Shown here piece after piece: positions 1-64,000 of a stretch of 64,000 nucleotides of DNA. This DNA comes from Pseudoclavibacter sp. AY1F1 (GTDB taxonomy: Bacteria; Actinomycetota; Actinomycetes; Actinomycetales; Microbacteriaceae), in the NCBI RefSeq assembly GCF_002931075.1, contig NZ_PSTQ01000002.1:248001-312000 (forward strand), written 5' to 3'. The first letter of the stretch is position 1. Every line of letters starts with the position of its first letter. A program made the translations under genes and the position numbers. A model generated the notes under the pieces. That model searched no databases. It worked only from the letters and a program-made list of their open reading frames with translations, and had not been told where the DNA came from.

Positions 1-1
1 C

Positions 2-898
2 GGCGTCCACGAGGTCGGCCCGCTGTTCTTCGACAATGTCGACGGCCTCGGGTTGACGAGGCGGGTACTCAAGATCGGCGAGGCGACCTCGGTCGAGGTC
101 TGGCCGCGCGTCGTCGAGCTCCCGGCCATGTCGGTGCCGAGCGGCAAGAGCGGCGGCGAGGTCGAGGCTGGTGTCGCACAGTCGGGCGACTCCGACGACG
201 TGCTCACGCGCGACTACCGGCGAGGAGACCCGCTCCGGCGCATCCACTGGCGTGCGACGGCGCACGCCGGGGAGCTGCGTGTGCGCCAGGAGGAGCACCA
301 TGCTGAGGACACGTCGGTCGTGATCCTCGACACGAGCGAGGCCCTGGCAAGCGAGGAGCCGAGAGCTCCGCTGACGCTCATCGACCTCATGAACGAGCAG
401 AACGCGCCCGCGACCGCCGTCGATGCCGAGTTCGAGCTCGCCGTCTCGCTCGCCGCCTCGGTGCTCGCGCGCTTCCACCGCTTCGGCTACGAGACCGAGC
501 TGTTCGAGACGCACGCCGACCCAGAGGGCGATACCGAGAGCACGCGCACCCCGTCAGAGGAGGCCCTGGAGGGGGTTATGCGCCGCCTCATGCTGACGCA
601 GCCCCACTCGCTAGACGCCGAGCGGCGCGAGGCCTGCGCCGAGGTCGTCGACGACATCTCCCGCATTGCGCGCACGCCCGTCGTGTACGTGCACAGGCAC
701 CTCGGGGGAGACGGACTGAATGCCATCCGCTCGATCTCGTCGTTCGCAGCCCCTGCGCTCGTGCTCATCGTCTCCGCGAAGCCCGTGCCGCCCGCCACCC
801 TGAAGTCGTTCACCGAGGCGGGCTGGAACGTCGCCGTCTACTCACCCGCCCGAGCCAAGCCGTTCACGCCGGTGCTCGAGCTGGAGGCCACCGCATGA
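2..898 (+). CDS. DUF58 domain protein, 5' end outside window
   Basis: The reading frame is open from the first bases, so the gene starts upstream; about 298 residues are visible. The opening residues (GVHEVGPLFFDNVDGLGL) and the motif DYRRGDPLRRIHWRATAH at about residues 70-87 are typical of the DUF58 core, a von Willebrand A-like fold found with MoxR-type AAA ATPases. The last four bases overlap the start of the transglutaminase-like gene (ATGA), indicating translational coupling. By analogy with other actinobacteria a moxR gene probably lies just upstream, but that is outside the window. The role is unproven; such trios are linked to cell envelope or protein-complex maturation. Confidence 0.85.
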   Translation, partial: GVHEVGPLFFDNVDGLGLTRRVLKIGEATSVEVWPRVVELPAMSVPSGKSGGEVEAGVAQSGDSDDVLTRDYRRGDPLRRIHWRATAHAGELRVRQEEHHAEDTSVVILDTSEALASEEPRAPLTLIDLMNEQNAPATAVDAEFELAVSLAASVLARFHRFGYETELFETHADPEGDTESTRTPSEEALEGVMRRLMLTQPHSLDAERREACAEVVDDISRIARTPVVYVHRHLGGDGLNAIRSISSFAAPALVLIVSAKPVPPATLKSFTEAGWNVAVYSPARAKPFTPVLELEATA

Positions 899-3363
899 GC
901 ACGCAAGCGACGACAACGGCGCAGATGCGTCGACGCCAGGGCTGGAAGGGCACGCCGGGAGCAAACGGCTCGTGGGTGGTCACCGTCTCCCTCGCGATCC
1001 TGATCTTCAGCGCGACGAACCTGCTCTGGCCGATCTTCGACACGAACACGTGGTCAGCGAAAGCCATCGTCCTCGTCACGATCATGCTCGGGGCGGCGGC
1101 GCTCGTGCGCACCTTCACGGGCTCGCAGCTGTGGGCGCTCATCGCCTCGATCGTCGGCGGTGTCGTCGTGCTCGTCGGATTCACCGGGCGCGGGTCGCCG
1201 CGCGCAACCGTCGAGGGCTGGGGCGCGCTCGCCGATCAGCTCGTCGAGCAGCTGCGCTCCGACGCCGCGCCGCTGCGCGAGACCGAAGCTATGACGATGC
1301 TCGTGCTCATCGGCGTCGCTGTCATCGTGGTGCTCTGCGACTTCTTCGTCTTCGGCATCAGGGGCCGCTCGCTTGCGATGCTGCCGTTGCTCGCCTTCCC
1401 GCTCATCCCGATGGCGCTCGGCATCGACGCCTTCGATGGCTGGGCCTACGTGTTCGCAGCGCTCGCGCTCGCGGTCTTCCTCTACGCGGTCTCGAGCTGG
1501 CACCAGCGGGTGCACGATGAGGAGCTCTCGTATCAGGGCTTCCTTGTCGACAACCGAGGCCTCGCCGGCCTCGGAGGGGCGCTTGCCGTCACCGCGGTCT
1601 CGCTTGTCGCCGTGCTCGTCGCCTCGACGGTCGTCCCGGCGCCCACCGGCATCGACGCCATCCGGCAGGCCTCGACCTCCGGCCTCTCCACGAACCGCGC
1701 GAACCCGATCATCGACCTCGGCGAGGACCTGCGCCGCAACAACCCTGTCGAGGTGCTCCGCTACGCCACGACGACCGACCAGGGCTCGCTCCCGTACCTG
1801 ACGCTGCAGACGCTCAGCGACCTGAGCGGAAGCGACGACTGGATGCCGGGCGCCTTCGACGGGAACCTGCCTATCGACGGCGGTGACCTGCCCCTCCCCG
1901 CCGGCGTCACGGCGGGGGCGCAGTCCAGCGAGTTCACGACGCGCATCGTGCTGGGCGACGGCGTCAGCTCGTTCCTCCCACGCCCAGGCTTCGCGGCCAA
2001 CGTCATCGATCTGCAGGGGGAGTTTCTCCTCGATGAGCAGACCGGCGACGTGCGCAGCGCAAACGATGAGGCACTCGCGCAGAACTACGAGATCCAGACG
2101 GTCGTGCCGACGCCGAGCTTCGAGGTCATCTCCCAGCTCGACGTCGAGGTCCCGCCCGAGCTGGAGCCCCTGACGCAGGTGCCTGAGGGGCCGAGCGCCG
2201 ACCGCATCCGCGAGGTTCTCAGCGGGATCGTCGACGAGAGCGCGCCGGACGGCACCCAGGCGCTGCAGCTGCAAGCGTTCTTCGCCGACGGATTTGCCTA
2301 TTCGGAGACCGCGCCGGTCCAGCAGGGGTACGACGGCACGAGCCTCGACGTCATCGCCGAGTTCCTGGAAGCTCGCGCGGGCTACTGCGTGCACTACGCG
2401 TCTTCGATGGCGGTCATGGCCCGCATGCTTGGCATTCCCTCCCGAATCGGCGTCGGCTTCACGCCCGGCTCCGCTGGTGAGCTGAACGCTGAGGGCCAGC
2501 CGGTCTACACCGTGACCAGCGATCAGCTGCACGCGTGGGCCGAGCTGTACCTGCCCGGACACGGCTGGGTCATGTTCGAGACGACGCCGGCGGGCGCGCT
2601 CGGCAATCTCGTCGCACCCGGCCCCGGCGAGACGACGGCGCCCACCACCGACCCGTTCGAAACGACGACCCCGAGCCCGACGCCCGTCGAGACCGAGAGC
2701 ACGGGCGCACCAACCGCGCCGCCAGAGACGCCCACCCCGACCCCGACGGCGACTGACGGCACGGAGAGCGCGGGGGAGCAGGAGAGCGACGAAGCTGAGG
2801 TCGACCTCACCGCCCTGTTCGTCACGCTCGCGGTCATCGCCGGCCTGCTCGCCGTCGTCGCGCTCCTCCTCATTCCCGCCTTCCTCCGCGGTGCCAGGCG
2901 TCGCGCGCGGAGGGTCGCGGTCCTCACTGGCTCACCGCCGCAGCACCCGAGCCCGGGCGGCGCCGCCTGGCAGGAGGTGTCCGAGAGCGCGGTCGACTAC
3001 GGCGTCCGTCTCCCTGCCGGGCTCACCCCGGAAGCGGTTGTCGACGCCATCGCGCGTGCCACCCAGGCCCCGGAAGGCCAGGAAGCTGCAGGCACCCACT
3101 CCGACACAGATCCGGATGCAGCCGTCACGACAGCCGCCGCGGGGCAGACGAGCGAGGCTCGGGCAGCGCTCGACCGCATCAGGGTGGAGCACGAGCATGC
3201 GGCGTTCGCTGACCCCGGTAGCGGGCAGTCGCTGACCCCTGAGCAACGCGCGGAGCTCTGGAATGATGTCCTCGTGGTCCGTTCAGCGCTCCGTTCCTCA
3301 GCCATGCCCGCTGCGCGCCGCCGGGCGGTGCTCGCGCCAGCCTCCCTGTCAGGGAGACGCTGA
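895..3363 (+). CDS. Transglutaminase-like (TgpA/DUF3488-type) membrane protein
   Basis: This 822-residue protein has about six hydrophobic segments in the first 240 residues, a large external region, a transglutaminase-like core and a final membrane segment near residues 640-665, preceded by a Pro/Thr-rich linker. The catalytic triad is visible: Cys in RAGYCVHYAS at about residue 498, His in QLHAWAELY at about 546, and an acidic residue in WVMFETTP at about 562 (Glu where Asp is usual in many relatives). The arrangement DUF58-TgpA is a conserved pair. The start overlaps the DUF58 stop and its own stop (TGATG) overlaps the recG start, so the three genes are probably co-translated. The substrate is unknown. 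Confidence 0.88.
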   Translation: MSTQATTTAQMRRRQGWKGTPGANGSWVVTVSLAILIFSATNLLWPIFDTNTWSAKAIVLVTIMLGAAALVRTFTGSQLWALIASIVGGVVVLVGFTGRGSPRATVEGWGALADQLVEQLRSDAAPLRETEAMTMLVLIGVAVIVVLCDFFVFGIRGRSLAMLPLLAFPLIPMALGIDAFDGWAYVFAALALAVFLYAVSSWHQRVHDEELSYQGFLVDNRGLAGLGGALAVTAVSLVAVLVASTVVPAPTGIDAIRQASTSGLSTNRANPIIDLGEDLRRNNPVEVLRYATTTDQGSLPYLTLQTLSDLSGSDDWMPGAFDGNLPIDGGDLPLPAGVTAGAQSSEFTTRIVLGDGVSSFLPRPGFAANVIDLQGEFLLDEQTGDVRSANDEALAQNYEIQTVVPTPSFEVISQLDVEVPPELEPLTQVPEGPSADRIREVLSGIVDESAPDGTQALQLQAFFADGFAYSETAPVQQGYDGTSLDVIAEFLEARAGYCVHYASSMAVMARMLGIPSRIGVGFTPGSAGELNAEGQPVYTVTSDQLHAWAELYLPGHGWVMFETTPAGALGNLVAPGPGETTAPTTDPFETTTPSPTPVETESTGAPTAPPETPTPTPTATDGTESAGEQESDEAEVDLTALFVTLAVIAGLLAVVALLLIPAFLRGARRRARRVAVLTGSPPQHPSPGGAAWQEVSESAVDYGVRLPAGLTPEAVVDAIARATQAPEGQEAAGTHSDTDPDAAVTTAAAGQTSEARAALDRIRVEHEHAAFADPGSGQSLTPEQRAELWNDVLVVRSALRSSAMPAARRRAVLAPASLSGRR

Positions 3364-5513
3364 TGGACGCCATCGGCCTCGAGACGCCGCTCGAGGACGT
3401 CCTCGGGAAGCGTGACGCCCAGCAGATCAAGAAGCAGCTCGACGTGACGACGGTCGCCGGGATGCTCGAGCACTACCCTCGCCGCTACGCGCGCCGAGGC
3501 GAGATGACGGCCATAGAGTCGCTGCCGCTCGGCGACCACGTCACGCTCGTCGCCCGAGTGCTGCGTGTCAATGATCGGCAGATGCGCGCGAGGCGCGGCT
3601 CCATCCTCGAGGTGGAGATCACGGATGAGAAGGGCATCGTCTCGCTGACCTTCTTCAACCAGAGCTGGCGGGCGAAGCAGCTGCAGCCAGGCGTGACGGG
3701 GATCTTCTCGGGCAAGGCCTCCGCCTACCGGGGAGCGATCCAGCTCGCCCACCCCGAGTACGAGCTGTTCGAGAACGCGCCGCTCGACGCGCTGTCCGAG
3801 CGACGCGACCAGTGGCTCAAAGAGCCGATCCCGATCTACCCCGCGACGGCCAGCCTCCCGACGTGGAAGGTCGCCGCCGCCGTCCAGGCCGTTCTCGAGG
3901 CGGTCCCCTTCCTGCGCGACCCCGTGCCCGTCGAGACACGCGCCATGTTCGGGATGTACAGCTACGACGAGGCGATGCGGGCCATCCACCAGCCCGAGAC
4001 GTTCAAGCTGCTCGAGCGTGCCCGTGAATCGCTGCGCTTCACCGAGGCGTTCGTGCTGCAGGCCGCGCTGCTCCAGCGGCGCGCCATCTCCGAGCTTGTC
4101 GCCGCCCGAGCGAGGACCGACGAGATCGGGCCGATGCTGGCGGCGTTCGACACGCTCGTGCCGTTCGACCTGACGCCGGACCAGAAGACGGTCGGCCGCC
4201 AGATCGCGAAGGACCTCGCGCGTGGTGTGCCGATGCACAGGCTTGTGCAGGGTGAGGTCGGCTCGGGCAAAACGCTTGTCGCGTTGCGAGCCATGCTGCA
4301 GGTGGCCGATGCAGGCGGCCAGTCGGCGATGCTCGCGCCCACCGAGGTGCTCGCCTCGCAGCACTACCGGTCCATCATCGATTCACTCGGGCCGGAGCTG
4401 GCCGAGCAGCTCAAGCCGACGCTCATCACGGGCAGCATGCCCAAGGCCGAGCGGAAGCGCGCGGCGCTCCGCGTCGTCGCCGGCGAGGCGAAGATCATCG
4501 TCGGCACGCACGCGCTCCTGAGCGACGACGTCATGTTCGACGACCTCGGGCTCGTCATCGTCGACGAACAGCACCGATTCGGCGTCGAGCAGCGCGAATC
4601 GCTGCGCGCGAAGGGCGCCCAGCCCCCGCACCTGTTGGTACTCACCGCCACGCCCATCCCGCGCACGGTGGCCATGACCATCTTCGGAGACCTCGACATC
4701 TCGAGCATCGTGACGATGCCGAAGGGGCGCCAGAAGATCGAGACGTTTGTCGTCGCGACCCGCGAGCATCCCCACTGGCTCGAACGCGCGTGGCAACGGG
4801 TCGCCGAGGAAGTCGACCGGGGAAGGCAGGCGTTTGTCGTGTGCCCGGCCATCGAGCCCTCGGAACCGGCAGTGCCCGCGGAGGGCGAGGAGGCACCCCA
4901 CCCGATCGCGGCAGTCATGGAGCTCGCCCCGACGCTTGCCGTGCATCCGCTCTTCGCCGGCAAGCGCGTCGCCGCAGTGCACGGCGCCATGCCGAGCGAC
5001 GAGAAGGATGCCGCTATGCGCGCCTTCGCGGACGGCAAGATCGATGTGCTCGTCGCCACGACGGTCATCGAGGTCGGCGTGAACGTGCCGAACGCCTCCG
5101 TCATGATCGTGATGGATGCGGACCGCTTCGGCGTCTCGCAGCTCCACCAGCTGCGGGGTCGCGTCGGCCGAGGCGAGCACCCTGGGCTGTGCCTGCTCGT
5201 CTCGAACTCCGAGGAGGAGTCGACGGCGCGCGAGCGCATCAACGCCGTGGCGGAGACGCTCGACGGGTTCGAGCTCGCTGAACGCGACCTCGAGCTGCGC
5301 CGCGAGGGCGACGTGCTCGGAACGGCGCAGTCCGGTGGGCGCACGTCCTTGAAGCTGCTCAGGGTCATCGAAGACACCGACCTGATCCGCTCGGCGAGGG
5401 ACGAGGCGGCCCTGCTTGTCAACGACGACTGGAGCCTGAAGCGCTGGCCCGACCTGACCGCCGCCATCGGGAGGCACAGCTTCGAGGAGCGGGAGTTCCT
5501 CGGGAAGTCCTGA
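3363..5513 (+). CDS. recG: ATP-dependent DNA helicase RecG
   Basis: RecG remodels stalled replication forks and branch-migrates Holliday junctions. At 716 residues it matches the family length. An N-terminal wedge/OB domain (about residues 55-155, including TFFNQSW) precedes the helicase core. Motif I is QGEVGSGKT near residue 298, motif II is DEQH near 400 (the DExH form typical of RecG), followed by TATPIPRT, and the motif VI region QLRGRVGRGEHPG lies near 595. The ATG shares one base with the stop codon of the upstream gene. Nothing is unusual in the sequence. Confidence 0.95.
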   Translation: MDAIGLETPLEDVLGKRDAQQIKKQLDVTTVAGMLEHYPRRYARRGEMTAIESLPLGDHVTLVARVLRVNDRQMRARRGSILEVEITDEKGIVSLTFFNQSWRAKQLQPGVTGIFSGKASAYRGAIQLAHPEYELFENAPLDALSERRDQWLKEPIPIYPATASLPTWKVAAAVQAVLEAVPFLRDPVPVETRAMFGMYSYDEAMRAIHQPETFKLLERARESLRFTEAFVLQAALLQRRAISELVAARARTDEIGPMLAAFDTLVPFDLTPDQKTVGRQIAKDLARGVPMHRLVQGEVGSGKTLVALRAMLQVADAGGQSAMLAPTEVLASQHYRSIIDSLGPELAEQLKPTLITGSMPKAERKRAALRVVAGEAKIIVGTHALLSDDVMFDDLGLVIVDEQHRFGVEQRESLRAKGAQPPHLLVLTATPIPRTVAMTIFGDLDISSIVTMPKGRQKIETFVVATREHPHWLERAWQRVAEEVDRGRQAFVVCPAIEPSEPAVPAEGEEAPHPIAAVMELAPTLAVHPLFAGKRVAAVHGAMPSDEKDAAMRAFADGKIDVLVATTVIEVGVNVPNASVMIVMDADRFGVSQLHQLRGRVGRGEHPGLCLLVSNSEEESTARERINAVAETLDGFELAERDLELRREGDVLGTAQSGGRTSLKLLRVIEDTDLIRSARDEAALLVNDDWSLKRWPDLTAAIGRHSFEEREFLGKS

Positions 5514-5550
5514 CTCGCCCTCGGCCTCTGGCTGCCGTCGGGCACTGGCC

Positions 5551-5563
5551 TACGATGGTCGGG
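5551..5563 (+). promoter_or_regulatory. Leaderless-type promoter of copC-like gene
   Basis: The -10 box TACGAT (5551-5556) is followed by six bases and then the GTG start. No Shine-Dalgarno site fits. If transcription begins about seven bases after the -10 box, the mRNA starts on the GTG itself. Confidence 0.6.
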
Positions 5564-6333
5564 TGACCTCTTCCTCCTCTGCACACGCGCTCCGGATCGC
5601 CTCCCGCCTCATGCTGGCGGCGATGCTGGCCTTCTTGGCGCTCGCGCTTGGCCTCGGATCGCAGTTCGCGTCCGCGCACGACCAGCTGGTCGACTCGAGC
5701 CCGTCCGCTGACGAGCAGGTGGATGTGGCCCCGGCGAGTGCGACGTTGACCTTCTCGGCGGAGGTGCAGGCCGAGGGCACGCTCGGGCCGCAGCTTGAGC
5801 TGTTCGCGGTGAGTGCCGTCGAGGAGACGGCAGTCGCCTTCGAGTCGCCCGCGACCGTCGACGGCACGGCTGTCACACAGCCCCTCCCCGAGCTGGCAGC
5901 AGGAAACTACTCGCTCAACTGGCAGGTTGTCTCCTCCGACGGCCACCCGATCTCCGGCACGATCCCCTTCACGGTTTCGGTCGGCGTTGCCTCGAGCGCT
6001 GACGCGCAGCCGTCCGAGTCCGCCTCTGGCGGCTTCGGGGCTGCAGAGAACACGCAGGGCTCCACCCTCACGAACAACGACGCAGGCGCTTCAGCCGAGA
6101 CCGAGCAGTCCAGCACACCCGCTCCTGCTGACTCCGGCATCCCGCCGTGGGCCTGGGTGCTCATGGGTCTTGCCGGCATCTCCGTCGTGCTTGTCTCGTT
6201 CATCCTCTTCCGCCGCAAAGCTGCGGACCTCGAGGCCAGCCGCAAGCCACAGTCCGACAAGCCACAGTCCGACGACCCACAGTCCGACGACCCGAGGGCT
6301 GACGGGCTCGACGACACGCCCAAGGGGCTCTGA
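5563..6333 (+). CDS. CopC-domain (copper-binding-like) membrane-anchored protein
   Basis: The 256-residue product has a signal peptide (hydrophobic run near residues 15-34, cleavage before AHDQLVDSSPS), which would leave a His at the mature N-terminus as in CopC copper sites. The beta-barrel domain follows, with the signature NWQVVSSDGHPISGTIPF at about residues 112-129. A Ser/Thr/Gln-rich linker leads to one transmembrane helix near residues 195-215 and a charged tail carrying short PQSDDPQSDDP-type repeats. CopC proteins bind copper outside the membrane; the usual partner CopD is not adjacent here. The GTG start is supported by the leaderless -10 box. Confidence 0.85.
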   Translation: MTSSSSAHALRIASRLMLAAMLAFLALALGLGSQFASAHDQLVDSSPSADEQVDVAPASATLTFSAEVQAEGTLGPQLELFAVSAVEETAVAFESPATVDGTAVTQPLPELAAGNYSLNWQVVSSDGHPISGTIPFTVSVGVASSADAQPSESASGGFGAAENTQGSTLTNNDAGASAETEQSSTPAPADSGIPPWAWVLMGLAGISVVLVSFILFRRKAADLEASRKPQSDKPQSDDPQSDDPRADGLDDTPKGL

Positions 6334-6428
6334 CGGAGAACGGTCCCGTCCCTCGCTGTTCTGGCGCGAGGTTCCGCTCGCTCGCCGGAATGAGGTGCTG
6401 CGGCGCGCGACGCGCAGGATGCGCCCCG

Positions 6429-6442
6429 TAGTCTTGTCGGCA
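6429..6442 (+). promoter_or_regulatory. Leaderless-type promoter of coaD
   Basis: TAGTCT (6429-6434) lies seven bases before the ATG of coaD, with no Shine-Dalgarno sequence between them. Confidence 0.5.
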
Positions 6443-6942
6443 TGAGCAGAATCGCTGTCGTTCCGGGCTCGTTTGATCCGGTGACCCTTGGCCACCTCGA
6501 TGTCATCCAGCGCGCCGCCACGGTCTTCGAGGAAGTGCACGTCGTCGTCGTCCACAACCCGGACAAGCACGCGCTCCTGCCTATCTCCCGACGTGTGGAG
6601 CTCATCGAGCAGGCGGTCTCGGCGACCGGCATCCGCGGCAACGTGCGTGTCGCATCGTGGAGCGTTGGCCTGCTTGTCGACTACTGCACCGACGTGGGGG
6701 CGAAGGTCATCGTCAAGGGCATCCGTTCGCAGGCAGATGTGACGTACGAGACGCCCATGGCGATCGTGAACCGAAACCTCGCACGCGTCGAGACGATGTT
6801 CATGTTGCCCGACCCGAGCCACGCGCACGTCTCCAGCTCGTTGGTCCGCCAGGTCGCCGGCCTCGGGGGCGATGTCTCGCCGTACGTGCCGCGGGTCGTC
6901 TACGAGTACCTGCAGGGCGACACCGACACCTCCATCGAGTAG
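6442..6942 (+). CDS. coaD: Phosphopantetheine adenylyltransferase
   Basis: CoaD transfers AMP from ATP to 4'-phosphopantetheine, the penultimate step of coenzyme A synthesis. The 166-residue length is normal. The nucleotidyltransferase signature is intact: [15 protein letters not shown] at residues 8-22, including the Thr/His pair of the T/HxGH motif, and the C-terminal [20 protein letters not shown]. The gene lies 41 bases before the DUF177 gene on the same strand, a common actinobacterial arrangement. Confidence 0.95.
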
Positions 6943-6971
6943 GGCTCGGGATGCACTCCGAGCTGAGGGCG

Positions 6972-6984
6972 TACAATCTCCCGG
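6972..6984 (+). promoter_or_regulatory. Leaderless-type promoter of DUF177 gene
   Basis: TACAAT (6972-6977) is followed by CTCCCG and GTG. This near-ideal -10 box favours GTG 6984 over the upstream in-frame ATG at 6951, which has no clear ribosome binding site and would place the -10 box inside the coding region. Confidence 0.6.
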
Positions 6985-7604
6985 TGACTTCCTCTCCGTA
7001 CCTCGTGAACATCGCGACCATCGTGGGCAAGGCCGGCACGATGCGCACGCTCGAGCTCGACTTCGATGCGCCTGAGCGCATCGGCGAGGGGCTCGGCTAC
7101 ATCGAAAAGGGCACGCCGGTTGAACTCGACGTGCGTCTCGAAGTGCTGCACGACGGAATCCTGGCGACAGTGGGCCTCGCTTCGCGCATGAGCGGGGAGT
7201 GCAGCAGGTGCCTGACACCCCTGGACGAGCCGCTTCAGGTCGATTTTGCAGAGCTTTTCGCGTATGCTCGCGACGAAGCCCTCGAGTACGAGGTTCACGA
7301 CGACACTGTCGACCTTGAACCGCCCGTTCGCGATGCGGTAGTGCTAGCACTGCCATTCCAGCCGGTTTGTCGGCCGGACTGCCTCGGCCTAGATCCCGAA
7401 ACCGGCGAGAAGCTGGTGGAGCCGCTCGAAGAGCAGGCGCCCGCGGTTGACCCGCGTTGGGCAGCGTTGGCAGAGTTTGGCGCTTCAACAGAAGCAGCCG
7501 AGGAACCAGCAACGGGTTCTGAGGAAGCCGCGGATCCTCGCGAGACAGATTCTCGTGAGAATGTGCGCAACCATGATTACAAGGGGGAGCCGGGCCAGAA
7601 CTGA
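6984..7604 (+). CDS. DUF177 (YceD family) protein
   Basis: YceD/DUF177 proteins are almost always encoded just before rpmF, as here, and have been linked to 23S rRNA accumulation; the biochemical role is not settled. The 206-residue product has the N-terminal run VNIATIVGKAGTMRTLELDF and the conserved pair of cysteines in SGECSRCLTPL and again in PVCRPDCLGL, probably a metal-binding site. The C-terminal tail is acidic and low in complexity. An upstream ATG at 6951 would add 11 residues, but the -10 box just before GTG 6984 argues for the shorter form. Confidence 0.88.
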   Translation: MTSSPYLVNIATIVGKAGTMRTLELDFDAPERIGEGLGYIEKGTPVELDVRLEVLHDGILATVGLASRMSGECSRCLTPLDEPLQVDFAELFAYARDEALEYEVHDDTVDLEPPVRDAVVLALPFQPVCRPDCLGLDPETGEKLVEPLEEQAPAVDPRWAALAEFGASTEAAEEPATGSEEAADPRETDSRENVRNHDYKGEPGQN

Positions 7605-7645
7605 GCCCGCCTCCCTGCACGATGAAAGATGAAAGGTAGACGCCG

Positions 7646-7849
7646 ATGGCTCTCCCCAAGCGCAAGATGAGCCGCTCGAACACGCGTTCGCGCCGTTCGC
7701 AGTGGAAGGCCTCCGTGCCGACCCTCGTCAAGACCGTTGAGAACGGCAAGGTCACCTACAGCCTCCCGCACCGCGCGAAGGTTGTCGAGGACGCAGCTGG
7801 TACTCCGCTGTTCTTCGAGTACAAGGGCCGCAAGGTCGCAGACGTCTGA
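7646..7849 (+). CDS. rpmF: 50S ribosomal protein L32, cysteine-free form
   Basis: The 67-residue basic protein begins [20 protein letters not shown], the standard L32 opening. It lacks the CxxC zinc-ribbon cysteines found in many L32 proteins, so it is the zinc-independent type. A purine-rich site (GAAAGG) lies upstream of the ATG. It sits between the DUF177 gene and rnc as in most actinobacteria. Confidence 0.95.
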
Positions 7850-7859
7850 TCCTCGCGTC

Positions 7860-8603
7860 ATGCACGACGTGAAGATCATCGACCCCGACGCCGCACCGTC
7901 AGCTGAGCTGGCAGGCGGCCTCGGGGTCGACTTCGTTCCCGCGCTCCTCGAGCTCGCGCTGACCCACAGGTCGTATGCGGTCGAGAACGGCGGTATCCCC
8001 GACAATCAGCGCCTCGAGTTCCTCGGCGATTCGATTCTCGGGCAGGCCGTGACGGTCATGCTGTACCGCACGTACCCCGACTACACGGAGGGGCAGCTGT
8101 CGCGTCTGCGCGCATCCCTCGTGTCGACGGTGGCGCTTGCTGAGATCGCGCGAGGAATCGACCTCGGCGCCTTCCTGCACCTTGGCCGTGGTGAGCACCT
8201 CACCGGCGGCAATAACAAGGACTCGGTGCTGGCCGACACGATGGAAGCCGTCATCGGCGCCGCCTATTTGTCGGCCGGTGTGGACGTCGCGACCGAGCTG
8301 ATTCTGCGCCTTGTCGAGCCGAAGCTTGCCGTCGTGTGGCGCCTCGGTGCTGAGCAGGACCCGAAGACCGCCTTGCAGGAGCTCGCCGACACCCGCGGTG
8401 CTGAGCCGCCGAGGTATGAGGTCGAGGGCTCCGGGCTCGAGCACGACCGCAGCTTCACTGCGACGGTGACGGTGCTCAAGAAGAAGCGCGTGCTCGCGCA
8501 GGCTCAGGGGGTCGGTACGAGTAAGAAGCAGGCTGAGGTGGCCGGTGCGCTTGCCGCCTGGCACCAGTTGAACGAGGGCGACGGCGCCCCTTCGGTCTCC
8601 TAG
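7860..8603 (+). CDS. rnc: Ribonuclease III
   Basis: RNase III cleaves double-stranded RNA in rRNA maturation and mRNA turnover. The 247-residue product has the catalytic signature QRLEFLGDSILG near residues 49-60, the second acidic site DTMEAVIGAAYLSAG near residues 126-140, and a C-terminal double-stranded RNA-binding domain (about 165-240). I chose ATG 7860 because the family begins shortly before the VDFVPALLELALTHRSY segment; a longer frame is open upstream but overlaps rpmF. The start is 10 bases after the rpmF stop. Confidence 0.93.
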   Translation: MHDVKIIDPDAAPSAELAGGLGVDFVPALLELALTHRSYAVENGGIPDNQRLEFLGDSILGQAVTVMLYRTYPDYTEGQLSRLRASLVSTVALAEIARGIDLGAFLHLGRGEHLTGGNNKDSVLADTMEAVIGAAYLSAGVDVATELILRLVEPKLAVVWRLGAEQDPKTALQELADTRGAEPPRYEVEGSGLEHDRSFTATVTVLKKKRVLAQAQGVGTSKKQAEVAGALAAWHQLNEGDGAPSVS

Positions 8604-8605
8604 CC

Positions 8606-9475
8606 GTGCCCGAGTTGCCTGAAGTCGAGGTTGTCCGCCTCGGCCTCGCGCCCGCGGTGACGGGGGCGACGGTGTCTGCCGTCGAAGTGCTCGACGAGCG
8701 TTCGCTGCGCCGCCATGCCGGGGACTCGACTGACTTCGTGGGCGCCCTGGAAGGTGCGCGCATCCAGGCTGTCTCGCGGCGAGGCAAGTACCTGTGGATG
8801 CCGCTCGAGGGGCGCGACGAGGCGCTGAGCGCACACTTGGGCATGAGTGGCCAGATGCTGCTGCGCACCGCGGATGCGGCCGACGACCGGCACCTGCGGG
8901 CGCGCATTCGTGTCGATGGTCCGGCTGGCGACTTCGTGGTCGCGTTTGCCGACCAGCGCGTGTTCGGCTCGCTCGCGATCGACCGTCTCGTGCCGACCGT
9001 GGACGTCGCGGGGGAGCATGTTCCGTCGCAGGTCGCGCACATCGCCCGGGACCCGCTCGATCCGAACTTCGACGACGACGCCTGGGCCGCGGCGATGCTG
9101 CGGCGGAAGACGGGCGTGAAGGGGGCGCTGCTCGACCAGACGCTCATCTCCGGGATCGGCAACATCTACGCGGATGAGGCGCTCTGGCGCGCACGCCTGC
9201 ACTACGCGCGCAGTACCGCGGGCCTCTCGCCGTCGAAGGTGCGGGAGCTGCTGCAGCACGTGCGCGAGGTGTTCGCGAAGGCGCTTGCCGAGGGCGGTAC
9301 GTCCTTCGACGCGCAGTACGTGAACGTCAACGGGCAGGCGGGCTACTTCGCGCACTCGCTGAAGGTGTACGGGCGCCAGGGGCAGCCCTGCCCGCGGTGC
9401 GGTCGCCCTATCGTGCGCGAGAAGTGGATGAACCGAAGCTCGCACTTCTGCGAGAAGTGCCAGCGCGAGCGGTAG
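8606..9475 (+). CDS. mutM: Formamidopyrimidine-DNA glycosylase (MutM/Fpg)
   Basis: This base-excision repair enzyme removes oxidised purines such as 8-oxoguanine and nicks the abasic strand. After removal of the initiator Met, the catalytic Pro of PELPEVE forms the N-terminus. The helix-two-turns-helix segment (TLISGIGNIYADEALW, about residues 181-196) and the C-terminal zinc finger with four cysteines (CPRCGRPI ... HFCEKCQ) are complete. The GTG start lies two bases after the rnc stop, so the genes are coupled. Confidence 0.95.
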   Translation: MPELPEVEVVRLGLAPAVTGATVSAVEVLDERSLRRHAGDSTDFVGALEGARIQAVSRRGKYLWMPLEGRDEALSAHLGMSGQMLLRTADAADDRHLRARIRVDGPAGDFVVAFADQRVFGSLAIDRLVPTVDVAGEHVPSQVAHIARDPLDPNFDDDAWAAAMLRRKTGVKGALLDQTLISGIGNIYADEALWRARLHYARSTAGLSPSKVRELLQHVREVFAKALAEGGTSFDAQYVNVNGQAGYFAHSLKVYGRQGQPCPRCGRPIVREKWMNRSSHFCEKCQRER

Positions 9476-9520
9476 TCGCTCCAGCCCGCGACGTCGGCTC
9501 CGCTCGGACGAGCACTGCGG

Positions 9521-10243
9521 TCAGCGTCGGCCTGCGGCCACCGACTCGACTGCCGCCACCGCCGCATCCACTCCCTCGCTCCACGGGGCACCGTGGCCGG
9601 GCAGCACCCACTTAGCTTTGGTGCTGACGATGGCCTGCAGGGATGCGATCGCTTGGGCGGGCTCGTCGGTGAATGGGGCCGGCTGAGGGCCTTCCGTGCC
9701 CGTGAGGACGTGGCGGGTGGTGAGCCCGTCGCCCACGAAGACCGCATCCGCTGCCGGCACGTACACGGCGATGCTGCCCTCGGAGTGGCCGGGCATGCTG
9801 ATGATCCGAGGCGATCCGGGCAGGTCCAGTGTCTCTCCGTCGTGCACTTCGACCACCTCGGTCAGCCACTCGGTTCGTGCGCCACCCTTGCGCAGCGTGT
9901 AGGCGGCGAACCCGAGGAGGGGGCCGAGCTTCATCGACTGCTTCGCGGTGGCCGGCTTCGGACCGCCCTTCGCCCGTTCCGCGTCCCCGGCGTGGATGAA
10001 GACCGGTACACCGTGGTCGCGTCGGAGGCGCTCCGCGAAGCCCACGTGGTCGGAGTCGCCGTGCGTGAGGATCACGCCCCTGACATCGTCGACCGTGAAT
10101 CCCAGCGTCGCGAGCTCCGTCACGAGCTCGCGCCAGTGGCCGGACAGGCCCGCATCGATGACCGTCACGCCCTCCGGCGTCACGACGAGGTAGGCGGCCA
10201 CGATGTTGTTGCCGATGCGGTGCAGCGAAGCGTCGAGTTTCAT
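9521..10243 (-). CDS. MBL-fold metallo-hydrolase
   Basis: The 240-residue protein has the metallo-beta-lactamase metal motif THGDSDHVG at about residues 60-68 (HxxxDH form), a second His in MPGHSEGSIAVY, and an Asp in FVGDGL. The substrate cannot be told from sequence; relatives include glyoxalase II-like and quorum-quenching hydrolases. It is divergent from a TetR regulator, and its promoter contains that regulator's probable operator, so it is likely repressed by the neighbour and induced by a small molecule that it may degrade. Confidence 0.85.
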   Translation of the reverse strand: MKLDASLHRIGNNIVAAYLVVTPEGVTVIDAGLSGHWRELVTELATLGFTVDDVRGVILTHGDSDHVGFAERLRRDHGVPVFIHAGDAERAKGGPKPATAKQSMKLGPLLGFAAYTLRKGGARTEWLTEVVEVHDGETLDLPGSPRIISMPGHSEGSIAVYVPAADAVFVGDGLTTRHVLTGTEGPQPAPFTDEPAQAIASLQAIVSTKAKWVLPGHGAPWSEGVDAAVAAVESVAAGRR

Positions 10244-10273
10244 GATGGCTAATCTATGTAGCCATCATGGCTA
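10242..10273. promoter_or_regulatory. Overlapping palindromes, probable TetR operator
   Basis: Two palindromes share one arm. ATGATGGCTA (10242-10251) and TAGCCATCAT (10259-10268) form a perfect 10-7-10 inverted repeat. TAGCCAT and ATGGCTA (10259-10273, one central base) form a second. Together they cover the whole space between the divergent MBL and tetR genes. Confidence 0.75.
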
Positions 10274-10280
10274 CTGTCAA
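10251..10280 (-). promoter_or_regulatory. Promoter of MBL-fold hydrolase gene
   Basis: On the minus strand a consensus -35 TTGACA (10280-10275), an 18-base spacer and a -10 TAGATT (10256-10251) are followed seven bases later by the ATG. The 15-base palindrome fills most of the spacer, so a bound repressor would block RNA polymerase. Confidence 0.75.
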
Positions 10281-10284
10281 TAGC

Positions 10285-10297
10285 TATAGTGGGGGCA
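10285..10297 (+). promoter_or_regulatory. Leaderless-type promoter of tetR-type gene
   Basis: TATAGT (10285-10290) lies six bases before ATG 10297. It supports this start over an in-frame ATG at 10267, which lies inside the operator. Confidence 0.55.
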
Positions 10298-10836
10298 TGC
10301 CAACTCCGGACAGGACCTCCCGCGACGCCATCGTGCTCGCTGCCCGCGACCTCCTCGAGAGCGAAGGTCTCGCTGGCCTGAGCATGCAAGCGGTTGCCGC
10401 GCGCGTGGGCGTGCGGGCCCCCTCGCTCTACAAGCGCGTAGCGAACCGCGAGGAGCTCATCCAGTTCGTCGCCGAGGCGAGCCTCGTGGAGCTCGGTGGG
10501 CGGCTCGACCAGGCTGGCAGTCTCGCGCAGCTCGCCGACGAGTTTCGGGCCTTCGGTCATGAGCGACCGGCGGCTTTCCAGCTGATCATGAGGCCGGGGG
10601 CAGGTACGCCCGTCGCGCGGCCCGAGTTCGGTGCGGCCGCGAGTCGGCGCACCCTGCGGCTCGCAGGCGAGCTGGCGGGTCAAGAACGTGCGCTCGAGGC
10701 GGCCCGGACGCTCACGGCCTGGGCTGCCGGCTTCGTGAGCATGGAGCTCAACAGCGGCTTCAACCTCGGCGGCGACGTCGACGAGGCGTGGCGCTTCGGG
10801 CTCGCGAGCATCACCCGAGCCATCAGCACGCAGTAG
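10297..10836 (+). CDS. TetR-family transcriptional repressor
   Basis: The 179-residue protein has a TetR helix-turn-helix near residues 10-55 (DAIVLAARDLLESEGLAG, VAARVGVRAPSLYKRVANRE) and a C-terminal domain resembling the TetR_C_33/WHG type (ELNSGFNLGGDVDEAWRFGL). It is transcribed divergently from the MBL-fold hydrolase across 53 bases that carry two perfect palindromes, so it probably represses both genes. The ligand is unknown. Confidence 0.85.
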   Translation: MPTPDRTSRDAIVLAARDLLESEGLAGLSMQAVAARVGVRAPSLYKRVANREELIQFVAEASLVELGGRLDQAGSLAQLADEFRAFGHERPAAFQLIMRPGAGTPVARPEFGAAASRRTLRLAGELAGQERALEAARTLTAWAAGFVSMELNSGFNLGGDVDEAWRFGLASITRAISTQ

Positions 10837-10860
10837 CTCGCGTCGACTCGCGAGCTACTG
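10831..10860. terminator. Hairpin between convergent tetR-type and lysE-type genes
   Basis: A perfect 12-base stem (CAGTAGCTCGCG with its complement) surrounds a six-base loop and includes the tetR-type stop codon. There is no run of T after it; it probably serves as a terminator. Confidence 0.55.
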
Positions 10861-10914
10861 CTGCCGGCTGGCGTAGCCATCTCTCGATCCTACGGGTGGG
10901 CCTCTCGGGGCGTC

Positions 10915-11529
10915 TCAGGCGAGTTCCAACGCCAACGTCACGAGCATCGACACGCCCAAGACGACGAGGAAGGCCCCCGCGGCCTTCGTGAGAAGCGGGA
11001 TCCACCGGGAGAGCATCGCGAGTCCGAGCTTCGAGCCGATCATGATCGCCACGAAGAGGTCCCAAGCCAGCACGACGGTGACCATCCAGGCCCCGTAGAG
11101 CACAAGGGTCGATGGCTGCGCGGTGGCGAGTGCCGCCGCCAGGCTGACGTAGAAGAGCACGTTTTTCGGGTTGAGGAGTCCGGAGGCCAGCCCCAGGAGC
11201 AGGTTGCGAGCCCACGTGGCTCTGGCGGCTGTCTCTCGTGCAGACAGATCGGTGTGCGCTCGGCTGCGGAGGAAGGCCCTGCCGATGTAGATCAGGAAGA
11301 CGCCCCCGGCTCCCTGCAGAACCCACAGGATCTCTGGTTGCGAGATGAGCGCGATTCCGGTGAAGGTCGCTCCGATGAGAAGGCCGTTGGCGAGCGCGAT
11401 TCCCACGCACACACCGCTCGCGACTTTCCACCCGTTCGCCATGGCGCTTCGTGCGATGAGGAAGAAGTCGACGCCGGGAATCAGGAGCGCAAGGAAATGG
11501 GCGACGGCGACACCGAGAAATTGATCCAT
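10915..11529 (-). CDS. LysE/RhtB-family exporter
   Basis: This 204-residue protein has six hydrophobic segments and the LysE-family opening AHFLALLIPGVDFFLIARSA (a PGxDFF variant). The family exports amino acids or related small molecules. A Shine-Dalgarno site (AGGAAG) lies just before the ATG. It is 43 bases downstream of the AraC-type gene on the same strand, so that regulator probably controls its expression. Confidence 0.87.
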   Translation of the reverse strand: MDQFLGVAVAHFLALLIPGVDFFLIARSAMANGWKVASGVCVGIALANGLLIGATFTGIALISQPEILWVLQGAGGVFLIYIGRAFLRSRAHTDLSARETAARATWARNLLLGLASGLLNPKNVLFYVSLAAALATAQPSTLVLYGAWMVTVVLAWDLFVAIMIGSKLGLAMLSRWIPLLTKAAGAFLVVLGVSMLVTLALELA

Positions 11530-11571
11530 GGGCTTCCTGGGCGAGTGAGGTGGACTCGCCCAGTGTGCGGA

Positions 11572-12393
11572 TCAGGTGGTCGGCGGGTCTTGTACGAAAT
11601 TGCGTCGGCGGCGGTAGGCGCCGGGGGAGGCCGCGACGTGAGCGCGGAACACTCGGTGGAAGTGGCTCTGGTCGACGAAGCCGAGCGAGTGCGCCGTGTC
11701 GGCGATGCTCTCGCCTGCGCGGAGCCTGCGGCGTGCTTCCAGAATTCGAGTGTTCTGCCGCCAGGCGAGCGGTGAGAGTCCCGTTGCCCGCTTCATCTCC
11801 CTGATGAACTGGAATCGGTCCATGCCGATGAGGTCGGCGAGATCGTCCAGCCGGGGATTTGTCGCGTCGTCGCGCAGCCGCCGAAGGGCCGGGTACAGGG
11901 CGGAGGCCAGTTCCGGCTCGATGCTGCCCGCGACGCGCAGCTCGGGAAGTACAGCGTCGAGCTGGCTGAGCAGTCGGGAGAATGCGCGTTCGAGCTCGGA
12001 CTCCCGGCGATCCGCGAAGACCGCGTCGGTCGCGGCGTCCACGGCAGGTCTGAGGCTGGGGTCGCGGAGCACGGAGATCGATGCGGTGAGTCCAGCGGGG
12101 CCAGCCTGCGGTGAGAGCGACGTGAGCCACGCCTCGTCAACGTGGATCATCCGGTACTGCCAGCGTCCATCCAACGGGTTGCACGCGTGAACCTGACCGG
12201 ATGGGATGAGGATCACGTCGCCTGGTTCCAGACGAACTGGACCCGTGGGCATGCCCGCGAAGTTCGAAGCACCGGATTCTATGAACCCGATCGAGAATGC
12301 GTTGTGAGTGTGGGCTCGGTAGCACGAGTTCTCCTGCGAGGAGCGCCTTGCCTCGAGGTGGGCGATCACGCTGCTCCGCGCGAACTCAGTCAC
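11572..12393 (-). CDS. AraC-family transcriptional regulator
   Basis: The 273-residue protein has an N-terminal AraC-type cupin (about residues 20-105, with RAHTHNAFSIGFIESG and LEPGDVILIPSGQVHACNP) and two helix-turn-helix motifs at the C-terminus (about 165-262, including IADTAHSLGFVDQSHFHRVF). The cupin suggests ligand sensing. The GTG start lacks a clear ribosome binding site. It precedes a LysE-type exporter, a common sensor-exporter pair. Confidence 0.88.
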   Translation of the reverse strand: MTEFARSSVIAHLEARRSSQENSCYRAHTHNAFSIGFIESGASNFAGMPTGPVRLEPGDVILIPSGQVHACNPLDGRWQYRMIHVDEAWLTSLSPQAGPAGLTASISVLRDPSLRPAVDAATDAVFADRRESELERAFSRLLSQLDAVLPELRVAGSIEPELASALYPALRRLRDDATNPRLDDLADLIGMDRFQFIREMKRATGLSPLAWRQNTRILEARRRLRAGESIADTAHSLGFVDQSHFHRVFRAHVAASPGAYRRRRNFVQDPPTT

Positions 12394-12436
12394 GGCGAGC
12401 GCTCAACGCTTCGATGGTGGCGGGACACGAGCGAGG

Positions 12437-12886
12437 CTAGCCGCGGCCGAGTGCCTGGTCGACGCCCTTGTTGGCGAGCATGTCGGCGCGCTCGTTGCCG
12501 ACGTCACCAGAGTGGCCCTTCACCCAGCGCCACTCGATGGTGTGGCCGCTGTCCTCGACAAGCGCGTCGAGCTCCTTCCACAGCTCCGCGTTCTTGACGG
12601 GCTGCTTCGAGGCGGTCTTCCACCCCTTCGCCTTCCAGCCCTTGATCCACTCGGTGATGCCCTTGCGGACGTACTGGCTGTCCAGGTAGAGCGCGACGTT
12701 GCACGGCTTCTTGAGGGCGCTGAGGCCCTCGATGACGGCCTTGAGCTCCATGCGGTTGTTTGTCGTGTTGAGTTCGCCGCCGAACAGCTCCCGCTCGTGG
12801 TCGCCCGACTTCAGCCAGACACCCCAGCCGCCGGGGCCCGGGTTGCCCTTGCAGGCCCCATCCGTGTACATCACAACATCGCTCAC
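12437..12886 (-). CDS. rnhA: Ribonuclease HI
   Basis: RNase HI cuts RNA in RNA-DNA hybrids. The 149-residue protein has all four catalytic acidic residues in context: [14 protein letters not shown] (residues 7-20), NRMELKAV near 44-51, YLDSQYV near 67-73 and [10 protein letters not shown] near 128-137. The length equals the single-domain bacterial type. The window also encodes RNase HII (61 kb). Confidence 0.95.
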
Positions 12887-12949
12887 GTGCGTCCCTCATC
12901 TCCGTCGCCGACCACGCAAGAGTAGTCGGGGGAGTGCCTCGCCGCAGAC

Positions 12950-13642
12950 TCAGCGCAGGCGGCGGACGAGCACGACGCTGTCCTCGAGCGTGCCGGGCAC
13001 ACCGTCCGGGGAAGTGACCTCGCGAGTTCGCGACTCGGCGATGAGAGTCTCCCACTCGCCGGCGGGGAGGGCCAGGTCGGCGAGCTCGCGCTTTGGATGC
13101 ACGAACAGGTGCGTGGGATGCTCAGAGTTCAAGACCCAGGACGGCGGGCCCGCGTGCGCGACCGTCAGCAGGTGCCCGCCAGGCGCGAGCATGAGCGCGG
13201 CCTCGCGAAGGATCTGGGTGCGCGGCAGGTGGACGGGCGACTGGAAGAAGCTCGCCGTGACGAGGTCGAGCGGCTCGTCTGGGCGCCAGGTCTCGAGATC
13301 GCCGGCCACGAAGTCGAGCATCGACGCATCGACGAGCGCCGCCAAGGCCGCCGCGCGTGCGCGCTCGATGGCGACCGTCGAGATGTCGATGCCCGTGACC
13401 CGCCAGCCCCGCTGGGCGAGCCAGATCGCGTCGCCGCCCTCACCGCATCCGAGGTCCAGAGCGCGGCCTGGCGTGAGCGCGCCGGCCACGCTCGCGAGGT
13501 TCGCGTTGACGCGGCCAGACCAGACCGCGGGCTTCGCCGAGTAGAGCTCTTCCCAGAACTCGGTGGGGGCCTGCGGCTGATCCGTGGTCGCGGCAGAGTT
13601 CGTGCTCGAGGCGGCGGAGGCGTGGTGGTGGTGCGAGGTCAT
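12950..13642 (-). CDS. Class I SAM-dependent methyltransferase
   Basis: The S-adenosylmethionine motif I is ALDLGCGEGGDAIWLA, followed by the motif II acidic residue in VTGIDIS; the family resembles the UbiE/TehB group of small-molecule methyltransferases. I chose ATG 13642, giving 230 residues that start with a His/Ser/Ala-rich tail (MTSHHHHASAAS). The frame is open to 13732 but the extra residues look non-conserved. The acceptor substrate is unknown. The downstream rnhA gene is 64 bases away on the same strand. Confidence 0.8.
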   Translation of the reverse strand: MTSHHHHASAASSTNSAATTDQPQAPTEFWEELYSAKPAVWSGRVNANLASVAGALTPGRALDLGCGEGGDAIWLAQRGWRVTGIDISTVAIERARAAALAALVDASMLDFVAGDLETWRPDEPLDLVTASFFQSPVHLPRTQILREAALMLAPGGHLLTVAHAGPPSWVLNSEHPTHLFVHPKRELADLALPAGEWETLIAESRTREVTSPDGVPGTLEDSVVLVRRLR

Positions 13643-13788
13643 GGGCTCAGCATGCGCAGTCACGCTGACATTGGCAAGGTCGCTTGCGAGAACCGCAAAA
13701 CGCGGATGAGTGTCGTCCGTCTCCTGTCTCATCCGTCGGCGGCTGGCAAATCACAGGAACGAGAGTCGGGCCCTAGCACATGCGATAT

Positions 13789-13817
13789 TGATGAAATCAT
13801 CATGGACGCATGTCCAT
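13789..13817. promoter_or_regulatory. Two palindromes at the vapB-like start, probable former operator
   Basis: TGATG-AAAT-CATCA (13789-13802) and CATGGAC-GCAT-GTCCATG (13801-13817... the last bases being within the first codons) are adjacent perfect inverted repeats. Type II toxin-antitoxin operons usually carry such autoregulatory operators at this place. Confidence 0.5.
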
Positions 13818-14038
13818 GATCCAGGTTCGCAACGTTCCGGAAGATCTTCACCGCGCGCTCAAAACCCGCGCAGCGAGGGAAGTGCTCACACTTTCCGAAC
13901 TCGCTCAACGAACTCCGTCGATCCGTTGAAGTCCCAAGCGCGAGCGAGCTGCGCGAGCGGCTCGCGGCGCGAGCTACCCGTTCGTGCAGAGGTGAGACGG
14001 CGGCCGAGTCCACGCGTGCCGAACGCGAGACGAGATGA
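13810..14038 (+). pseudogene. VapB/FitA-like antitoxin, frameshifted
   Basis: The start reads MSMIQVRNVPEDLHRALKTR, a ribbon-helix-helix antitoxin opening, but this frame stops at 13929 after 39 codons. The conserved continuation is in another frame: NELRRSVEVPSASELRERLA and on to ETR-stop at 14036-14038, where the stop overlaps the ATG of the vapC-like gene as in intact pairs. A frameshift near 13905-13915 has therefore split the gene. Base composition is less GC-rich than in neighbouring genes, consistent with a mobile toxin-antitoxin pair. A sequencing indel is the alternative. Confidence 0.75.
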
Positions 14039-14280
14039 TCGTCCTCGATACGTCGGCAGCGTTCGAGGCCGATGAGGCACGCAGTCGCCTCCGCGACCTC
14101 AACATCCAGTTCTACGATCACGAACTTCCTGACGATCGCATCTGGGAGCTTCGCGCGAACCTCACCGCCTACGATGCGAGCTACGTTGCACTCGCCGAAC
14201 TGCTCGACGCCTAGCTGTTGACCGCTGATGCTCGGCTCAAGAACGCCCCTGCGCACGCCGCCCGCGTGCTGCTGATCGGG
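14035..14280 (+). pseudogene. VapC-like PIN-domain toxin, internal deletion and premature stop
   Basis: The frame starts MIVLDTSAAFEADEAR, the PIN-domain N-terminus with the first catalytic Asp, then jumps to the C-terminal half: DDRIWELRANLTAYDASYVA. About 40-50 residues that normally hold the central acidic residue and helices are missing. A TAG at 14212-14214 interrupts the frame, after which the family sequence continues as LLTADARLKNAP. Two independent lesions, plus the broken antitoxin, show a decayed VapBC module rather than an active toxin. Confidence 0.78.
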
Positions 14281-14294
14281 TCCCTAGGCCGGCC

Positions 14295-15398
14295 TCACAG
14301 TGCCTTCTGCCAGCCGCCTTCCGGGGCGAGGGGCGTGAAGCCGAGGGCTTCGTTGACGCGCAGCATGTGAGAGTTCTCCTCGGCGTTCCAAGTGAAGACA
14401 CCGGTGCACTCCGGGTAGCGCTCGGCGAGCTGCACGAGGTTGGCCGCCTTCACGAGCATCCCGAGCCGCCTGCCGCGGTGCGTCGACGTGACGAGCGTGT
14501 TGTCCTGCTGCGCGGGGCGCGTGGTGTCGTCGAGGTCGAGCTGCAGCATCGACTGGGCCACGAGGCGACCGCTCGGGATGTGCAGCACAGCCGCGTTGAG
14601 GAACGTCGCGCCTGCGGCGAGCGCCCGGCGCTCCATCTGGGAGACGCGCTCGGCGTCCCACTGCTCCTCGTCGATCGCGAGCTCGCCAGCGGGCGCGTCG
14701 ATCGACATGTCGCCGTTGAGACGCGCGAGGTCGTCGAGGTACACGGCGTCGCTCTCACCCTCCCAGGTCAGCAGCCGGTAGTCGGCACCGGCCCGCGCCG
14801 CGGCGGCTTCCGCGTGCGCGCGCAACTCCTCGGCGGGCACCGGCAGCCGCAGCTCGCTGATGCGCTCGGTCTGACCGAGCTCCCAACCGTGCTTCAGCAG
14901 GAAGCGCGCGGCCGGGTCCGCCGCCGAGACGCTGCCGTGCCCCGTCGGCGCCGGCAGCCGTTCGCCGCCGGCCGTCGGATGCTCGACCCAGGCCTGCAGG
15001 AACGTGCGTCCGTCCGCCCGCGCCAGCTCCTCGAGGTGGGCCGATGCAAACGCGCCGATGCCCCGGCGCCGGTGGGGTGCATCCACGACGACGTGCGGGT
15101 AGGCGTGGGTGGGTGAGTCCTGAGGCGAGACCATGAGCTTCGCGGCGGCGACGGGCGCCTCGACAGCGCTGCGCTCGCCGTCGCCCGCGAAGACGAGGAA
15201 AAGGCGGCTCGAGACGGGCCCAGGCATCGTCCAGTCGGCGAGCACGCGCTGGCCCGTCTCGAGCAGACGGCCCTTGCCGTAGGTCGACGCGTAGCCCTGG
15301 TTCACGAGCGCTGAATACTGCTCGAGGAGGCGCCAGGCCTCCGTGTCGCGGCCCGACGCTGGGGCTGGAGGCGTGAGCTCCCGAATGAAGTGGTCCAC
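14295..15398 (-). CDS. Tandem GNAT-domain N-acetyltransferase-like protein
   Basis: This 367-residue protein looks like two fused GNAT halves. The N-terminal half has the acetyl-CoA loop-like VVVDAPHRRRGIGAFASAHLEEL (about residues 105-127) and the C-terminal half has TSTHRGRRLGMLVKAANLV (about 305-323) with ENSHMLRVNEALGF. Such double-GNAT proteins are common in actinobacteria and include mycothiol synthase, but the match here is not specific enough to assign a substrate. It is divergent from smc across 139 bases. Confidence 0.8.
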   Translation of the reverse strand: MDHFIRELTPPAPASGRDTEAWRLLEQYSALVNQGYASTYGKGRLLETGQRVLADWTMPGPVSSRLFLVFAGDGERSAVEAPVAAAKLMVSPQDSPTHAYPHVVVDAPHRRRGIGAFASAHLEELARADGRTFLQAWVEHPTAGGERLPAPTGHGSVSAADPAARFLLKHGWELGQTERISELRLPVPAEELRAHAEAAAARAGADYRLLTWEGESDAVYLDDLARLNGDMSIDAPAGELAIDEEQWDAERVSQMERRALAAGATFLNAAVLHIPSGRLVAQSMLQLDLDDTTRPAQQDNTLVTSTHRGRRLGMLVKAANLVQLAERYPECTGVFTWNAEENSHMLRVNEALGFTPLAPEGGWQKAL

Positions 15399-15537
15399 TC
15401 CGGTACCGTAGCTGTCAGGCTAGGGCCCCGTCAGCCCCGCCAGCGCGCCGATCACGGCGCCGCCACCCAGTTCCAGCGCCAAGCGCAATCCGACCCAGAG
15501 CGAAGTCCGACCACCAGCGAGAGGCCAGCGAGCGCGC

Positions 15538-18500
15538 ATGCATCTGAAGAGCCTCACGATGAAAGGCTTCAAGTCGTTTGCGCAGCCGACGACCCTCGCG
15601 CTCGAGCCCGGAGTGACCTGCGTCGTCGGGCCGAACGGCTCCGGCAAGTCGAACGTCGTGGACGCGCTCGCCTGGGTCATGGGGGAGCAGGGCGCGAAGA
15701 GCCTCCGCGGCGGCAAGATGGAGGACGTCATCTTCGCCGGCACCGCGACCCGCGGGCCGCTCGGCCGCGCCGAGGTGACCCTCACGATCGACAACGCCGA
15801 CGGGATGCTCCCGATCGAGTACAGCGAGGTGACGATCCGCCGCACGCTGTTCCGCAACGGCGGGTCCGAGTACGCCATCAACGGCGACGGCGTGCGCCTC
15901 CTCGACGTTCAGGAGCTCCTGAGCGACACGGGTCTCGGCAAGGAGATGCACGTCATCGTCGGGCAGGGGCGGCTCGACGCAGTGCTCCGCGCGACGCCCG
16001 AGGAACGCCGCGGCTTCATCGAGGAGGCAGCAGGGATCCTCAAGCACCGTCGCCGCAAGGAGAAGACGGTGCGCAAGCTCGAGGCGATGGAGGCCAACCT
16101 CACCCGACTCCGCGACCTCACCAACGAGGTGCGCCGCCAGCTGAAGCCGCTCTCGCGGCAGGCCGACATCGCCCGCCGTGCGCAGGGCATCCAGGCCATT
16201 GCCCGCGATGCGAAGGCGCGCCTGCTCGCCGACGATGTCGTGCAGCTTCGCGCTGCCCTTCGGCTCGCGACCGGCATCGAGCAGGAGCGCTCCGAGGAGC
16301 GGGTCGTGCTGCAGGAGAAGCTCACGGCGGCCCTCAACCGGGCCGAACTGCTCGCCGCCGAGAACCGGGGCGACGCGGCCGACGGCGCCCGCCGCGTCGT
16401 GTTCGACCTCGAGAGCGTGCGCGAGCGCATCCAGAACCTCAACGCGCTCGCCTCGCAGCGCAAGGGGCTGCTCGTGTCTCGCCTCGAGTCGCCGGCGTTC
16501 GTGCCGACCGTGACCCTCGAGGCTGTTGACGTCGCCCGCCGCGAGGCCGAGGTGCTGGTCGACCGGGCCGCCGAGGCCGAGACGCTCTGGGACGCCACGA
16601 AGGTCGCGACCCAGGATGCACGTGCCGCGCTCGACCGCATCGACGTCGAGATCCAAGCGCAGGCGACCCGCATCTCCGCCTACGACCTCAGCCGCAGCGA
16701 GCTGCGCGGCGCCGCCGACACGGCCGCCTCGAAGCTCGCATCGGTGCGTGGCGAGGTGCTCAGGCAGCGCAACGCCCGCGATGCGGCGAACGACCGCCTC
16801 GCGCAGGCCACGAAGGCGAAGGAAGCGCTCGACGCGAGCGCGGCCCAGAGCGCCTCCGACTCGAGCGAGCTTGACGCCCTCTACAAGCGCGCCGAGGCCG
16901 CGCAGCGCGAGGCGGAGCAGCAGCTCGACGCCGGGCGCACGAAGGCCCACGAACTCGAGCGCGAACGCGACGCCCTCCAAGCTCGCGTTCAGGCGCTTAC
17001 CCTCGCGACGGCGGCCAAAGACGGCACGGCGGCCCTCCTCGCCGCCCGCCTCGACGGCGTCGAAGGCCCCGTCGCCGAGCACCTCCGCATCGACGAGGGC
17101 TACGAAGCAGCAATCGCAGCAGCTCTCGGCTCGACGGCGGATGCCGTGCTCGCGAGCGACGCCGACGCCGCCTTCCGGGTGCTCGAGCACGCCACGGGGG
17201 AGAAGCTCGGCCTCGTCGAGGTAGTCGCCGAGCTGGGCGCTCCTGCGTCGTCGACCAGCACAGCCCACGCCGCACTTCCTGCAGGGCTGCGCCCCGCCGT
17301 TGATCTCGTGCAAGCGCCACCCGCGATCGCCGCACTGCTCGCCCGTGTCCACGTCAGCGAGACGCTCCACGAGGCACGGGCCGCGGTTGCTGAGCTCGCG
17401 TCCGCCTTCGAGGGAAGTCCCGCAGCCAACGGGCTCACCGTCGTCACTCGCGCGGGCGAGGTCGTCACGAGTACGTCGCTGCGCGGTGGCTTCGCGGAAG
17501 AGGGAACCAGCCGACTCGAGCTGCTCGCGGCCCGAGACCGCGCATCCGCTCGCCTCACCGTCGTCACAGACCAGCTCGACCAGGCCGCGCTTGCGCTCGC
17601 CGAGCACCGCGCCGCATCGCAGGCCGCAAAGGCTGAAGCGAAGCGCACGCTCGACGCCCTCCGCGCCTTCGACGGCGCGCTTGCCGCCGAACGCGAGCAG
17701 CTCAACCGGGCCAGCGCGCGAGTGGATGCGGGCACCTCCGAGCTCGCGCGCGCCGCGAAGGCCTTCGACCTCGCCTCAGGCGGCGTCGAAGCGGCCGAGC
17801 AGGTGGCAAGCGCGGCCAAGGCGGCGCTCGCGGAACACGAGGCCCTGCCCCGCCCCGAGCTCGACTCCTCGGCGCGCGTCGACGCCAACGCCGGAGTCGA
17901 GCGCGCCCGCGAGGCAGAGGTCGAGGCGCGCCTGCAGCTCGAGACGCTACGCGAGCGCTCGCGCAGCGAACGCCTGCGCGCCGAGTCCCTCGAACGGCAG
18001 CTTGAAACTGACCGCCAGGCCGCAGACAAGGCCGCCCGCGAGACCGTCGTGCGCCGCGCGGAGCTCGCCCAGACCGAGCGTGTGCTCGTTGCCATCCCTC
18101 GCCTCGCCGCCGCCGTCCAGGAGTCGCTCGCCGAAGCCCAGCGGCAGCTCGCCGAAGCCGAGCGCGAGCGCGCCGCCCAGCACGAGGAACTCGGCCAGCT
18201 GCGCCAGACCGAGCAGCAACTGCGGGCCCGCCTCAGCGAGATCACCGAGGACGTGCACTCCATCGAGCTGCAGATCTACGAGAAGAAGAGCTCGCTGCGC
18301 TCCACGCTCGAACGCGCCGCGAGCGAGCTGCGCCTCGCCGAGGCCGTGCTCGTCGCCGAGTACGGGCCAGACCAGTTGGTGCCAGCCGACGACGACGCCC
18401 TGCGTGCCAAGGCCGAGCGCATCGCCTCCGCGCTCGCGGAGCAGCGTGCCAGGCACGAAGTCGCCGCAGAAGACGAAGAGCCTGCTGCCGACGCCGGAGA

Positions 18501-19512
18501 CTCGGCGGCCGCGACCGGCGCTGAGGAGCCGGAGACGACCGGTGAGAACGAAGCGACGGGTGCAGGTGGCCAGCCGAGCGCTTCCAGCGCTTCCAATGCA
18601 TCCAGCGCATCCAGCGCAGCGGCTACCGCCGAAGATGCCAGCAACACTGCACTGCCCGCCGCCGTCACCGACATGGCCGAACCCGCTGGCAACGCAACAC
18701 AGCCCAACATTCCGGCCAAAGCCCCGGCCGTGACCTCGGCAGCTGCCGGAGTCGTCCCGGCCATCGAGGAGCAGCTCGACGACGACCTCGCCGCGACCTT
18801 CGAGGACGATGCCGAGGAGGAGTTCGTCGGCGTGCCGTTCGTGCGCGCCGAGCAGCAGGCGCGCCTCGCCGCAGCCGAGCGCAAGATGTCGACGCTCGGC
18901 CGCATCAACCCGCTGGCGCTCGAGGAGTTCGCGGCTCTTGAGCAGCGGCACGCGTTCCTCGCCGACCAGCTCGACGACCTCGCGGCGACGAAGGCCGACC
19001 TGCTGCGCATCGTGGGCGACATCGACGAGCGCATGCGCACCGTCTTCGAGGCGGCGTTCGAAGACACGAGGGAGGCGTTCCACACGGTCTTCCCGATCCT
19101 CTTCCCCGGCGGCTCCGGCGACATCACCCTCACCGCGCCGGACGACATGCTCACGACGGGCATCGAGGTCTCCGTGCGGCCAGCCGGCAAGAAGATCGAG
19201 CGCCTCTCGCTGCTCTCGGGTGGCGAGCGCTCGCTCGCGGCCGTCGCCATCCTCGTGTCGATCTTCAAGGCGAGGCCCAGCCCGTTCTACATCATGGACG
19301 AGGTCGAGGCCGCGTTGGATGACGCCAACCTCGGACGCCTCCTCGCCGTGTTCGAGGAGCTGCGCGCCTCCAGTCAGCTCATCGTCATCACGCACCAGAA
19401 GCGCACCATGGAGATCGCCGACGCCCTCTACGGCGTCTCGATGCGCCAGGACGGCGTCTCCGCGGTCGTCGGGCAGCGCATCCAGCGCGATGAGGCACAG
19501 CCCGCCGCGTAG
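15538..19512 (+). CDS. smc: Chromosome segregation ATPase SMC, with long Ala/Ser-rich insert
   Basis: SMC dimers with ScpA/ScpB organise and segregate the chromosome. The Walker A motif GPNGSGKSNVVDAL is near residues 30-43, the ABC signature LLSGGERSLA near 1225, and Walker B FYIMDEVEAALDD near 1249. A hinge lies around residues 495-650 between two coiled coils. At 1324 residues it is longer than the usual 1150-1200, because a low-complexity segment (about residues 978-1090) rich in Ala, Ser, Glu and Asp interrupts the second coiled coil close to the head. The stop TAG (19510-19512) is in frame with the helicase remnant that follows immediately. Confidence 0.94.
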   Translation: MHLKSLTMKGFKSFAQPTTLALEPGVTCVVGPNGSGKSNVVDALAWVMGEQGAKSLRGGKMEDVIFAGTATRGPLGRAEVTLTIDNADGMLPIEYSEVTIRRTLFRNGGSEYAINGDGVRLLDVQELLSDTGLGKEMHVIVGQGRLDAVLRATPEERRGFIEEAAGILKHRRRKEKTVRKLEAMEANLTRLRDLTNEVRRQLKPLSRQADIARRAQGIQAIARDAKARLLADDVVQLRAALRLATGIEQERSEERVVLQEKLTAALNRAELLAAENRGDAADGARRVVFDLESVRERIQNLNALASQRKGLLVSRLESPAFVPTVTLEAVDVARREAEVLVDRAAEAETLWDATKVATQDARAALDRIDVEIQAQATRISAYDLSRSELRGAADTAASKLASVRGEVLRQRNARDAANDRLAQATKAKEALDASAAQSASDSSELDALYKRAEAAQREAEQQLDAGRTKAHELERERDALQARVQALTLATAAKDGTAALLAARLDGVEGPVAEHLRIDEGYEAAIAAALGSTADAVLASDADAAFRVLEHATGEKLGLVEVVAELGAPASSTSTAHAALPAGLRPAVDLVQAPPAIAALLARVHVSETLHEARAAVAELASAFEGSPAANGLTVVTRAGEVVTSTSLRGGFAEEGTSRLELLAARDRASARLTVVTDQLDQAALALAEHRAASQAAKAEAKRTLDALRAFDGALAAEREQLNRASARVDAGTSELARAAKAFDLASGGVEAAEQVASAAKAALAEHEALPRPELDSSARVDANAGVERAREAEVEARLQLETLRERSRSERLRAESLERQLETDRQAADKAARETVVRRAELAQTERVLVAIPRLAAAVQESLAEAQRQLAEAERERAAQHEELGQLRQTEQQLRARLSEITEDVHSIELQIYEKKSSLRSTLERAASELRLAEAVLVAEYGPDQLVPADDDALRAKAERIASALAEQRARHEVAAEDEEPAADAGDSAAATGAEEPETTGENEATGAGGQPSASSASNASSASSAAATAEDASNTALPAAVTDMAEPAGNATQPNIPAKAPAVTSAAAGVVPAIEEQLDDDLAATFEDDAEEEFVGVPFVRAEQQARLAAAERKMSTLGRINPLALEEFAALEQRHAFLADQLDDLAATKADLLRIVGDIDERMRTVFEAAFEDTREAFHTVFPILFPGGSGDITLTAPDDMLTTGIEVSVRPAGKKIERLSLLSGGERSLAAVAILVSIFKARPSPFYIMDEVEAALDDANLGRLLAVFEELRASSQLIVITHQKRTMEIADALYGVSMRQDGVSAVVGQRIQRDEAQPAA

Positions 19513-21981
19513 CCCGCCCGCCGTCCCCGCCCCGCCCGTGCCGCCGAGGCGCACGTCATCCTGTCGACGCCGACCGGTACCGGCAAGTCGCTGGTTGCGA
19601 TCGCGGCCCACGCCGCCTGCCTCGCGCAGGGGGGACGCAGCTACTACACGGCACCCATCAAGGCGCTCGTGAGCGAGAAGTTCTTCGCACTCGTCGAGAT
19701 CTTCGGCGCCGCGAACGTCGGCATGGTCACGGGCGACAGCTCCGTGAACCCGGATGCGCCCATCATCTGCTGCACGGCCGAGATCCTCGCGAACCTGGCC
19801 CTGCGCCAAGGGTCGGACGCCGACGTCGACCAGGTGGTCATGGATGAGTTCCATTACTACGGCGACCCCGACCGCGGATGGGCGTGGCAGCTGCCGCTGC
19901 TCATGCTGCCCGACGTGCAGTTCCTGCTCATGTCGGCGACGCTCGGCGACGTCACCGAGATCGTCGAGGACCTCGAGCGGCGCACGCAGCGCGACGTTTC
20001 GCTCGTGACCGGGGTCGAGCGTCCCGTGCCGCTCGACTTCTCGTACGTCGTGGCGCCGACCCACGAGACTGTCGAGAAGCTCGTCGAAGAGCGCAAGACG
20101 CCCATCTACATCGTGCATTTCTCGCAGGCCGCGGCCATCGAGCGGGCGCAGGCGCTGTCGAGTCTGAAGGTCGTCGACCGTGCAGGCCGGGATGCGATCG
20201 CCGAAGCCATCGGCGGGTTCCGCTTCACGACTGCGTTCGGCAAGGTGCTGTCTCGGTACGTGCGGGCCGGCATCGGCGTGCACCACGCTGGCATGCTGCC
20301 CCGCTACCGCCGCCTCGTCGAGACCCTCGCGCAGAAGGGCCTCCTGCGGGTCATCTGCGGCACCGACACCCTCGGCGTCGGCATCAACGTGCCTATCCGC
20401 ACGGTCCTCATCACGGCCCTCGCGAAGTTCGACGGGCAGCGGATGCGGCACCTGTCCGCGCGCGAGTTCCACCAGATCGCGGGGCGCGCCGGCCGCGCGG
20501 GCTACGACACGGCGGGCACCGTCGTCGTCGAGGCGCCAGAGCACGAGATCGAGAACGCCGCCGCCGTGCGCAAGGCGGGCGACGACGAGAAGAAACGCAA
20601 GCGCATCGTCAAGAAGAAGGCGCCGCAGGGCTTCGTGTCGTGGGGCGAGAAGTCCTTCGAGAAGCTCGTCTCCGCCGAGCCCGAGCCGCTCACCTCCCAC
20701 ATGCACATCACGGCGTCGATGATCATCAACGTCATCGCGCGCGGGGGAGACGTCTTCGGCAACGCGAAGAAGCTCGTCTACGACAACCACGAGAAGCCGG
20801 CCAGGCAGCGAGAGCTCGCGCTGCGGGCGATCGGCATCTTCCGCACGCTCGTGACGGCAGGCATCGTCGAGATCGGCAGGCAGGGTCGCATCACCCTCAC
20901 CGTCGACCTGCAGGCGAACTTCGCGCTCAACCAGCCGCTCTCGCCGTTTGCGCTCGCGGCCATCGAGCTGCTCGACCCTGACGCGGAGGCGGCTCCCGGC
21001 GACCGCGGTTCCGAGGAGAACACGAGTGGCGAGGGCGCGGTCGGCTCCGGCCACTACGCGCTCGACGTGGTCAGCATCATCGAGTCGACCCTCGACGATC
21101 CGCGCCCCGTGCTCTCGCAGCAGCAGTTCAAGGCGCGCGGCGAGGCGGTCGCGCAGATGAAGGCAGACGGCATCGAGTACGACGAGCGCATGGAGCGGCT
21201 CGAGGAGATCACGCACCCCAAGCCGCTCGAGGGCCTCCTCGCCCAGTCGTTCGAGCTGTTCGCGCAGCACGAGCCGTGGGTGCGCGACTTCGAGCTCTCG
21301 CCGAAGTCGGTGGTGCGTGACATGTTCGAGCGGGCCATGAGCTTCGCCGAGTACGTGAACTTCTACCAGCTCATGCGCAGCGAGGGCCTGGTGCTCCGCT
21401 ACCTGAGCGACGCCTACAAGGCGATCCGTCAGACGGTGCCAGACGAGGCGAAGACCGAGGAGCTGCTCGACATCATCGAGTGGCTCGGCGAGCTTGTCCG
21501 CCAGGTCGACTCGAGCCTCATCGACGAGTGGGCGTCGCTGGTCGACCCGGAGCAGCAGGCAGCGAGCGACGAGCCCGTCGTGCCGCCGGCCCCGCCGAGC
21601 GTCGTGGGAAACCGCCGCGCCTTCACGGTGCTCGTGCGCAACGAGATGTTCCGTCGCGTGCAGCTCGCTGCCCTCCAGCGCGACGAGGCGCTCGCCGAAC
21701 TCGACCCGGACGTCGACTGGTCGAAGGCCCTCGACGGTTACTTCGACGACCACGACACGATGGGGGTGGACGCGGCAGCACGTTCGCCGAAGCTCCTCAC
21801 GATCGACGACTCGGAGGGGCGCCAGTCTGGCGGCCTCTGGAGCGGCGTGTGGCGCGTGGAGCAGATCATCGACGACCCGGCTGGCGACCACGACTGGCGC
21901 ATCCGCGCCGACGTCGACCTCGCTGAGTCACACGAGGCGGGCGAAGCCATCGTCCGCGTCACCGACGTGTCGCGCCTCTAG
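19513..21981 (+). CDS. DEAD/DEAH-box RNA helicase (DUF3516 type), start codon and N-terminus missing
   Basis: From about 19552 the frame encodes a full helicase: motif I ILSTPTGTGKSLVA (19558-19599), TAPIKALVSEK, motif II VVMDEFHYYGDPDRGW, motif III LLMSATLGD, motif VI HQIAGRAGRAG, and a long C-terminal domain of the DUF3516 type found in actinobacterial helicases. No ATG, GTG or TTG occurs in frame between the smc stop and motif I; the first is GTG 19669, which would drop the Walker A motif. The 50-60 residues normally upstream (Q-motif region) are absent and replaced by about 13 codons of GC-rich filler. The rest is open for 820 codons, so any loss must be recent, or there is an assembly error at 19513-19550. 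Activity is doubtful as drawn. Confidence 0.75.
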   Translation, partial: PARRPRPARAAEAHVILSTPTGTGKSLVAIAAHAACLAQGGRSYYTAPIKALVSEKFFALVEIFGAANVGMVTGDSSVNPDAPIICCTAEILANLALRQGSDADVDQVVMDEFHYYGDPDRGWAWQLPLLMLPDVQFLLMSATLGDVTEIVEDLERRTQRDVSLVTGVERPVPLDFSYVVAPTHETVEKLVEERKTPIYIVHFSQAAAIERAQALSSLKVVDRAGRDAIAEAIGGFRFTTAFGKVLSRYVRAGIGVHHAGMLPRYRRLVETLAQKGLLRVICGTDTLGVGINVPIRTVLITALAKFDGQRMRHLSAREFHQIAGRAGRAGYDTAGTVVVEAPEHEIENAAAVRKAGDDEKKRKRIVKKKAPQGFVSWGEKSFEKLVSAEPEPLTSHMHITASMIINVIARGGDVFGNAKKLVYDNHEKPARQRELALRAIGIFRTLVTAGIVEIGRQGRITLTVDLQANFALNQPLSPFALAAIELLDPDAEAAPGDRGSEENTSGEGAVGSGHYALDVVSIIESTLDDPRPVLSQQQFKARGEAVAQMKADGIEYDERMERLEEITHPKPLEGLLAQSFELFAQHEPWVRDFELSPKSVVRDMFERAMSFAEYVNFYQLMRSEGLVLRYLSDAYKAIRQTVPDEAKTEELLDIIEWLGELVRQVDSSLIDEWASLVDPEQQAASDEPVVPPAPPSVVGNRRAFTVLVRNEMFRRVQLAALQRDEALAELDPDVDWSKALDGYFDDHDTMGVDAAARSPKLLTIDDSEGRQSGGLWSGVWRVEQIIDDPAGDHDWRIRADVDLAESHEAGEAIVRVTDVSRL

Positions 21982-21991
21982 GTCGGGCAGG

Positions 21992-22042
21992 AACGACGAA
22001 ACCGGATGCTCGCGACTCGCGCGTGCATCCGGTTTCGTCGTT
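21992..22042. terminator. Bidirectional hairpin terminator
   Basis: A perfect 18-base stem (AACGACGAAACCGGATGC and its complement at 22025-22042) with a 15-base loop lies between the convergent helicase and terC genes. It has T/A-rich ends on both sides and probably serves both strands. Confidence 0.8.
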
Positions 22043-22064
22043 GCTGGTGGCCCAGCGGGGGAGA

Positions 22065-23171
22065 CTAGCGGTGGTCTGATTCGTGGGTCGCGACCGGTGC
22101 CGCGTCCGTGTTCTCGGCGGTCTCCGGCGTGGTGCCTTCGACGCCGGCGACTGCGGCTTCAGGGCCGCCAGTCGCTGAACCGACCGCGCTCGCTTCGGGC
22201 TCTCCGCCCTTGGCGCGCGTGTAGATGATGCTCGCGATCGTGGCGACGATGAGGACGCCGAAGATGAACGTGAGCGAGAGCCAGATCGGGATCTCGGGGA
22301 TCCAGAGGAGGGGTTCGCCGCCGTTGATGAACGGCAGCTCGTTCTCGTGGAGGGCGTGGAACATGAGCTTCACGCCGATGAAGGCGAGGATGAACGCCAG
22401 GCCGAGGTCGAGGAACACGAGGCGTTCGAGGAGGCCGCCGATGAGGAAGTACAGCTGGCGGAGGCCCATGAGCGCAAACGCGTTCGCCATGAAGACGAGG
22501 TACGGCTCCTGCGTGATGCCGAAGATCGCGGGGATCGAGTCGAGCGCGAAGAGCAGGTCCGTGAAGCCGAGGGCCACGATGACGAGGATGAGCGGCGTCC
22601 AGACCTTCTTGCCGTTCTCGACGATCTTCCACTTGTCGCCGTCGTAGTGCTCGCTCGCGGGGATGACCTTGCGGACGAGGTTGACCCACTTGGGCATCTC
22701 GGGCTCTTCGTCCTTGAAGGAGTCGATGGCCTGCTTGACGGCCATGTAGAGCAGCCAGGCGGCGAAGAGGTAGAAGACTGAGACCCAGGCTTCGAGGATC
22801 GCGGCGCCCGCGATGATGAACGCGAAGCGCATGACAAGCGCGATGGCGATGCCGATGAGCAGCGCCTTCTGCTGCGCGATCTTCGGCACCTTGAAGCTCG
22901 TCATGATGATGAGGAAGATGAAGAGGTTGTCGACGGACAACGCCTTCTCAGTGGTGTAACCGGCGATGAACTCGCCAGCGTGCTGCCAGTCCCACACGAG
23001 ACCGACGCCAAACATGAAGACGACGGCGAGGGCGATGTAGAAAATCGACCACCAGCCTGCTTCCTTGAGGCTCGGCTCGTGCGGTGTCTTCACGTGGGTG
23101 AAGAAGTCAAAAACAAAGAAGCCGATGACCACGGCAATGGTCACCGCCCAGATCCAAATGGGAACGTCCAC
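22065..23171 (-). CDS. TerC-family integral membrane protein, probable Mn2+ exporter
   Basis: This 368-residue protein has about nine membrane segments and the TerC acidic motifs, e.g. GYTTEKALSVDNLFIF (residues 72-87) and FTDLLFALDSIPAIFG (about 203-218). TerC proteins have been linked to manganese or tellurite handling and, in several bacteria, to metal loading of exported proteins. The C-terminal 60 residues are hydrophilic and low in complexity. The start is GTG with a Shine-Dalgarno site (GGAGG) inside a short palindrome. The leader upstream has the sequence marks of a manganese riboswitch, which strengthens the Mn2+ assignment. Confidence 0.92.
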   Translation of the reverse strand: MDVPIWIWAVTIAVVIGFFVFDFFTHVKTPHEPSLKEAGWWSIFYIALAVVFMFGVGLVWDWQHAGEFIAGYTTEKALSVDNLFIFLIIMTSFKVPKIAQQKALLIGIAIALVMRFAFIIAGAAILEAWVSVFYLFAAWLLYMAVKQAIDSFKDEEPEMPKWVNLVRKVIPASEHYDGDKWKIVENGKKVWTPLILVIVALGFTDLLFALDSIPAIFGITQEPYLVFMANAFALMGLRQLYFLIGGLLERLVFLDLGLAFILAFIGVKLMFHALHENELPFINGGEPLLWIPEIPIWLSLTFIFGVLIVATIASIIYTRAKGGEPEASAVGSATGGPEAAVAGVEGTTPETAENTDAAPVATHESDHR

Positions 23172-23199
23172 GGGTCCTCCGGAGGGGTGTGTTCGGCGA

Positions 23200-23310
23200 A
23201 TCGGCCGAAGGTCTCTTCCGTCGGCAGAAACCGACCGACGCGCCCGGGTGGCTGATGACAGTCACCGTGATGACGAGCGCGTCGCAGGAGGAATACTCCC
23301 CTTCAACGAG
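23200..23310 (-). promoter_or_regulatory. yybP-ykoY (Mn2+) riboswitch, candidate
   Basis: On the minus strand the two invariant loops of this class are present about 80 bases apart: GAAGGGGAGTA (around 23304-23294; loop L1 GGGGAGTA) and GAGACCTTCG (23215-23206; loop L3). GAAGG (23304-23300) and CCTTC (23211-23207) can pair to form helix P1. The element begins just after the predicted transcription start and ends about 30 bases before the terC GTG. CCCCT near 23189-23185 could pair with AGGGG of the first strand as an alternative fold. Confidence 0.8.
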
Positions 23311-23314
23311 TGCC

Positions 23315-23343
23315 ATCGTACACGGTGCACGTTTCCGCACCAA
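23315..23343 (-). promoter_or_regulatory. Promoter of terC leader
   Basis: On the minus strand -35 TTGGTG (23343-23338), a 17-base spacer and -10 TACGAT (23320-23315) place the transcript start near 23308, right at the beginning of the riboswitch. In the rest of the 23172-23544 gap I see nothing further on the plus strand except the ribosome binding site of the next gene. Confidence 0.65.
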
Positions 23344-23544
23344 GGGGTGTGTGCGTCGACGCGGGGCCCGTTGCGACGGATGATCGGTTGGGGGCAGCTC
23401 GTTTAGTAGCGTCCGCGAAACCCGAGATGTTGGCGCATTGTCCGAACTCATGACTGTGACTACGGGAAGCATCACCGCGCGGGTTGTGCGCCGCTCACTT
23501 CCCAAGTGAACTTTGCCTCGGAGAGACTGAGGAGAGGAACAGAC

Positions 23545-24429
23545 TTGCAAGACACAGATGCTGAGGGCGGAACGGGATCGGTTGACGAGGAGAGCGACAA
23601 CAACAGTCGAGGTCGGATTGTGTTCCCTGCTCTGGCCGCGGCAGGAGTCGGTTTTTTCGTGCTTGTTCTGACCTGGCGCGCTCAAACGCACCTTACGACG
23701 GCAGCACTCATCGTGATCGCGACCTTCGTCCTGACACTCCTGATCACGATCTTTAGCCAAGGAGTCATGCGGAGGGTCAACGAGATTCAGCGAATCGGGT
23801 GTGCATTCTTGCTGGGCGGAGCGGTTCTCTTCGGCGGCGCGAACTACTGGGCTTGGCTGGCGTATAAGGGCCTGATGGAGGCCAGCTACGCCATGATCTT
23901 CGGAGTTTCGTCGTGGCTGCTCGCGCTGGTCTGTGCTCTGCCGGTGCTCTCTGCTGGGAACGCGTCGGGGCCAGCAGTCCTTCGCGGCGTTTCGGCGATC
24001 ATGGTCGCGCTCGGATTCGTCTTGCCAGGTGCTTCGGCAGCTGCATCGGAAAGACCGATGAGCTTCAAGATTTACGGGGCTTGCGCCGAATTGGTGCCGG
24101 ACGATGTGACTCGAGTTTCGTATCTGGTGGCGCCCGGGGACCAGCCGCCGAGCGCCGCGGACTGGGAAATGGCCCCAGGTATTTCGTATTCCCACGGCAT
24201 ACCAAGCGGTCTCATGGATTGGCCGGCAGTGGTTGCCGAGGGCGATCAGATGTATTTCCTTGCCTACGGGAGCCGCGGTGAGTACTTCGGCGGGGACAAG
24301 TTCCCCGAACTGGGGCAAGCGTACGTCGGAGCCGTGACCCGCATTCTGGCTCTGGGGCACGATGCATCGTTGATCAACGATGACGATTGGGAGTCGGGTA
24401 TGAAGGGACGCGCCGAAAACTGTCAGTAG
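23545..24429 (+). CDS. Hypothetical membrane protein with external Cys-containing domain
   Basis: I do not recognise this family. I chose TTG 23545 because a strong Shine-Dalgarno site (AGGAGAGGA) lies six bases before it; an in-frame GTG at 23506 would add 13 residues. The 294-residue product has an acidic N-terminus, about five hydrophobic segments in the first 160 residues, and then a soluble region of about 135 residues with two cysteines (YGACAEL and the C-terminal AENCQ) that could form a disulfide outside the cell. AT-ending codons (ATT, TTT, TAT) are more frequent than in the flanking genes, suggesting later acquisition. Confidence 0.7.
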   Translation: MQDTDAEGGTGSVDEESDNNSRGRIVFPALAAAGVGFFVLVLTWRAQTHLTTAALIVIATFVLTLLITIFSQGVMRRVNEIQRIGCAFLLGGAVLFGGANYWAWLAYKGLMEASYAMIFGVSSWLLALVCALPVLSAGNASGPAVLRGVSAIMVALGFVLPGASAAASERPMSFKIYGACAELVPDDVTRVSYLVAPGDQPPSAADWEMAPGISYSHGIPSGLMDWPAVVAEGDQMYFLAYGSRGEYFGGDKFPELGQAYVGAVTRILALGHDASLINDDDWESGMKGRAENCQ

Positions 24430-24460
24430 TCTCCGTCAGCCGCAGAAGTCGGGAGAGCGT

Positions 24461-25027
24461 CTACGGCGTAGGAACGAGCGGGTAGCCGTTCAACAGCGTC
24501 ACCTTGAGTGCCCCGTCGCTCTGGGGTCGCAGGATGCTCAGGGCGAGGTTGCCGATGTGGGGCGCCTGCGCGCCGAGGATCGCGGTGAGGACAAGGCGAA
24601 TGACGCTGCCGTGGCAGACGATAAGCGAGTCCTCGTTCGGATGGGCGGCGGCAACCTCACCGATCGCGGCCAGTGACCGTGCGACGACGGCTGCGCGCGG
24701 CTCGACGCTCGGGTGGTCGAGCGGGCGGCGCGTGCCGTCCGGCATCCAGTACTTCTCGCCCTCGAGGACACCGAAGCTGCGCTCGATGACCCCGGGGAGC
24801 AGGGTCGGCGCGCCGAGGCCGGTTCCTTCGCCGATGATCTCTGCCGTGGCTCGGGCCCGGGAGAGCGGGGAGCTGTAGAGGTTGCCCCATCCCTGCCCGA
24901 CGAGGAGTCCGGCTGCGTCGCCCGCCTGGTCGAGACCTCTGGCGTTCAAGGGGATGTCGGTGGCTCCCTGCAGGAGTCCCGTCGCGTTCCACTCGGTTTC
25001 GCCATGGCGGATGAGGCCGATGCGCAT
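24461..25027 (-). CDS. Histidine phosphatase family protein
   Basis: The phosphatase signature LIRHGETEWN (residues 4-13) with the catalytic His, the Arg/Glu in YSSPLSRARATAEI and the second His in LIVCHGSVIRL identify the phosphoglycerate-mutase-like superfamily. The protein is 188 residues long, typical of broad-specificity phosphatases. The substrate cannot be fixed from sequence. It is divergent from ftsY. Confidence 0.88.
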   Translation of the reverse strand: MRIGLIRHGETEWNATGLLQGATDIPLNARGLDQAGDAAGLLVGQGWGNLYSSPLSRARATAEIIGEGTGLGAPTLLPGVIERSFGVLEGEKYWMPDGTRRPLDHPSVEPRAAVVARSLAAIGEVAAAHPNEDSLIVCHGSVIRLVLTAILGAQAPHIGNLALSILRPQSDGALKVTLLNGYPLVPTP

Positions 25028-25114
25028 AGTGCTCCGTTCGAGGTTTCAGGCCGCGGTCGCTGAGGATTCAGCTGCCGGCTGAGGGGTCAGCACCCATGGT
25101 GTCAGAGCGCTGAC

Positions 25115-25127
25115 TACGCTTGGCACA
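25115..25127 (+). promoter_or_regulatory. Leaderless-type promoter of ftsY
   Basis: TACGCT (25115-25120) lies six bases before the ftsY ATG with no Shine-Dalgarno sequence. Confidence 0.55.
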
Positions 25128-26002
25128 TGGCTGAACGCACTCCCTGGTCACTGTCCGGCGCTCTGCGCGGCATGTTCGGCAGGCAGAAGATCGACGAGAC
25201 GACGTGGGACGACCTCGAAGAGGCGCTGATCACAGCGGACTTCGGGCCTGATATCACCGACGAGATCGTCGAGCAGCTGCGTGACCAGGTTGCCAGGTTC
25301 CACACGGAAGACCCGAAGGACCTGAAGCGGATGCTCCGCGAGCTCATCGAGGAACGGCTCTCGAAGTTCGACACGACGCTGAACCTGCGTGAGCGTCCCG
25401 CGGTGACGCTGGTGGTCGGCGTGAACGGCGTCGGCAAGACGACGACCATCGGAAAGTTCGCGAACTTCTTGCGCATCAACGGCCGCACGGTGGTCGTGGC
25501 GGCGGCAGACACGTTCCGCGCTGCCGCCGTCGAGCAGCTCGCGACGTGGGCGCAGCGAGCCGGTGCCGGCATCGTCCGCCCGCAGCAGCACGGGCAGGAC
25601 CCGGCGTCTGTTGCCTATCAGGCGGTGGAGATCGCGATGCGCGAGGGCCTTGAGATGGTGGTCATCGACACGGCTGGCCGTCTCCAGACGAAGAGTGGCC
25701 TCATGGACGAGCTGTCGAAGATCCGACGCGTTGTCGAGAAGCTGGCTCCCGTCTCCGAGGTGCTCCTGGTGCTCGACGCGACGACCGGCCAGAACGGTGT
25801 CGCGCAGGCTGAGGCGTTCATCCAGCACGCCGGCGTGACGGGGCTTGTCGTCACGAAGCTCGACGGTTCGGCCAAGGGCGGGTTCGTGCTCGCCGTGCAG
25901 GAGCGCACCGGTCTGCCCATCAAGCTCATCGGTCAGGGCGAGGGCATCAACGACCTGGCAGGCTTCACGCCGCACGTGTTCGCGGAGAAGCTCGTCGGCT
26001 GA
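25127..26002 (+). CDS. ftsY: Signal recognition particle receptor FtsY
   Basis: FtsY is the membrane-associated GTPase that receives SRP-bound ribosomes. The 291-residue protein consists of the NG domain only, without the long acidic A domain, as is common in actinobacteria. The GTPase motifs are intact: G1 GVNGVGKTTTIGKFA near residue 98, DTFRAAAVEQL, G3 DTAGRLQ, G4 TKLDGSAKGG. Its partner Ffh is encoded at 31.4 kb. It normally follows smc closely; here about 5.6 kb of other genes separate them. Confidence 0.95.
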   Translation: MAERTPWSLSGALRGMFGRQKIDETTWDDLEEALITADFGPDITDEIVEQLRDQVARFHTEDPKDLKRMLRELIEERLSKFDTTLNLRERPAVTLVVGVNGVGKTTTIGKFANFLRINGRTVVVAAADTFRAAAVEQLATWAQRAGAGIVRPQQHGQDPASVAYQAVEIAMREGLEMVVIDTAGRLQTKSGLMDELSKIRRVVEKLAPVSEVLLVLDATTGQNGVAQAEAFIQHAGVTGLVVTKLDGSAKGGFVLAVQERTGLPIKLIGQGEGINDLAGFTPHVFAEKLVG

Positions 26003-26055
26003 CTGGCGCTTACAGGCCTGGCGATCGCTGACGGAAGAGGCAGGGGAGGGTGCTG

Positions 26056-26433
26056 ATGGAGAACGACACGTTGTTTGCTGTGCTGTCGGTTGCGCTGGCG
26101 GTGCTCCTCGGTGTCGCCGGCGGAGCATTCCTGGCTGTCGGTTCTGCGCCGGTGCGGTCCTGGACGCTGACGGCGCTGGCGACGGCGAGCCTGCTCGGCG
26201 GCGCTGTCCTGATCTGGTCTTCCTTCGGATCCCGGCCGTGGATCGGCGTGGTCTTCGTGTTCGTGGCGGTCGCGGCGAACATCGTGGCGAGTGCGCTGCG
26301 GTGGCGGAGGCTCCCGCAGCTCACCGGCGCGAGGCTGCCTGAGCTGCTCCGACTTGTTGTGCTGCGGCCGGACATCCTTCGTCGGATGGCGGCGGATGCC
26401 GCGCAACTGGAGGACGAGAAGCTCCGGCGGTAG
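26056..26433 (+). CDS. Small three-segment membrane protein, paralogue A
   Basis: This 125-residue protein has three predicted membrane segments and a basic C-terminal tail. It is clearly related to the next gene: both share the pattern W-I-G-V near the third segment, then ALRWR, PELLR, LRP-ILRRMAADA. ATG 26056 follows a GGGGAGGG ribosome binding site. I do not recognise the family. It lies 53 bases after ftsY. Confidence 0.7.
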   Translation: MENDTLFAVLSVALAVLLGVAGGAFLAVGSAPVRSWTLTALATASLLGGAVLIWSSFGSRPWIGVVFVFVAVAANIVASALRWRRLPQLTGARLPELLRLVVLRPDILRRMAADAAQLEDEKLRR

Positions 26434-26538
26434 GCAGCCCCTCGATCGCGCCGTCTCCCTGATTCTGGCGGCCTGGACGCTCACCCAGCTGTCGGCGTCG
26501 CGGAGTAGCCTTCAGGCCACGTGTCGAGGAGGTCGCTC

Positions 26539-26934
26539 ATGATGACAGATGCGCTGTTCGTGTTCCTGGCCTACGCCCTGGCCGTGGTTCTCGCCGGCAG
26601 CGGCGGTGTCTTTTACGCGCTCGGATCCGTGCCCGTCAATTCATGGCCCGTCAAGTCGTTTGCCCTCGCGAGCCTCGCCGGAGCGGGCCTGCTCGTCTGC
26701 ACGGCGTTCCCGACCCTCACCTGGATTGGCGTCATCTACGTGCTGGTCGCGGTCGCTTCCAAGTCCGTGGCGAGCGCGCTGCGCTGGAGGGCGCTGCGCG
26801 CGTTCCGTGACGTGCCCTTCCCCGAGCTGCTGCGCTTCGAGCTTCTGCGGCCGTCGATCCTGCGTCGGATGGCGGCGGATGCGGGCGGAGCGACGGATGG
26901 GGTCGTGCATCCGCAAGACTCTCGAAAAATTTAG
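26539..26934 (+). CDS. Small three-segment membrane protein, paralogue B
   Basis: This 131-residue protein is a tandem paralogue of the preceding gene, with the same three-segment layout and the same C-terminal signature (SALRWRALRAF, PELLRFELLRPSILRRMAADA). GAGGAGG lies six bases before ATG 26539, preferred over GTG 26521. The C-terminal tail beyond the shared region differs. The function is unknown; the pair probably arose by local duplication. Confidence 0.7.
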   Translation: MMTDALFVFLAYALAVVLAGSGGVFYALGSVPVNSWPVKSFALASLAGAGLLVCTAFPTLTWIGVIYVLVAVASKSVASALRWRALRAFRDVPFPELLRFELLRPSILRRMAADAGGATDGVVHPQDSRKI

Positions 26935-27021
26935 TCCACTCGGTTTTCCCGCGCAGCGAGACGAAATGACGATTTTGCCTTTCGGCGGAAGCAAATGCCA
27001 CCGTTCCGGGTTGTCTGACTC

Positions 27022-28383
27022 GTGAACCGCCAGCAACGCCAGATCCTCGTCATCGCGATCCTCGCCTCGTTTGTCGCTTTCCTTGACGGCTCGGTGACCA
27101 ACGTCGCGCTGCCGGCAATGGTCGCGGAGCTCGGGGGCGGGCTCGGCACGCAGCAGTGGATCGTGGACGCCTACCTCATCACGCTCGGCTCGCTCATCCT
27201 GCTCGCCGGGTCGCTGTCCGACGTGTTCGGGCGCATCGCAGTGCTGCGGTTCGGGCTCATCGGCTTCGGCGTTACGAGCATCGCCATCGCGCTCTCGCCG
27301 ACACCGGAGTTCGTGATCGTCGCGAGGGCGTTGCAGGGCGTCGCCGGCGCGCTCTTGGTGCCAAGCTCGCTGGCGCTCATCATCTCCGCCTTCCGGGACG
27401 CCGCCCAAGCAAAAGCGATCGGCGTGTGGACCGCATGGACGGGCGCCGCGTTCCTTGCCGGCCCCTTCCTTGGCGGCCTGGCCGCCGACTACCTGACGTG
27501 GCGCCTCGTGTTCGGCATCAACGTCATCCCGATCCTCGTGACCCTGTGGATGCTCACTCGCCTCGACACCAGCTTCGATAAGCCCTCAGGTGGTCGTATC
27601 GACGTGCTCGGCGCGGTGCTTGGGTTCCTTGGCCTCGGAGGGCCAGTGTTTGCGCTCATCGAGCAGGGCAACTACGGCTGGGGGAGCCCCGTCGTGTTCC
27701 TGCCCTTTGCCCTCGGCCTCGTGAGCTTCGCCGCCTTCCTGATCTGGCAGGCCCGTGCGCCGCACCCGATGCTGCCGCTTGGACTGTTCCGCATCCGCAA
27801 CTTCTGGGCGGGCAACATCGCGACGGTGTTCATCTACGCCGCGCTCTCACTTGGCGGCTTCGTGCTCGCCATCTTCCTGCAGCAGATTGCCGGGTTCAGC
27901 GCGACCTTCGCCGCGCTCGCAACGCTGCCCATGTCGATCGCGAACGTGACCCTGTCGTCCTGGTTCGGATCGCTGAGCGGACGCTTCGGGCCGCGCATCT
28001 TCATGACGGTCGGCCCAATCCTGGCCGGCATCGGCACGCTCATGTATTCGGGGCTCGGCTCCGAGGTGAACTACTGGACCCAAGTGCTTCCTGGCGTGAT
28101 CGTCTTCTCGCTTGGGCTCTCCATGACGGTCGCACCGCTCACCTCCGCGATCCTCGGCTCCGTGCCGACAACGCAATCCGGGATCGGCTCGGCCACCAAC
28201 AACGCCATCTCCCGCGTGGCCGGGCTCGTCGCGATCGCCATGATCGGGGTCATTGCGGGCGGCGCCATCGACGTCGACAGCTACCAGCCGCTCATGTTCG
28301 TGACCGCCGGCCTCCTCTTCGCTGGCGCGCTCACCTCGTGGCTCGGCGTCAGGAACCCGAAGCCGGAGGTCGTGCCCGCCTAA
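27022..28383 (+). CDS. MFS drug exporter, DHA2/EmrB-QacA-like
   Basis: The 453-residue protein has about 12-14 membrane segments. The family opening ILVIAILASFVAFLDGSVTN (motif D-like), WIVDAYLITLGSLILLAG, LSDVFGRIAVLRFG (motif A) and ARALQGVAGALLVPSSLALI (motif C-like) fit the DHA2 drug:proton antiporters. The start is GTG. The substrate is not predictable. There is no adjacent regulator in the obvious position. Confidence 0.88.
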   Translation: MNRQQRQILVIAILASFVAFLDGSVTNVALPAMVAELGGGLGTQQWIVDAYLITLGSLILLAGSLSDVFGRIAVLRFGLIGFGVTSIAIALSPTPEFVIVARALQGVAGALLVPSSLALIISAFRDAAQAKAIGVWTAWTGAAFLAGPFLGGLAADYLTWRLVFGINVIPILVTLWMLTRLDTSFDKPSGGRIDVLGAVLGFLGLGGPVFALIEQGNYGWGSPVVFLPFALGLVSFAAFLIWQARAPHPMLPLGLFRIRNFWAGNIATVFIYAALSLGGFVLAIFLQQIAGFSATFAALATLPMSIANVTLSSWFGSLSGRFGPRIFMTVGPILAGIGTLMYSGLGSEVNYWTQVLPGVIVFSLGLSMTVAPLTSAILGSVPTTQSGIGSATNNAISRVAGLVAIAMIGVIAGGAIDVDSYQPLMFVTAGLLFAGALTSWLGVRNPKPEVVPA

Positions 28384-28474
28384 TGAACGCAGTCCGCTTG
28401 CCGCCACCTCGGACCAGAGAGCCGTGTGGGGCGGAAGACGTGCGTGCGTCGGGAGGCGCTGAAAGGATGGATGC

Positions 28475-29230
28475 ATGAAGATCGCAATCGCCGGAGGCAC
28501 GGGCACCGTGGGCCGCCTTGTTGTTGACGAAGCCCACGCGCGTGGGCACGAGGCCGTGGTGCTGACCCGCTCGAACGGCGTAGACCTGACAACGGGCGCG
28601 GGCGCCGAGTCTGCGCTCGCGGGCGTCGAAGTCGTCATCGACGTGCTCAACCTCACGACCATGAACAAGGACGAGGCCGTCTCGTTCTACGAGACAACCA
28701 CCAGGAACCTGCTGGCGGCCGAGGCTCTGGCGGGCGTCGCGCAGCACGTTGCGCTGTCGATCGTTGGCATCGACACGTCGCCGTCCGGCTACTACGAGGG
28801 CAAGCTCGCGCAGGAGCGAGCCGTGAAGGCCGGCGGGGTGCCGTGGACGATCCTGCGCGCCACGCAGTTCCACGAGTTCGCGCCACAGATGTTCGCGACG
28901 CTCAGGCGCGGGCCGGTCATGCCGATCCCCGTCATGGCGACGCAGCCGGTCGCCGCCAGGGAGGTTGCCGGGATGCTGGTTGACCTCGCTGAGGCCGCCG
29001 CACAGTATTCAACCGTGCAGCTCGCCGGACCCGCCCCCGAAAAGCTGGTCGACATGGTGCGAAGCTACGGGCGGGCGACTGGGCAGAAGGTGCTGTACGT
29101 GCCGCTCAGGCTGCCGGGCGCATCCATGGTCGCGATGCGCGACGGGACGCTCCTGCCATCCGGTGAGTATCGGACGGGGCGGGAGAGTTACGCGCAGTGG
29201 CTCGAGCGGGTCACGACGCGCTCAGCGTGA
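28475..29230 (+). CDS. NAD(P)-binding NmrA/SDR-like protein
   Basis: The Rossmann signature IAIAGGTGTVGRLVVDEA at residues 3-20 and the overall 251-residue length match the atypical short-chain dehydrogenase group (NmrA/YwnB-like), often annotated as NAD(P)H-binding. The central part holds SIVGIDTSPSGYYEGKLAQE, with the Tyr/Lys of the SDR type. A ribosome binding site (GAAAGGATG) precedes the ATG. The 3' end overlaps the end of the convergent sugar dehydrogenase by 20 bases. Confidence 0.83.
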   Translation: MKIAIAGGTGTVGRLVVDEAHARGHEAVVLTRSNGVDLTTGAGAESALAGVEVVIDVLNLTTMNKDEAVSFYETTTRNLLAAEALAGVAQHVALSIVGIDTSPSGYYEGKLAQERAVKAGGVPWTILRATQFHEFAPQMFATLRRGPVMPIPVMATQPVAAREVAGMLVDLAEAAAQYSTVQLAGPAPEKLVDMVRSYGRATGQKVLYVPLRLPGASMVAMRDGTLLPSGEYRTGRESYAQWLERVTTRSA

Positions 29231-30392
29231 ACTCGAGGAGGGTGTCGTCGCCCTCACGGGGTGAGCCGCGCCCGTCGGTGTTGTTGGTGAGCACCAGCAG
29301 GGTGCCCTGCGACGTCACGACAGCGTCGCGGAGTCGGCCGAACTCGTCGACGTAGAGCGCCTCGTCGCTCGCCTCCGAGGCTTCGGGAATGGCGATCTTC
29401 CAGAGCCGCTCGCCGCCGAGCCCCGCCATGAACAGGGTGCCGCGCGAGTAGGCGAGCCCGCTCGGGCTGGCTTCGTTGGTGGGCCACTGCAGAACCGGAT
29501 TCAGGAACGCAGGGTCATCGCCCTGGCCCTCGACCGTTGGCCAGCCGTAGTTGCCGCCAGCTTCGATCTTGTTGAGCTCGTCCCACATGTTCTGTCCGAA
29601 CTCGCTTGCCCAGAGCCCGCCCGAACCGTCGAAAGCGAGGCCCTGCGGGTTGCGATGGCCCATCGAGTACACGCGGTTTCCAAACGGGTTGTCGGAAACG
29701 GGCGAGCCGTCGAGCTCCATGCGCAGGATTTTGCCGTTGAGCGAGTTCTGGTCCTGGGCGAGCTCGGTCTGGGAAGCATCGCCTGTGGAGGCGTAGAGAT
29801 AGCCGTCCGGACCGATCGCGAGCCGGCCGCCGTTGTGGTTCCCGGCCTTCGCGATGCCGTCCACGATCACCTCCGGCACGCCGACGCCGATCCCACCCTC
29901 CCAGGTGACGGGGAAGCGCACGATGCGATTGTCTGAGGCGCCCGTGTAGAAGGCGTACAGCCACTGCTCGGCGTCCTCGCTCGAACCAGCGAGCGCGAGG
30001 CCGAGCAAGCCACCCTCTCCGTCAGGCACCACGTCACCGATCGTCGTCACGACCCGGTTGGGGTTCGATCCATCCGCGGACACCTCGACGATCTGACCGG
30101 TGTCGCGTTCGCTCACGAGGAAGTCGCCCGTCTCGAGCTCGACGACCGACCAGGGGGCCTGCAGACCCGTCGTGACCACTCGTGGGTCCCCGTTCGGGGT
30201 GACAGGGCCCGGGTCCGCGGCGGCAGTCGAAGCGGATTCATCTGCGGTGGATGCCGGGGCAGTGGATGCCGGGCTTGGGCTGGCCGAGCCGGTCTGGGTG
30301 GGCTCTGCCTGCGGGCCGCTTGGCGTGCATCCGGCGAGGGCGAGGGCCGCGACGGCGGCGAGGGCGAGGAACGGGGCAGAGCGCTTCGTCAT
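29211..30392 (-). CDS. PQQ-dependent sugar dehydrogenase-like lipoprotein
   Basis: A lipoprotein signal (MTKRSAPFLALAAVAALALAGC region, lipobox LAGC) starts at ATG 30392; the Ala/Ser/Thr-rich linker that follows leads to a six-bladed beta-propeller of the glucose/sorbosone dehydrogenase type. Typical blocks are VVTTGLQAPWSVVELE, GLLGLAL, KAGNHNGGRLAIGPDGYLYAS, GHRNPQGLAFD and NYGWPTVEGQG. The 393-residue product would be anchored outside the membrane and oxidise sugars. Whether the host makes PQQ cannot be judged here. Confidence 0.88.
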   Translation of the reverse strand: MTKRSAPFLALAAVAALALAGCTPSGPQAEPTQTGSASPSPASTAPASTADESASTAAADPGPVTPNGDPRVVTTGLQAPWSVVELETGDFLVSERDTGQIVEVSADGSNPNRVVTTIGDVVPDGEGGLLGLALAGSSEDAEQWLYAFYTGASDNRIVRFPVTWEGGIGVGVPEVIVDGIAKAGNHNGGRLAIGPDGYLYASTGDASQTELAQDQNSLNGKILRMELDGSPVSDNPFGNRVYSMGHRNPQGLAFDGSGGLWASEFGQNMWDELNKIEAGGNYGWPTVEGQGDDPAFLNPVLQWPTNEASPSGLAYSRGTLFMAGLGGERLWKIAIPEASEASDEALYVDEFGRLRDAVVTSQGTLLVLTNNTDGRGSPREGDDTLLEFTLSAS

Positions 30393-30488
30393 GGTGGCGG
30401 CCAATCGGTTGACGACGGATGCGACCAGTCAAGCCGAGCAGCCTGTGCCGGTGCTCCGTGTCGCGCGCCTCGCTCTCGCTGAGGAGGC

Positions 30489-30704
30489 CTAATCCGTCAG
30501 CAGCAGGATGCCGAGGAGCGCCTGCGCGATTCCGATGACCAGGGCCGTCAGCACAAGCACGGCGTGCACCGTGAGGAAGCGCGTGGGGCGGCCATTCTCG
30601 TCGCGCGCACGAGGATCGTTCGAGACTCGGCGATAGAAGGACGGCCAGACGAGGACGTTGAAAACTGCACCAACGAGGAGGGCGACGCTTGCGAGGAGGA
30701 CCAT
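30489..30704 (-). CDS. Small two-segment membrane protein (SCO4848-like)
   Basis: The 71-residue product has two hydrophobic segments flanking a hydrophilic loop with RVSNDPRARDENGRPTRFLT. This pattern resembles the SCO4848 family of small actinobacterial membrane proteins, whose function is unknown. It ends 24 bases downstream of the carbonic-anhydrase-like gene's stop on the same strand. Confidence 0.7.
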   Translation of the reverse strand: MVLLASVALLVGAVFNVLVWPSFYRRVSNDPRARDENGRPTRFLTVHAVLVLTALVIGIAQALLGILLLTD

Positions 30705-30728
30705 CTTCCAAGCCTATTCGCGAGGGGC

Positions 30729-31295
30729 CTATTCGCGAGGGAGGGTCGCTCCGAGCGCCACCGCCGCGCTCGCGGGGCTCTGGCGTTTCGCGAGCGTGAC
30801 GTAGCCGGCAGCGTGGGGGATGAAGGCCGCGCTCTCCTCCGTGGTCAGCTCGCGACGGACCTTGGCTGGTACGCCGGCTGCCAACACGCGGTCGGGGATG
30901 TTCGCGCCCTCAAGGACGACCGCGCCGGCGGCGACAAGCGAGCCGGCGCCGATGACTGACCGTGAGAGGCAGGCGGCTTTCATTCCGATGAGTGTCCCGT
31001 TGGCGATTGTGGTGCCGTGCAGGAGCGCCTGGTGGCCCGCCGTGACGTCGTCGCCGATGATCGTGTCGACCTCTCGTTCGACGTGGACAACTGTGCCGTC
31101 CTGCAGGTTAGACCTGGCGCCGATCACGATGCGGCCACCAACATCCGCTCGAAGCACGCAGCCGTACCAGACGGAGGAATCCGGCCCGATCTCGACGTCA
31201 CCGATGATGACGGCGCCCGGTGCGATCCAGGCAGATTCGTGGATGCGGGGCGTCTTGCCCTCGAAGGGGAGGATCAGGGGAGCGGCGCTGGTCAT
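30729..31295 (-). CDS. Gamma-carbonic-anhydrase-like hexapeptide protein
   Basis: The 188-residue protein is a left-handed beta-helix built of hexapeptide repeats. The three zinc-ligand histidines of gamma-carbonic anhydrases are present: VVHVERE, then AGHQALLHG. Opening PFEGKTPRIHESAWIAPGAV and IGMKAACLSRSVIGAGSLVAAG are typical. Many relatives act as carnitine or acyl transferase helpers or have no detectable carbonic anhydrase activity, so the enzymatic role is uncertain. It is divergent from ffh. Confidence 0.9.
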   Translation of the reverse strand: MTSAAPLILPFEGKTPRIHESAWIAPGAVIIGDVEIGPDSSVWYGCVLRADVGGRIVIGARSNLQDGTVVHVEREVDTIIGDDVTAGHQALLHGTTIANGTLIGMKAACLSRSVIGAGSLVAAGAVVLEGANIPDRVLAAGVPAKVRRELTTEESAAFIPHAAGYVTLAKRQSPASAAVALGATLPRE

Positions 31296-31359
31296 GCTCC
31301 GATGATCGCAGTTGTGGTTCTCTCAGGCCACCCCGCGCGCCAGACTCCGTCACCTCGGC

Positions 31360-31375
31360 TAAAATGGGCGGACTA
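31360..31375 (+). promoter_or_regulatory. Promoter of ffh with very short leader
   Basis: TAAAAT (31360-31365) lies nine bases before the ffh ATG. The intervening GGGCGGACT leaves room for a two- or three-base leader at most. Confidence 0.5.
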
Positions 31376-32946
31376 TGGCCATTTTCGGGAACCTCTCTGA
31401 CCGGCTGACGCAGACGCTCGCCGGCCTCCGCTCCAAGGGCAAGCTCACGCCCGCCGACGTCGACGGCACCGTGCGCGAGATCCGTCGCGCCCTGCTCGAA
31501 GCCGACGTCGCGCTTCCCGTGGTCAAGGACTTCGCCGCGCATGTGCGCGAGCGCGCCCTCGGCGACGAGGTCAACCGCGCCCTCAACCCGGCGCAGCAGG
31601 TCGTGCAGATCGTCAACGAGGAGCTCGTGCGCATCCTCGGTGGCGACACTCGCCAGATCGAGTTCGCAAAGCAGCCGCCGACGATCATCATGCTCGCCGG
31701 TCTCCAGGGTGCAGGCAAGACGACGCTCGCCGGCAAGCTGGCCAAGCGGCTCGCGGGGGAGAAGCACACGCCGCTCCTCGTCGCGGCCGACCTCCAGCGC
31801 CCGAACGCCGTCACGCAGCTGCAGGTCGTCGGCCAGCAGGCTGGCGTGCAGGTCTACGCGCCGGAGCCAGGCAACGGCGTCGGCGACCCGGTGCGAGTCG
31901 CGAAGGATGCGGTCCGCTTCGCGCAGGACAAGCTGCACGACGTCGTCATCATCGACACCGCCGGTCGTCTGGGTGTCGACCAGGAGCTCATGAAGCAGGC
32001 GGCCGACATCCGCCGCGCCACCAACCCGGACGAAGTGCTGTTCGTCATCGACGCGATGATCGGCCAGGACGCCGTCGCCACCGCCAAGGCGTTCCAAGAG
32101 GGCGTCGACTTCACGGGTGTTGTGCTCTCGAAGCTCGACGGCGACGCTCGCGGTGGTGCTGCTCTCTCCGTGGCGCAGCTCACCGGCCGCCCCATCATGT
32201 ACGCGTCGACCGGTGAGGGGCTCGACGACTTCGAGGTCTTCCACCCCGACCGCATGGCGAAGCGCATCCTCGACATGGGTGACATCCTCAGCCTCATCGA
32301 ACAGGCCCAGAAGGCGTTCGACGAGGACGAGGCGATGGAGATCGCCAGCAAGCTGGCGACCGAGAACTTCACGCTCGACGACTTCCTGAAGCAGATGCAG
32401 CAGCTCCGCAAGGCTGGCAACTTCAAGAAGATGATGGGCATGCTCCCCGGCATGGGCCAGATGAAGGAGGCGCTCGAAAACTTCGACGAGCGCGAGCTGG
32501 TCCGCACGGAGGCGATCATCCAGTCGATGACCACTGCCGAGCGGCAGAACCCGAAGCTCCTGAACGGCTCACGTCGCGCTCGCATCGCCCGCGGTTCCGG
32601 CCGCACGGTCACCGACGTCAATGAACTCGTCAAGCGCTTCGAGCAGGCGGCGAAGATGATGAAGACCGTCGCCCGCGGCGGCACCCCGCAGATCCCGGGA
32701 ATGGGTCCTATCCCGGGTCAGCACGGCGGTCGGAAGGCCGCGGCGAAGGGTGGCAAGAAGAAGCAGCAGGGCAAGCGCAGCGGCAACCCCGCGAAGCGAG
32801 CGCAGCAGGCGGTCGAAGAGGCCGCAGCCCCGAAGCGTCCGGGCGGCGCCTTCGGCGGTGCCGGATTCGGGCGGCCAGCCGCAGGCGACGGGCAGCCGAA
32901 CGAGGCCGAGCTCGAGCAGCTGCAGAAGTACCTGGGTCGCGGCTAG
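31375..32946 (+). CDS. ffh: Signal recognition particle protein Ffh (SRP54)
   Basis: Ffh binds signal peptides and SRP RNA and hands ribosomes to FtsY. At 523 residues it has the N domain, the G domain (GLQGAGKTTLAGKLAKRL near residue 108, DTAGRLGVD, SKLDGDARGG) and the Met-rich M domain (FKKMMGMLPGMGQMKEAL near 355-372, and the SRP RNA-binding helix-turn-helix with SRRARIARGSGRT). The C-terminal 80 residues are a basic, Gly/Pro-rich extension common in actinobacteria. Confidence 0.96.
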   Translation: MAIFGNLSDRLTQTLAGLRSKGKLTPADVDGTVREIRRALLEADVALPVVKDFAAHVRERALGDEVNRALNPAQQVVQIVNEELVRILGGDTRQIEFAKQPPTIIMLAGLQGAGKTTLAGKLAKRLAGEKHTPLLVAADLQRPNAVTQLQVVGQQAGVQVYAPEPGNGVGDPVRVAKDAVRFAQDKLHDVVIIDTAGRLGVDQELMKQAADIRRATNPDEVLFVIDAMIGQDAVATAKAFQEGVDFTGVVLSKLDGDARGGAALSVAQLTGRPIMYASTGEGLDDFEVFHPDRMAKRILDMGDILSLIEQAQKAFDEDEAMEIASKLATENFTLDDFLKQMQQLRKAGNFKKMMGMLPGMGQMKEALENFDERELVRTEAIIQSMTTAERQNPKLLNGSRRARIARGSGRTVTDVNELVKRFEQAAKMMKTVARGGTPQIPGMGPIPGQHGGRKAAAKGGKKKQQGKRSGNPAKRAQQAVEEAAAPKRPGGAFGGAGFGRPAAGDGQPNEAELEQLQKYLGRG

Positions 32947-33054
32947 ACACTTGCTCACCGTGGCGATGGCTGCGCCTCGCCGCGGGTGGCGGGCGGAACT
33001 TCCCGTCGCCCGAGTAGCATTGTCACGTCATCAAGTCGTCCGAGGAGTGCGCCA

Positions 33055-33831
33055 TTGAGCAATGAAGCTGCAGCAACAGGCGAGGCCCGGCTTCCGCTCG
33101 GGCTCTTCGTCGGTATCGACCGGTCGAGCCCCGTTCCCCTGTACCACCAGGTCTCGGAGCGTATCGAGAAGGCAATCCGCGACGACACGCTACCCGCGGG
33201 GTCGAAGCTCGAGAACGAGATTTCGTTGGGTCACCGGCTTGGGCTCTCGCGCCCGACCGTTCGCCGGGCAATCCAAGAGCTGGTCGACAAGGGCCTTCTT
33301 GTGCGTCGTCGCGGTGTCGGCACGCAGGTGGTGCACGGCCCCGTCACCCGCAACGTCGAGCTGACGAGCCTCTTCGAGGACCTCGAGCGCTCCGCGCAGA
33401 AGCCGACCACGACGCTGCTCTCCCGTCGCGTGGAGGCGGCCACGCCTGAGCTCGCCGAGACCCTCGGTATCGAAGTCGGGAGCCCGACTCTGCACATCTC
33501 GCGCTTGCGCAGCGCCGACGGTGTTCCGCTCGCGATCCTCGACAACGTGCTGCCAGAGCCATTCGTCGAGCTCACGGAAGACGAGCTTGTCGAGCACGGG
33601 CTCTACCAGCTGCTGCGTGCCCGAGGCGTGACGATGCGGGTCGCGAAGCAGCGCATCGGTGCCAGGGCTGCCTCCCGCGAGGAGGAGCGTCTGCTCGACC
33701 TCGCCGGGGGAGCCGCGGTGCTCACGATGTCGCGAGTCGCCTTCGATGCCACTGGCCGCGCGGTCGAGTACGGCCGCCACTGCTACCGACCTGACCTCTA
33801 CACGTTCGAGATCACGCTCGTCGAGCGCTGA
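33055..33831 (+). CDS. iolR: GntR-family (UTRA/HutC) repressor, probable inositol regulator IolR
   Basis: The 258-residue protein has an N-terminal winged helix (PLYHQVSERIEKAIRDDTLP, SLGHRLGLSRPTVRRAIQEL, residues about 23-90) and a C-terminal UTRA ligand-binding domain. TTG 33055 is preceded by GAGGAG. I infer an IolR role from three things: the GntR/UTRA type matches the regulator described for Corynebacterium glutamicum inositol genes, it borders a complete inositol operon, and the promoters of that operon carry TGTCCTRACA palindromes fitting the motif I recall for that regulator (KGWCHTRACA). Its own promoter (TAGCAT at 33016-33021) has only a poor match (TGTCACGTCA). The LacI protein at 36.8 kb is the other candidate regulator. 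Confidence 0.75.
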   Translation: MSNEAAATGEARLPLGLFVGIDRSSPVPLYHQVSERIEKAIRDDTLPAGSKLENEISLGHRLGLSRPTVRRAIQELVDKGLLVRRRGVGTQVVHGPVTRNVELTSLFEDLERSAQKPTTTLLSRRVEAATPELAETLGIEVGSPTLHISRLRSADGVPLAILDNVLPEPFVELTEDELVEHGLYQLLRARGVTMRVAKQRIGARAASREEERLLDLAGGAAVLTMSRVAFDATGRAVEYGRHCYRPDLYTFEITLVER

Positions 33832-33847
33832 CCTGACGAGAAATGGA

Positions 33848-33876
33848 GAACGCCCACGGCTCAGCCGTGGGCGTTC
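33848..33876. terminator. Hairpin terminator after iolR-like gene
   Basis: Perfect 14-base arms (GAACGCCCACGGCT and complement) around a single central base lie between the convergent regulator and tautomerase genes. Confidence 0.8.
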
Positions 33877-33896
33877 CTCGTCTGCGGGAGGGCGTT

Positions 33897-34304
33897 CTAC
33901 GCGCGGTTCGGAACCGCGAGCTCGCCCGTGAGGTACTGGGCGCGACCGAAGCCGAAGGTCCAGTCTTCCGGTCCGTTCTCGACGTAGCCGATGAAGACGT
34001 CGTTGCCCTCGACGCCGAGCTCACCGAGCGCTTCGGCGATTCGTGCGTACAGCGACTGCTTGGCCTCGGTGGTGCGGCCTCGCTGCGTGAAGATCTGGAT
34101 CATCACGACGCCGGAGGAGCGGTCGAAGCCGAGCCCGGCATCCTGAGCGATGATCTGGCCGCTCTGGTGCTCGGTGATGATCTGGAACCGATCGCGGGCG
34201 GGGATGCCGTACTCGGCGACGATGGCATCGTGGATTGCGTCGGCGATGGATGAGATCTGCTCAGGCGTGCGGCCGGCATTGACGTCGATTCGTACGAGAG
34301 GCAT
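33897..34304 (-). CDS. 4-oxalocrotonate tautomerase-family protein
   Basis: ATG 34304 gives 135 residues starting MPLVRIDVNAGRTPEQISSI; Pro2, the catalytic base of tautomerases, would be exposed after Met removal. The length suggests a fused double-length or cis-CaaD/MIF-like type. A longer frame to 34352 lacks this Pro at the N-terminus. The promoter (-10 TAGGCT at 34358-34353) is overlapped by a perfect inositol-type operator, so it probably serves the inositol regulon, perhaps acting on keto-enol intermediates; that role is inference. Confidence 0.85.
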   Translation of the reverse strand: MPLVRIDVNAGRTPEQISSIADAIHDAIVAEYGIPARDRFQIITEHQSGQIIAQDAGLGFDRSSGVVMIQIFTQRGRTTEAKQSLYARIAEALGELGVEGNDVFIGYVENGPEDWTFGFGRAQYLTGELAVPNRA

Positions 34305-34352
34305 GGTGCGGTGTCCTTGGGGTCGAGGGGTGACGCGTGTCGTCGTGCTCAC

Positions 34353-34384
34353 AGCCTAGCGCCATAAGTCCTAATGTCCTAACA
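34353..34384 (-). promoter_or_regulatory. Tautomerase promoter with IolR-type operator
   Basis: On the minus strand -10 TAGGCT (34358-34353) has an operator TGTCCTAACA (plus strand 34375-34384) over its -35 region. The site fits KGWCHTRACA at all ten positions. Confidence 0.6.
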
Positions 34385-34408
34385 AACCATCGTGACGAGT
34401 CTGAGAGC

Positions 34409-34446
34409 CACGAAGGGCCGCATCCGAATGGATGCGGCCCTTCGTG
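34409..34446. terminator. Hairpin terminator after isomerase gene
   Basis: Perfect 17-base arms (CACGAAGGGCCGCATCC and complement) around GAAT follow the stop of the isomerase operon on the minus strand. Confidence 0.8.
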
Positions 34447-34492
34447 GTCAGGCGCCGAGCTCTCGCAGAAGAGCAGCGCCCAGATCAGAAGG

Positions 34493-35500
34493 TCAGAGCG
34501 ACGCCTCGAGCGCCGCGTCGGCGTCGGTCAGCACCTTCGCCGCGACCTCGAGTCCTTCGATGCGCCCGAGCGAGGTGTCCTCGTGCTCGATGTTGACCCA
34601 CATCTCCGGGTCGACCTCGGAAAGGGCGCGGAGGAACTCGGTCCAGAACTCCGTGTCGTGGCCGCGACCGAGTGCGACGAAGTCCCAAGCCGAGTTCTTC
34701 GGCCACTCGTTCGCCCACTCGTCGCCGCCCAGGTTGGTGCGTGGCTCGTCTGCCGACAACTTGCGGAACTGGTTGTCGAGCACGCCGTAGATCGCGGCGG
34801 CGTGGTTGACGCGAACGTCCTTCGCGGCGGCATGGAAGACCCACTTGCCGAGGTCGCGGACGACGGCCACCGGGTCCATCTGCTGCCAGAAGAGGTGCGA
34901 GGCGTCGAGCTCGACGCCGATGTTCGTCGTACCGGCACGCTCGATGAGCTCGCGGAAGTTCGCCGGGTTGAAAGCGACGTTCTGCGGGTGCAACTCGAGC
35001 GCCACCTTCACGCCGTGCTCGCGGGCGAGCTCGTCGATCTCAGCCCAGAACTTCGCCGCGACGTCCAGCTGGTAGTCGATGATGTCGAGCGCCGCCGAGT
35101 TCCAGGCGTTGACGACCCAGTTCACGGTGGTTGCGCCCGGCTCGCCGCCGGGGAGGCCGGACATCGTGACGACGCGGTCCTGTCCGAGACGGGCCGCGAG
35201 GCGGATCGAACGCCGGATGTCCTCGGCGTGCTTCTCACCGATCGCGCGGTCGGGGTGCAACGGGTTGCCGTTGCAGTTGAGGCCGGCGATCGAGACGCCC
35301 GTGCCCTCGAACTGGGCGAGGAACGCATCCCTCGCCTCGTCGCTCTCGAGGATCTCGTCGAAGTTCGGGATGTGGGTTGCCGGGAGGAAGCCGCCCGAGT
35401 TGAGTTCGATGCCCGTGAGTCCGAGATCGGCGATGACCTTGATTGCCTCGGGGAGGCTGCGGTCGTGGAGGATCGCGTTGTAGACGCCGAGACGCATCAT
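34493..35500 (-). CDS. Sugar phosphate isomerase/epimerase (xylose isomerase-like TIM barrel)
   Basis: The 335-residue protein has the AP endonuclease 2/xylose isomerase-like barrel signatures: GIELNSGGFLP, VALELHPQNVAFNPANF, GVELDASHLFWQ and HAAAKDVRVN, with metal-ligand Glu, Asp and His residues. Its ATG overlaps the stop of the Gfo/Idh/MocA gene by four bases, so the two form a transcription unit. Such pairs act in inositol or rare-sugar side pathways; a role in feeding inositol isomers into the main operon is plausible but not shown. Confidence 0.85.
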   Translation of the reverse strand: MMRLGVYNAILHDRSLPEAIKVIADLGLTGIELNSGGFLPATHIPNFDEILESDEARDAFLAQFEGTGVSIAGLNCNGNPLHPDRAIGEKHAEDIRRSIRLAARLGQDRVVTMSGLPGGEPGATTVNWVVNAWNSAALDIIDYQLDVAAKFWAEIDELAREHGVKVALELHPQNVAFNPANFRELIERAGTTNIGVELDASHLFWQQMDPVAVVRDLGKWVFHAAAKDVRVNHAAAIYGVLDNQFRKLSADEPRTNLGGDEWANEWPKNSAWDFVALGRGHDTEFWTEFLRALSEVDPEMWVNIEHEDTSLGRIEGLEVAAKVLTDADAALEASL

Positions 35501-36711
35501 GCACCTGCCTTCGCGGTGATCGTGCTGGACGAGTCGATGGCGACGGTCGCGCCACCCGCGGCGGCCGACTCGGCGACGGCGCCGAGCAGTTCCATGTTGT
35601 GGATGCCCTCGGCGAACGTGGCGCAGCGGGGGAGCGCCTCGTCCTCTGGCACGCCTGCGACCTCTTCGAGGAAGGAGCGCGCCTGGTAGGCGAAGGCGTC
35701 GTTCTGTCCGAAGCCGACGCTCGGTGCGTCCATCGCGAGGCCGCCGCCGATGTAGGGGTGATCCGGGCCGAGGATGACCTGGCGGTAGCCGTTCTGCGCG
35801 CCCTCGCCGGTCTTGAGGAAGAGCTCGATCTCGGACGGGCGTCGCTGGTCGAAGCGCGCGGCGCCGTTCTCGCAGAAGACCTCGAAGATGAGGCTGTTCG
35901 CGTGGCCAGGGGCGACGCGGGAGACCTCGAAGCCGCCGACGCCGTGCTCGAACTTCGCCGAGAAGGCGGCGTAGTCGTCGTTCTCGACGGACTCGAACGT
36001 GTCGCTGACTGCCGCGTGGTCGTGGCCGAGTACGGCCCCGAGGGGGAGGGGGCGCTCGGTGATGACGGTGCTCAGGCGGCCGCCGCTGATCTCCTGGATG
36101 TCGCCGCAGAGGAACTCGGCGACGTAGGCGAGGTGGCTGCCGACGTCGGCGAGTGCGCCCGTGCCGGGGCCGCCCTTGAAGCGCCAGCTCATGGGAGCCG
36201 TGGGGCTGGAAGCGTAGTCGGTCCAGTAGCGGCCGCTGAAGTGAAGAACCTCGCCGAGCGTGCCGTCCTGGATGAGCTGGCGGATGTAGGCGATGCCTGG
36301 CGTGCGGCGGAACGTGAAGCCGACGCGTGCGATGGAGTCGGCGCGCTCTGCGGCCTCTGCCATGGCGTAGGCGTCCTCGATGGAGTCGCTGAGCGGCTTC
36401 TCGCAGAGCACGTGCTTGCCAGCGGCGAGGAGGCCTTCGACGACCTCGCGGTGCAGGGAGTTGGCGATGACGACGCTGACGACGTCGATGTCGTCGGCGG
36501 CTGCGATGGCCTGCCAGGACGAGTCGGTGCGCTCGTAGCCGAAGCGCTTCGCGGCGAGGGCGCCGAACTCCGGGTTGACGTCTCCGATGGAGACGAGGCG
36601 GATCTCGGGCAGCGTGGGGCTGTAGAGGGTGGATGCAACGCGGTAGGCCGCGGCGTGTGCGCGACCGGCCATGCCTGCGCCGATGACGGCGACGCCCAGT
36701 GACTTGGACAT
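35497..36711 (-). CDS. Gfo/Idh/MocA-family oxidoreductase
   Basis: ATG 36711 follows AGGAGAACCA and gives 404 residues. The NAD-binding opening GVAVIGAGMAGRAHAAAYR, the CEKPLSDSIEDAY block with the conserved Lys, and the central GGPGTGALADVGSHLAY motif identify the family; many members oxidise inositols or related sugars. It forms an operon with the isomerase downstream and is divergent from a LacI regulator. Its promoter has a consensus -35 TTGACA lying within an inositol-type operator and a LacI-type palindrome at the predicted start point. Confidence 0.87.
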   Translation of the reverse strand: MSKSLGVAVIGAGMAGRAHAAAYRVASTLYSPTLPEIRLVSIGDVNPEFGALAAKRFGYERTDSSWQAIAAADDIDVVSVVIANSLHREVVEGLLAAGKHVLCEKPLSDSIEDAYAMAEAAERADSIARVGFTFRRTPGIAYIRQLIQDGTLGEVLHFSGRYWTDYASSPTAPMSWRFKGGPGTGALADVGSHLAYVAEFLCGDIQEISGGRLSTVITERPLPLGAVLGHDHAAVSDTFESVENDDYAAFSAKFEHGVGGFEVSRVAPGHANSLIFEVFCENGAARFDQRRPSEIELFLKTGEGAQNGYRQVILGPDHPYIGGGLAMDAPSVGFGQNDAFAYQARSFLEEVAGVPEDEALPRCATFAEGIHNMELLGAVAESAAAGGATVAIDSSSTITAKAGA

Positions 36712-36771
36712 TGGTTCTCCTGTGTTTCTGCGAGGGCTTTTGTGGGTGAGCGCAGGCGACCGACGACGGTG

Positions 36772-36785
36772 TTGGAGCGCTACAC
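36772..36785. promoter_or_regulatory. Candidate LacI-family operator
   Basis: TTGGAGCGCTACAC is a near-palindrome centred on AGCGCT, the usual LacI-family core, and overlaps the predicted transcription start of the dehydrogenase-isomerase operon. Confidence 0.55.
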
Positions 36786-36788
36786 TGG

Positions 36789-36818
36789 AAGGTAGGTCAT
36801 GAAATAATGTCCTGTCAA
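36789..36818 (-). promoter_or_regulatory. Promoter of dehydrogenase-isomerase operon with IolR-like site
   Basis: On the minus strand -35 TTGACA (36818-36813), 18-base spacer, -10 TACCTT (36794-36789). The -35 box overlaps TGTCCTGTCA (plus 36808-36817), one base off KGWCHTRACA. Confidence 0.65.
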
Positions 36819-36841
36819 ACAATCGAACTCCGGAGTGTCGA

Positions 36842-37909
36842 ATGACCCCATCTCCTCGTCAGAAGAGACCGACGATCTACGACGTCGCCGAACGCGCCGG
36901 AGTCTCCAAGTCCCTCGTGTCGCTGGTCCTCCAGAACTCGCCCCGAGTGAGCGACGAGAAGCGCGCCGCGGTGCGCACGGCCATCCAGGAGCTCGGCTAC
37001 CTGCCGAGTCGGGCGGCCACTGCGCTCGCCGGGAACCGGACACGCGCGATCGGCGTCATGATCGACGACTTCAGGAACCCCTGGTTCGTGGACCTCCTCG
37101 AGGGCATGCAGGAGGTGCTGAACGGTCCCGGGTTCCACGTGACGGTGGCCGACGCGAACCTGAACGCGCATCTCGAGCAGTCCCCGACTAGCGGCTTCCT
37201 CGCCGCCGGGGTCGAGGGTCTTGTCATCGGCGGTGACGTCGATTCGGTGCCAGCGGAGGGATTCCCCGTGCCGACCGTGGTTGCGGGGAACCGAGCCACG
37301 GTGCCAGTTGGTGCAGACCTCGTCGCCAATGACGATGAGGCTGGCGCCCGCCTCGCGGTCGAGCACCTCCGGGCGCTCGGTCACACGCAGATCGGGCACG
37401 TCACGGGAAGTGGTCGTGCTGCCGAACTCCGGCGCAGCGCCTATGACGCGGCCATGCGCGAGGCGGGGCTGGCCCCCCGAATCATCGGCGGCACGGGCGT
37501 CACCGACCAGGACGAGGGGCGTCGGGCATCTCGTGAGCTGTTCGAGCGCTGGCCGGAGACCACCGCCGTCTTCGCGGCGAACGATGTCATGGCGCTCGGC
37601 GTCCTCGGAACGCTCGATGAGCTCGGGATGCGCGTGCCGGCGAACGTGTCGATCGTCGGCTACGACGACTCGCACCTCGCGGGAGCCGACCACCTGTCGC
37701 TCACCTCAGTCGACGACCGCAGTGCCGACGTCGGGCGGGTCGCCGCGGAACTCCTCCTGGCCCGTATCGACGGGCGGCTCCCGAGTGCGAGCGAGCTGAC
37801 CGCCTCGAGTGAGCTGACCGTTTCCGGCGAAACTTGCGGGGTCCGCAGGCTCATCCAGCCGACGCTCACGGTGCGCGGGTCGACGTCGGTCGCGAGCCGC
37901 TCAAGCTGA
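36842..37909 (+). CDS. LacI-family transcriptional regulator
   Basis: The 355-residue protein has the LacI helix-turn-helix TIYDVAERAGVSKSLVSLVL (residues about 11-30), a hinge with LPSRAATALAG, and a periplasmic-binding-like effector domain (RAIGVMIDDFRNPWFVDLLEGM; VSIVGYDDSHLAGADHLSLTSV). It probably controls the divergent dehydrogenase-isomerase operon through the AGCGCT palindrome at 36772-36785. The effector is likely a sugar or inositol derivative. The C-terminal tail is longer and more Ser/Thr-rich than usual. Confidence 0.9.
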   Translation: MTPSPRQKRPTIYDVAERAGVSKSLVSLVLQNSPRVSDEKRAAVRTAIQELGYLPSRAATALAGNRTRAIGVMIDDFRNPWFVDLLEGMQEVLNGPGFHVTVADANLNAHLEQSPTSGFLAAGVEGLVIGGDVDSVPAEGFPVPTVVAGNRATVPVGADLVANDDEAGARLAVEHLRALGHTQIGHVTGSGRAAELRRSAYDAAMREAGLAPRIIGGTGVTDQDEGRRASRELFERWPETTAVFAANDVMALGVLGTLDELGMRVPANVSIVGYDDSHLAGADHLSLTSVDDRSADVGRVAAELLLARIDGRLPSASELTASSELTVSGETCGVRRLIQPTLTVRGSTSVASRSS

Positions 37910-37928
37910 GTGCCGCGGGCCAGGCGGT

Positions 37929-38031
37929 CAACGGTCGCGAGGGTTGCGCCTCAACGGTCGCGAGGGTTGCGCCTCAACGGTCGCGAGGGTTGCGCCTCAG
38001 CGGTCGCGAGGGTTGCGCCTCAGCGGTCGCG
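37929..38031. repeat. Tandem 23-bp repeat, four full copies plus a part
   Basis: Units start at 37929, 37952, 37975 and 37998 and a partial fifth at 38021. Each contains GGTCGCGAGGGTTGCGCCT; the first three begin CAAC, the fourth and fifth CAGC. The array fills the gap between the convergent lacI-type and galactokinase-like genes. The fourth and fifth copies overlap the end of the kinase gene, whose stop codon lies at the junction, so the array may have grown from that coding end. Confidence 0.9.
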
Positions 38032-39246
38032 TCTGGCGCCGGCTTCGGGCTCGAAGGAGAGCACAAGCGGCGCCTCCCACCCTTGCTCGGCGTACGCGCT
38101 CAAGACGCTCTCGCGCAGCTCGTCGACCTTGTCGACGGGGTGCATGACGAACACAGAGCCTCCGAGGCCAGTGCCGGTCATGCGCGCGCTCGCCGCTCCG
38201 AGGTAGGTTGCGAGCTCGACCGTGAAGTCGATTCTGGCGGTCGAGACCTCGAAGTCCTCGCGCAACGACGTCTGTGATGCCGCGAGCAGGTGATTGCGTT
38301 CCTGGGGTGACTCGCCCGTTCGCATGAGCTTCGTGAACTCGAGCGTGCGGGCGATCTCGGAGACGACGTGCCTCGCGCGTCTGAACACGACCTCGTCGAG
38401 TTTATCGGCGGCTGCGTCGAGCTCGGCTGGCCGTACCTCTCGCAGCGTTTGGAAGCCGAGGGCTTCCGCGGCCCTCGCGCAGTCGTCGGCCCTCGCCGCG
38501 AACTCGGCCGACCAGTTCCGGTGCGCCTCCTTGGTGTCGATGAGCACGCGCGCGAGGCCCGAATCTGCTGAGCTCGTCGCGGCGAGAATGGAGACATCCG
38601 AGCCGCGTGCATCGAAGAACACGTCCTCGTCGCTTCGAGCCGCATGCACCGTGATGTGGTCGCTCAAGCCGCCCGGTGCACCGACGATCTCGGCCTCAGT
38701 CTGGCGCCCGATCTCGGCGAGCTCCTCGACGTTCATGCCGAGGCCCCAGAAATCGTTGAGCGCGGTGCTGATCGTCGCGCAGATGGAAGCCGAGGAGGCG
38801 AGACCCGCCCCGATGGGGACATCCGTCGTCAGGAAGATCTCGAGCCCTGTCCCGAGGAAGAAGGGGACACCAGGGTCGGTCTCGTCGCCGTCGCCCCGTG
38901 TGCCCTCAGGTGGGTTCTCCCGCGCGAAGCGGAGCATGCTGGCCACCGTCCCGAGCGGGTAGGCGCGCCAGTCTCGAGCGGGGATCTCCGAGGAGATGGA
39001 CCTCAGGTCGGTGACGGCTTCGTCGGTCGAGAGGTCGGTGACGATGCGGATGCGACCATCCTCGCGCGGGGCGATCGCCGCGCTCGAGCGGAGCGGGATC
39101 GCGCAGGCGTAGCCGACCCCGTCCTGCAGATCGGTGTGATCACCCATGATGCTGACCCGGCCGGGCGCTGACCAGACGCCGAGGGGCTCGCGTTCGAACG
39201 CGGCTCGAAAGCCATTGCAGACGATCGTTGTCAGGTCTCTGCTCAT
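38020..39246 (-). CDS. GHMP kinase, galactokinase-like
   Basis: ATG 39246 gives 408 residues. The order of motifs is that of galactokinase: WSAPGRVSIMGDHTDLQDG near residues 25-43, the phosphate-binding VPIGAGLASSASICATIS, GAPGGLSDHITVHAAR with the probable catalytic Asp, and TGTGLGGSVFVMHP. Several positions differ from standard galactokinase (SIMGDHTDL instead of NLIGEHTDY; SDH instead of MDQ), and no galT or galE lies nearby. It is the last unit between the LacI gene and a helicase, and a weak inositol-type operator lies in its promoter region. Galactose, an inositol, or another sugar are all possible substrates. Confidence 0.8.
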   Translation of the reverse strand: MSRDLTTIVCNGFRAAFEREPLGVWSAPGRVSIMGDHTDLQDGVGYACAIPLRSSAAIAPREDGRIRIVTDLSTDEAVTDLRSISSEIPARDWRAYPLGTVASMLRFARENPPEGTRGDGDETDPGVPFFLGTGLEIFLTTDVPIGAGLASSASICATISTALNDFWGLGMNVEELAEIGRQTEAEIVGAPGGLSDHITVHAARSDEDVFFDARGSDVSILAATSSADSGLARVLIDTKEAHRNWSAEFAARADDCARAAEALGFQTLREVRPAELDAAADKLDEVVFRRARHVVSEIARTLEFTKLMRTGESPQERNHLLAASQTSLREDFEVSTARIDFTVELATYLGAASARMTGTGLGGSVFVMHPVDKVDELRESVLSAYAEQGWEAPLVLSFEPEAGARRDR

Positions 39247-39304
39247 ATCGTCACCGTTTCTCGGGCCTGGGCGATCGGTGTCCGCCCGGTGTGTGCGCAG
39301 GGTG

Positions 39305-39327
39305 ATTCTAATAAAAGTGTCCTGAAT
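39305..39327 (-). promoter_or_regulatory. Kinase promoter region with weak IolR-like site
   Basis: TAGAAT (39310-39305) on the minus strand is a good -10 box. TGTCCTGAAT (plus 39318-39327) upstream of it matches the inositol operator at eight of ten positions. Confidence 0.4.
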
Positions 39328-39476
39328 GACCGCCGAAACACGCATCCACGGGCCTTCCTTCTGGTTGGGAGCGGTGTGACGTGCTAGGGTCTACAGCTTG
39401 TGGGTCCTATTTCCCACGATCGTCGTACCGTTTGTTGTTCGAGGGCACCTTTCCTGCCTCGGCACGATTTCACGAG

Positions 39477-39516
39477 TTGCGGCGAACGGGCACATTCGCC
39501 CGCATCATCGCCGCAA
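39477..39516 (+). promoter_or_regulatory. Hairpin in the long leader of the DEAD-box helicase gene
   Basis: TTGCGGCGA (39477-39485) and TCGCCGCAA (39508-39516) form a perfect nine-base stem enclosing a second stem CGGGC/GCCCG. It lies in a leader that may be nearly 200 bases long (a TAGGGT -10 box is at about 39384-39389). Cold-inducible RNA helicase genes often have such leaders. Confidence 0.5.
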
Positions 39517-39576
39517 GAGCGCAGCACACGAGTGTTGTGCGTTCTCTGCGTGCCGATTGAAAGGCAACACCTCCAT

Positions 39577-41109
39577 ATGACGGAAACAACCTCAACTTTC
39601 GCCGAGCTCGGCGTCCCCAAGTCGCTCGTGAGCGTGCTCGATGCAGCAGGCAAGCACGAGGCATTCCCCATCCAGCAGTCGACGCTTCCCAGCACTCTTG
39701 CTGGCCGCGATGTGCTCGGACGCGGCAAGACCGGCTCGGGTAAGACCCTTGCCTTTGCTATCCCCCTCGTCGCACGCCTCGCCGGCGCGGTATCCGGCGG
39801 CAAGCGCCGCCCGGGCCGCCCGCTCGGCCTCGTGCTGCTCCCGACCCGCGAGCTCGCGACCCAGGTCGCCGCGGTCATCGAGCCCCTCGCCAAGGCCGCC
39901 GGCCTCACGGTGACGACTGTCTTCGGTGGCGTCTCGCAGCGCCCACAGGAGACGGCATTCCGAGGCGGCGTCGACATCGTCGTGGCCTGCCCCGGCCGTC
40001 TCGACGACCTCATGAAGCAGCGCATCGTCAACCTCGACGCGATCGAGGTCACCGTGCTCGACGAGGCCGACCACATGGCCGACCTCGGCTTCCTGCCCGT
40101 CGTCACGCGCATCATGAACGCGACCCCGCAGAGCGGCCAGCGACTCCTCTTCTCCGCCACGCTCGACAACGGCGTGGACAAGCTCGTCAAGAAGTTCCTG
40201 AACGACCCGATTCTGCACTCGGTCGACGAGTCCAACTCGCACGTCGCCGCCATGACGCACCACGTCTACGAGGCGGAGACGCCCGAGGCGAAGACCGCGC
40301 TTGTGCACGCTCTCGCGAGCGGAAAGGGCCGTCGCATCATGTTCATGCGCACCAAGCACCAGGCGAAGAAGCTCGCGAAGCAGCTCACGGCGTCCGGCAT
40401 CCCGGCCGTCGACCTGCACGGCAACCTGTCGCAGAACGCCCGCGACCGCAACCTGGCTGCCTTCTCCGGTGGCGAGGTCAACGTGCTCGTCGCAACCGAC
40501 GTCGCCGCCCGCGGTGTGCACGTCGACGCCATCGAGCTTGTTGTGCACGTCGACCCGCCCGCCGAGCACAAGGCGTACCTGCACCGCTCCGGCCGCACGG
40601 CCCGCGCAGGCTCCGAGGGTGACGTCGTCACCCTCATGCTCCCGAGCCAGCGCAAGGACACCGAGATGCTGCTCCGTCGCGCCAAGATCGGCGTGACCCC
40701 GCAGCGCGCGAACGTCAACTCGCCCTTCGTGGCCGAGCTTGTCGGCGAAGTCGCCCCGACCGTGCGCCCCGTTCCGGGCGGACCGGGATCCGGCAACGTT
40801 GAGGTCAGCCAGGGCCGCGGCACGTCGCAGGGCGCCAACGCGCGCCGCAAGCGTGACGCTGCACCGGCACGAGGCGGAGCCGCCCGCGGTGGCTCCAGCA
40901 ACGGTGGCGGCCGCGGCCGCGCAGCATCCTCCTCATCGCAGGGCTCATCCGCGTCGCGTCCAGCGCGCGGACAGGCTGGCGAGGGTGCGGCTCAGGGTCA
41001 GCGCCGCGGCGAGGGTCGCCCGCGCCGCGCAGGCGCCTCTTCGCCTGCAGCACCGTCGCGTGGCGGCGAGCGCGGCTCGCGTCGCGCCAGCTGGTCGTCC
41101 GGCCAGTAA
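39577..41109 (+). CDS. DEAD-box ATP-dependent RNA helicase
   Basis: The 510-residue protein carries all DEAD-box motifs: Q-motif region (FAELGVPKSLVSVLDAAG, FPIQQ), motif I GRGKTGSGKT near residues 50-59, PTRELATQV, motif II VLDEADHMADLG, SAT, and HRSGRTARAG. The last 110 residues are a Gly/Arg/Ser-rich basic tail that would bind RNA. It resembles cold-shock and ribosome-assembly helicases (RhlE/DeaD/CshA type). ATG 39577 has a weak ribosome binding site (GAAAGG) upstream. The length of the leader suggests post-transcriptional control. Confidence 0.92.
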   Translation: MTETTSTFAELGVPKSLVSVLDAAGKHEAFPIQQSTLPSTLAGRDVLGRGKTGSGKTLAFAIPLVARLAGAVSGGKRRPGRPLGLVLLPTRELATQVAAVIEPLAKAAGLTVTTVFGGVSQRPQETAFRGGVDIVVACPGRLDDLMKQRIVNLDAIEVTVLDEADHMADLGFLPVVTRIMNATPQSGQRLLFSATLDNGVDKLVKKFLNDPILHSVDESNSHVAAMTHHVYEAETPEAKTALVHALASGKGRRIMFMRTKHQAKKLAKQLTASGIPAVDLHGNLSQNARDRNLAAFSGGEVNVLVATDVAARGVHVDAIELVVHVDPPAEHKAYLHRSGRTARAGSEGDVVTLMLPSQRKDTEMLLRRAKIGVTPQRANVNSPFVAELVGEVAPTVRPVPGGPGSGNVEVSQGRGTSQGANARRKRDAAPARGGAARGGSSNGGGRGRAASSSSQGSSASRPARGQAGEGAAQGQRRGEGRPRRAGASSPAAPSRGGERGSRRASWSSGQ

Positions 41110-41132
41110 GCAGCAGCAGAAACGCAATATCC

Positions 41133-41170
41133 CCGAACGGGCGGTCCGAGCAATCGGCCCGCCCGTTCGG
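41133..41170 (+). terminator. Hairpin terminator after DEAD-box helicase
   Basis: Perfect 12-base arms CCGAACGGGCGG (41133-41144) and CCGCCCGTTCGG (41159-41170) with a 14-base loop, 23 bases after the stop codon. Confidence 0.75.
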
Positions 41171-41188
41171 CGTTTGGCCCCGTCTCCC

Positions 41189-41254
41189 GTGCGCATCCAC
41201 ACGGGAGATGCCGCTTCGATTGCGAATGAAGCTGCATTTCTCGTGTGGATGCAC
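41189..41254. repeat. Long imperfect inverted repeat
   Basis: A 29-base left arm (41189-41217) and a 27-base right arm (41228-41254) pair with one two-base bulge and three non-Watson-Crick positions around a ten-base loop. Both arms contain GCATCC(A)CAC-type sequence. It lies between the helicase terminator and the gntR stop and may be a second terminator for the minus-strand gene. Confidence 0.6.
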
Positions 41255-41278
41255 AGGGCACCGTGCAGGTGTGGTGCG

Positions 41279-41950
41279 TCAGGTGAGGGAATCTGCCACC
41301 AGGTGGGCTGTGAGGGCGTCGAGGTGGGTGCGGACGGCGGCCGGACCCTCGCGCTCCAGGAGACGCAGGTAGTCCTCGTGGTCGTCGGCGAGCCCCGCAG
41401 CGCCGTAGTGCTCGTGGGCTCCGGCGAGCAGCAGCCGCACTTCGCTTTCGAGGGAGCGGGCTGCCGTGCTGATCCGTGGGCTTCCGGCCGCGTCGATAAT
41501 TGCCTGGTGCACGGCCGCGTGCGCCGTCTCGACGAGTCGCCAGGAGTCGGGGTCGTGCGCCTCAAGCTCGCGCACTCGCGCGATCGCGGCGAGGATGGGC
41601 CGCCGCACCGCGTCAGGCCATCCTTGGGGGTGCCTGGCGTTCAGGATGCGCACGGCTTCTGACTCGAGGGCGCAGCGCAGGTCCTGCATGGCGCGGATCT
41701 CCGCGTCGTCGAGCTTCGTGACCTCGACCCCCTTGTAGGGCGCGGAGTGGACAAGTCGTTCGGCGGCCAGGGCGGCGAGGGCCGTGCGCACCGTGTGTCG
41801 CGAAAGCCCGAATTCGGCCGCGAGGTGTTCTTCGCGCAGCGACTGGCCGCGGGCGTAGCTCCCCTCGAGGATCCGCTCGCGAAGCGTCGTGGCGAGCCTC
41901 GAGGCGGCGGTCGGTCGTGGCGAGTGGTCAGGCGCTCCTGCGTGTGTCAT
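41279..41950 (-). CDS. GntR-family (FCD/FadR-type) transcriptional regulator
   Basis: ATG 41950 gives 223 residues: a winged helix at residues 15-75 (LATTLRERILEGSYARGQSL, AEFGLSRHTVRTALAALAAE) and an all-helical FCD ligand-binding domain with the metal-site histidines ETAHAAVHQAIIDAAGS and AGAHEHYGA. It overlaps the end of the transporter gene by four bases (ATGA) and is probably co-transcribed with it and autoregulated by the palindrome at 43004-43020. Confidence 0.87.
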   Translation of the reverse strand: MTHAGAPDHSPRPTAASRLATTLRERILEGSYARGQSLREEHLAAEFGLSRHTVRTALAALAAERLVHSAPYKGVEVTKLDDAEIRAMQDLRCALESEAVRILNARHPQGWPDAVRRPILAAIARVRELEAHDPDSWRLVETAHAAVHQAIIDAAGSPRISTAARSLESEVRLLLAGAHEHYGAAGLADDHEDYLRLLEREGPAAVRTHLDALTAHLVADSLT

Positions 41951-42999
41951 CGTGGCTCCCGCTCCGTCGAATCTGCGTACGGATGGGTGCTCGGGGTAGT
42001 CGGGGCCGTAGTCGTCGCCGTGTCGGGCGCGGCTAGCATTGTCTTCGCCGCTGCCGCTCGTGGCGTGAAGACTCTCGTGGATCCCAGCACCAGCACGACG
42101 ATTCCAGCCGCCAGGACCGCGAGCCCGAGTCCCTCGAGCGCTTCGAGCTGCTCTCGAAGCACGAGCAGGCCGAGGATGCTTGCGGTCAACGGCTCCGCGA
42201 GTGTCAGCGTCGACACTGTCGCGGCCTGCAGCTTCGCGAGCCCCGCCCCAAAGCAGAGGTAGGCGATGGTCGTCGTGACGATGCCGAGCCACGCGGCGGT
42301 CACGAGGCCGGACGGGGCGAGCATCCACTCGGCACCGCTCGCCAGCAGGAGGGGGATGCTCATGACACCTGCGACACCGAAGACCGTGCCCATGGTGACG
42401 TCGGCGCTCCAGCCTCGGTTCATGAGGGCCTTCGCCGAGAGGGTGTAGATGCTGTAGCTCGCGCCAGCACCGATGGACGCGGCTATCCCGCCGAGGTTCG
42501 CGCCATCCGCGTCTCCCGCGCCAGCGGCCGCGATGAGCGCTACGCCGAGGACGGCGATCGCGGTTGCGACGCCCCAGCTCATGCCCGGGAAACGACGCTC
42601 GAGCGCCCACTGCAACATCCCGGTGAGGACGGGTGCCGACCCGAGCGCGAGGACGGTGCCGACGGCGACACCGCTGCCGGCCGTTCCCGCGAAGAAGAGC
42701 GGCTGGTAGAGGAGTACCCCGAGTGCTCCCAGGGCGACAAGACCGAGATGGGCACGGTTCAGGGGGTGGTGTGCGGTCGCTTGGGCAGTGGCGGTGGCGG
42801 TGGCGGTCGCGGTGTGGGCTCGAGCGGTGCGTCGGCGCAGGACGGCGACGAGCGCCCACGCGCCCAGCAGCGTTCCGCCGAGGGCAAGGCGGGCGGAGCC
42901 GAGCGAGAACGCGCTCACGTCCGGTGAGCCAAGGGCCTGCACGGTCCCGGTCGTGCCGAAGCAGACGGCGGCGAATAGGACGAGGAGGAGAGCAGTCAC
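41947..42999 (-). CDS. EamA/DMT-family transporter
   Basis: GTG 42999 gives 350 residues with ten hydrophobic segments and the drug/metabolite transporter signatures (FAAVCFGTTGTVQAL at the N-terminus; AYLCFGAGLAKLQAATVSTLTLAEPLTASILGLL near residues 240-275, duplicated EamA units). The loop after the second segment has an Ala/Thr-repeat (HTATATATATAQATA). The frame is open upstream to 43224, but a -10 box ends six bases before this GTG, pointing to a leaderless message. Probably a metabolite exporter controlled by the co-encoded GntR regulator. Confidence 0.86.
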   Translation of the reverse strand: MTALLLVLFAAVCFGTTGTVQALGSPDVSAFSLGSARLALGGTLLGAWALVAVLRRRTARAHTATATATATAQATAHHPLNRAHLGLVALGALGVLLYQPLFFAGTAGSGVAVGTVLALGSAPVLTGMLQWALERRFPGMSWGVATAIAVLGVALIAAAGAGDADGANLGGIAASIGAGASYSIYTLSAKALMNRGWSADVTMGTVFGVAGVMSIPLLLASGAEWMLAPSGLVTAAWLGIVTTTIAYLCFGAGLAKLQAATVSTLTLAEPLTASILGLLVLREQLEALEGLGLAVLAAGIVVLVLGSTRVFTPRAAAAKTMLAAPDTATTTAPTTPSTHPYADSTEREPR

Positions 43000-43003
43000 C
43001 GGG

Positions 43004-43020
43004 AGATTGTTACACAATCT
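43004..43020. promoter_or_regulatory. FadR-type operator over the transporter-regulator promoter
   Basis: AGATTGT-TAC-ACAATCT is a perfect palindrome with the form TNGTNNNACNA expected for FadR-subfamily GntR proteins. On the minus strand it contains the -10 box (AACAAT, ending six bases before GTG 42999), so a bound regulator would block transcription. Confidence 0.75.
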
Positions 43021-43045
43021 GCCGTCTTGTGGTGGCTGTGGCAGA

Positions 43046-43090
43046 AACGAGCGGTGGGCTCGGCCGAATCGGCCGAGCCCACCGCTCGTT
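43046..43090. terminator. Very long hairpin terminator after iolT-like gene
   Basis: Two perfect 22-base arms (43046-43067 and 43069-43090) around one central base follow the iolT-like stop on the minus strand. This is the longest stem in the window. Confidence 0.85.
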
Positions 43091-43105
43091 GTTGAAAGTG
43101 TCGAG

Positions 43106-44557
43106 CTACTTCTTCGCAGCCGGAAGGAAGATCGCTCCGGTCGTGACGTCCTCATCCAGTGCCTCGAGCGTGCGGCCGCGGGTCTCCGGGATCTGCGTTG
43201 CGACGAAGATGAGCGCGACCACATTCAGCGCGCCGAACAGGAAGAAGGTTCCCGTGATGCCCATGCCGTCGACGAGCGAGGGGAAGTACAGCGAAAGGAA
43301 CCCGTTCGCGACCCAGAGGAAGAAGATCGAGACGCCCATGCCGATACCGCGCATGTGCAGCGGGAAGACCTCGGACAGGTAAACCCAGACGGCCACGTTG
43401 AGGAACGTCTGCATCGACCCGACGAAGGCGACGACGAGGAACAGGATGACCCACGGGCGCAGCGGGTTGCCGACCTCGAGGAGCATCGAAGACAGGCCGA
43501 TGAGCAGGTGGCAGATCGTTGTCAGTGTGAAGCCGATGATGAACGTCTTGCGGCGGTCGAACTTGTCCATGTAGGAGAGTGCGATGAACGCACCGACCAC
43601 CGCGATGACGCCCGGCGCGATGTTGGCGATGAGGGCCGCGCTCGAGTCGAAGCCGGACTCGATGAGCACGATCTGGCCGTAGTACATGATCGAGTTGATG
43701 CCCGTGAGCTGCTGGGCGACACCGAGTCCGATGCCGATGAGCAGGATGCGGAGGAGCCACTTGTTGCCAAGGATCGCCCTGAAGCCGACCTGCTTCTCGT
43801 TCCCCTCTTCGATCGCGACCTTCTCGACCTGAGCGAGTTCTGCTTCAGCGCGCTCGGGGGAGCGGACCGTCTTGAGAACTTCGAGTGCCTCAGCGTCGCG
43901 GCCCTTCTCGACGAGCCAGCGGGGCGACTCTGGCATGCGCAGCATGCCGAAGAACAGGCAGATTGCCGGAATGGCGCAGATGGCGAACATGATGCGCCAG
44001 ACGCCGTCGAGGTGGCCGAGCGTGTTGCCGAGGATGGCGTTGATGATGAAGGCGGAGAGCTGGCCGATGACGATGGCGGCTTCGTTGCGGCCCGAGATGG
44101 ACCCGCGGATCTCGTACGGCGCTAGCTCGGCCAAGAAGACCGGGACGACAGTTGACGCGCCGCCGACGGCAAGGCCGAGGAGGATGCGTCCGACGACGAG
44201 TACTTCGAAGTTCGGGGTGAAGACGACGACGAGTGTGCCGAGGAAGAAGAGCACGGCGAGCATGATGATCGTCTTGCGGCGGCCCCAGCTGTCGGAGAGG
44301 CGGCCGCAGAAGATTGCGCCGATGGCCGCTGCGAAGACGAGGGAGCTGGTAACGACACCCTCGGTGAGGGGTGTGAGTCCGAGCTCTTCGGTCATCGGGT
44401 TCAGGGCCCCGTTGATGACACCCGTGTCGTAGCCGAAGAGGAGACCGCCGAAGCACGCGACGATCGAGATCAGTCCGAGCCGCGAACGATGCGGCCCTGC
44501 TGTGAGGGGCGGAAGTGATTTCTCGGCGGTGTTACCCGCCGGATGCGATGAAGCCAT
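43106..44557 (-). CDS. iolT: MFS sugar porter, probable inositol transporter
   Basis: ATG 44557 gives 483 residues with 12 membrane segments. Sugar-porter signatures are present: GYDTGVINGAL near residues 40-50, GRLSDSWGRRKT, GRILLGLAVGGASTVVPVFLAELAP split over two segments, PESPRWLVEKGR, and QQLTGINSIMYYG in segment seven. IolT-type transporters belong to this group. It has its own promoter with an inositol-type operator and a strong terminator on each side, so it is a separate unit of the inositol regulon, directly downstream of the catabolic operon. Confidence 0.88.
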   Translation of the reverse strand: MASSHPAGNTAEKSLPPLTAGPHRSRLGLISIVACFGGLLFGYDTGVINGALNPMTEELGLTPLTEGVVTSSLVFAAAIGAIFCGRLSDSWGRRKTIIMLAVLFFLGTLVVVFTPNFEVLVVGRILLGLAVGGASTVVPVFLAELAPYEIRGSISGRNEAAIVIGQLSAFIINAILGNTLGHLDGVWRIMFAICAIPAICLFFGMLRMPESPRWLVEKGRDAEALEVLKTVRSPERAEAELAQVEKVAIEEGNEKQVGFRAILGNKWLLRILLIGIGLGVAQQLTGINSIMYYGQIVLIESGFDSSAALIANIAPGVIAVVGAFIALSYMDKFDRRKTFIIGFTLTTICHLLIGLSSMLLEVGNPLRPWVILFLVVAFVGSMQTFLNVAVWVYLSEVFPLHMRGIGMGVSIFFLWVANGFLSLYFPSLVDGMGITGTFFLFGALNVVALIFVATQIPETRGRTLEALDEDVTTGAIFLPAAKK

Positions 44558-44641
44558 TTGGACGTCCTTGTCGTGGATGCTGCGAGGTGGAGCAAGGTTG
44601 TGCGGTGCTGCGAGGCGCGTTTTCTGCGAACGCGTGTCTTG

Positions 44642-44682
44642 ATGATAACCGAAGAATGACAGGATGTGAATATGTCCTGACA
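44642..44682 (-). promoter_or_regulatory. iolT promoter with IolR-type operator
   Basis: On the minus strand -35 TTCACA (44670-44665), 17-base spacer, -10 TATCAT (44647-44642). TGTCCTGACA (plus 44673-44682) lies just upstream of the -35 box and fits KGWCHTRACA fully; TGACAGGA (44657-44664) in the spacer is a one-mismatch inverted copy of TCCTGACA, so two sites may flank the -35 box. Confidence 0.7.
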
Positions 44683-44697
44683 AATTGGTCAGGGGCA

Positions 44698-44734
44698 AGT
44701 GTGGCCCCGCAGCTCGGAGCTGCGGGGCCACACT
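44698..44734. terminator. Hairpin terminator of the inositol operon
   Basis: Perfect 18-base arms (AGTGTGGCCCCGCAGCTC and complement) around one base start four bases after the iolH-like stop on the minus strand and close the eight-gene operon. Confidence 0.85.
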
Positions 44735-44737
44735 GGG

Positions 44738-45610
44738 TCAGGAGGAGGCGACAAGCTCCCTGATCTTCTCGAGCTGGAACTTCGAGACTTCGTCGGCCCG
44801 CTCGTCCTCTGCAAAGACGTTCGAGACGATGAGCGCGTCCGGGCGATCGAGGTATCCGACCTGCTTGAGGGTTGCGAACAGCTCAGCGAAGTCGACGTCG
44901 CCGTCGCCGATCCGCAGGTGCTGGTGGATGCGCGCCTCGTTCCCTGGAGGGTTCGAGATGTAGCGCAGCCCGTGCGAACGGTGGTGGTCGAACGTGTCCG
45001 CGGTGTACACCGCGCCGAGGCGCTCTCCCAGCTCGGGCAGGAGGGTCGCAGCCCGGTCCCCGTAATGGAAGGTGTGCGAGGCGACGTACACGAAGCCCAC
45101 GTTCTTGCTGTTGAGGCCGCGGATGACGCGCCACCCCTCGAGCCCGTCCTCGACGAAGTCGTTGGGGTGCGGGTCGATGTTGAGCTGGATGCCCTCGCGC
45201 TCGAGGATCGGCAGGAGCGTCTCCATGGAACGGTGGAAGGCGTCCTCCGACTCGTTGAACTGCGAGGGCTCTCCGCTGAACTCGGTGTTGATGACCGGGA
45301 TATCCAGGAGCGAGGCCAGCTCGATGACGCGAGTGAAGTTGCGAACGGCCGCGAGGCGACCCGCTTCTTCCGGTCCGGAGATGCGCTGGACCGGAAGGAT
45401 CGCGGGGATCTTCACTCCAGCATCCGCTGCCCGTTTCTTGAACTTCAGCGCGTACTCGTCGTCGGCCGACGGGTGGCGGAAGAACCACGAGAAGTCGGGG
45501 TGCGGCGTGATCTGCAGGTACTCGTAGCCCAGGCGGGCCGCGATGTCCGGGAAGTCGAGGAAGCCGGCGTCGTGGTGGAACGGCGTCGGGTCCAACGCGA
45601 TGCGAACCAT
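44738..45610 (-). CDS. iolH: IolH-like sugar phosphate isomerase/epimerase
   Basis: The 290-residue TIM-barrel protein has xylose isomerase-like metal-site blocks: VINTEFSGEPSQFN, LNIDPHPNDFVEDG, GFVYVASHTFHYG and TADTFDHHRSHG. It is the last gene of the inositol operon, 12 bases after iolG. In corynebacteria the gene after iolG is iolH, of the same fold; its exact reaction is not well established, so the name rests on position and family. Confidence 0.8.
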   Translation of the reverse strand: MVRIALDPTPFHHDAGFLDFPDIAARLGYEYLQITPHPDFSWFFRHPSADDEYALKFKKRAADAGVKIPAILPVQRISGPEEAGRLAAVRNFTRVIELASLLDIPVINTEFSGEPSQFNESEDAFHRSMETLLPILEREGIQLNIDPHPNDFVEDGLEGWRVIRGLNSKNVGFVYVASHTFHYGDRAATLLPELGERLGAVYTADTFDHHRSHGLRYISNPPGNEARIHQHLRIGDGDVDFAELFATLKQVGYLDRPDALIVSNVFAEDERADEVSKFQLEKIRELVASS

Positions 45611-45622
45611 GGGTGTGCCTCC

Positions 45623-46645
45623 TTATGCCTTGGCGTAGAACGCTGGGCGCTCGACCTGCTGCACCTCGACGATGCCGCCGTCGAACGCCTTGACGCCGGC
45701 CTCGCAGGCGAGGGCGACGCGGTAGCCGTGGAAGGCGTCCGGGCCGTCGATGGTGCCGCGGGCGACCGCGTCCACCCAGCGCTGGATCTGCACGTCGTAG
45801 GCCGCCGCAAAGCGGGTCACGAACGAGCGGTGCTCTTCCTTGGCGAACGAGCCGTCCGACCAGGTCTGCACGCCGTTGGCCTGCCCGATGCGGGCGAGTC
45901 CGTTCGAGAACACGGCTTCCGTAGCGACCTGGTAGCCGAACTTGATGCTCACGTTCATCTCGACGTCGACGAGGATGCCGTTCTCGAGCTCCAGGAGCAC
46001 GAGGATCGGCTCGCGCAGACGCTCAGGCGAATTCGGGTTGCGGCGCATGTACTTGATCTCGATGCTGCGGATCTCGCTGCCAGCGAGCCACGGGATGACG
46101 TCGAGTTCGTGCACGACCGAGTCGTTGATGAGCATGTCCTGCGTGTACGTCTCCGGCACGTCGGGGTTGCGGTGCACGGCGCGAAGCGCGAGCAGCTCTC
46201 CGGCTTCGCCAGACTCGATGATCTCGCGCAGGCGGGCGTACTCGGCGTCGAAGCGGCGCATGAAGCCGAGCTGGATGAGGGGTCGGTCGGAGGCGGCCAT
46301 CTCGGCCTCGACGACCCGCAGCGACGACGCAGAGTCGGCCGTCAGGGGCTTCTCGCACAGGATGGGGAGCTTCGCCGCGAGGGCGGGCAGGAGGACGGGC
46401 TCGTGGAATTTGCCTGGTGTCGCGATGACAACCGCGTCGACGGCGTTCGCCGCGATCGCGTCCTCGATGCTCGTGAACCATTGCGCGCCCGGTGCGTTCT
46501 GCAGGGCCGCGGTGCCGCGTCCCTCGTCAGGCTCAATGACGGCCGAGACGACGGCGCCGCTGATGCGCTTCGTGATGCGTGCGATGTGGTCGGCGCCCAT
46601 GAGGCCGGCGCCGACGACGCCGACGCGGAGGTCAGTTGATGACAT
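45623..46645 (-). CDS. iolG: Inositol 2-dehydrogenase
   Basis: IolG oxidises myo-inositol to 2-keto-myo-inositol with NAD+, the first step of the pathway. The 340-residue Gfo/Idh/MocA protein has the Rossmann motif VGVVGAGLMGADHIARI at residues 8-24, CEKPLTADSASSL with the catalytic Lys, and the substrate-site segment INDSVVHELDVIPWLAG with conserved Asp and His. It lies 26 bases after iolE in the operon. Confidence 0.9.
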   Translation of the reverse strand: MSSTDLRVGVVGAGLMGADHIARITKRISGAVVSAVIEPDEGRGTAALQNAPGAQWFTSIEDAIAANAVDAVVIATPGKFHEPVLLPALAAKLPILCEKPLTADSASSLRVVEAEMAASDRPLIQLGFMRRFDAEYARLREIIESGEAGELLALRAVHRNPDVPETYTQDMLINDSVVHELDVIPWLAGSEIRSIEIKYMRRNPNSPERLREPILVLLELENGILVDVEMNVSIKFGYQVATEAVFSNGLARIGQANGVQTWSDGSFAKEEHRSFVTRFAAAYDVQIQRWVDAVARGTIDGPDAFHGYRVALACEAGVKAFDGGIVEVQQVERPAFYAKA

Positions 46646-46671
46646 GTCGTTGTTTCCTGTTCTGCTCAGGG

Positions 46672-47583
46672 CTACTTGGCGCGGGCGGCGGGAGTGGAGC
46701 CGCAGATGTGCTTGAGCGTGCGCTCAGCGATCGGGTACGGGCGGTCGGCGGAGCAGCCGAACATGTCCTGCTCGACGATGCCGAAGATGTTCGGGTCGAT
46801 CTCGGCGGCGCGGGCCACGATGGGGCCGAGCTCCGGGATGCCGTTCGGCGGCTCGACCATGATCATGTCGGCGGCTGCTTCAGCCCACGACACGTCGTTC
46901 TTGAGCACGTCGAAGAGCTTGTCCGGGTCGACCTGCTTGAGGTGCAGGTAGCCGATGCGCTCGGGGTAGGCGTTCATGAGGCGGAGGCTGTCGCCGCCGT
47001 AGTACGAGAAGTGACCCGTGTCGAGGCAGAGATTTGTGTACTTCGCGTCGGTCTCGCTGAGCAGGCGTTCGACCTCGCGGTAGGTGCCCACGTGGCTGTC
47101 GGCGTGCGAGTGGAACTGCTGCTTGACGCCGTACTCCTCGAGGAGCGCCTTGCCGAGGCGGTCGTGGCCAGCCGCGAGGCGCGTCCACTGCTCGGCATCG
47201 AGCGTGCGCGGTTCCTTCGCCTGGCCCGTGATGTCGTCACGCCACATGTCGGGGATCGTCACGAGGTGCTCGGCGCCGAGCTTCGAGGCGAGGCCCGCAA
47301 CGGCGATGGCCTGGTCCCAGGCGCGCTGCCACTGGCTCTCATCCTCATTGTGGAAGCCCGTGAACACCGTGCCGGCGGAGAGCTTGAGGCCACGCGACTC
47401 GAGCTCGTCGGAGAGCTGGTTCGGGTCGGTGGGGAGGTAGCCGTACGGACCGAGCTCGATCCACGTGTAGCCGGCCTTCACTACCTCGTCGAGGAAGGTC
47501 TGCCACGGGATCTGGCCGGGGTGGTCGGGGAGCCAGATGCCCCAGGAGTCAGGGGCGGTTCCGATTCGGATGCTCTGCGACAT
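46672..47583 (-). CDS. iolE: Myo-inosose-2 dehydratase
   Basis: IolE dehydrates 2-keto-myo-inositol to the trihydroxycyclohexane dione used by IolD. ATG 47583 gives 303 residues starting MSQSIRIGTAPDSWGIWLPD, the usual IolE opening. TIM-barrel metal residues lie in WIELGPYGYLPTD, FHSHADSHVGTYREVERLL and LCLDTGHFSYYGGD. Frame sequence upstream of this ATG lacks family features. It sits between iolD and iolG. Confidence 0.92.
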   Translation of the reverse strand: MSQSIRIGTAPDSWGIWLPDHPGQIPWQTFLDEVVKAGYTWIELGPYGYLPTDPNQLSDELESRGLKLSAGTVFTGFHNEDESQWQRAWDQAIAVAGLASKLGAEHLVTIPDMWRDDITGQAKEPRTLDAEQWTRLAAGHDRLGKALLEEYGVKQQFHSHADSHVGTYREVERLLSETDAKYTNLCLDTGHFSYYGGDSLRLMNAYPERIGYLHLKQVDPDKLFDVLKNDVSWAEAAADMIMVEPPNGIPELGPIVARAAEIDPNIFGIVEQDMFGCSADRPYPIAERTLKHICGSTPAARAK

Positions 47584-47682
47584 CGTCGTCTGCTTTCTGT
47601 TGATGGTCGTGTTGATGTTCGAGGTCGTGCGTGTCTTGCGTTGAGGGGCCGGCGGTGGGAGATCCGATCCGGCCCCCACCGG

Positions 47683-49581
47683 TCAGCCGAGCAGGGGCCG
47701 CTGAGCGGCCTTCTGCTGCTTGTAGTCCTCGAGCGCGCTCTTCGTGGAGTCGAGCGTGGAGGTCTCGGCGACCGGCACATCCCACCATCCCTCGCCGTCA
47801 GGCGCGTAGATGAGGGGGTTGCTGTTGATGTGGATGAGCGTTGAGGTGTCTGATGCCTTGGCCGTGGCCATGGCATCGCGGAGGTCGTTGATCGCGTCTG
47901 CGCTGGGCTCGATCTCGATCGTGTCGATGCCGTAGCTGCGCGCGTTCGCGGCGAGGTCGATGGGGAGGACCTGGTCGCCCTGGAAGTTCGATCCCGCTTC
48001 GTCGAAGGCGCGGTACCAGGTGCCGAAGCGCTCGGACCCGACTGTCTCGGAGAGGTGCCCGATGGAGGCGTAGCCGTGGTTCTGGATGAGCACGACGATG
48101 ATCTTGATACCCTCGGCGACTGCTGTGACGAGCTCCGTGTGGAGCATGAGGTACGAGCCGTCGCCGACCATGACGATGACGTCCCGGTCGGGGGCAGCAC
48201 GCCGCACGCCCATGCCACCGGCGATCTCGTAGCCCATGCAGGAGAAGGCGTACTCGACGTGGTAGCCGAGCGAGTCGCGCACGCGCCACAGCTTGTGGAG
48301 GTCGCCGGGGAGCGAACCGGCGGCCTGCACGATGACGTCGCGCGGGTCGCTCGATTCCTGGACGACGCCGACGATCTCGGGCTGGCCGGGCAGGTCGAGT
48401 CCGCTCGGCTCGAAGGCGACGTCGACGGCCGCATCCCAATCGCTCTTCTGCGCTGCGATCTGACGCGAGTAGTCGTCGCTCACGCGGAAGCCGGAGAGGG
48501 CGCCGATGAGCTTCACGAGCGTCTCGCGTGCATCTGCCACGACGGGCAGCTGCGAGCCGTGTTTGTAGGCGTCGAAGGCGGCGACGTTGATGTTGACGAA
48601 GCGCACGCCGTCGTTCTGGAAGACGGTGCGGCTCGCCGTGGTGAAGTCGCTGTAGCGGGTGCCGATGCCGATGACGACGTCTGCCTGCGCTGCGAGGCGG
48701 TTGGCGGCGGTCGTGCCGGTCGCGCCGATGCCGCCGAGGTACTGCGGGTGGTCCCAGTTGAGGGATCCGCCGCCTGCCTGGCTCGTGCCGACGGGAATGC
48801 CGGTTGCCTCGACGAAGGCGCGCAGCTCGTTCTCGGCGCCCGAGTAGATGACGCCGCCGCCGGCGACGATGATCGGGTTCTTCGCGTTCTTGATCGCCTC
48901 GACAGCGCGGGCGAGCGGGCCGGCCTCGGGGAGGGGGCGGCGGATGTGCCACTCGCGCTCCTCGAGGAAGGCGAGCGGCACGTCGATGAGCTCTGCCTGG
49001 ACGTCCTCCGGCAGCGCGATCGTGACGGCACCCGTCTCGGCCGGGTCGGTGAGGACGCGCATGGCGGCGAGCGCGATCGAGAACAGCTGCTCGGGGCGCT
49101 GCACACGGTCGAAGAAGCGGGAGAGGGGACGGAACGCATCCGTCACCTGGATGCCCGTGTCGTGTGGGAACTCGAGCTGCTGCAGCACGGGGTCGGAGAC
49201 GCGCGTCGCGAAGGTGTCGCTCGGCAGGAGCAGCGCTGGCAGGCGGTTCGCCGTGGCGAGGGCTGCACCGGTGAGCATGTTGGCTGCGCCCGGTCCGACG
49301 GATGCGGCGCTCGCGTACGTCGCGCGGCGGCGGTGCATGCGCGCGTAACCCACCGACTGGTGCACCATCGCCTGCTCGTTGCGAGCTTGGAAGTACGGCA
49401 TGAGGGTCGGGTCCTCGACGTTGGCCTGCTTGAGCGCCTGGCCGATGCCGGCGACATTGCCGTGGCCGAAGATTCCGAACATGCCGGGGATCGTGCGCTC
49501 GCGCACGTCGCCGTCGACGGTGTACTGCTTGCCGAGGAACTCGACGAGGGCCTGGCCGACGGTCATTCGCTTGGTTGACAT
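47683..49581 (-). CDS. iolD: 3D-(3,5/4)-trihydroxycyclohexane-1,2-dione acylhydrolase
   Basis: IolD is a thiamine-diphosphate enzyme that opens the inositol ring, forming 5-deoxy-glucuronate. The 632-residue protein has the TPP-enzyme N-domain (FGIFGHGNVAGIGQALKQ, AMVHQSVGYARMHRRRATYA), a central domain (IIVAGGGVIYSGAENELRAF, VVIGIGTRYSDFT) and the TPP-binding motif VGDGSYLMLHTELVTA with IIVVLIQNHGY. ATG 49581 (MSTKRMTVGQALV) is chosen; an in-frame ATG at 49590 would add three residues. Confidence 0.94.
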   Translation of the reverse strand: MSTKRMTVGQALVEFLGKQYTVDGDVRERTIPGMFGIFGHGNVAGIGQALKQANVEDPTLMPYFQARNEQAMVHQSVGYARMHRRRATYASAASVGPGAANMLTGAALATANRLPALLLPSDTFATRVSDPVLQQLEFPHDTGIQVTDAFRPLSRFFDRVQRPEQLFSIALAAMRVLTDPAETGAVTIALPEDVQAELIDVPLAFLEEREWHIRRPLPEAGPLARAVEAIKNAKNPIIVAGGGVIYSGAENELRAFVEATGIPVGTSQAGGGSLNWDHPQYLGGIGATGTTAANRLAAQADVVIGIGTRYSDFTTASRTVFQNDGVRFVNINVAAFDAYKHGSQLPVVADARETLVKLIGALSGFRVSDDYSRQIAAQKSDWDAAVDVAFEPSGLDLPGQPEIVGVVQESSDPRDVIVQAAGSLPGDLHKLWRVRDSLGYHVEYAFSCMGYEIAGGMGVRRAAPDRDVIVMVGDGSYLMLHTELVTAVAEGIKIIVVLIQNHGYASIGHLSETVGSERFGTWYRAFDEAGSNFQGDQVLPIDLAANARSYGIDTIEIEPSADAINDLRDAMATAKASDTSTLIHINSNPLIYAPDGEGWWDVPVAETSTLDSTKSALEDYKQQKAAQRPLLG

Positions 49582-49637
49582 CTGCGTCATCTTTCTGCGT
49601 TGGTACTGAGCTGTTGCTGGTGCGCTGGAGGCGGAGG

Positions 49638-50570
49638 TTACCGCTGGGGGCCGTACGGGAGGCGGGAGTCGAACTCCTGGGAGGTCCACTGCTCGCGCAC
49701 CCAGCCGTGGGCGGGGTCGTCGCTGATGAGCCACTCGCGCGCCTCGTCCGGACCCGCCATGACGTTCAGGTAGTACAGGTCGTAGCCGGGTGCCGCGACG
49801 GCGGGGCCGTGGTAGCCGAACGGGACCAGCGCGATGTCTCCCGTGCGCACGATCTCGTTGATCGAGATCTCGCCGGCAGGCGACGTGTAGGTCGCGAACA
49901 TGCCGAAGGCGTCAGCGCCCTCCGGGACTGTCGCGTTCTTGGTGGGCTCGCTCTCGAAGTAGTAGATCTCCTCGAGGCGGCTCTCGTGGCCCGGGTGGTG
50001 CTCGTCGTGCTTGTGCGGAGGGTACGACGACCAGTTCTCGGCCGGCGTGATGACCTCGCACACGATGAGTTTGGCGGCCTGCAGCGATCCGGGGATGCCG
50101 AAGTTCTGCACCTGTCGGCTCGATCGGCCGGCGCCGCGGAGCTCGACCGGCACGTCGCTCTTGCGGAGCACCTGGAAGGGGAAGACCTGCGTGGTCGGCG
50201 CCTCGGCGACGGCGACCCTGCCGCTGCCGGTCACCGTGGCGCTGGTCCCGACGGGCAGGTAGGCCACGTCGGCTGGCCCGTCGAAGACTGAGGGACGGCC
50301 CTCGAGCTCGACGGATGCGGGCGCATCCGCACCGTCGAGCTCGAGGCGCGCGTTTCCGCGGAGGGGGATGACCATTCGCTCAATGTCGCCTGCCGGCAGC
50401 TCGAGGCGCAGACCATCGGAGAGGTCCGCGACTCGGATGCCGGTGTGTTCCCAGCCGGGGAGCGTCGCATCAACAACGCTCTCCCAGCCGTCTCGCGAGA
50501 GGGCTCCGCGGGCCCTGAACCAGGTGTTCTCTGCTGTGTCCCTGTGGGGAGATGCTGCGTGTGAGGACAT
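49638..50570 (-). CDS. iolB: 5-deoxy-glucuronate isomerase
   Basis: IolB converts 5-deoxy-glucuronate to 2-deoxy-5-keto-gluconate. The 310-residue bicupin has the metal-binding block WSSYPPHKHDEHHPGHESRLEEIYYFE at about residues 181-207 (read in two overlapping parts) and the second His/Glu region VPFGYHGPAVAAPGYDLYYL. It lies 65 bases after iolA and 56 bases before iolD in the operon. Confidence 0.93.
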   Translation of the reverse strand: MSSHAASPHRDTAENTWFRARGALSRDGWESVVDATLPGWEHTGIRVADLSDGLRLELPAGDIERMVIPLRGNARLELDGADAPASVELEGRPSVFDGPADVAYLPVGTSATVTGSGRVAVAEAPTTQVFPFQVLRKSDVPVELRGAGRSSRQVQNFGIPGSLQAAKLIVCEVITPAENWSSYPPHKHDEHHPGHESRLEEIYYFESEPTKNATVPEGADAFGMFATYTSPAGEISINEIVRTGDIALVPFGYHGPAVAAPGYDLYYLNVMAGPDEAREWLISDDPAHGWVREQWTSQEFDSRLPYGPQR

Positions 50571-50635
50571 TGCTCGTGAGTCTTTCTAGGTGCGAATGGT
50601 CCGGCTAGCCGTGTGGGCTAGTCGTGCTGGGCTGG

Positions 50636-52159
50636 TTAGTCGTTTTCGGGGAAGCCGAGGTTGATGCCGCCGTGCTTGGCGGGGTCGAGCCAGCGGCTGG
50701 TGACGGCTTTCTCGCGGGTGTAGAAGTGGAAGCCCTGCAGGCCGTAGGCCTTGGAGTCGCCGAAGGCGGAGTCTTTCCAGCCGCCGAAGGAGTAGTAGGC
50801 GACGGGGACGGGGATGGGTACGTTGATGCCGATCATGCCGACCTGGATCTCGTTCTGGAAGCGGCGGGCGGCGCCGCCGTCGTTGGTGAAGATCGCGGTG
50901 CCGTTGCCGAACTGGCCGGTGTTGATGAGCTCGACGCCTTCCTCGAAGCTCTTGACGCGGACGATGCCGAGGACGGGGCCGAAGATCTCTTCGGTGTAGG
51001 CGCGGCTCGTGGTGGGGAGGTTGTCGATGAGGGTGGGTCCGAGCCAGAACCCGCCGTCGGCGCCTTCGGCCGTGATGTCGCGGCCGTCGACGAGCACGTC
51101 GGCGCCGTCGTCTTTCGCGATCTGGATGTAGGAGGCGATCTTGTCGCGGTGCACTTCCGACACGATGGGGCCCATGTCGGGTTCCTTGTGGGTGTCGGTG
51201 GGGGTGCCGTCGCCGATGCGGAGCTTCGCGATGCGCTCGGTGACCTTCTCGATGAGCTGGTCGGCGACGGGCTCGATCGCGAGGACAACGCTGATGGCCA
51301 TGCACCGCTCGCCCGCGGATCCGTAGCCGGCGTTTATGGCTTGGTCGGCGACGAGGTCGAGGTCCGCGTCGGGGAGGACCAGCATGTGGTTCTTCGCGCC
51401 GCCGAGCGCCTGGACTCGTTTGCCGTTCTTGGAGGCGGTTTCGTAGATGTATTGCGCGATGGGGGTGGAGCCGACGAACGAGATCGCGGCGACGTCGTTG
51501 TGGTTCAGGAGGCCGTCGACGGCTTGCTTGTCTCCGTGGAGGACGTTGAAGACGCCGTCGGGGAGGCCGGCTTCTTTCCAGAGTTCCGCGAGCCAGAGGG
51601 CGGCGGAGGGGTCTTTCTCGCTGGGCTTGAGGACAACGGTGTTGCCGACGGCGATCGCGATGGGGAAGAACCACATGGGGACCATGGCGGGGAAGTTGAA
51701 CGGCGAGATGATGCCGACGACGCCGAGGGCCTGCTTGATGGAGAACACGTCCACACCGGTGGAGGCGTTCTCGGTGAAGTCGCCCTTCATGATGTGGGGG
51801 AACCCGGTGGCGAGTTCCACGACCTCGAGGCCGCGCTGGATCTCGCCCGCGGCGTCGGAGACGACCTTGCCGTGCTCGGAGGTGATGATCTTCGCGAGCT
51901 CGAACTTCCGCTCGTTCAGCAGCTCACGGAACTTGAAGATGATGTTCTGGCGCTTCGCGATCGACGTGTTCGACCAACCGGGGAACGCGGCCTTCGCGGC
52001 GGCGATCGCGGCGTTGATCTCGGCGTCGTCGGCGAGAGCGACGTTGCCCGTCGCGGTGCCGAGGGCCGGGTTGAAGACCGGCGAGGTGCGCGTGGGCGCT
52101 GCCGTCGAGTAGGCGCCGTTGATCCAGTGCTGGATCGTGGGCAGAGCAGTGTCAGTCAT
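50636..52159 (-). CDS. iolA: CoA-acylating methylmalonate-semialdehyde dehydrogenase
   Basis: IolA/MmsA oxidises malonate semialdehyde to acetyl-CoA and CO2 at the end of the pathway. ATG 52159 follows AGGAAGATCA and gives 507 residues. ALDH signatures are intact: GIISPFNFPAMVPMWFFPIA, FVGSTPIAQYIYETASKNGK, ALGGAKNHMLVLPDADLD, and the catalytic Cys in GSAGERCMAISVV. The group-specific QHWINGAYSTA opening matches MmsA. It is the third gene of the operon. Confidence 0.93.
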   Translation of the reverse strand: MTDTALPTIQHWINGAYSTAAPTRTSPVFNPALGTATGNVALADDAEINAAIAAAKAAFPGWSNTSIAKRQNIIFKFRELLNERKFELAKIITSEHGKVVSDAAGEIQRGLEVVELATGFPHIMKGDFTENASTGVDVFSIKQALGVVGIISPFNFPAMVPMWFFPIAIAVGNTVVLKPSEKDPSAALWLAELWKEAGLPDGVFNVLHGDKQAVDGLLNHNDVAAISFVGSTPIAQYIYETASKNGKRVQALGGAKNHMLVLPDADLDLVADQAINAGYGSAGERCMAISVVLAIEPVADQLIEKVTERIAKLRIGDGTPTDTHKEPDMGPIVSEVHRDKIASYIQIAKDDGADVLVDGRDITAEGADGGFWLGPTLIDNLPTTSRAYTEEIFGPVLGIVRVKSFEEGVELINTGQFGNGTAIFTNDGGAARRFQNEIQVGMIGINVPIPVPVAYYSFGGWKDSAFGDSKAYGLQGFHFYTREKAVTSRWLDPAKHGGINLGFPEND

Positions 52160-52247
52160 TGATCTTCCTTCGCTGTGGTGCGCCGGCCGGAAGCGGCGCT
52201 GGTGGATGCGGCAGCTGCCGCGACGAGAGGGTGCTAGGGGTCCGAGT

Positions 52248-53156
52248 TCAGCTCGGGATGTGCACGAGGCGCGCGGCCGTGTCGACGGCCGTGGCGACGT
52301 CGCCATCGGCGGGGTAGAGCAGCGTTCGGCCGACGACGAGCCCGCGAACGCCCGGGAGGGCGAGGGCGTCAGCCCATTTGGCGTACACCGCTTCCTGGTC
52401 GCCGTTCGGCTCTCCGCCGAGCAGGAGCGTCGGGAGGGTTGTCGCCGCCATGACGCGCTCCATCTCGGGAACGACCGGCAGCTTCATCCACGTCGAACCC
52501 GAGCTGTTGCCGAGCCCCGAGGTGATTGCGATCGAGTTGATGACGGCGTCGGGGGAGAGGTCGTTGACGATCCGCCCTTCCTTCCACTCGCTCATGAACG
52601 GCTCGAGCATGATCGGGAGAGATGCTGCCGCCGCGTCGTCGACGGCACGGGCGTTGGCCTCGAGCGTTGAGACGGTGCCGGCGTCCGCGAGGTTGACCCG
52701 CACGAGCGTCTTCGCGAAGTCGATGCCGTCGCGAACCATCGAGTCAACGTCGTAGCCCGTGAAGCGGTCGTCCATCTCGAAGCTCGCCCCGCGGAGTCCG
52801 CCGCGGTTCATGGAACCGACGATGAGCTTGTCGTCGAGGACGCCGAGCAGGGCAAGGTCATCGATGATGTCGGGAGTGCCGAGCACACCGTCCACGCCGG
52901 GGCGGGAGAGGGCAAGCGCGAGGCGGTCGAGCAGGTCGTAGCGGTCGGCCATCGCCATGGCGTCGTCGCGGACGCCGAGGGCGCCGCGTGCGGGGTGGTC
53001 GGCCGCCACGAAGAAGAGTCTGCGGTCTTCAGGGAGAAGCGACGAACGGCGCTTCCGGCCTGCGAGCGCTTCCCTGAGTGCGGCTGGGCCGTCGGCGCGC
53101 GCGTCGCGGAGCTTGTCGAACGCGGCTTCGTCGAGGATCCGGTACGTGTCAGGCAA
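52248..53156 (-). CDS. Cgl0159-family (beta/alpha)8 aldolase-like protein
   Basis: This 302-residue TIM-barrel protein contains FFVAADHPARGALG, DGVLGTPDIIDDLALLG, KTLVRVN (with the probable Schiff-base Lys) and GLVVGRTLLYP, as in the class I aldolase-like Cgl0159 family of actinobacterial inositol operons. Its start overlaps the iolC stop by eight bases. No classical iolJ (2-deoxy-5-keto-gluconate-6-phosphate aldolase) is present, and this protein follows the kinase that makes that substrate, so I infer it supplies the aldolase step. Confidence 0.82.
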   Translation of the reverse strand: MPDTYRILDEAAFDKLRDARADGPAALREALAGRKRRSSLLPEDRRLFFVAADHPARGALGVRDDAMAMADRYDLLDRLALALSRPGVDGVLGTPDIIDDLALLGVLDDKLIVGSMNRGGLRGASFEMDDRFTGYDVDSMVRDGIDFAKTLVRVNLADAGTVSTLEANARAVDDAAAASLPIMLEPFMSEWKEGRIVNDLSPDAVINSIAITSGLGNSSGSTWMKLPVVPEMERVMAATTLPTLLLGGEPNGDQEAVYAKWADALALPGVRGLVVGRTLLYPADGDVATAVDTAARLVHIPS

Positions 53157-54117
53157 GGGAGTTCTCCTTCAGGATCTCGTCGACCTCCGCGGTCGATGGC
53201 ATGGCGGTCGAGCACTCGAGTCGCGAGGCCACGATTGCGCCGGCGACGTTCGCGAAGCGCAGGATGTGCTCGAGGTCCCACCCGGCGATGAGCCCCTTGC
53301 AGAAGGCGCCGCCGAAGCTGTCGCCAGCTCCGAGGCCGTTGATGACATCGACGAAGTGCGTCGGCACCTCGATGGATCCCTCTCGGGTCTTCGCGAGCAC
53401 GCCTCGTGGGCCCTGCTTGACGACCGCGATGTCGACGCCTCGCTCGAGGAGCGCATCCGCTGCCCGCTGGGGCTCGGTCTCGCCGACGGCGACCTCGCAC
53501 TCCTCTTTGTTGCCGATGGCGATCGTCGACTGCGCGAGGATCGGCTCGATGGCTGCCGTCGCGGTGGCGGCGTCCGGCCAGAACATGGCGCGGTAGTCGA
53601 GGTCCAGGATGGTGTGGTCGCGGCGGGCGCGAGCGGCGAACGCGGCGTGGTGCGCGGCCCTGCTCGGCTCCTCGGAGAGGCCCGTGACGGTCGCCCAGAA
53701 GATCTTCGCGTCGCGGATCGCGTCGAGGTCGAGCGTCTCGGCCCCGATGTTGAGGTCGGGGGCCTTCGGCTGACGGTAGAAGTAGAGCGGGAAGTCGTCT
53801 GGCGGGAAGATCTCGCAGAACGTCACCGGAGTGGCGAGCGAGTCGTCCCGAGTCACGAAGTCGCTCTTGACGCCGAGGCGTTCGAGCTCCCGCACGATGT
53901 AGCGGCCGAATGGGTCGTCGCCCGTGCGGGTGATGACCGCGGAGTTCAGGCCGTGCTTCGCGCCGGCGACGGCGACGTTCGTGGCGCTGCCGCCGAGGAA
54001 CTTCCCGAAGGTGGAGACGTCCTCGAGCCCGACTCCGGTCTGGAGGGGATAGATGTCGACGCCAACACGGCCAAGCGTGATGAGGTCAAAGGATGACGTA
54101 GCTGTTGTAGTGGTCAT
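53149..54117 (-). CDS. iolC: 5-dehydro-2-deoxygluconokinase
   Basis: IolC phosphorylates 2-deoxy-5-keto-gluconate. ATG 54117 gives 322 residues of the PfkB/ribokinase family: FDLITLGRVGVDIYPLQTG at the N-terminus, GGSATNVAVAGAKHG near residues 41-55, and the catalytic signature DVINGLGAGDSFGGAFCKG near 270-288 with the anion-hole GAGD. It is the first gene of the inositol operon; the predicted leader is about 40 bases. No strong ribosome binding site is seen. Confidence 0.92.
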   Translation of the reverse strand: MTTTTATSSFDLITLGRVGVDIYPLQTGVGLEDVSTFGKFLGGSATNVAVAGAKHGLNSAVITRTGDDPFGRYIVRELERLGVKSDFVTRDDSLATPVTFCEIFPPDDFPLYFYRQPKAPDLNIGAETLDLDAIRDAKIFWATVTGLSEEPSRAAHHAAFAARARRDHTILDLDYRAMFWPDAATATAAIEPILAQSTIAIGNKEECEVAVGETEPQRAADALLERGVDIAVVKQGPRGVLAKTREGSIEVPTHFVDVINGLGAGDSFGGAFCKGLIAGWDLEHILRFANVAGAIVASRLECSTAMPSTAEVDEILKENSLA

Positions 54118-54164
54118 ACGGCTCTGTACAACTTTCAGTCCGATGGTGAACGAGGACAAGAGTC

Positions 54165-54194
54165 AGCATACACCTAATGTCCTGACAAAGTAAC
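54165..54194 (-). promoter_or_regulatory. Promoter of the inositol operon with IolR-type operator
   Basis: On the minus strand -10 TATGCT (54170-54165) has a weak -35 (TTACTT, about 54193-54188). TGTCCTGACA (plus 54178-54187), a full match to KGWCHTRACA, sits in the spacer where a bound repressor would exclude RNA polymerase. Confidence 0.7.
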
Positions 54195-54234
54195 AAAGTC
54201 AGTTTGCAGGATTTCGCCGACGGGTCGAGGACCG

Positions 54235-55338
54235 TCAGGCCTTGAGTTCGGCGATGAGAGAGTCCACGACCGGGACAAGCGCACCGCCGTGCTCCTCAGC
54301 CACGCGCCGCTGGCGGTCGCTCGACGAGCCGCTCTCGATGATCTCCGCGATAACGGCGAGCTCATCCGCGCATCCGAGGTGCTCCGCCACCTGCAGGTAG
54401 TCGCCCTCGATTCGCTCGGCGAGCACCTCGGTCACGGGACGCTCGTTGCCGTCGGTGTCCTCGATGATGATCGCGTCGAGGCCGTAGCGCGCAGCGCGCC
54501 ACTTGTTCTCGCGCACGAACCAGGAAGGCAGGCGGTCCGTCTCCCTGCCGGCGTCGAGCTCTCGTGAGGCGTGCTCGACGATGACGTGATTGAGCGCGAC
54601 CATAGCCCCGAGCTCGCGGAGGTTCGTCGCGCCATCCGAGATGCGAATCTCCACCGTGCCCCAGTGCGCGGAGGGGCGCACGTCCCAGCGCAGCTCCTGC
54701 ACCTCGTCGACGATGCCCGTGTGCAGCACGTCGTGCGCAACGCGCTCGTAGTCCTCCCACGTCTCCATCTCAGGCGGCAAGCCGCCGGTCGGAAGCTGCT
54801 GGAAGATCATCGTGCGGTGCGAGCTGAAGGTCGTGTCCTCGCCCTGCCAGTAGGGGCTGGATGCGGAGAGCGCGAGCATGAGTGGGTAGTTCGCGAGGGT
54901 CGCCCGCATGATCGCAGGCACCTTGCGGCAGTCCTCGACCCCGATGTGGGTGTGCACACCCCAGATCGCGAGCTGGCCGCCCCAGCGGCCGGATCTCTCG
55001 GCGACCATGCGGTACCGCTCGCCTGGTGAGCGCTGCTGCTCGCGCCACCTGGAGAAAGGGTGCGTGCCGGAGCCGATCACGCCGGCGCCCGCCGCGTCCG
55101 CCGCCGTCAGCAGAGAATCCCGCAAGCCACGCAGCTCGTCAACCGCCGACCCGGCAGAACGGTGCACGCCCGTCACGAGTTCGACGGTGTTCGTGAGGAA
55201 CTCCTTCGTGAACCGCTCGTCGCCGAGGCGGGAGATCAGTTCTGGGCCGATGCCGGTCAGCTCGCGCGACTCAGCGTCGACGATACCGAGCTCCCATTCG
55301 ACACCGAGTGTCGAACGCTCTGATGAGGCGAAACGCAT
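54235..55338 (-). CDS. Carboxylate-amine ligase, GCS2 (YbdK) type
   Basis: ATG 55338 gives 367 residues starting MRFASSERSTLGVEWELGIV; the family segment IWGVHTHIGVEDCRKV near residues 125-140 and WGTVEIRISDGATNLREL near 225-242 identify the glutamate-cysteine ligase 2 family. YbdK-type proteins have weak or no true glutathione activity, so the product is uncertain. A TACGCT box six bases before the ATG supports this start over a longer frame to 55380. Confidence 0.87.
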   Translation of the reverse strand: MRFASSERSTLGVEWELGIVDAESRELTGIGPELISRLGDERFTKEFLTNTVELVTGVHRSAGSAVDELRGLRDSLLTAADAAGAGVIGSGTHPFSRWREQQRSPGERYRMVAERSGRWGGQLAIWGVHTHIGVEDCRKVPAIMRATLANYPLMLALSASSPYWQGEDTTFSSHRTMIFQQLPTGGLPPEMETWEDYERVAHDVLHTGIVDEVQELRWDVRPSAHWGTVEIRISDGATNLRELGAMVALNHVIVEHASRELDAGRETDRLPSWFVRENKWRAARYGLDAIIIEDTDGNERPVTEVLAERIEGDYLQVAEHLGCADELAVIAEIIESGSSSDRQRRVAEEHGGALVPVVDSLIAELKA

Positions 55339-55460
55339 GGTGAAAGCGTAGACGCACGAAGGGCCGCGGCGTGTCTGCATTGCGGGCGAATTCGCATCGG
55401 CCGCAATATAGAGAGAGGAGGAGGGCGACGGCAGGCGCCGCCCCGGAAGTGGAGGCCCTC

Positions 55461-55670
55461 ATGCGCTACTCGGAATCGCTCGCGGAGCTCGCGACGGCCG
55501 GTGCCCAGGACTTCGTTCCGTACGTGATCGGGGCCGTTCTGCTCGTCCTGATCGGGGGCATCGTGCTCTTCTTCGTGCAGCGCAGGCAACGCGCCGCGGA
55601 GCGGGCGGAGCAGTCTGTCTCAGACTTCGACGGGCGCCCGACATCGGGTGACGATTCTACGGTTGGCTAA
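55461..55670 (+). CDS. Small single-pass membrane protein
   Basis: The 69-residue product (MRYSESLAELATAGAQDFVP...) has one transmembrane helix at about residues 19-38 (VIGAVLLVLIGGIVLFFVQR) followed by a basic stretch and an acidic tail. GGAGG five bases before ATG 55461 is a strong ribosome binding site. I do not recognise the family. Confidence 0.65.
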   Translation: MRYSESLAELATAGAQDFVPYVIGAVLLVLIGGIVLFFVQRRQRAAERAEQSVSDFDGRPTSGDDSTVG

Positions 55671-55814
55671 CTGGCCAAGTATCTGCCAAACTAGGCAGTT
55701 GAGTCTCGCAGGCTCGACCCTCTAATCCGGCCTGCGGTTCACCATTGAGCTCTGCCGAGTGTGCCCCACGCCCTCCGGCTGTCGTTCGCCGATACACACA
55801 CCATCAGGAGACAC

Positions 55815-56231
55815 GTGGCTGTCAAAATTCGTCTGAAGCGCCTTGGAAAGATCCGGGCACCCTACTACCGCATCGTCGTCGCCGACTCGCGCACCAAGCG
55901 TGACGGTCGCGTCATCGAGGAGATCGGCAAGTACCACCCCACCGAGAACCCCTCGTTCATCGAGGTCAACTCGGAGCGTGCACAGTACTGGCTGAGTGTC
56001 GGCGCACAGGCCTCCGAGGCTGTCGTCGTACTCCTCAAGCTCACGGGCGACTGGGGCAAGTTCAAGGGCGAGGGCTCGACCGAGAACCAGGTCAAGGCAC
56101 CTGAGGCCAAGGTCCCCTTCGTCGCAGATGCTGGCAAGAAGCCCGTCCTGCGCCCCAAGGCTGAGCCGAAGGCAGCTCCGGCCGCCGCAGAGGTCACCGA
56201 AGACGCAGCGACTGAAGAGGTCGAGGCCTAG
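55815..56231 (+). CDS. rpsP: 30S ribosomal protein S16
   Basis: The GTG start ([20 protein letters not shown]) is preceded by AGGAG. The 138-residue protein consists of the standard S16 core (about residues 1-80) and a Lys/Ala/Glu-rich C-terminal extension common in actinobacteria. It leads the conserved rpsP-KH-rimM-trmD cluster. The leader between 55671 and 55814 contains no other gene. Confidence 0.96.
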
Positions 56232-56233
56232 TC

Positions 56234-56464
56234 ATGCTCGCTTCCGCGCTGGAACATCTCGTCAAGGGAATCGTCGATCACCCCGACGATGTCCGCGTGG
56301 ACCGCAGCACTGCTGCACGCGGCGAGGTCCTCGAAGTGCGTGTGCACTCCGAGGACCTCGGCCGCGTCATCGGTCGCTCCGGCCGCACTGCTAAGGCGCT
56401 GCGTACCGTTGTGACCGCACTTGCCGATGGCCGCCGAGTTCGCGTCGACGTAGTTGACGACTGA
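56234..56464 (+). CDS. khpA: KH-domain RNA-binding protein
   Basis: The 76-residue protein is a single KH domain with the loop GRVIGRSGRTAKALRTVV (the GxxG element is GRSG). KhpA proteins bind RNA and, with KhpB in Gram-positives, influence cell division and translation. It starts two bases after rpsP, in the usual position. Confidence 0.92.
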   Translation: MLASALEHLVKGIVDHPDDVRVDRSTAARGEVLEVRVHSEDLGRVIGRSGRTAKALRTVVTALADGRRVRVDVVDD

Positions 56465-56465
56465 G

Positions 56466-57065
56466 GTGGCAGGTAAGAAGAAGGGCATCACCCAGCTCCG
56501 GGTCGGGCGCCTCACGAAGGCCCACGGCCTCAAGGGTGCCATCAAGCTCGAGCTCTTCACCGATGAGCCAGACCGGCGCTTCGTGCCCGGCGCGAGCTTC
56601 AGTCTCCAGGTGCCGCCGGAGCATGAGTGGCACGGCAAGAGTCTGGAGCTTCAGGAGCTCCGCTGGTACAACGGGCACCCTGTCGGATTCTTCGTGGGGG
56701 TCGATGACCGCACCGCGGCCGAGAGTCTCGCCAAAGCGATCCTCTGGGTCGACTCGAACGACGCCGAGGAGCTCGAAGACGACGCCTGGTACGACCACCA
56801 GCTTGTTGGCCTCGACGTGCGGCGCGATGGCGTCTCCGTCGGCACGGTCATCCGCGTCGAGCACTTCCCGGCCCAGGACCTGCTGGTCGTCAAGACCGCA
56901 GACGCCGAGGTGCTCGTGCCTCTCGTGAAGGCGATCGTTTCCGAAGTCGACCTCGAGGCCGGCATCGTCAGCGTCACACCGCCCAACGGCCTCTTCGAGG
57001 AGATCGAAGAGGCTCAGGCGGCGTCGAAGGCTCCGGCCGTCGAGCCGAAGGCCGACGCCGAGTAG
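56466..57065 (+). CDS. rimM: Ribosome maturation factor RimM
   Basis: RimM assists 30S head assembly, acting with S19. GTG 56466 ([20 protein letters not shown]) gives 199 residues; a TTG at 56454 overlapping khpA is an alternative. The N-domain has [21 protein letters not shown] and the C-terminal PRC-barrel has [15 protein letters not shown] and [18 protein letters not shown]. The start is almost contiguous with the khpA stop. Confidence 0.92.
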
Positions 57066-57091
57066 TCTCCGCTCTCCATCTGCGTGATCAT

Positions 57092-57119
57092 GCGCGCCCG
57101 CGACCAGTCGCGGGCGCGC
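57092..57119 (+). terminator. Hairpin between rimM and trmD
   Basis: Perfect 12-base arms GCGCGCCCGCGA and TCGCGGGCGCGC around CCAG. It is followed by the trmD promoter (TAAGCT at 57127-57132, seven bases before the ATG), so trmD appears to have its own start. Confidence 0.65.
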
Positions 57120-57139
57120 AGCCGCTTAAGCTGGACCCC

Positions 57140-57916
57140 ATGCGCGTCGACATCGTCACCATATTTCCCGAGTTCTTCCAGGTGCTCGACGTCTCCCTCC
57201 TCGGCAAGGCGCGGCAGGATGGCATCATCGACGTCCGCGTGCACGATCTGCGCGACGCGACGACCGACCGGCACCGCACGGTCGACGACACCCCGTACGG
57301 CGGCGGCGCAGGCATGGTCATGAAGCCCGAGCCGTGGGGGCAGACGATCGACGGAATCCTCGATGACGCCGCCAGTCTGTCCGCGGTCCCCGCGGAAAGC
57401 CCTGAGTCGCCGGAGGGCGCGGAGCACGTTGACGCAGCGGAGTCGGTTGACACCCGCCCCCTTGTCGTCTTCCCGTCGCCGGCCGGGACGGTCTTCACGC
57501 AGGCGACCGCCAGGCGGTACGCCCTCGAGCCGCACATCGTCTTCGGCTGCGGCCGCTACGAGGGCATCGACCAGCGAGTGTTCGACAACACCGCTGAGCG
57601 CGCCAGGGTTGAACTCGTGAGCCTCGGCGACTACGTCCTCAACGGGGGAGAGGTCGCCGTGACCGCCATGATCGAGGCGTTCGGGCGGCTTGTGCCAGGG
57701 GTCGTCGGAAACCCCGAGTCGCTGGTCGAGGAGTCGCATGAGGACGGCCTGCTCGAGTACCCGAGCTACACCAAGCCGGCCATGTGGCGCGGGCGAGAAG
57801 TCCCAGACGTGCTGCTGAGCGGCCACCACGCGAAGATCGCCGCGTGGCGGCACGAGCAGCAGATCGAGCGCACGCGCCGCGTCCGCCCAGAGCTGCTGCC
57901 GCCAGAACTCCGCTAG
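57140..57916 (+). CDS. trmD: tRNA (guanine-37-N1)-methyltransferase
   Basis: TrmD methylates G37 next to the anticodon, preventing frameshifts. The 258-residue SPOUT-fold protein starts [19 protein letters not shown], has [17 protein letters not shown], the knot region [15 protein letters not shown], and [20 protein letters not shown] with the SAM-binding loop. An insert of about 25 residues rich in Glu/Ser (near residues 80-105) is typical of actinobacterial members. Confidence 0.96.
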
Positions 57917-57963
57917 CTGCTTGCCGCCTCGGCGCTTGCTCCCCGCTTGACGGCGAGTCCGCG

Positions 57964-58731
57964 CTAGCTGCGCGCGGTGAGGATGATGGGGTCACCGTCG
58001 GTGATGACAACCGTGTGCTCGCTGTGCGCACCGCGTGATCCGTCAGCGCTGCGGAGGGTCCAGCCGTCAGGGTCCTGCACGAGCTTGTCCGTCGTCTCGA
58101 GGAACCACGGCTCGATGGCGAGCACCAAGCCAGGCTTGAGCGGCATGCCTCGGTTCGCGCGTCCGCGGTTGGGGACGCTCGGCTCCTGATGCATGGTGCG
58201 CCCGACCCCGTGGCCGCCGAATTCGACGTTGACGGGATAGCCGGCGTTCTTCGCGACCTGCCCGATGGCGTGCGAGATGTCGCCGAGCTTATTGCCGGGA
58301 CGAGCCGCTTCGATAGCCGCCTCGAGCGCCACCTCTGTCGTGTCGATGAGCCGCAGGTCGGCTTCTCGGGGCGTGCCCACGACGACGGTGATGGCCGAGT
58401 CGCTGACCCAGCCGTCGACTGCGACGGCGAAGTCGAGCGTCAGCACGTCGCCGTCCTTGAGCGCGTAGTCGTGTGGCAGGCCGTGCAGGACGGCGTCGTT
58501 GACCGAGGTGCAGATGACCTTGCCAAACGGCGAGTTGCCGAAGGAGGGGTGGTAGTCGATGTAGCAGCTCTTCGCGCCGCGCTTCGTGATGAGCTCGTGG
58601 GCTCTGGCGTCGAGCTCGAGGAGGTTCGTGCCGACGGCGGCGGTCTGCGAGAGCTCGTTGAGGACCTCGGCGACAAATCGCCCCGCGGGTCGCATCTCTT
58701 CGATTTCGTTCTGGGTTCGCAGCTCGATCAT
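57964..58731 (-). CDS. map: Type I methionine aminopeptidase
   Basis: Map removes the initiator Met. ATG 58731 (MIELRTQNEIEEMRPAGRFV) gives 255 residues; TACGAT lies six bases before it, so the message is probably leaderless. The five metal ligands are visible: Asp in LDFAVAVDGWVSDS (two), His in GGHGVGRTMHQEP, Glu in LAIEPW and Glu in HSEHTVVI. A longer frame to 58815 has no family similarity. Confidence 0.95.
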   Translation of the reverse strand: MIELRTQNEIEEMRPAGRFVAEVLNELSQTAAVGTNLLELDARAHELITKRGAKSCYIDYHPSFGNSPFGKVICTSVNDAVLHGLPHDYALKDGDVLTLDFAVAVDGWVSDSAITVVVGTPREADLRLIDTTEVALEAAIEAARPGNKLGDISHAIGQVAKNAGYPVNVEFGGHGVGRTMHQEPSVPNRGRANRGMPLKPGLVLAIEPWFLETTDKLVQDPDGWTLRSADGSRGAHSEHTVVITDGDPIILTARS

Positions 58732-58737
58732 CCGGCA

Positions 58738-58743
58738 ATCGTA
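58738..58743 (-). promoter_or_regulatory. Leaderless-type -10 box of map
   Basis: TACGAT on the minus strand, six bases before the map ATG. A second -10 box (TAGCGT, 58796-58801) on the plus strand lies six bases before the divergent gene at 58808, so both genes of this pair appear leaderless. Confidence 0.55.
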
Positions 58744-58807
58744 CCGGCGCTCGTGCCGTGAGCGAACGCTCAAGCCTCTGCTCGGGAACCTCCCGTAGCG
58801 TTGGGTC

Positions 58808-59374
58808 ATGGGCATCGGCCGTCTCGTCTACCGCGCACTTCTCCCTGCTGCGCTTTTCCTCGCCGCCTGGCAGTTCGTGGGCTGGCTCATCCTGGGCGCC
58901 CCCGTGGCTCGCCTGTTCGTCTTCGGTTTCGCCGGCCTTGCCGCTGTCGCCGGACTCCTCATCCTGTCCGCGAACTTCTGGTTGCGGCCCGACATTCGCG
59001 AGACGAAAGCCCTTCAGCTGCGCGACCTGCCCCTCATCCTCGTGCCGTGGCTGCTCTGGGCGGTTGGTGCTGTCGTGCCGGATGCTCCCGGGCTCTGGGT
59101 GCTCGCCGCCGCGTTCCTGTCGATGGTCGTCGCCGGATCGATAGCACGCCGCCGACTGACGGCGGTCGTCCAGGAGCGACTGGCCTCCGCCCAGGCCGCT
59201 GGGCCGCAGGCCAACCCGTTCGGCATGTTCGGCGGGATGCCCGGGATGGCCGGTCCCGGCATGTCCGGTTCGCAGGGAAACCGGACGCCGCCGTCTGGGC
59301 CAGGGGGAGCATCTGGACCAGACGCGGGCAAGGTGATCACGCTCGACCCCGAACCCGACGACGACCGGCGGTGA
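58808..59374 (+). CDS. Hypothetical membrane protein with Gly/Pro/Met-rich tail
   Basis: The 188-residue protein has four hydrophobic segments in the first 115 residues and a flexible C-terminal tail with NPFGMFGGMPGMAGPGMSG, then an acidic end. I do not recognise a named family. It is divergent from map and about 200 bases upstream of rplS. Confidence 0.7.
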   Translation: MGIGRLVYRALLPAALFLAAWQFVGWLILGAPVARLFVFGFAGLAAVAGLLILSANFWLRPDIRETKALQLRDLPLILVPWLLWAVGAVVPDAPGLWVLAAAFLSMVVAGSIARRRLTAVVQERLASAQAAGPQANPFGMFGGMPGMAGPGMSGSQGNRTPPSGPGGASGPDAGKVITLDPEPDDDRR

Positions 59375-59576
59375 CCCGAACCGCCGGGATCCGGGCCGAG
59401 CTGCGCGAGCGTTCGCATTGCGGGCATTCGCATTGCGGGCGTCAGGCGGGCATGGTTTACTAGATCCTTGTGCCGCGGCTCGACTCTGCCACAGGGGATG
59501 AGAGCACTTCGCGATGCACGCCAACCTCTTCACTGACCTTCGCAGCCGACCTGTGGCGACTGCAGAGAGCGAAATC

Positions 59577-59927
59577 ATGACCAACGTTATCGACGTCATC
59601 GACGCAGCATCGCTGCGTAGCGATGTCCCAGACTTCCGCCCCGGCGACACCGTCAAGGTGCACGTGAACATCGTTGAAGGCACGCGCTCGCGCGTCCAGG
59701 TCTTCCAGGGTGTTGTCATCGCACGTCAGGGGGCCGGCGTTCGCGAGACCTTCACGGTCCGCAAGGTCAGCTTCCAGGTGGGCGTCGAGCGTACGTTCCC
59801 CGTGCACACCCCGGTCATCGAGAAGATCGAGATCGTGTCCCGCGGTGCTGTGCGTCGTGCGAAGCTCTACTACCTCCGTGGTCGTCGTGGCAAGGCCGCG
59901 AAGATCCGTGAGAAGCGCGACAACTAA
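59577..59927 (+). CDS. rplS: 50S ribosomal protein L19
   Basis: The 116-residue protein ([20 protein letters not shown]...) has the L19 signature [20 protein letters not shown] and [14 protein letters not shown] at the end. ATG 59577 follows GAGAGCGAAA. The 202-base gap before it (59375-59576) probably carries a promoter and untranslated leader; TTTACTAGAT near 59455-59464 is a possible -10 region. Confidence 0.96.
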
Positions 59928-59942
59928 GCTTCCAGCTGTAGG

Positions 59943-59972
59943 CGAATGGCTCCCCAACGCGGGAGCCATTCG
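59943..59972 (+). terminator. Hairpin terminator after rplS
   Basis: Perfect 12-base arms CGAATGGCTCCC and GGGAGCCATTCG with a six-base loop, 16 bases after the rplS stop. Confidence 0.75.
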
Positions 59973-60031
59973 TGTCGATCCACACACTGACTGAGAGTTC
60001 CGCCACAGCGGACCGAGCGCGAGGGGGAGCC

Positions 60032-60910
60032 ATGGGCGACGCGGGTTCGCGCGACCGCCGCGCTCCATCTCACGGCAGGCCCCCGCACGACGGCAGGCAC
60101 CGCGTGGGCCGCACCGACCGGCCCTCGGGTCTCGGCTCCTCCGAGATCGCCGACGCGCCCATCCACGCCACTGGCCTCATCGCCGAGAACGAGCCGGCTC
60201 CTGCACCGAGTCGCGGACTCGGCAAGGCCATGCTCTCGTTCGCTCGCGACCTCGTCATCGTCGCCGTGCTCGCGATCGTCATGTCGATGCTCATCAAGAC
60301 GTTCTTGCTCCGGCCCTTCTATATCCCTTCCGCCTCGATGAACGACACCCTGGTCGTCGAAGACCGCGTGCTCGTGAACCTCCTGGTCCCTGACCTCGTC
60401 GGTATCGAACGAGGCGACATCGTGGTGTTCGAGGATCCGGGCGGATGGCTGCCGGTCGTCACTCCCGCCGCGAAGTCACCTTCCCAGGCTGCGGTCGACG
60501 GTGCGCTCGAGTTCGTCGGGCTCAAGCCCGAAGAGACGAGCAATCACCTCATCAAGCGCGTCATCGGACTGCCGGGCGACGTCGTCTCGTGTTGCAATGA
60601 GTACGGCCAAGTTCTCATCAACGGGCTGCCCATCGGCGAGCCGTACCTGCTGCTCGAGGACGGGCAAGCCGCATCCGGGATGCCGTTCGACGTCACGGTG
60701 CCCGAGGGGCACCTCTGGGTCATGGGCGACAACCGTTACAACTCCGAGGACTCCCGCTACCACCAGGACGAGCCTGGCGGCGGGTTCGTGCCGGTTGATG
60801 ATGTGGTTGGCAAGGCGTTCCTGCTCAACTGGCCGCTTGACAGGTTCACGTTCCTCGGCAACTACCCGGAGGTCTTCGACCGGGTGCCGGAGCGGACGGG
60901 CCAGGAGTGA
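60032..60910 (+). CDS. lepB: Signal peptidase I
   Basis: LepB cleaves signal peptides of secreted proteins. ATG 60032 follows GAGGGGGAG and gives 292 residues. A charged N-terminal tail of about 65 residues precedes one membrane segment (DLVIVAVLAIVMSMLIKTFL), the catalytic Ser in YIPSASMNDTLVVEDRVLVN near residue 102, the Lys in IKRVIGLPGDVV near 174, and the C-terminal box VMGDNRYNSEDSRYH. The gene overlaps rnhB by four bases. Confidence 0.94.
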   Translation: MGDAGSRDRRAPSHGRPPHDGRHRVGRTDRPSGLGSSEIADAPIHATGLIAENEPAPAPSRGLGKAMLSFARDLVIVAVLAIVMSMLIKTFLLRPFYIPSASMNDTLVVEDRVLVNLLVPDLVGIERGDIVVFEDPGGWLPVVTPAAKSPSQAAVDGALEFVGLKPEETSNHLIKRVIGLPGDVVSCCNEYGQVLINGLPIGEPYLLLEDGQAASGMPFDVTVPEGHLWVMGDNRYNSEDSRYHQDEPGGGFVPVDDVVGKAFLLNWPLDRFTFLGNYPEVFDRVPERTGQE

Positions 60911-61560
60911 CCCCGCCCGTAGACCCGACGCTCGACGTGGAGCGAGAGCTGCTGCTCACGGCTCCCGTCGTCATCGGCGTAGACGAGGTCGGTCGCGGCG
61001 CGATCGCAGGCCCGGTCGCCGTCGGCGCCTGCGCGATCGACGTCGCTCGGATGGAACTCCCATCTCCCGCTGGTGTGCGCGACTCGAAGCTGCTGAGCGC
61101 GAAGCGTCGACTGGAGGCCCGCGCGGGAATCGAGGCGTGGGCGATGAGCGTCGGCGTCGGCTATGCCAGCGCCATCGAGATCGACGAGCGCGGCATCACT
61201 GCCTGCCTCGGTGCGGCAGCCAAGCGGGCCCTGGCCGAGCTGCACGCGAGCGGCGTGCCGGTCGCGGATGCGGTTGTGCTGCTCGACGGATCGCACGACT
61301 GGCTCTCCCCGTGCCTCTCGACTCCGCTGCGCGTCGTGGTGCGCCCGAAGGCCGACCGCGACTGTACCTCGGTAGCCGCGGCATCCGTGATCGCGAAGCT
61401 AGAGCGTGACGCGCTCATGATCTCGGCGGCCGAAGCGCACCCGGAGTACCTCTGGGAATCGAACAAGGGGTACGGTAGCGCGGCTCACCTCGCGGCGATT
61501 GCCGCGACAGGCCCGAGTGAGCTCCACAGGCACACGTGGCTCCGCGCCGCGACCCCGTAG
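60907..61560 (+). CDS. rnhB: Ribonuclease HII
   Basis: RNase HII removes single ribonucleotides and RNA from DNA duplexes. The GTG start overlaps the lepB stop (GTGA). The 217-residue protein has the catalytic block VIGVDEVGRGAIAGPVAVGA near residues 22-41 (DEAGRG variant with Val), DSKLLSAKRR, the Asp in VLLDGSHDW and the final KADRDCTSVAAASVIAK. Confidence 0.95.
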   Translation: MTPPVDPTLDVERELLLTAPVVIGVDEVGRGAIAGPVAVGACAIDVARMELPSPAGVRDSKLLSAKRRLEARAGIEAWAMSVGVGYASAIEIDERGITACLGAAAKRALAELHASGVPVADAVVLLDGSHDWLSPCLSTPLRVVVRPKADRDCTSVAAASVIAKLERDALMISAAEAHPEYLWESNKGYGSAAHLAAIAATGPSELHRHTWLRAATP

Positions 61561-61572
61561 ACTGGGCGGATC

Positions 61573-61896
61573 ATGGACGACGAGAATTTCGACGATTACG
61601 AGCGCGAGCAGGAGCTCTCCCTGTTTCGCGAGTACCGCGACGTCGCGGGGCAGTTCAAATACGTGATCGAGACCGAGCGCCGCTTCTACCTGGCGAACAG
61701 CGTGGACCTGGTCAGGCGCGACACCGAGCACGACTTTTACTTTGAGCTCACGATGAAGGACGTCTGGGTGTGGGACATCTACCGCTCCGACCGCTTCGTG
61801 AAGCAGGTGCGGGTGCTGACGTTCAAGGACGTCAACGTCGAGGAGACCGGCTCGAAGGAGTTCGAGCTCCCCAAGGAGCTTGCGCTCGACGAGTAG
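61573..61896 (+). CDS. DUF2469 family protein
   Basis: The 107-residue acidic protein (MDDENFDDYEREQELSLFRE) is the actinobacterial DUF2469 family, almost always encoded just after rnhB, 12 bases here. It contains conserved RRFYLANSVDL and VWDIYRSDRFVKQVRVLTFKDVNVEE segments. The function is unknown. TAGACT lies nine bases before the ATG, so it may also be transcribed on its own. Confidence 0.9.
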   Translation: MDDENFDDYEREQELSLFREYRDVAGQFKYVIETERRFYLANSVDLVRRDTEHDFYFELTMKDVWVWDIYRSDRFVKQVRVLTFKDVNVEETGSKEFELPKELALDE

Positions 61897-62011
61897 CCTC
61901 CCGGCACCAGCTCCTGCCTCGGCGCCAGCTCTTACCTCGGGGCCAGACGCGTCCTGGCGCGCGACGCGCCGCCTGGACGCCGATGTCGGTGGTTCGTGGG
62001 AGCCTCGTGGA

Positions 62012-64000
62012 GTGACAGAGACGACGATTCCCGACGCCACCGCATCCGCCGCGACACAGATCCTCAGGGCGCTGGTCGGCCGCGATGACGCGGTCTTCCA
62101 TGACGGTCAGCTTGAGGCGATCTCGGCGATCGTGGATGAGCGACGTCGAGTCCTGGTTGTGCAGCGCACGGGCTGGGGCAAGTCGGCTGTGTACTTCATC
62201 GCGAGCCTCATGCTGCGTGCGCGCGGCGCTGGGCCGACCATCCTCATCTCGCCGCTGCTGGCGCTCATGCGCGACCAGGTGGAGGCCGCGGGCCGGGCCG
62301 GGGTCAGGGCTGTGTCCATGTCATCCGCGAACGCGCACGAGTGGGCGAGCATCCGCGAGCAGCTCGCGGCCGACGAGATCGATGTGCTCCTGGTGTCGCC
62401 TGAGCGTCTCAACAATCCGGAGTTCCGCGACACGCAGCTTCCCGAGCTCCTTCGCCGTACTGGCCTTGTCGTGGTCGACGAGGCGCACTGCATCTCCGAC
62501 TGGGGTCACGACTTCCGCCCCGACTACCGTCGCATCGCGTCACTCATCTCCGGTCTCGGCACGGATATCCCGGTGCTCGCGACGACGGCTACTGCCAACG
62601 AGCGAGTTGTGCACGATATCGAAGAGCAGCTCGGCCGGAGCGGCATCCTGACCATCCGCGGCCCGCTTGCTCGCGCGAGCCTGCGGCTCGGTGTGCTGCG
62701 GCTCGGCAACGCGCGCGAGCGTCTTGCCTGGCTGCTGCAGCACCTTGACGAGCTGCCGGGGTCGGGCATCATCTACACCCTCACGGTTGCGGGGGCGGAG
62801 GACACCTCGGCCGCCCTGCGTGAGGCCGGTATCCATGCGCCCGCGTACACGGGCAAGACCGACCCGGACGAGCGCGAGCGCCTCGAGGGCGCCCTCAAGC
62901 GCAACGAGGTCAAGGCGCTTGTCGCCACGAGTGCGCTCGGCATGGGCTTCGACAAGCCCGACCTCGGCTTCGTGGTGCACCTCGGGGCCCCGTCCTCGCC
63001 CGTGGCGTACTACCAGCAGGTGGGTCGTGCGGGTCGTTCGAGCGCGTCTGCCGACGTGCTGCTCTTGCCGGGCGAGGAGGACCGCGCGATCTGGGAGTAC
63101 TTCGCGACGGTGTCCATGCCAGACGAACAGCGCGCGCAGGCGGTGCTCGCAGCACTGGGTGGTTCACCCAGATCGACCGTCGCCCTCGAGTCAGCGGTCG
63201 ACCTCCGCCGCTCGCGCCTCGAGCTGCTCCTCAAGGTGCTCGACGTCGACGGCGCCGTTCGGCGCGAGCAGGGTGGCTGGGTCTCGACGGGGCAGCCGTG
63301 GAGCTACGACGGCGATCGGTACGCGCGTATCGCGACCGCTCGTTCGGCCGAGGCGCAGGCGATGATCGACTACGAGCGCACCGGCGGCTGCCGCATGGAG
63401 TTCCTGCAACGGCAGCTCGACGACTCGACCGCGGCGCCGTGCGGGCGCTGTGACAATTGCGCCGGCATCTGGTTCGACGCGACGACGGATGCGGCAGTTC
63501 AGGCGAGAGCTGGGGCTGCGCTCGACCGTGTCGGCGCGGACATCGCGCCTCGGCGCCAGTGGCCGAGCGGCATGGCGAGCCTCGGCGTCGACCTCAAGGG
63601 GCGCATCCCGAAAGAACAGCAGGCGTCCGAGGGGCGGGTGCTCGCGCGCCTCAGTGACCTCGGGTGGGGTGGGCCGCTGCGGGAACTGTTCGCGTCGGCG
63701 GGTCCCGACACCGTCGTGACGGGGCCGCTCTTGCAGGCCTGCATCCGGATCCTGTCGGAGTGGAAGTGGGATGCGCGCCCGCAGGCCGTCGCGTTTGTGC
63801 CGTCGCGGTCGAGGCCGCTGCTCAGCGCGTCGCTGGCTGAGGGCATCGCGGGCGCGGGGCGCCTGCCCCTCCTTGGCTCGTTGGATCTGGTCCGCGGTGG
63901 ACCTGCCGGGCAGCCGGGCGGGAACAGCGCGTTCCGGCTTTCCAACGTCGAGGGCCGCTTTTCGGCGGCCTCGCTCGAGATCCCGGCGGGGCCCGTGCTC
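62012..64000 (+). CDS. RecQ-family ATP-dependent DNA helicase, 3' end outside window
   Basis: The frame is open from GTG 62012 to the window end (663 codons visible). Motifs in order: I QRTGWGKSAVYF near residues 51-62, Ia ISPLLALMRDQ, II VVVDEAHCISDWGHDFRPDY near 151-170, III TTATAN, and VI YYQQVGRAGRSS near 335-346. A RecQ-type zinc site follows (GGCRMEFLQRQL ... CGRCDNC near 455-480). The remainder is a poorly conserved C-terminal domain. The exact start is uncertain because no clear ribosome binding site or -10 box is seen. Confidence 0.88.
   Translation, partial: MTETTIPDATASAATQILRALVGRDDAVFHDGQLEAISAIVDERRRVLVVQRTGWGKSAVYFIASLMLRARGAGPTILISPLLALMRDQVEAAGRAGVRAVSMSSANAHEWASIREQLAADEIDVLLVSPERLNNPEFRDTQLPELLRRTGLVVVDEAHCISDWGHDFRPDYRRIASLISGLGTDIPVLATTATANERVVHDIEEQLGRSGILTIRGPLARASLRLGVLRLGNARERLAWLLQHLDELPGSGIIYTLTVAGAEDTSAALREAGIHAPAYTGKTDPDERERLEGALKRNEVKALVATSALGMGFDKPDLGFVVHLGAPSSPVAYYQQVGRAGRSSASADVLLLPGEEDRAIWEYFATVSMPDEQRAQAVLAALGGSPRSTVALESAVDLRRSRLELLLKVLDVDGAVRREQGGWVSTGQPWSYDGDRYARIATARSAEAQAMIDYERTGGCRMEFLQRQLDDSTAAPCGRCDNCAGIWFDATTDAAVQARAGAALDRVGADIAPRRQWPSGMASLGVDLKGRIPKEQQASEGRVLARLSDLGWGGPLRELFASAGPDTVVTGPLLQACIRILSEWKWDARPQAVAFVPSRSRPLLSASLAEGIAGAGRLPLLGSLDLVRGGPAGQPGGNSAFRLSNVEGRFSAASLEIPAGPVL

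Follow-up and report, generated by a model that had tools for sequence, protein, structure and literature searches.

The locus and its genes

The stretch of DNA analysed here, which we call the window, comprises 64,000 nucleotides of Pseudoclavibacter sp. AY1F1. It lies on contig C13 (445,583 bases) of a genome, G000 in our comparisons, that is assembled in 29 contigs of together 4,096,156 bases. Two neighbouring genes are of interest: smc, and a gene for a helicase with a DUF3516 domain (Table 1). The smc product reaches 805.7 bits against the model TIGR02168 (SMC_prok_B), the cut-off of which is 567.35. The helicase is read in the same phase as smc and, as the first-pass annotation had pointed out, the TAG that terminates smc is all that separates the two frames. 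From 19513 up to 21978 this frame contains 822 open codons (820 in the earlier count). The observation that the helicase has no in-frame start before Walker A was also borne out, the earliest ATG, GTG or TTG being the GTG at 19669. It is not plausible that this codon starts an active ATPase, because the resulting product would be devoid of Walker A as well.

Table 1. Features at the smc-helicase join (window coordinates)
Feature	Position	Strand	Remarks
smc, complete	15538..19512	+	1324 aa; TAG 19510-19512; C-terminus VVGQRIQRDEAQPAA same as in relatives
Remnant of GC-rich smc-helicase spacer	19513..19543	+	From comparison with relatives' spacers
Junction	19543..19544	.	blastn homology to the helicases of G004, G005, G006 and G008 resumes at 19544
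5'-truncated DUF3516 Ski2-like helicase	19544..21981	+	Open up to native stop 21979-21981
Walker A, TGTGKS	19573..19590	+	Seen in helicase frame
First in-frame GTG	19669..19671	+	3' of Walker A
DUF3516 domain (PF12029)	20533..21969	+	E 2.9e-196; match spans the whole profile (1-464 of 464)

Two further observations were made in the surroundings. The smc gene contains an insertion of low complexity, rich in Ala, Glu, Ser and Thr (18490-18800), the length of which varies among relatives. Between a TerC/Alx gene and a phosphoglycerate-mutase-like gene lies an ORF of 307 aa (23506-24429); searches against Pfam and NCBIfam gave zero matches, and it is unmatched by ORFs of at least 100 aa in the compared 40-kb regions of the four closest relatives.

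From the features that characterize a DUF3516 helicase, the window copy possesses the PF12029 domain and Walker A with a DEAD/DEAH-type core (PF00270, E 3.9e-15; PF00271, E 8.7e-7), and it lacks the N-terminal Q motif and a start codon 5' of Walker A. A profile of 30 full-length DUF3516 helicase homologues matches the structure of Ski2 (4a4z) with E 3.9e-68, followed by Dob1 (4u4c, E 2.4e-62) and Hel308 (2p6r, E 6.4e-42). The gene is single-copy in all 20 genomes sampled, and a control genome of Corynebacterium glutamicum also has it. A search at E 1e-150 located it in 124 of the 150 family genomes sampled. The remaining 26 genomes gave no match at this threshold; none of the 20 listed among them exceeds 2.4 Mb, and the absences look as if the gene had been lost during genome reduction. 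A search for DUF3516 in a full-text collection returned no paper. Judged by comparison, the window helicase is almost certainly a common Ski2-like gene of the DUF3516 type that adjoins smc, is present once and was inherited vertically, and from which something is missing.

The missing 5' end in comparison with relatives

In a comparison set of one genome per species, the four closest relatives (G004, G005, G006 and G008, the last being P. terrae) share 98-99% protein identity. In all four of them smc and the helicase are neighbours and the helicase has a normal start. The earlier proposal that two genes were newly joined here is therefore not supported, since smc is also complete in the window and stops at its native end. 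What differs is the distance between the two genes. From the smc stop to the anchor AHVILSTPTG in the Walker A region, the relatives have 273, 328, 391 and 402 nt (the 328 nt of G005 being spacer plus 66 codons), while the window has 36 nt. Their helicases begin with an ATG 66 codons 5' of the anchor; the protein has 876 aa in G008, G004 and G006, the last also offering an ORF of 895 aa with an earlier possible start. The window protein aligns with the 876-aa protein only from residue 64-65. The loss of N-terminal residues announced by the first-pass annotation thus stands, and its size has to be corrected from 50-60 to about 64-65. Measured against the four relatives, about 237-366 bp are missing: the spacer has lost its 3' part, and the gene its start codon together with codons 1 to 64-65. 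Comparison of the junction with close relatives, which had been suggested as a check, has therefore shown an extra segment and a normal start in all four, and a deletion relative to them accounts for the lost start and N-terminus, as had been supposed.

No comparable case was encountered in wider samples. Starts were scanned at 90 homologue loci, two of which were set aside (the window itself, and L089, which is cut off by a contig end). All 88 comparable loci have an ATG or GTG at least 49 codons 5' of Walker A; because L006 and L034 are one P. terrae gene, at most 87 of these are distinct. In the search of 150 family genomes, the alignment begins at residue 64 in the window's genome and at residue 42 or earlier in 122 of the 123 other matched genomes. 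The exception, G150, aligns from residue 93, its N-terminus still being encoded in another frame; its helicase accordingly carries a frameshift, a lesion different from that in the window. Among the 124 matched genomes, the N-terminal DNA is absent only in that of the window. In seven rows of the same search the alignment is interrupted by one or two stop codons. The frame of the G150 orthologue (L182, G150:C1:222800-226800) shifts shortly after Walker A, by error or as a pseudogene.

When the P. terrae DNA lying between the smc stop and Walker A was searched against the window's assembly, the missing coding DNA was not found elsewhere. Relocation of the segment was rejected, as the only matches were two short partial ones (query 99-161 at 79% and query 42-127 at 71%), both in the spacer part. 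A 13-base repeat of the P. terrae spacer has 0 matches in the window, with 0.43 expected. A paralogue as substitute was rejected as well: PF12029 matches once in the genome, and the other helicase matches, at C1:897-898 kb, are more distantly related, with 39-43% identity.

The join itself was previously described as unusually GC-rich. Its segment 19513-19550 indeed has 92% GC; 38-mers of at least 92% GC occur at 15 places in the contig, the join included. This richness is nevertheless not peculiar to the join, since the first 38 nt of the spacer have 92% GC in G008 (89% in G005, 87% in G006 and 71% in G004). The join thus resembles native spacer rather than looking foreign. The relatives have a spacer of 75-204 nt, after which come about 65 codons without counterpart in the window. 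This spacer is hypervariable among close relatives (L005, L006, L007, L008). In G005 it includes a long tandem array of TGCC; the spacers of G006 and G008 contain an imperfect repeated element that has short partial matches on contigs C24 and C23 of the window's genome.

The lost part of the protein lies directly 5' of the Walker A strand and is predicted to form two helices (residues 34-47 and 54-64; pLDDT mostly 85-95 per block). Within it, W44, Y53, A55, Q56 and E58 do not vary in any of the 30 homologues aligned. Four of these residues (Y53, A55, Q56 and E58) belong to the Q motif, which is absent from the window; Q56 corresponds to the Q of Ski2 in the alignment. In DEAD-box helicases, according to PMC11498004, the glutamine of the Q motif bonds to the adenine of ATP. 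By analogy, we infer that Q56 may bond the adenine of ATP in the DUF3516 helicase.

Assembly error, deletion or an expressed remnant

Codon changes private to the window, counted over 810 shared codons, comprise 25 synonymous and 1 non-synonymous; corresponding counts in the relatives are 39/1, 31/3, 18/2 and 47/2, and dN/dS of the helicase between window and relatives is 0.015-0.024. The relaxed constraint by which a recent pseudogene would be recognized is not seen, and there is no trace of decay. Had the gene been dead for much of this branch, more amino-acid changes would be expected; the loss is therefore either very recent or absent from the organism.

We suggest that the assembly lost or mis-joined a stretch at the GC-rich, low-complexity smc-helicase spacer. 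If this is the case, the living strain would have a normal helicase gene, with no need for an unusual mode of expression. An assembly error had already been named as a serious alternative, and the state of the assembly, together with the GC-rich join, supports this: among 38 contig ends examined, 11 reach 80% GC or more over the outermost 40 nt, where 1.5 would be expected. These 38 ends (within L183-L222) belong to the 19 of 29 contigs that were covered, C4 being set aside because it is masked. A G-run motif occurs within 60 nt of 13 of the 38 ends (background 0.8%), two of which, the C1 start and the C14 end, have a common repeat; the join has such a motif too. Both the GC threshold and the motif were chosen after the ends had been seen. 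That many contigs end at or beside G-run or C-run tracts suggests loss of coverage at such DNA. Against a mis-join, the contig runs through the join instead of ending there. Further, G000 is shortened against both relatives at 3 of 45 G-run tracts and at 11 of 128 control places, some of the latter being near-duplicates. Because shortening is no commoner at G-run tracts, mis-joins at them are not systematic, and the idea that they concentrate there is unsupported. The two other shortened tracts looked natural; one of them codes for a linker of low complexity, variable in a sensor-kinase-like gene, and the second is a further place.

A generally bad assembly was considered and rejected. In a first crude pass, 21 of 179 ORFs of G008 and 28 of 173 ORFs of G006 were partial in G000; by inspection of the lists, though not gene by gene, these mostly differ in their start sites or represent divergent or shadow ORFs. 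After a filter for synonymous bias, 145 comparable genes of the contig remained (166 minus 21 set aside as absent or diverged), 143 of which look complete and 2 were flagged. One of the two is the helicase; the other is a mis-called ORF over antisense and a gene boundary and not a broken gene. Reverse tests flagged 0 of 145 genes in G008 and 1 of 147 in G006.

This completeness speaks against an artefact and for the main rival, a real and very recent deletion from the GC-rich spacer to about codon 65 of the helicase, which would leave a dead pseudogene and smc unaffected. Such a deletion takes the sequence as given, its left end falls in a hypervariable, repeat-rich and unstable spacer, and the gene is dispensable in that part of the family where no match was found. 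On the other hand, the ratio of private codon changes demands that the loss be very recent, ordinary coding DNA is found at the right end, and the join displays no obvious microhomology, as far as this can be judged without the intact sequence of the strain itself. We give the deletion somewhat less than an even chance. We put the artefact slightly ahead, at about an even chance of being correct, and this choice is inferred.

Expression of the truncated frame is far less probable than either. It was initially proposed that the helicase might be made by stop readthrough or rare starts. The product would then be an SMC-helicase fusion formed by readthrough of TAG 19510, or it would be initiated at a near-cognate codon directly ahead of Walker A (such as ATC 19558 or CTG 19561), upstream of which an SD-like GAGG is situated at 19546. 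The open frame of 822 codons is strongly conserved, but this constraint predates the lesion and requires no present expression. Two of the four relatives, G008 and G004, likewise have a helicase frame that shares the phase of smc and is open back to the smc stop, although normal starts are present. For this reason fusion or readthrough was rejected as leading reading, and the shared phase is a one-in-three coincidence. Neither the stop codon (TAA, TAA, TAG and TGA in the four relatives) nor the downstream phase (kept in two of four) shows the conservation that programmed readthrough would demand. Instead of a continuous frame or a fused orthologue, all four relatives have an smc stop and a separate helicase start. 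An arrangement like that of the window is used by none of the 88 comparable homologues, all of which have an ATG or GTG, and the first GTG comes only after Walker A. Any product would be deprived of the Q motif and both N-terminal helices with their invariant residues. We therefore regard it as very improbable that the truncated helicase is still produced, and just as improbable that a product made without a normal start would also work without the Q motif. The sequences favour neither readthrough nor rare starts over plain absence of product. A naturally short isoform or a lineage-specific SMC-helicase fusion gene is hardly credible: the shared phase is its sole recommendation, this phase is common by chance to two relatives with normal starts, and no comparable end was found among the 88 loci and 123 other family genomes. 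Literature searches on readthrough, misassembly and Pseudoclavibacter brought nothing directly useful. No new mechanism is called for by the evidence.

Relation to known helicases and to other broken genes

Whether the mis-join that we prefer or the deletion is correct, a truncated gene or a mis-assembly is an already known kind of thing. The significance of the case lies mainly in quality control, as such a gene would be annotated as a pseudogene or mis-started at GTG 19669, and it could be taken for a fusion. A deletion that proved real would offer a clean natural test of the dispensability of the DUF3516 helicase in a large-genome member of the family.

DUF3516 helicases, DEAD/DEAH-box proteins of Actinomycetota, resemble the Ski2-like SF2 proteins Ski2 and Mtr4/Dob1 of yeast and Hel308 of archaea across both helicase domains. 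The best reported stretches of similarity to these structures correspond to the helicase core, and in the profile listing the C-terminal DUF3516 domain has no solved-structure match as a separate stretch. In contrast to Ski2, the window copy is without the Q-motif region that aligns with that of Ski2. The nearest intact counterpart is the orthologue from P. terrae THG-MD12 (L034, NZ_WBJX01000005.1), which is 99% identical over 812-813 residues and has smc as neighbour and the same domain order; compared with this protein of 876 residues, the window copy lacks residues 1 to 64-65 as well as the start codon. A resequencing study of Vibrio fischeri (PMC2330054) provides a parallel of another sort. 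That study reports for the most part frameshifts and additional sequence, whereas here sequence is missing; in both cases, a single broken gene within an otherwise intact set was flagged by means of close relatives.
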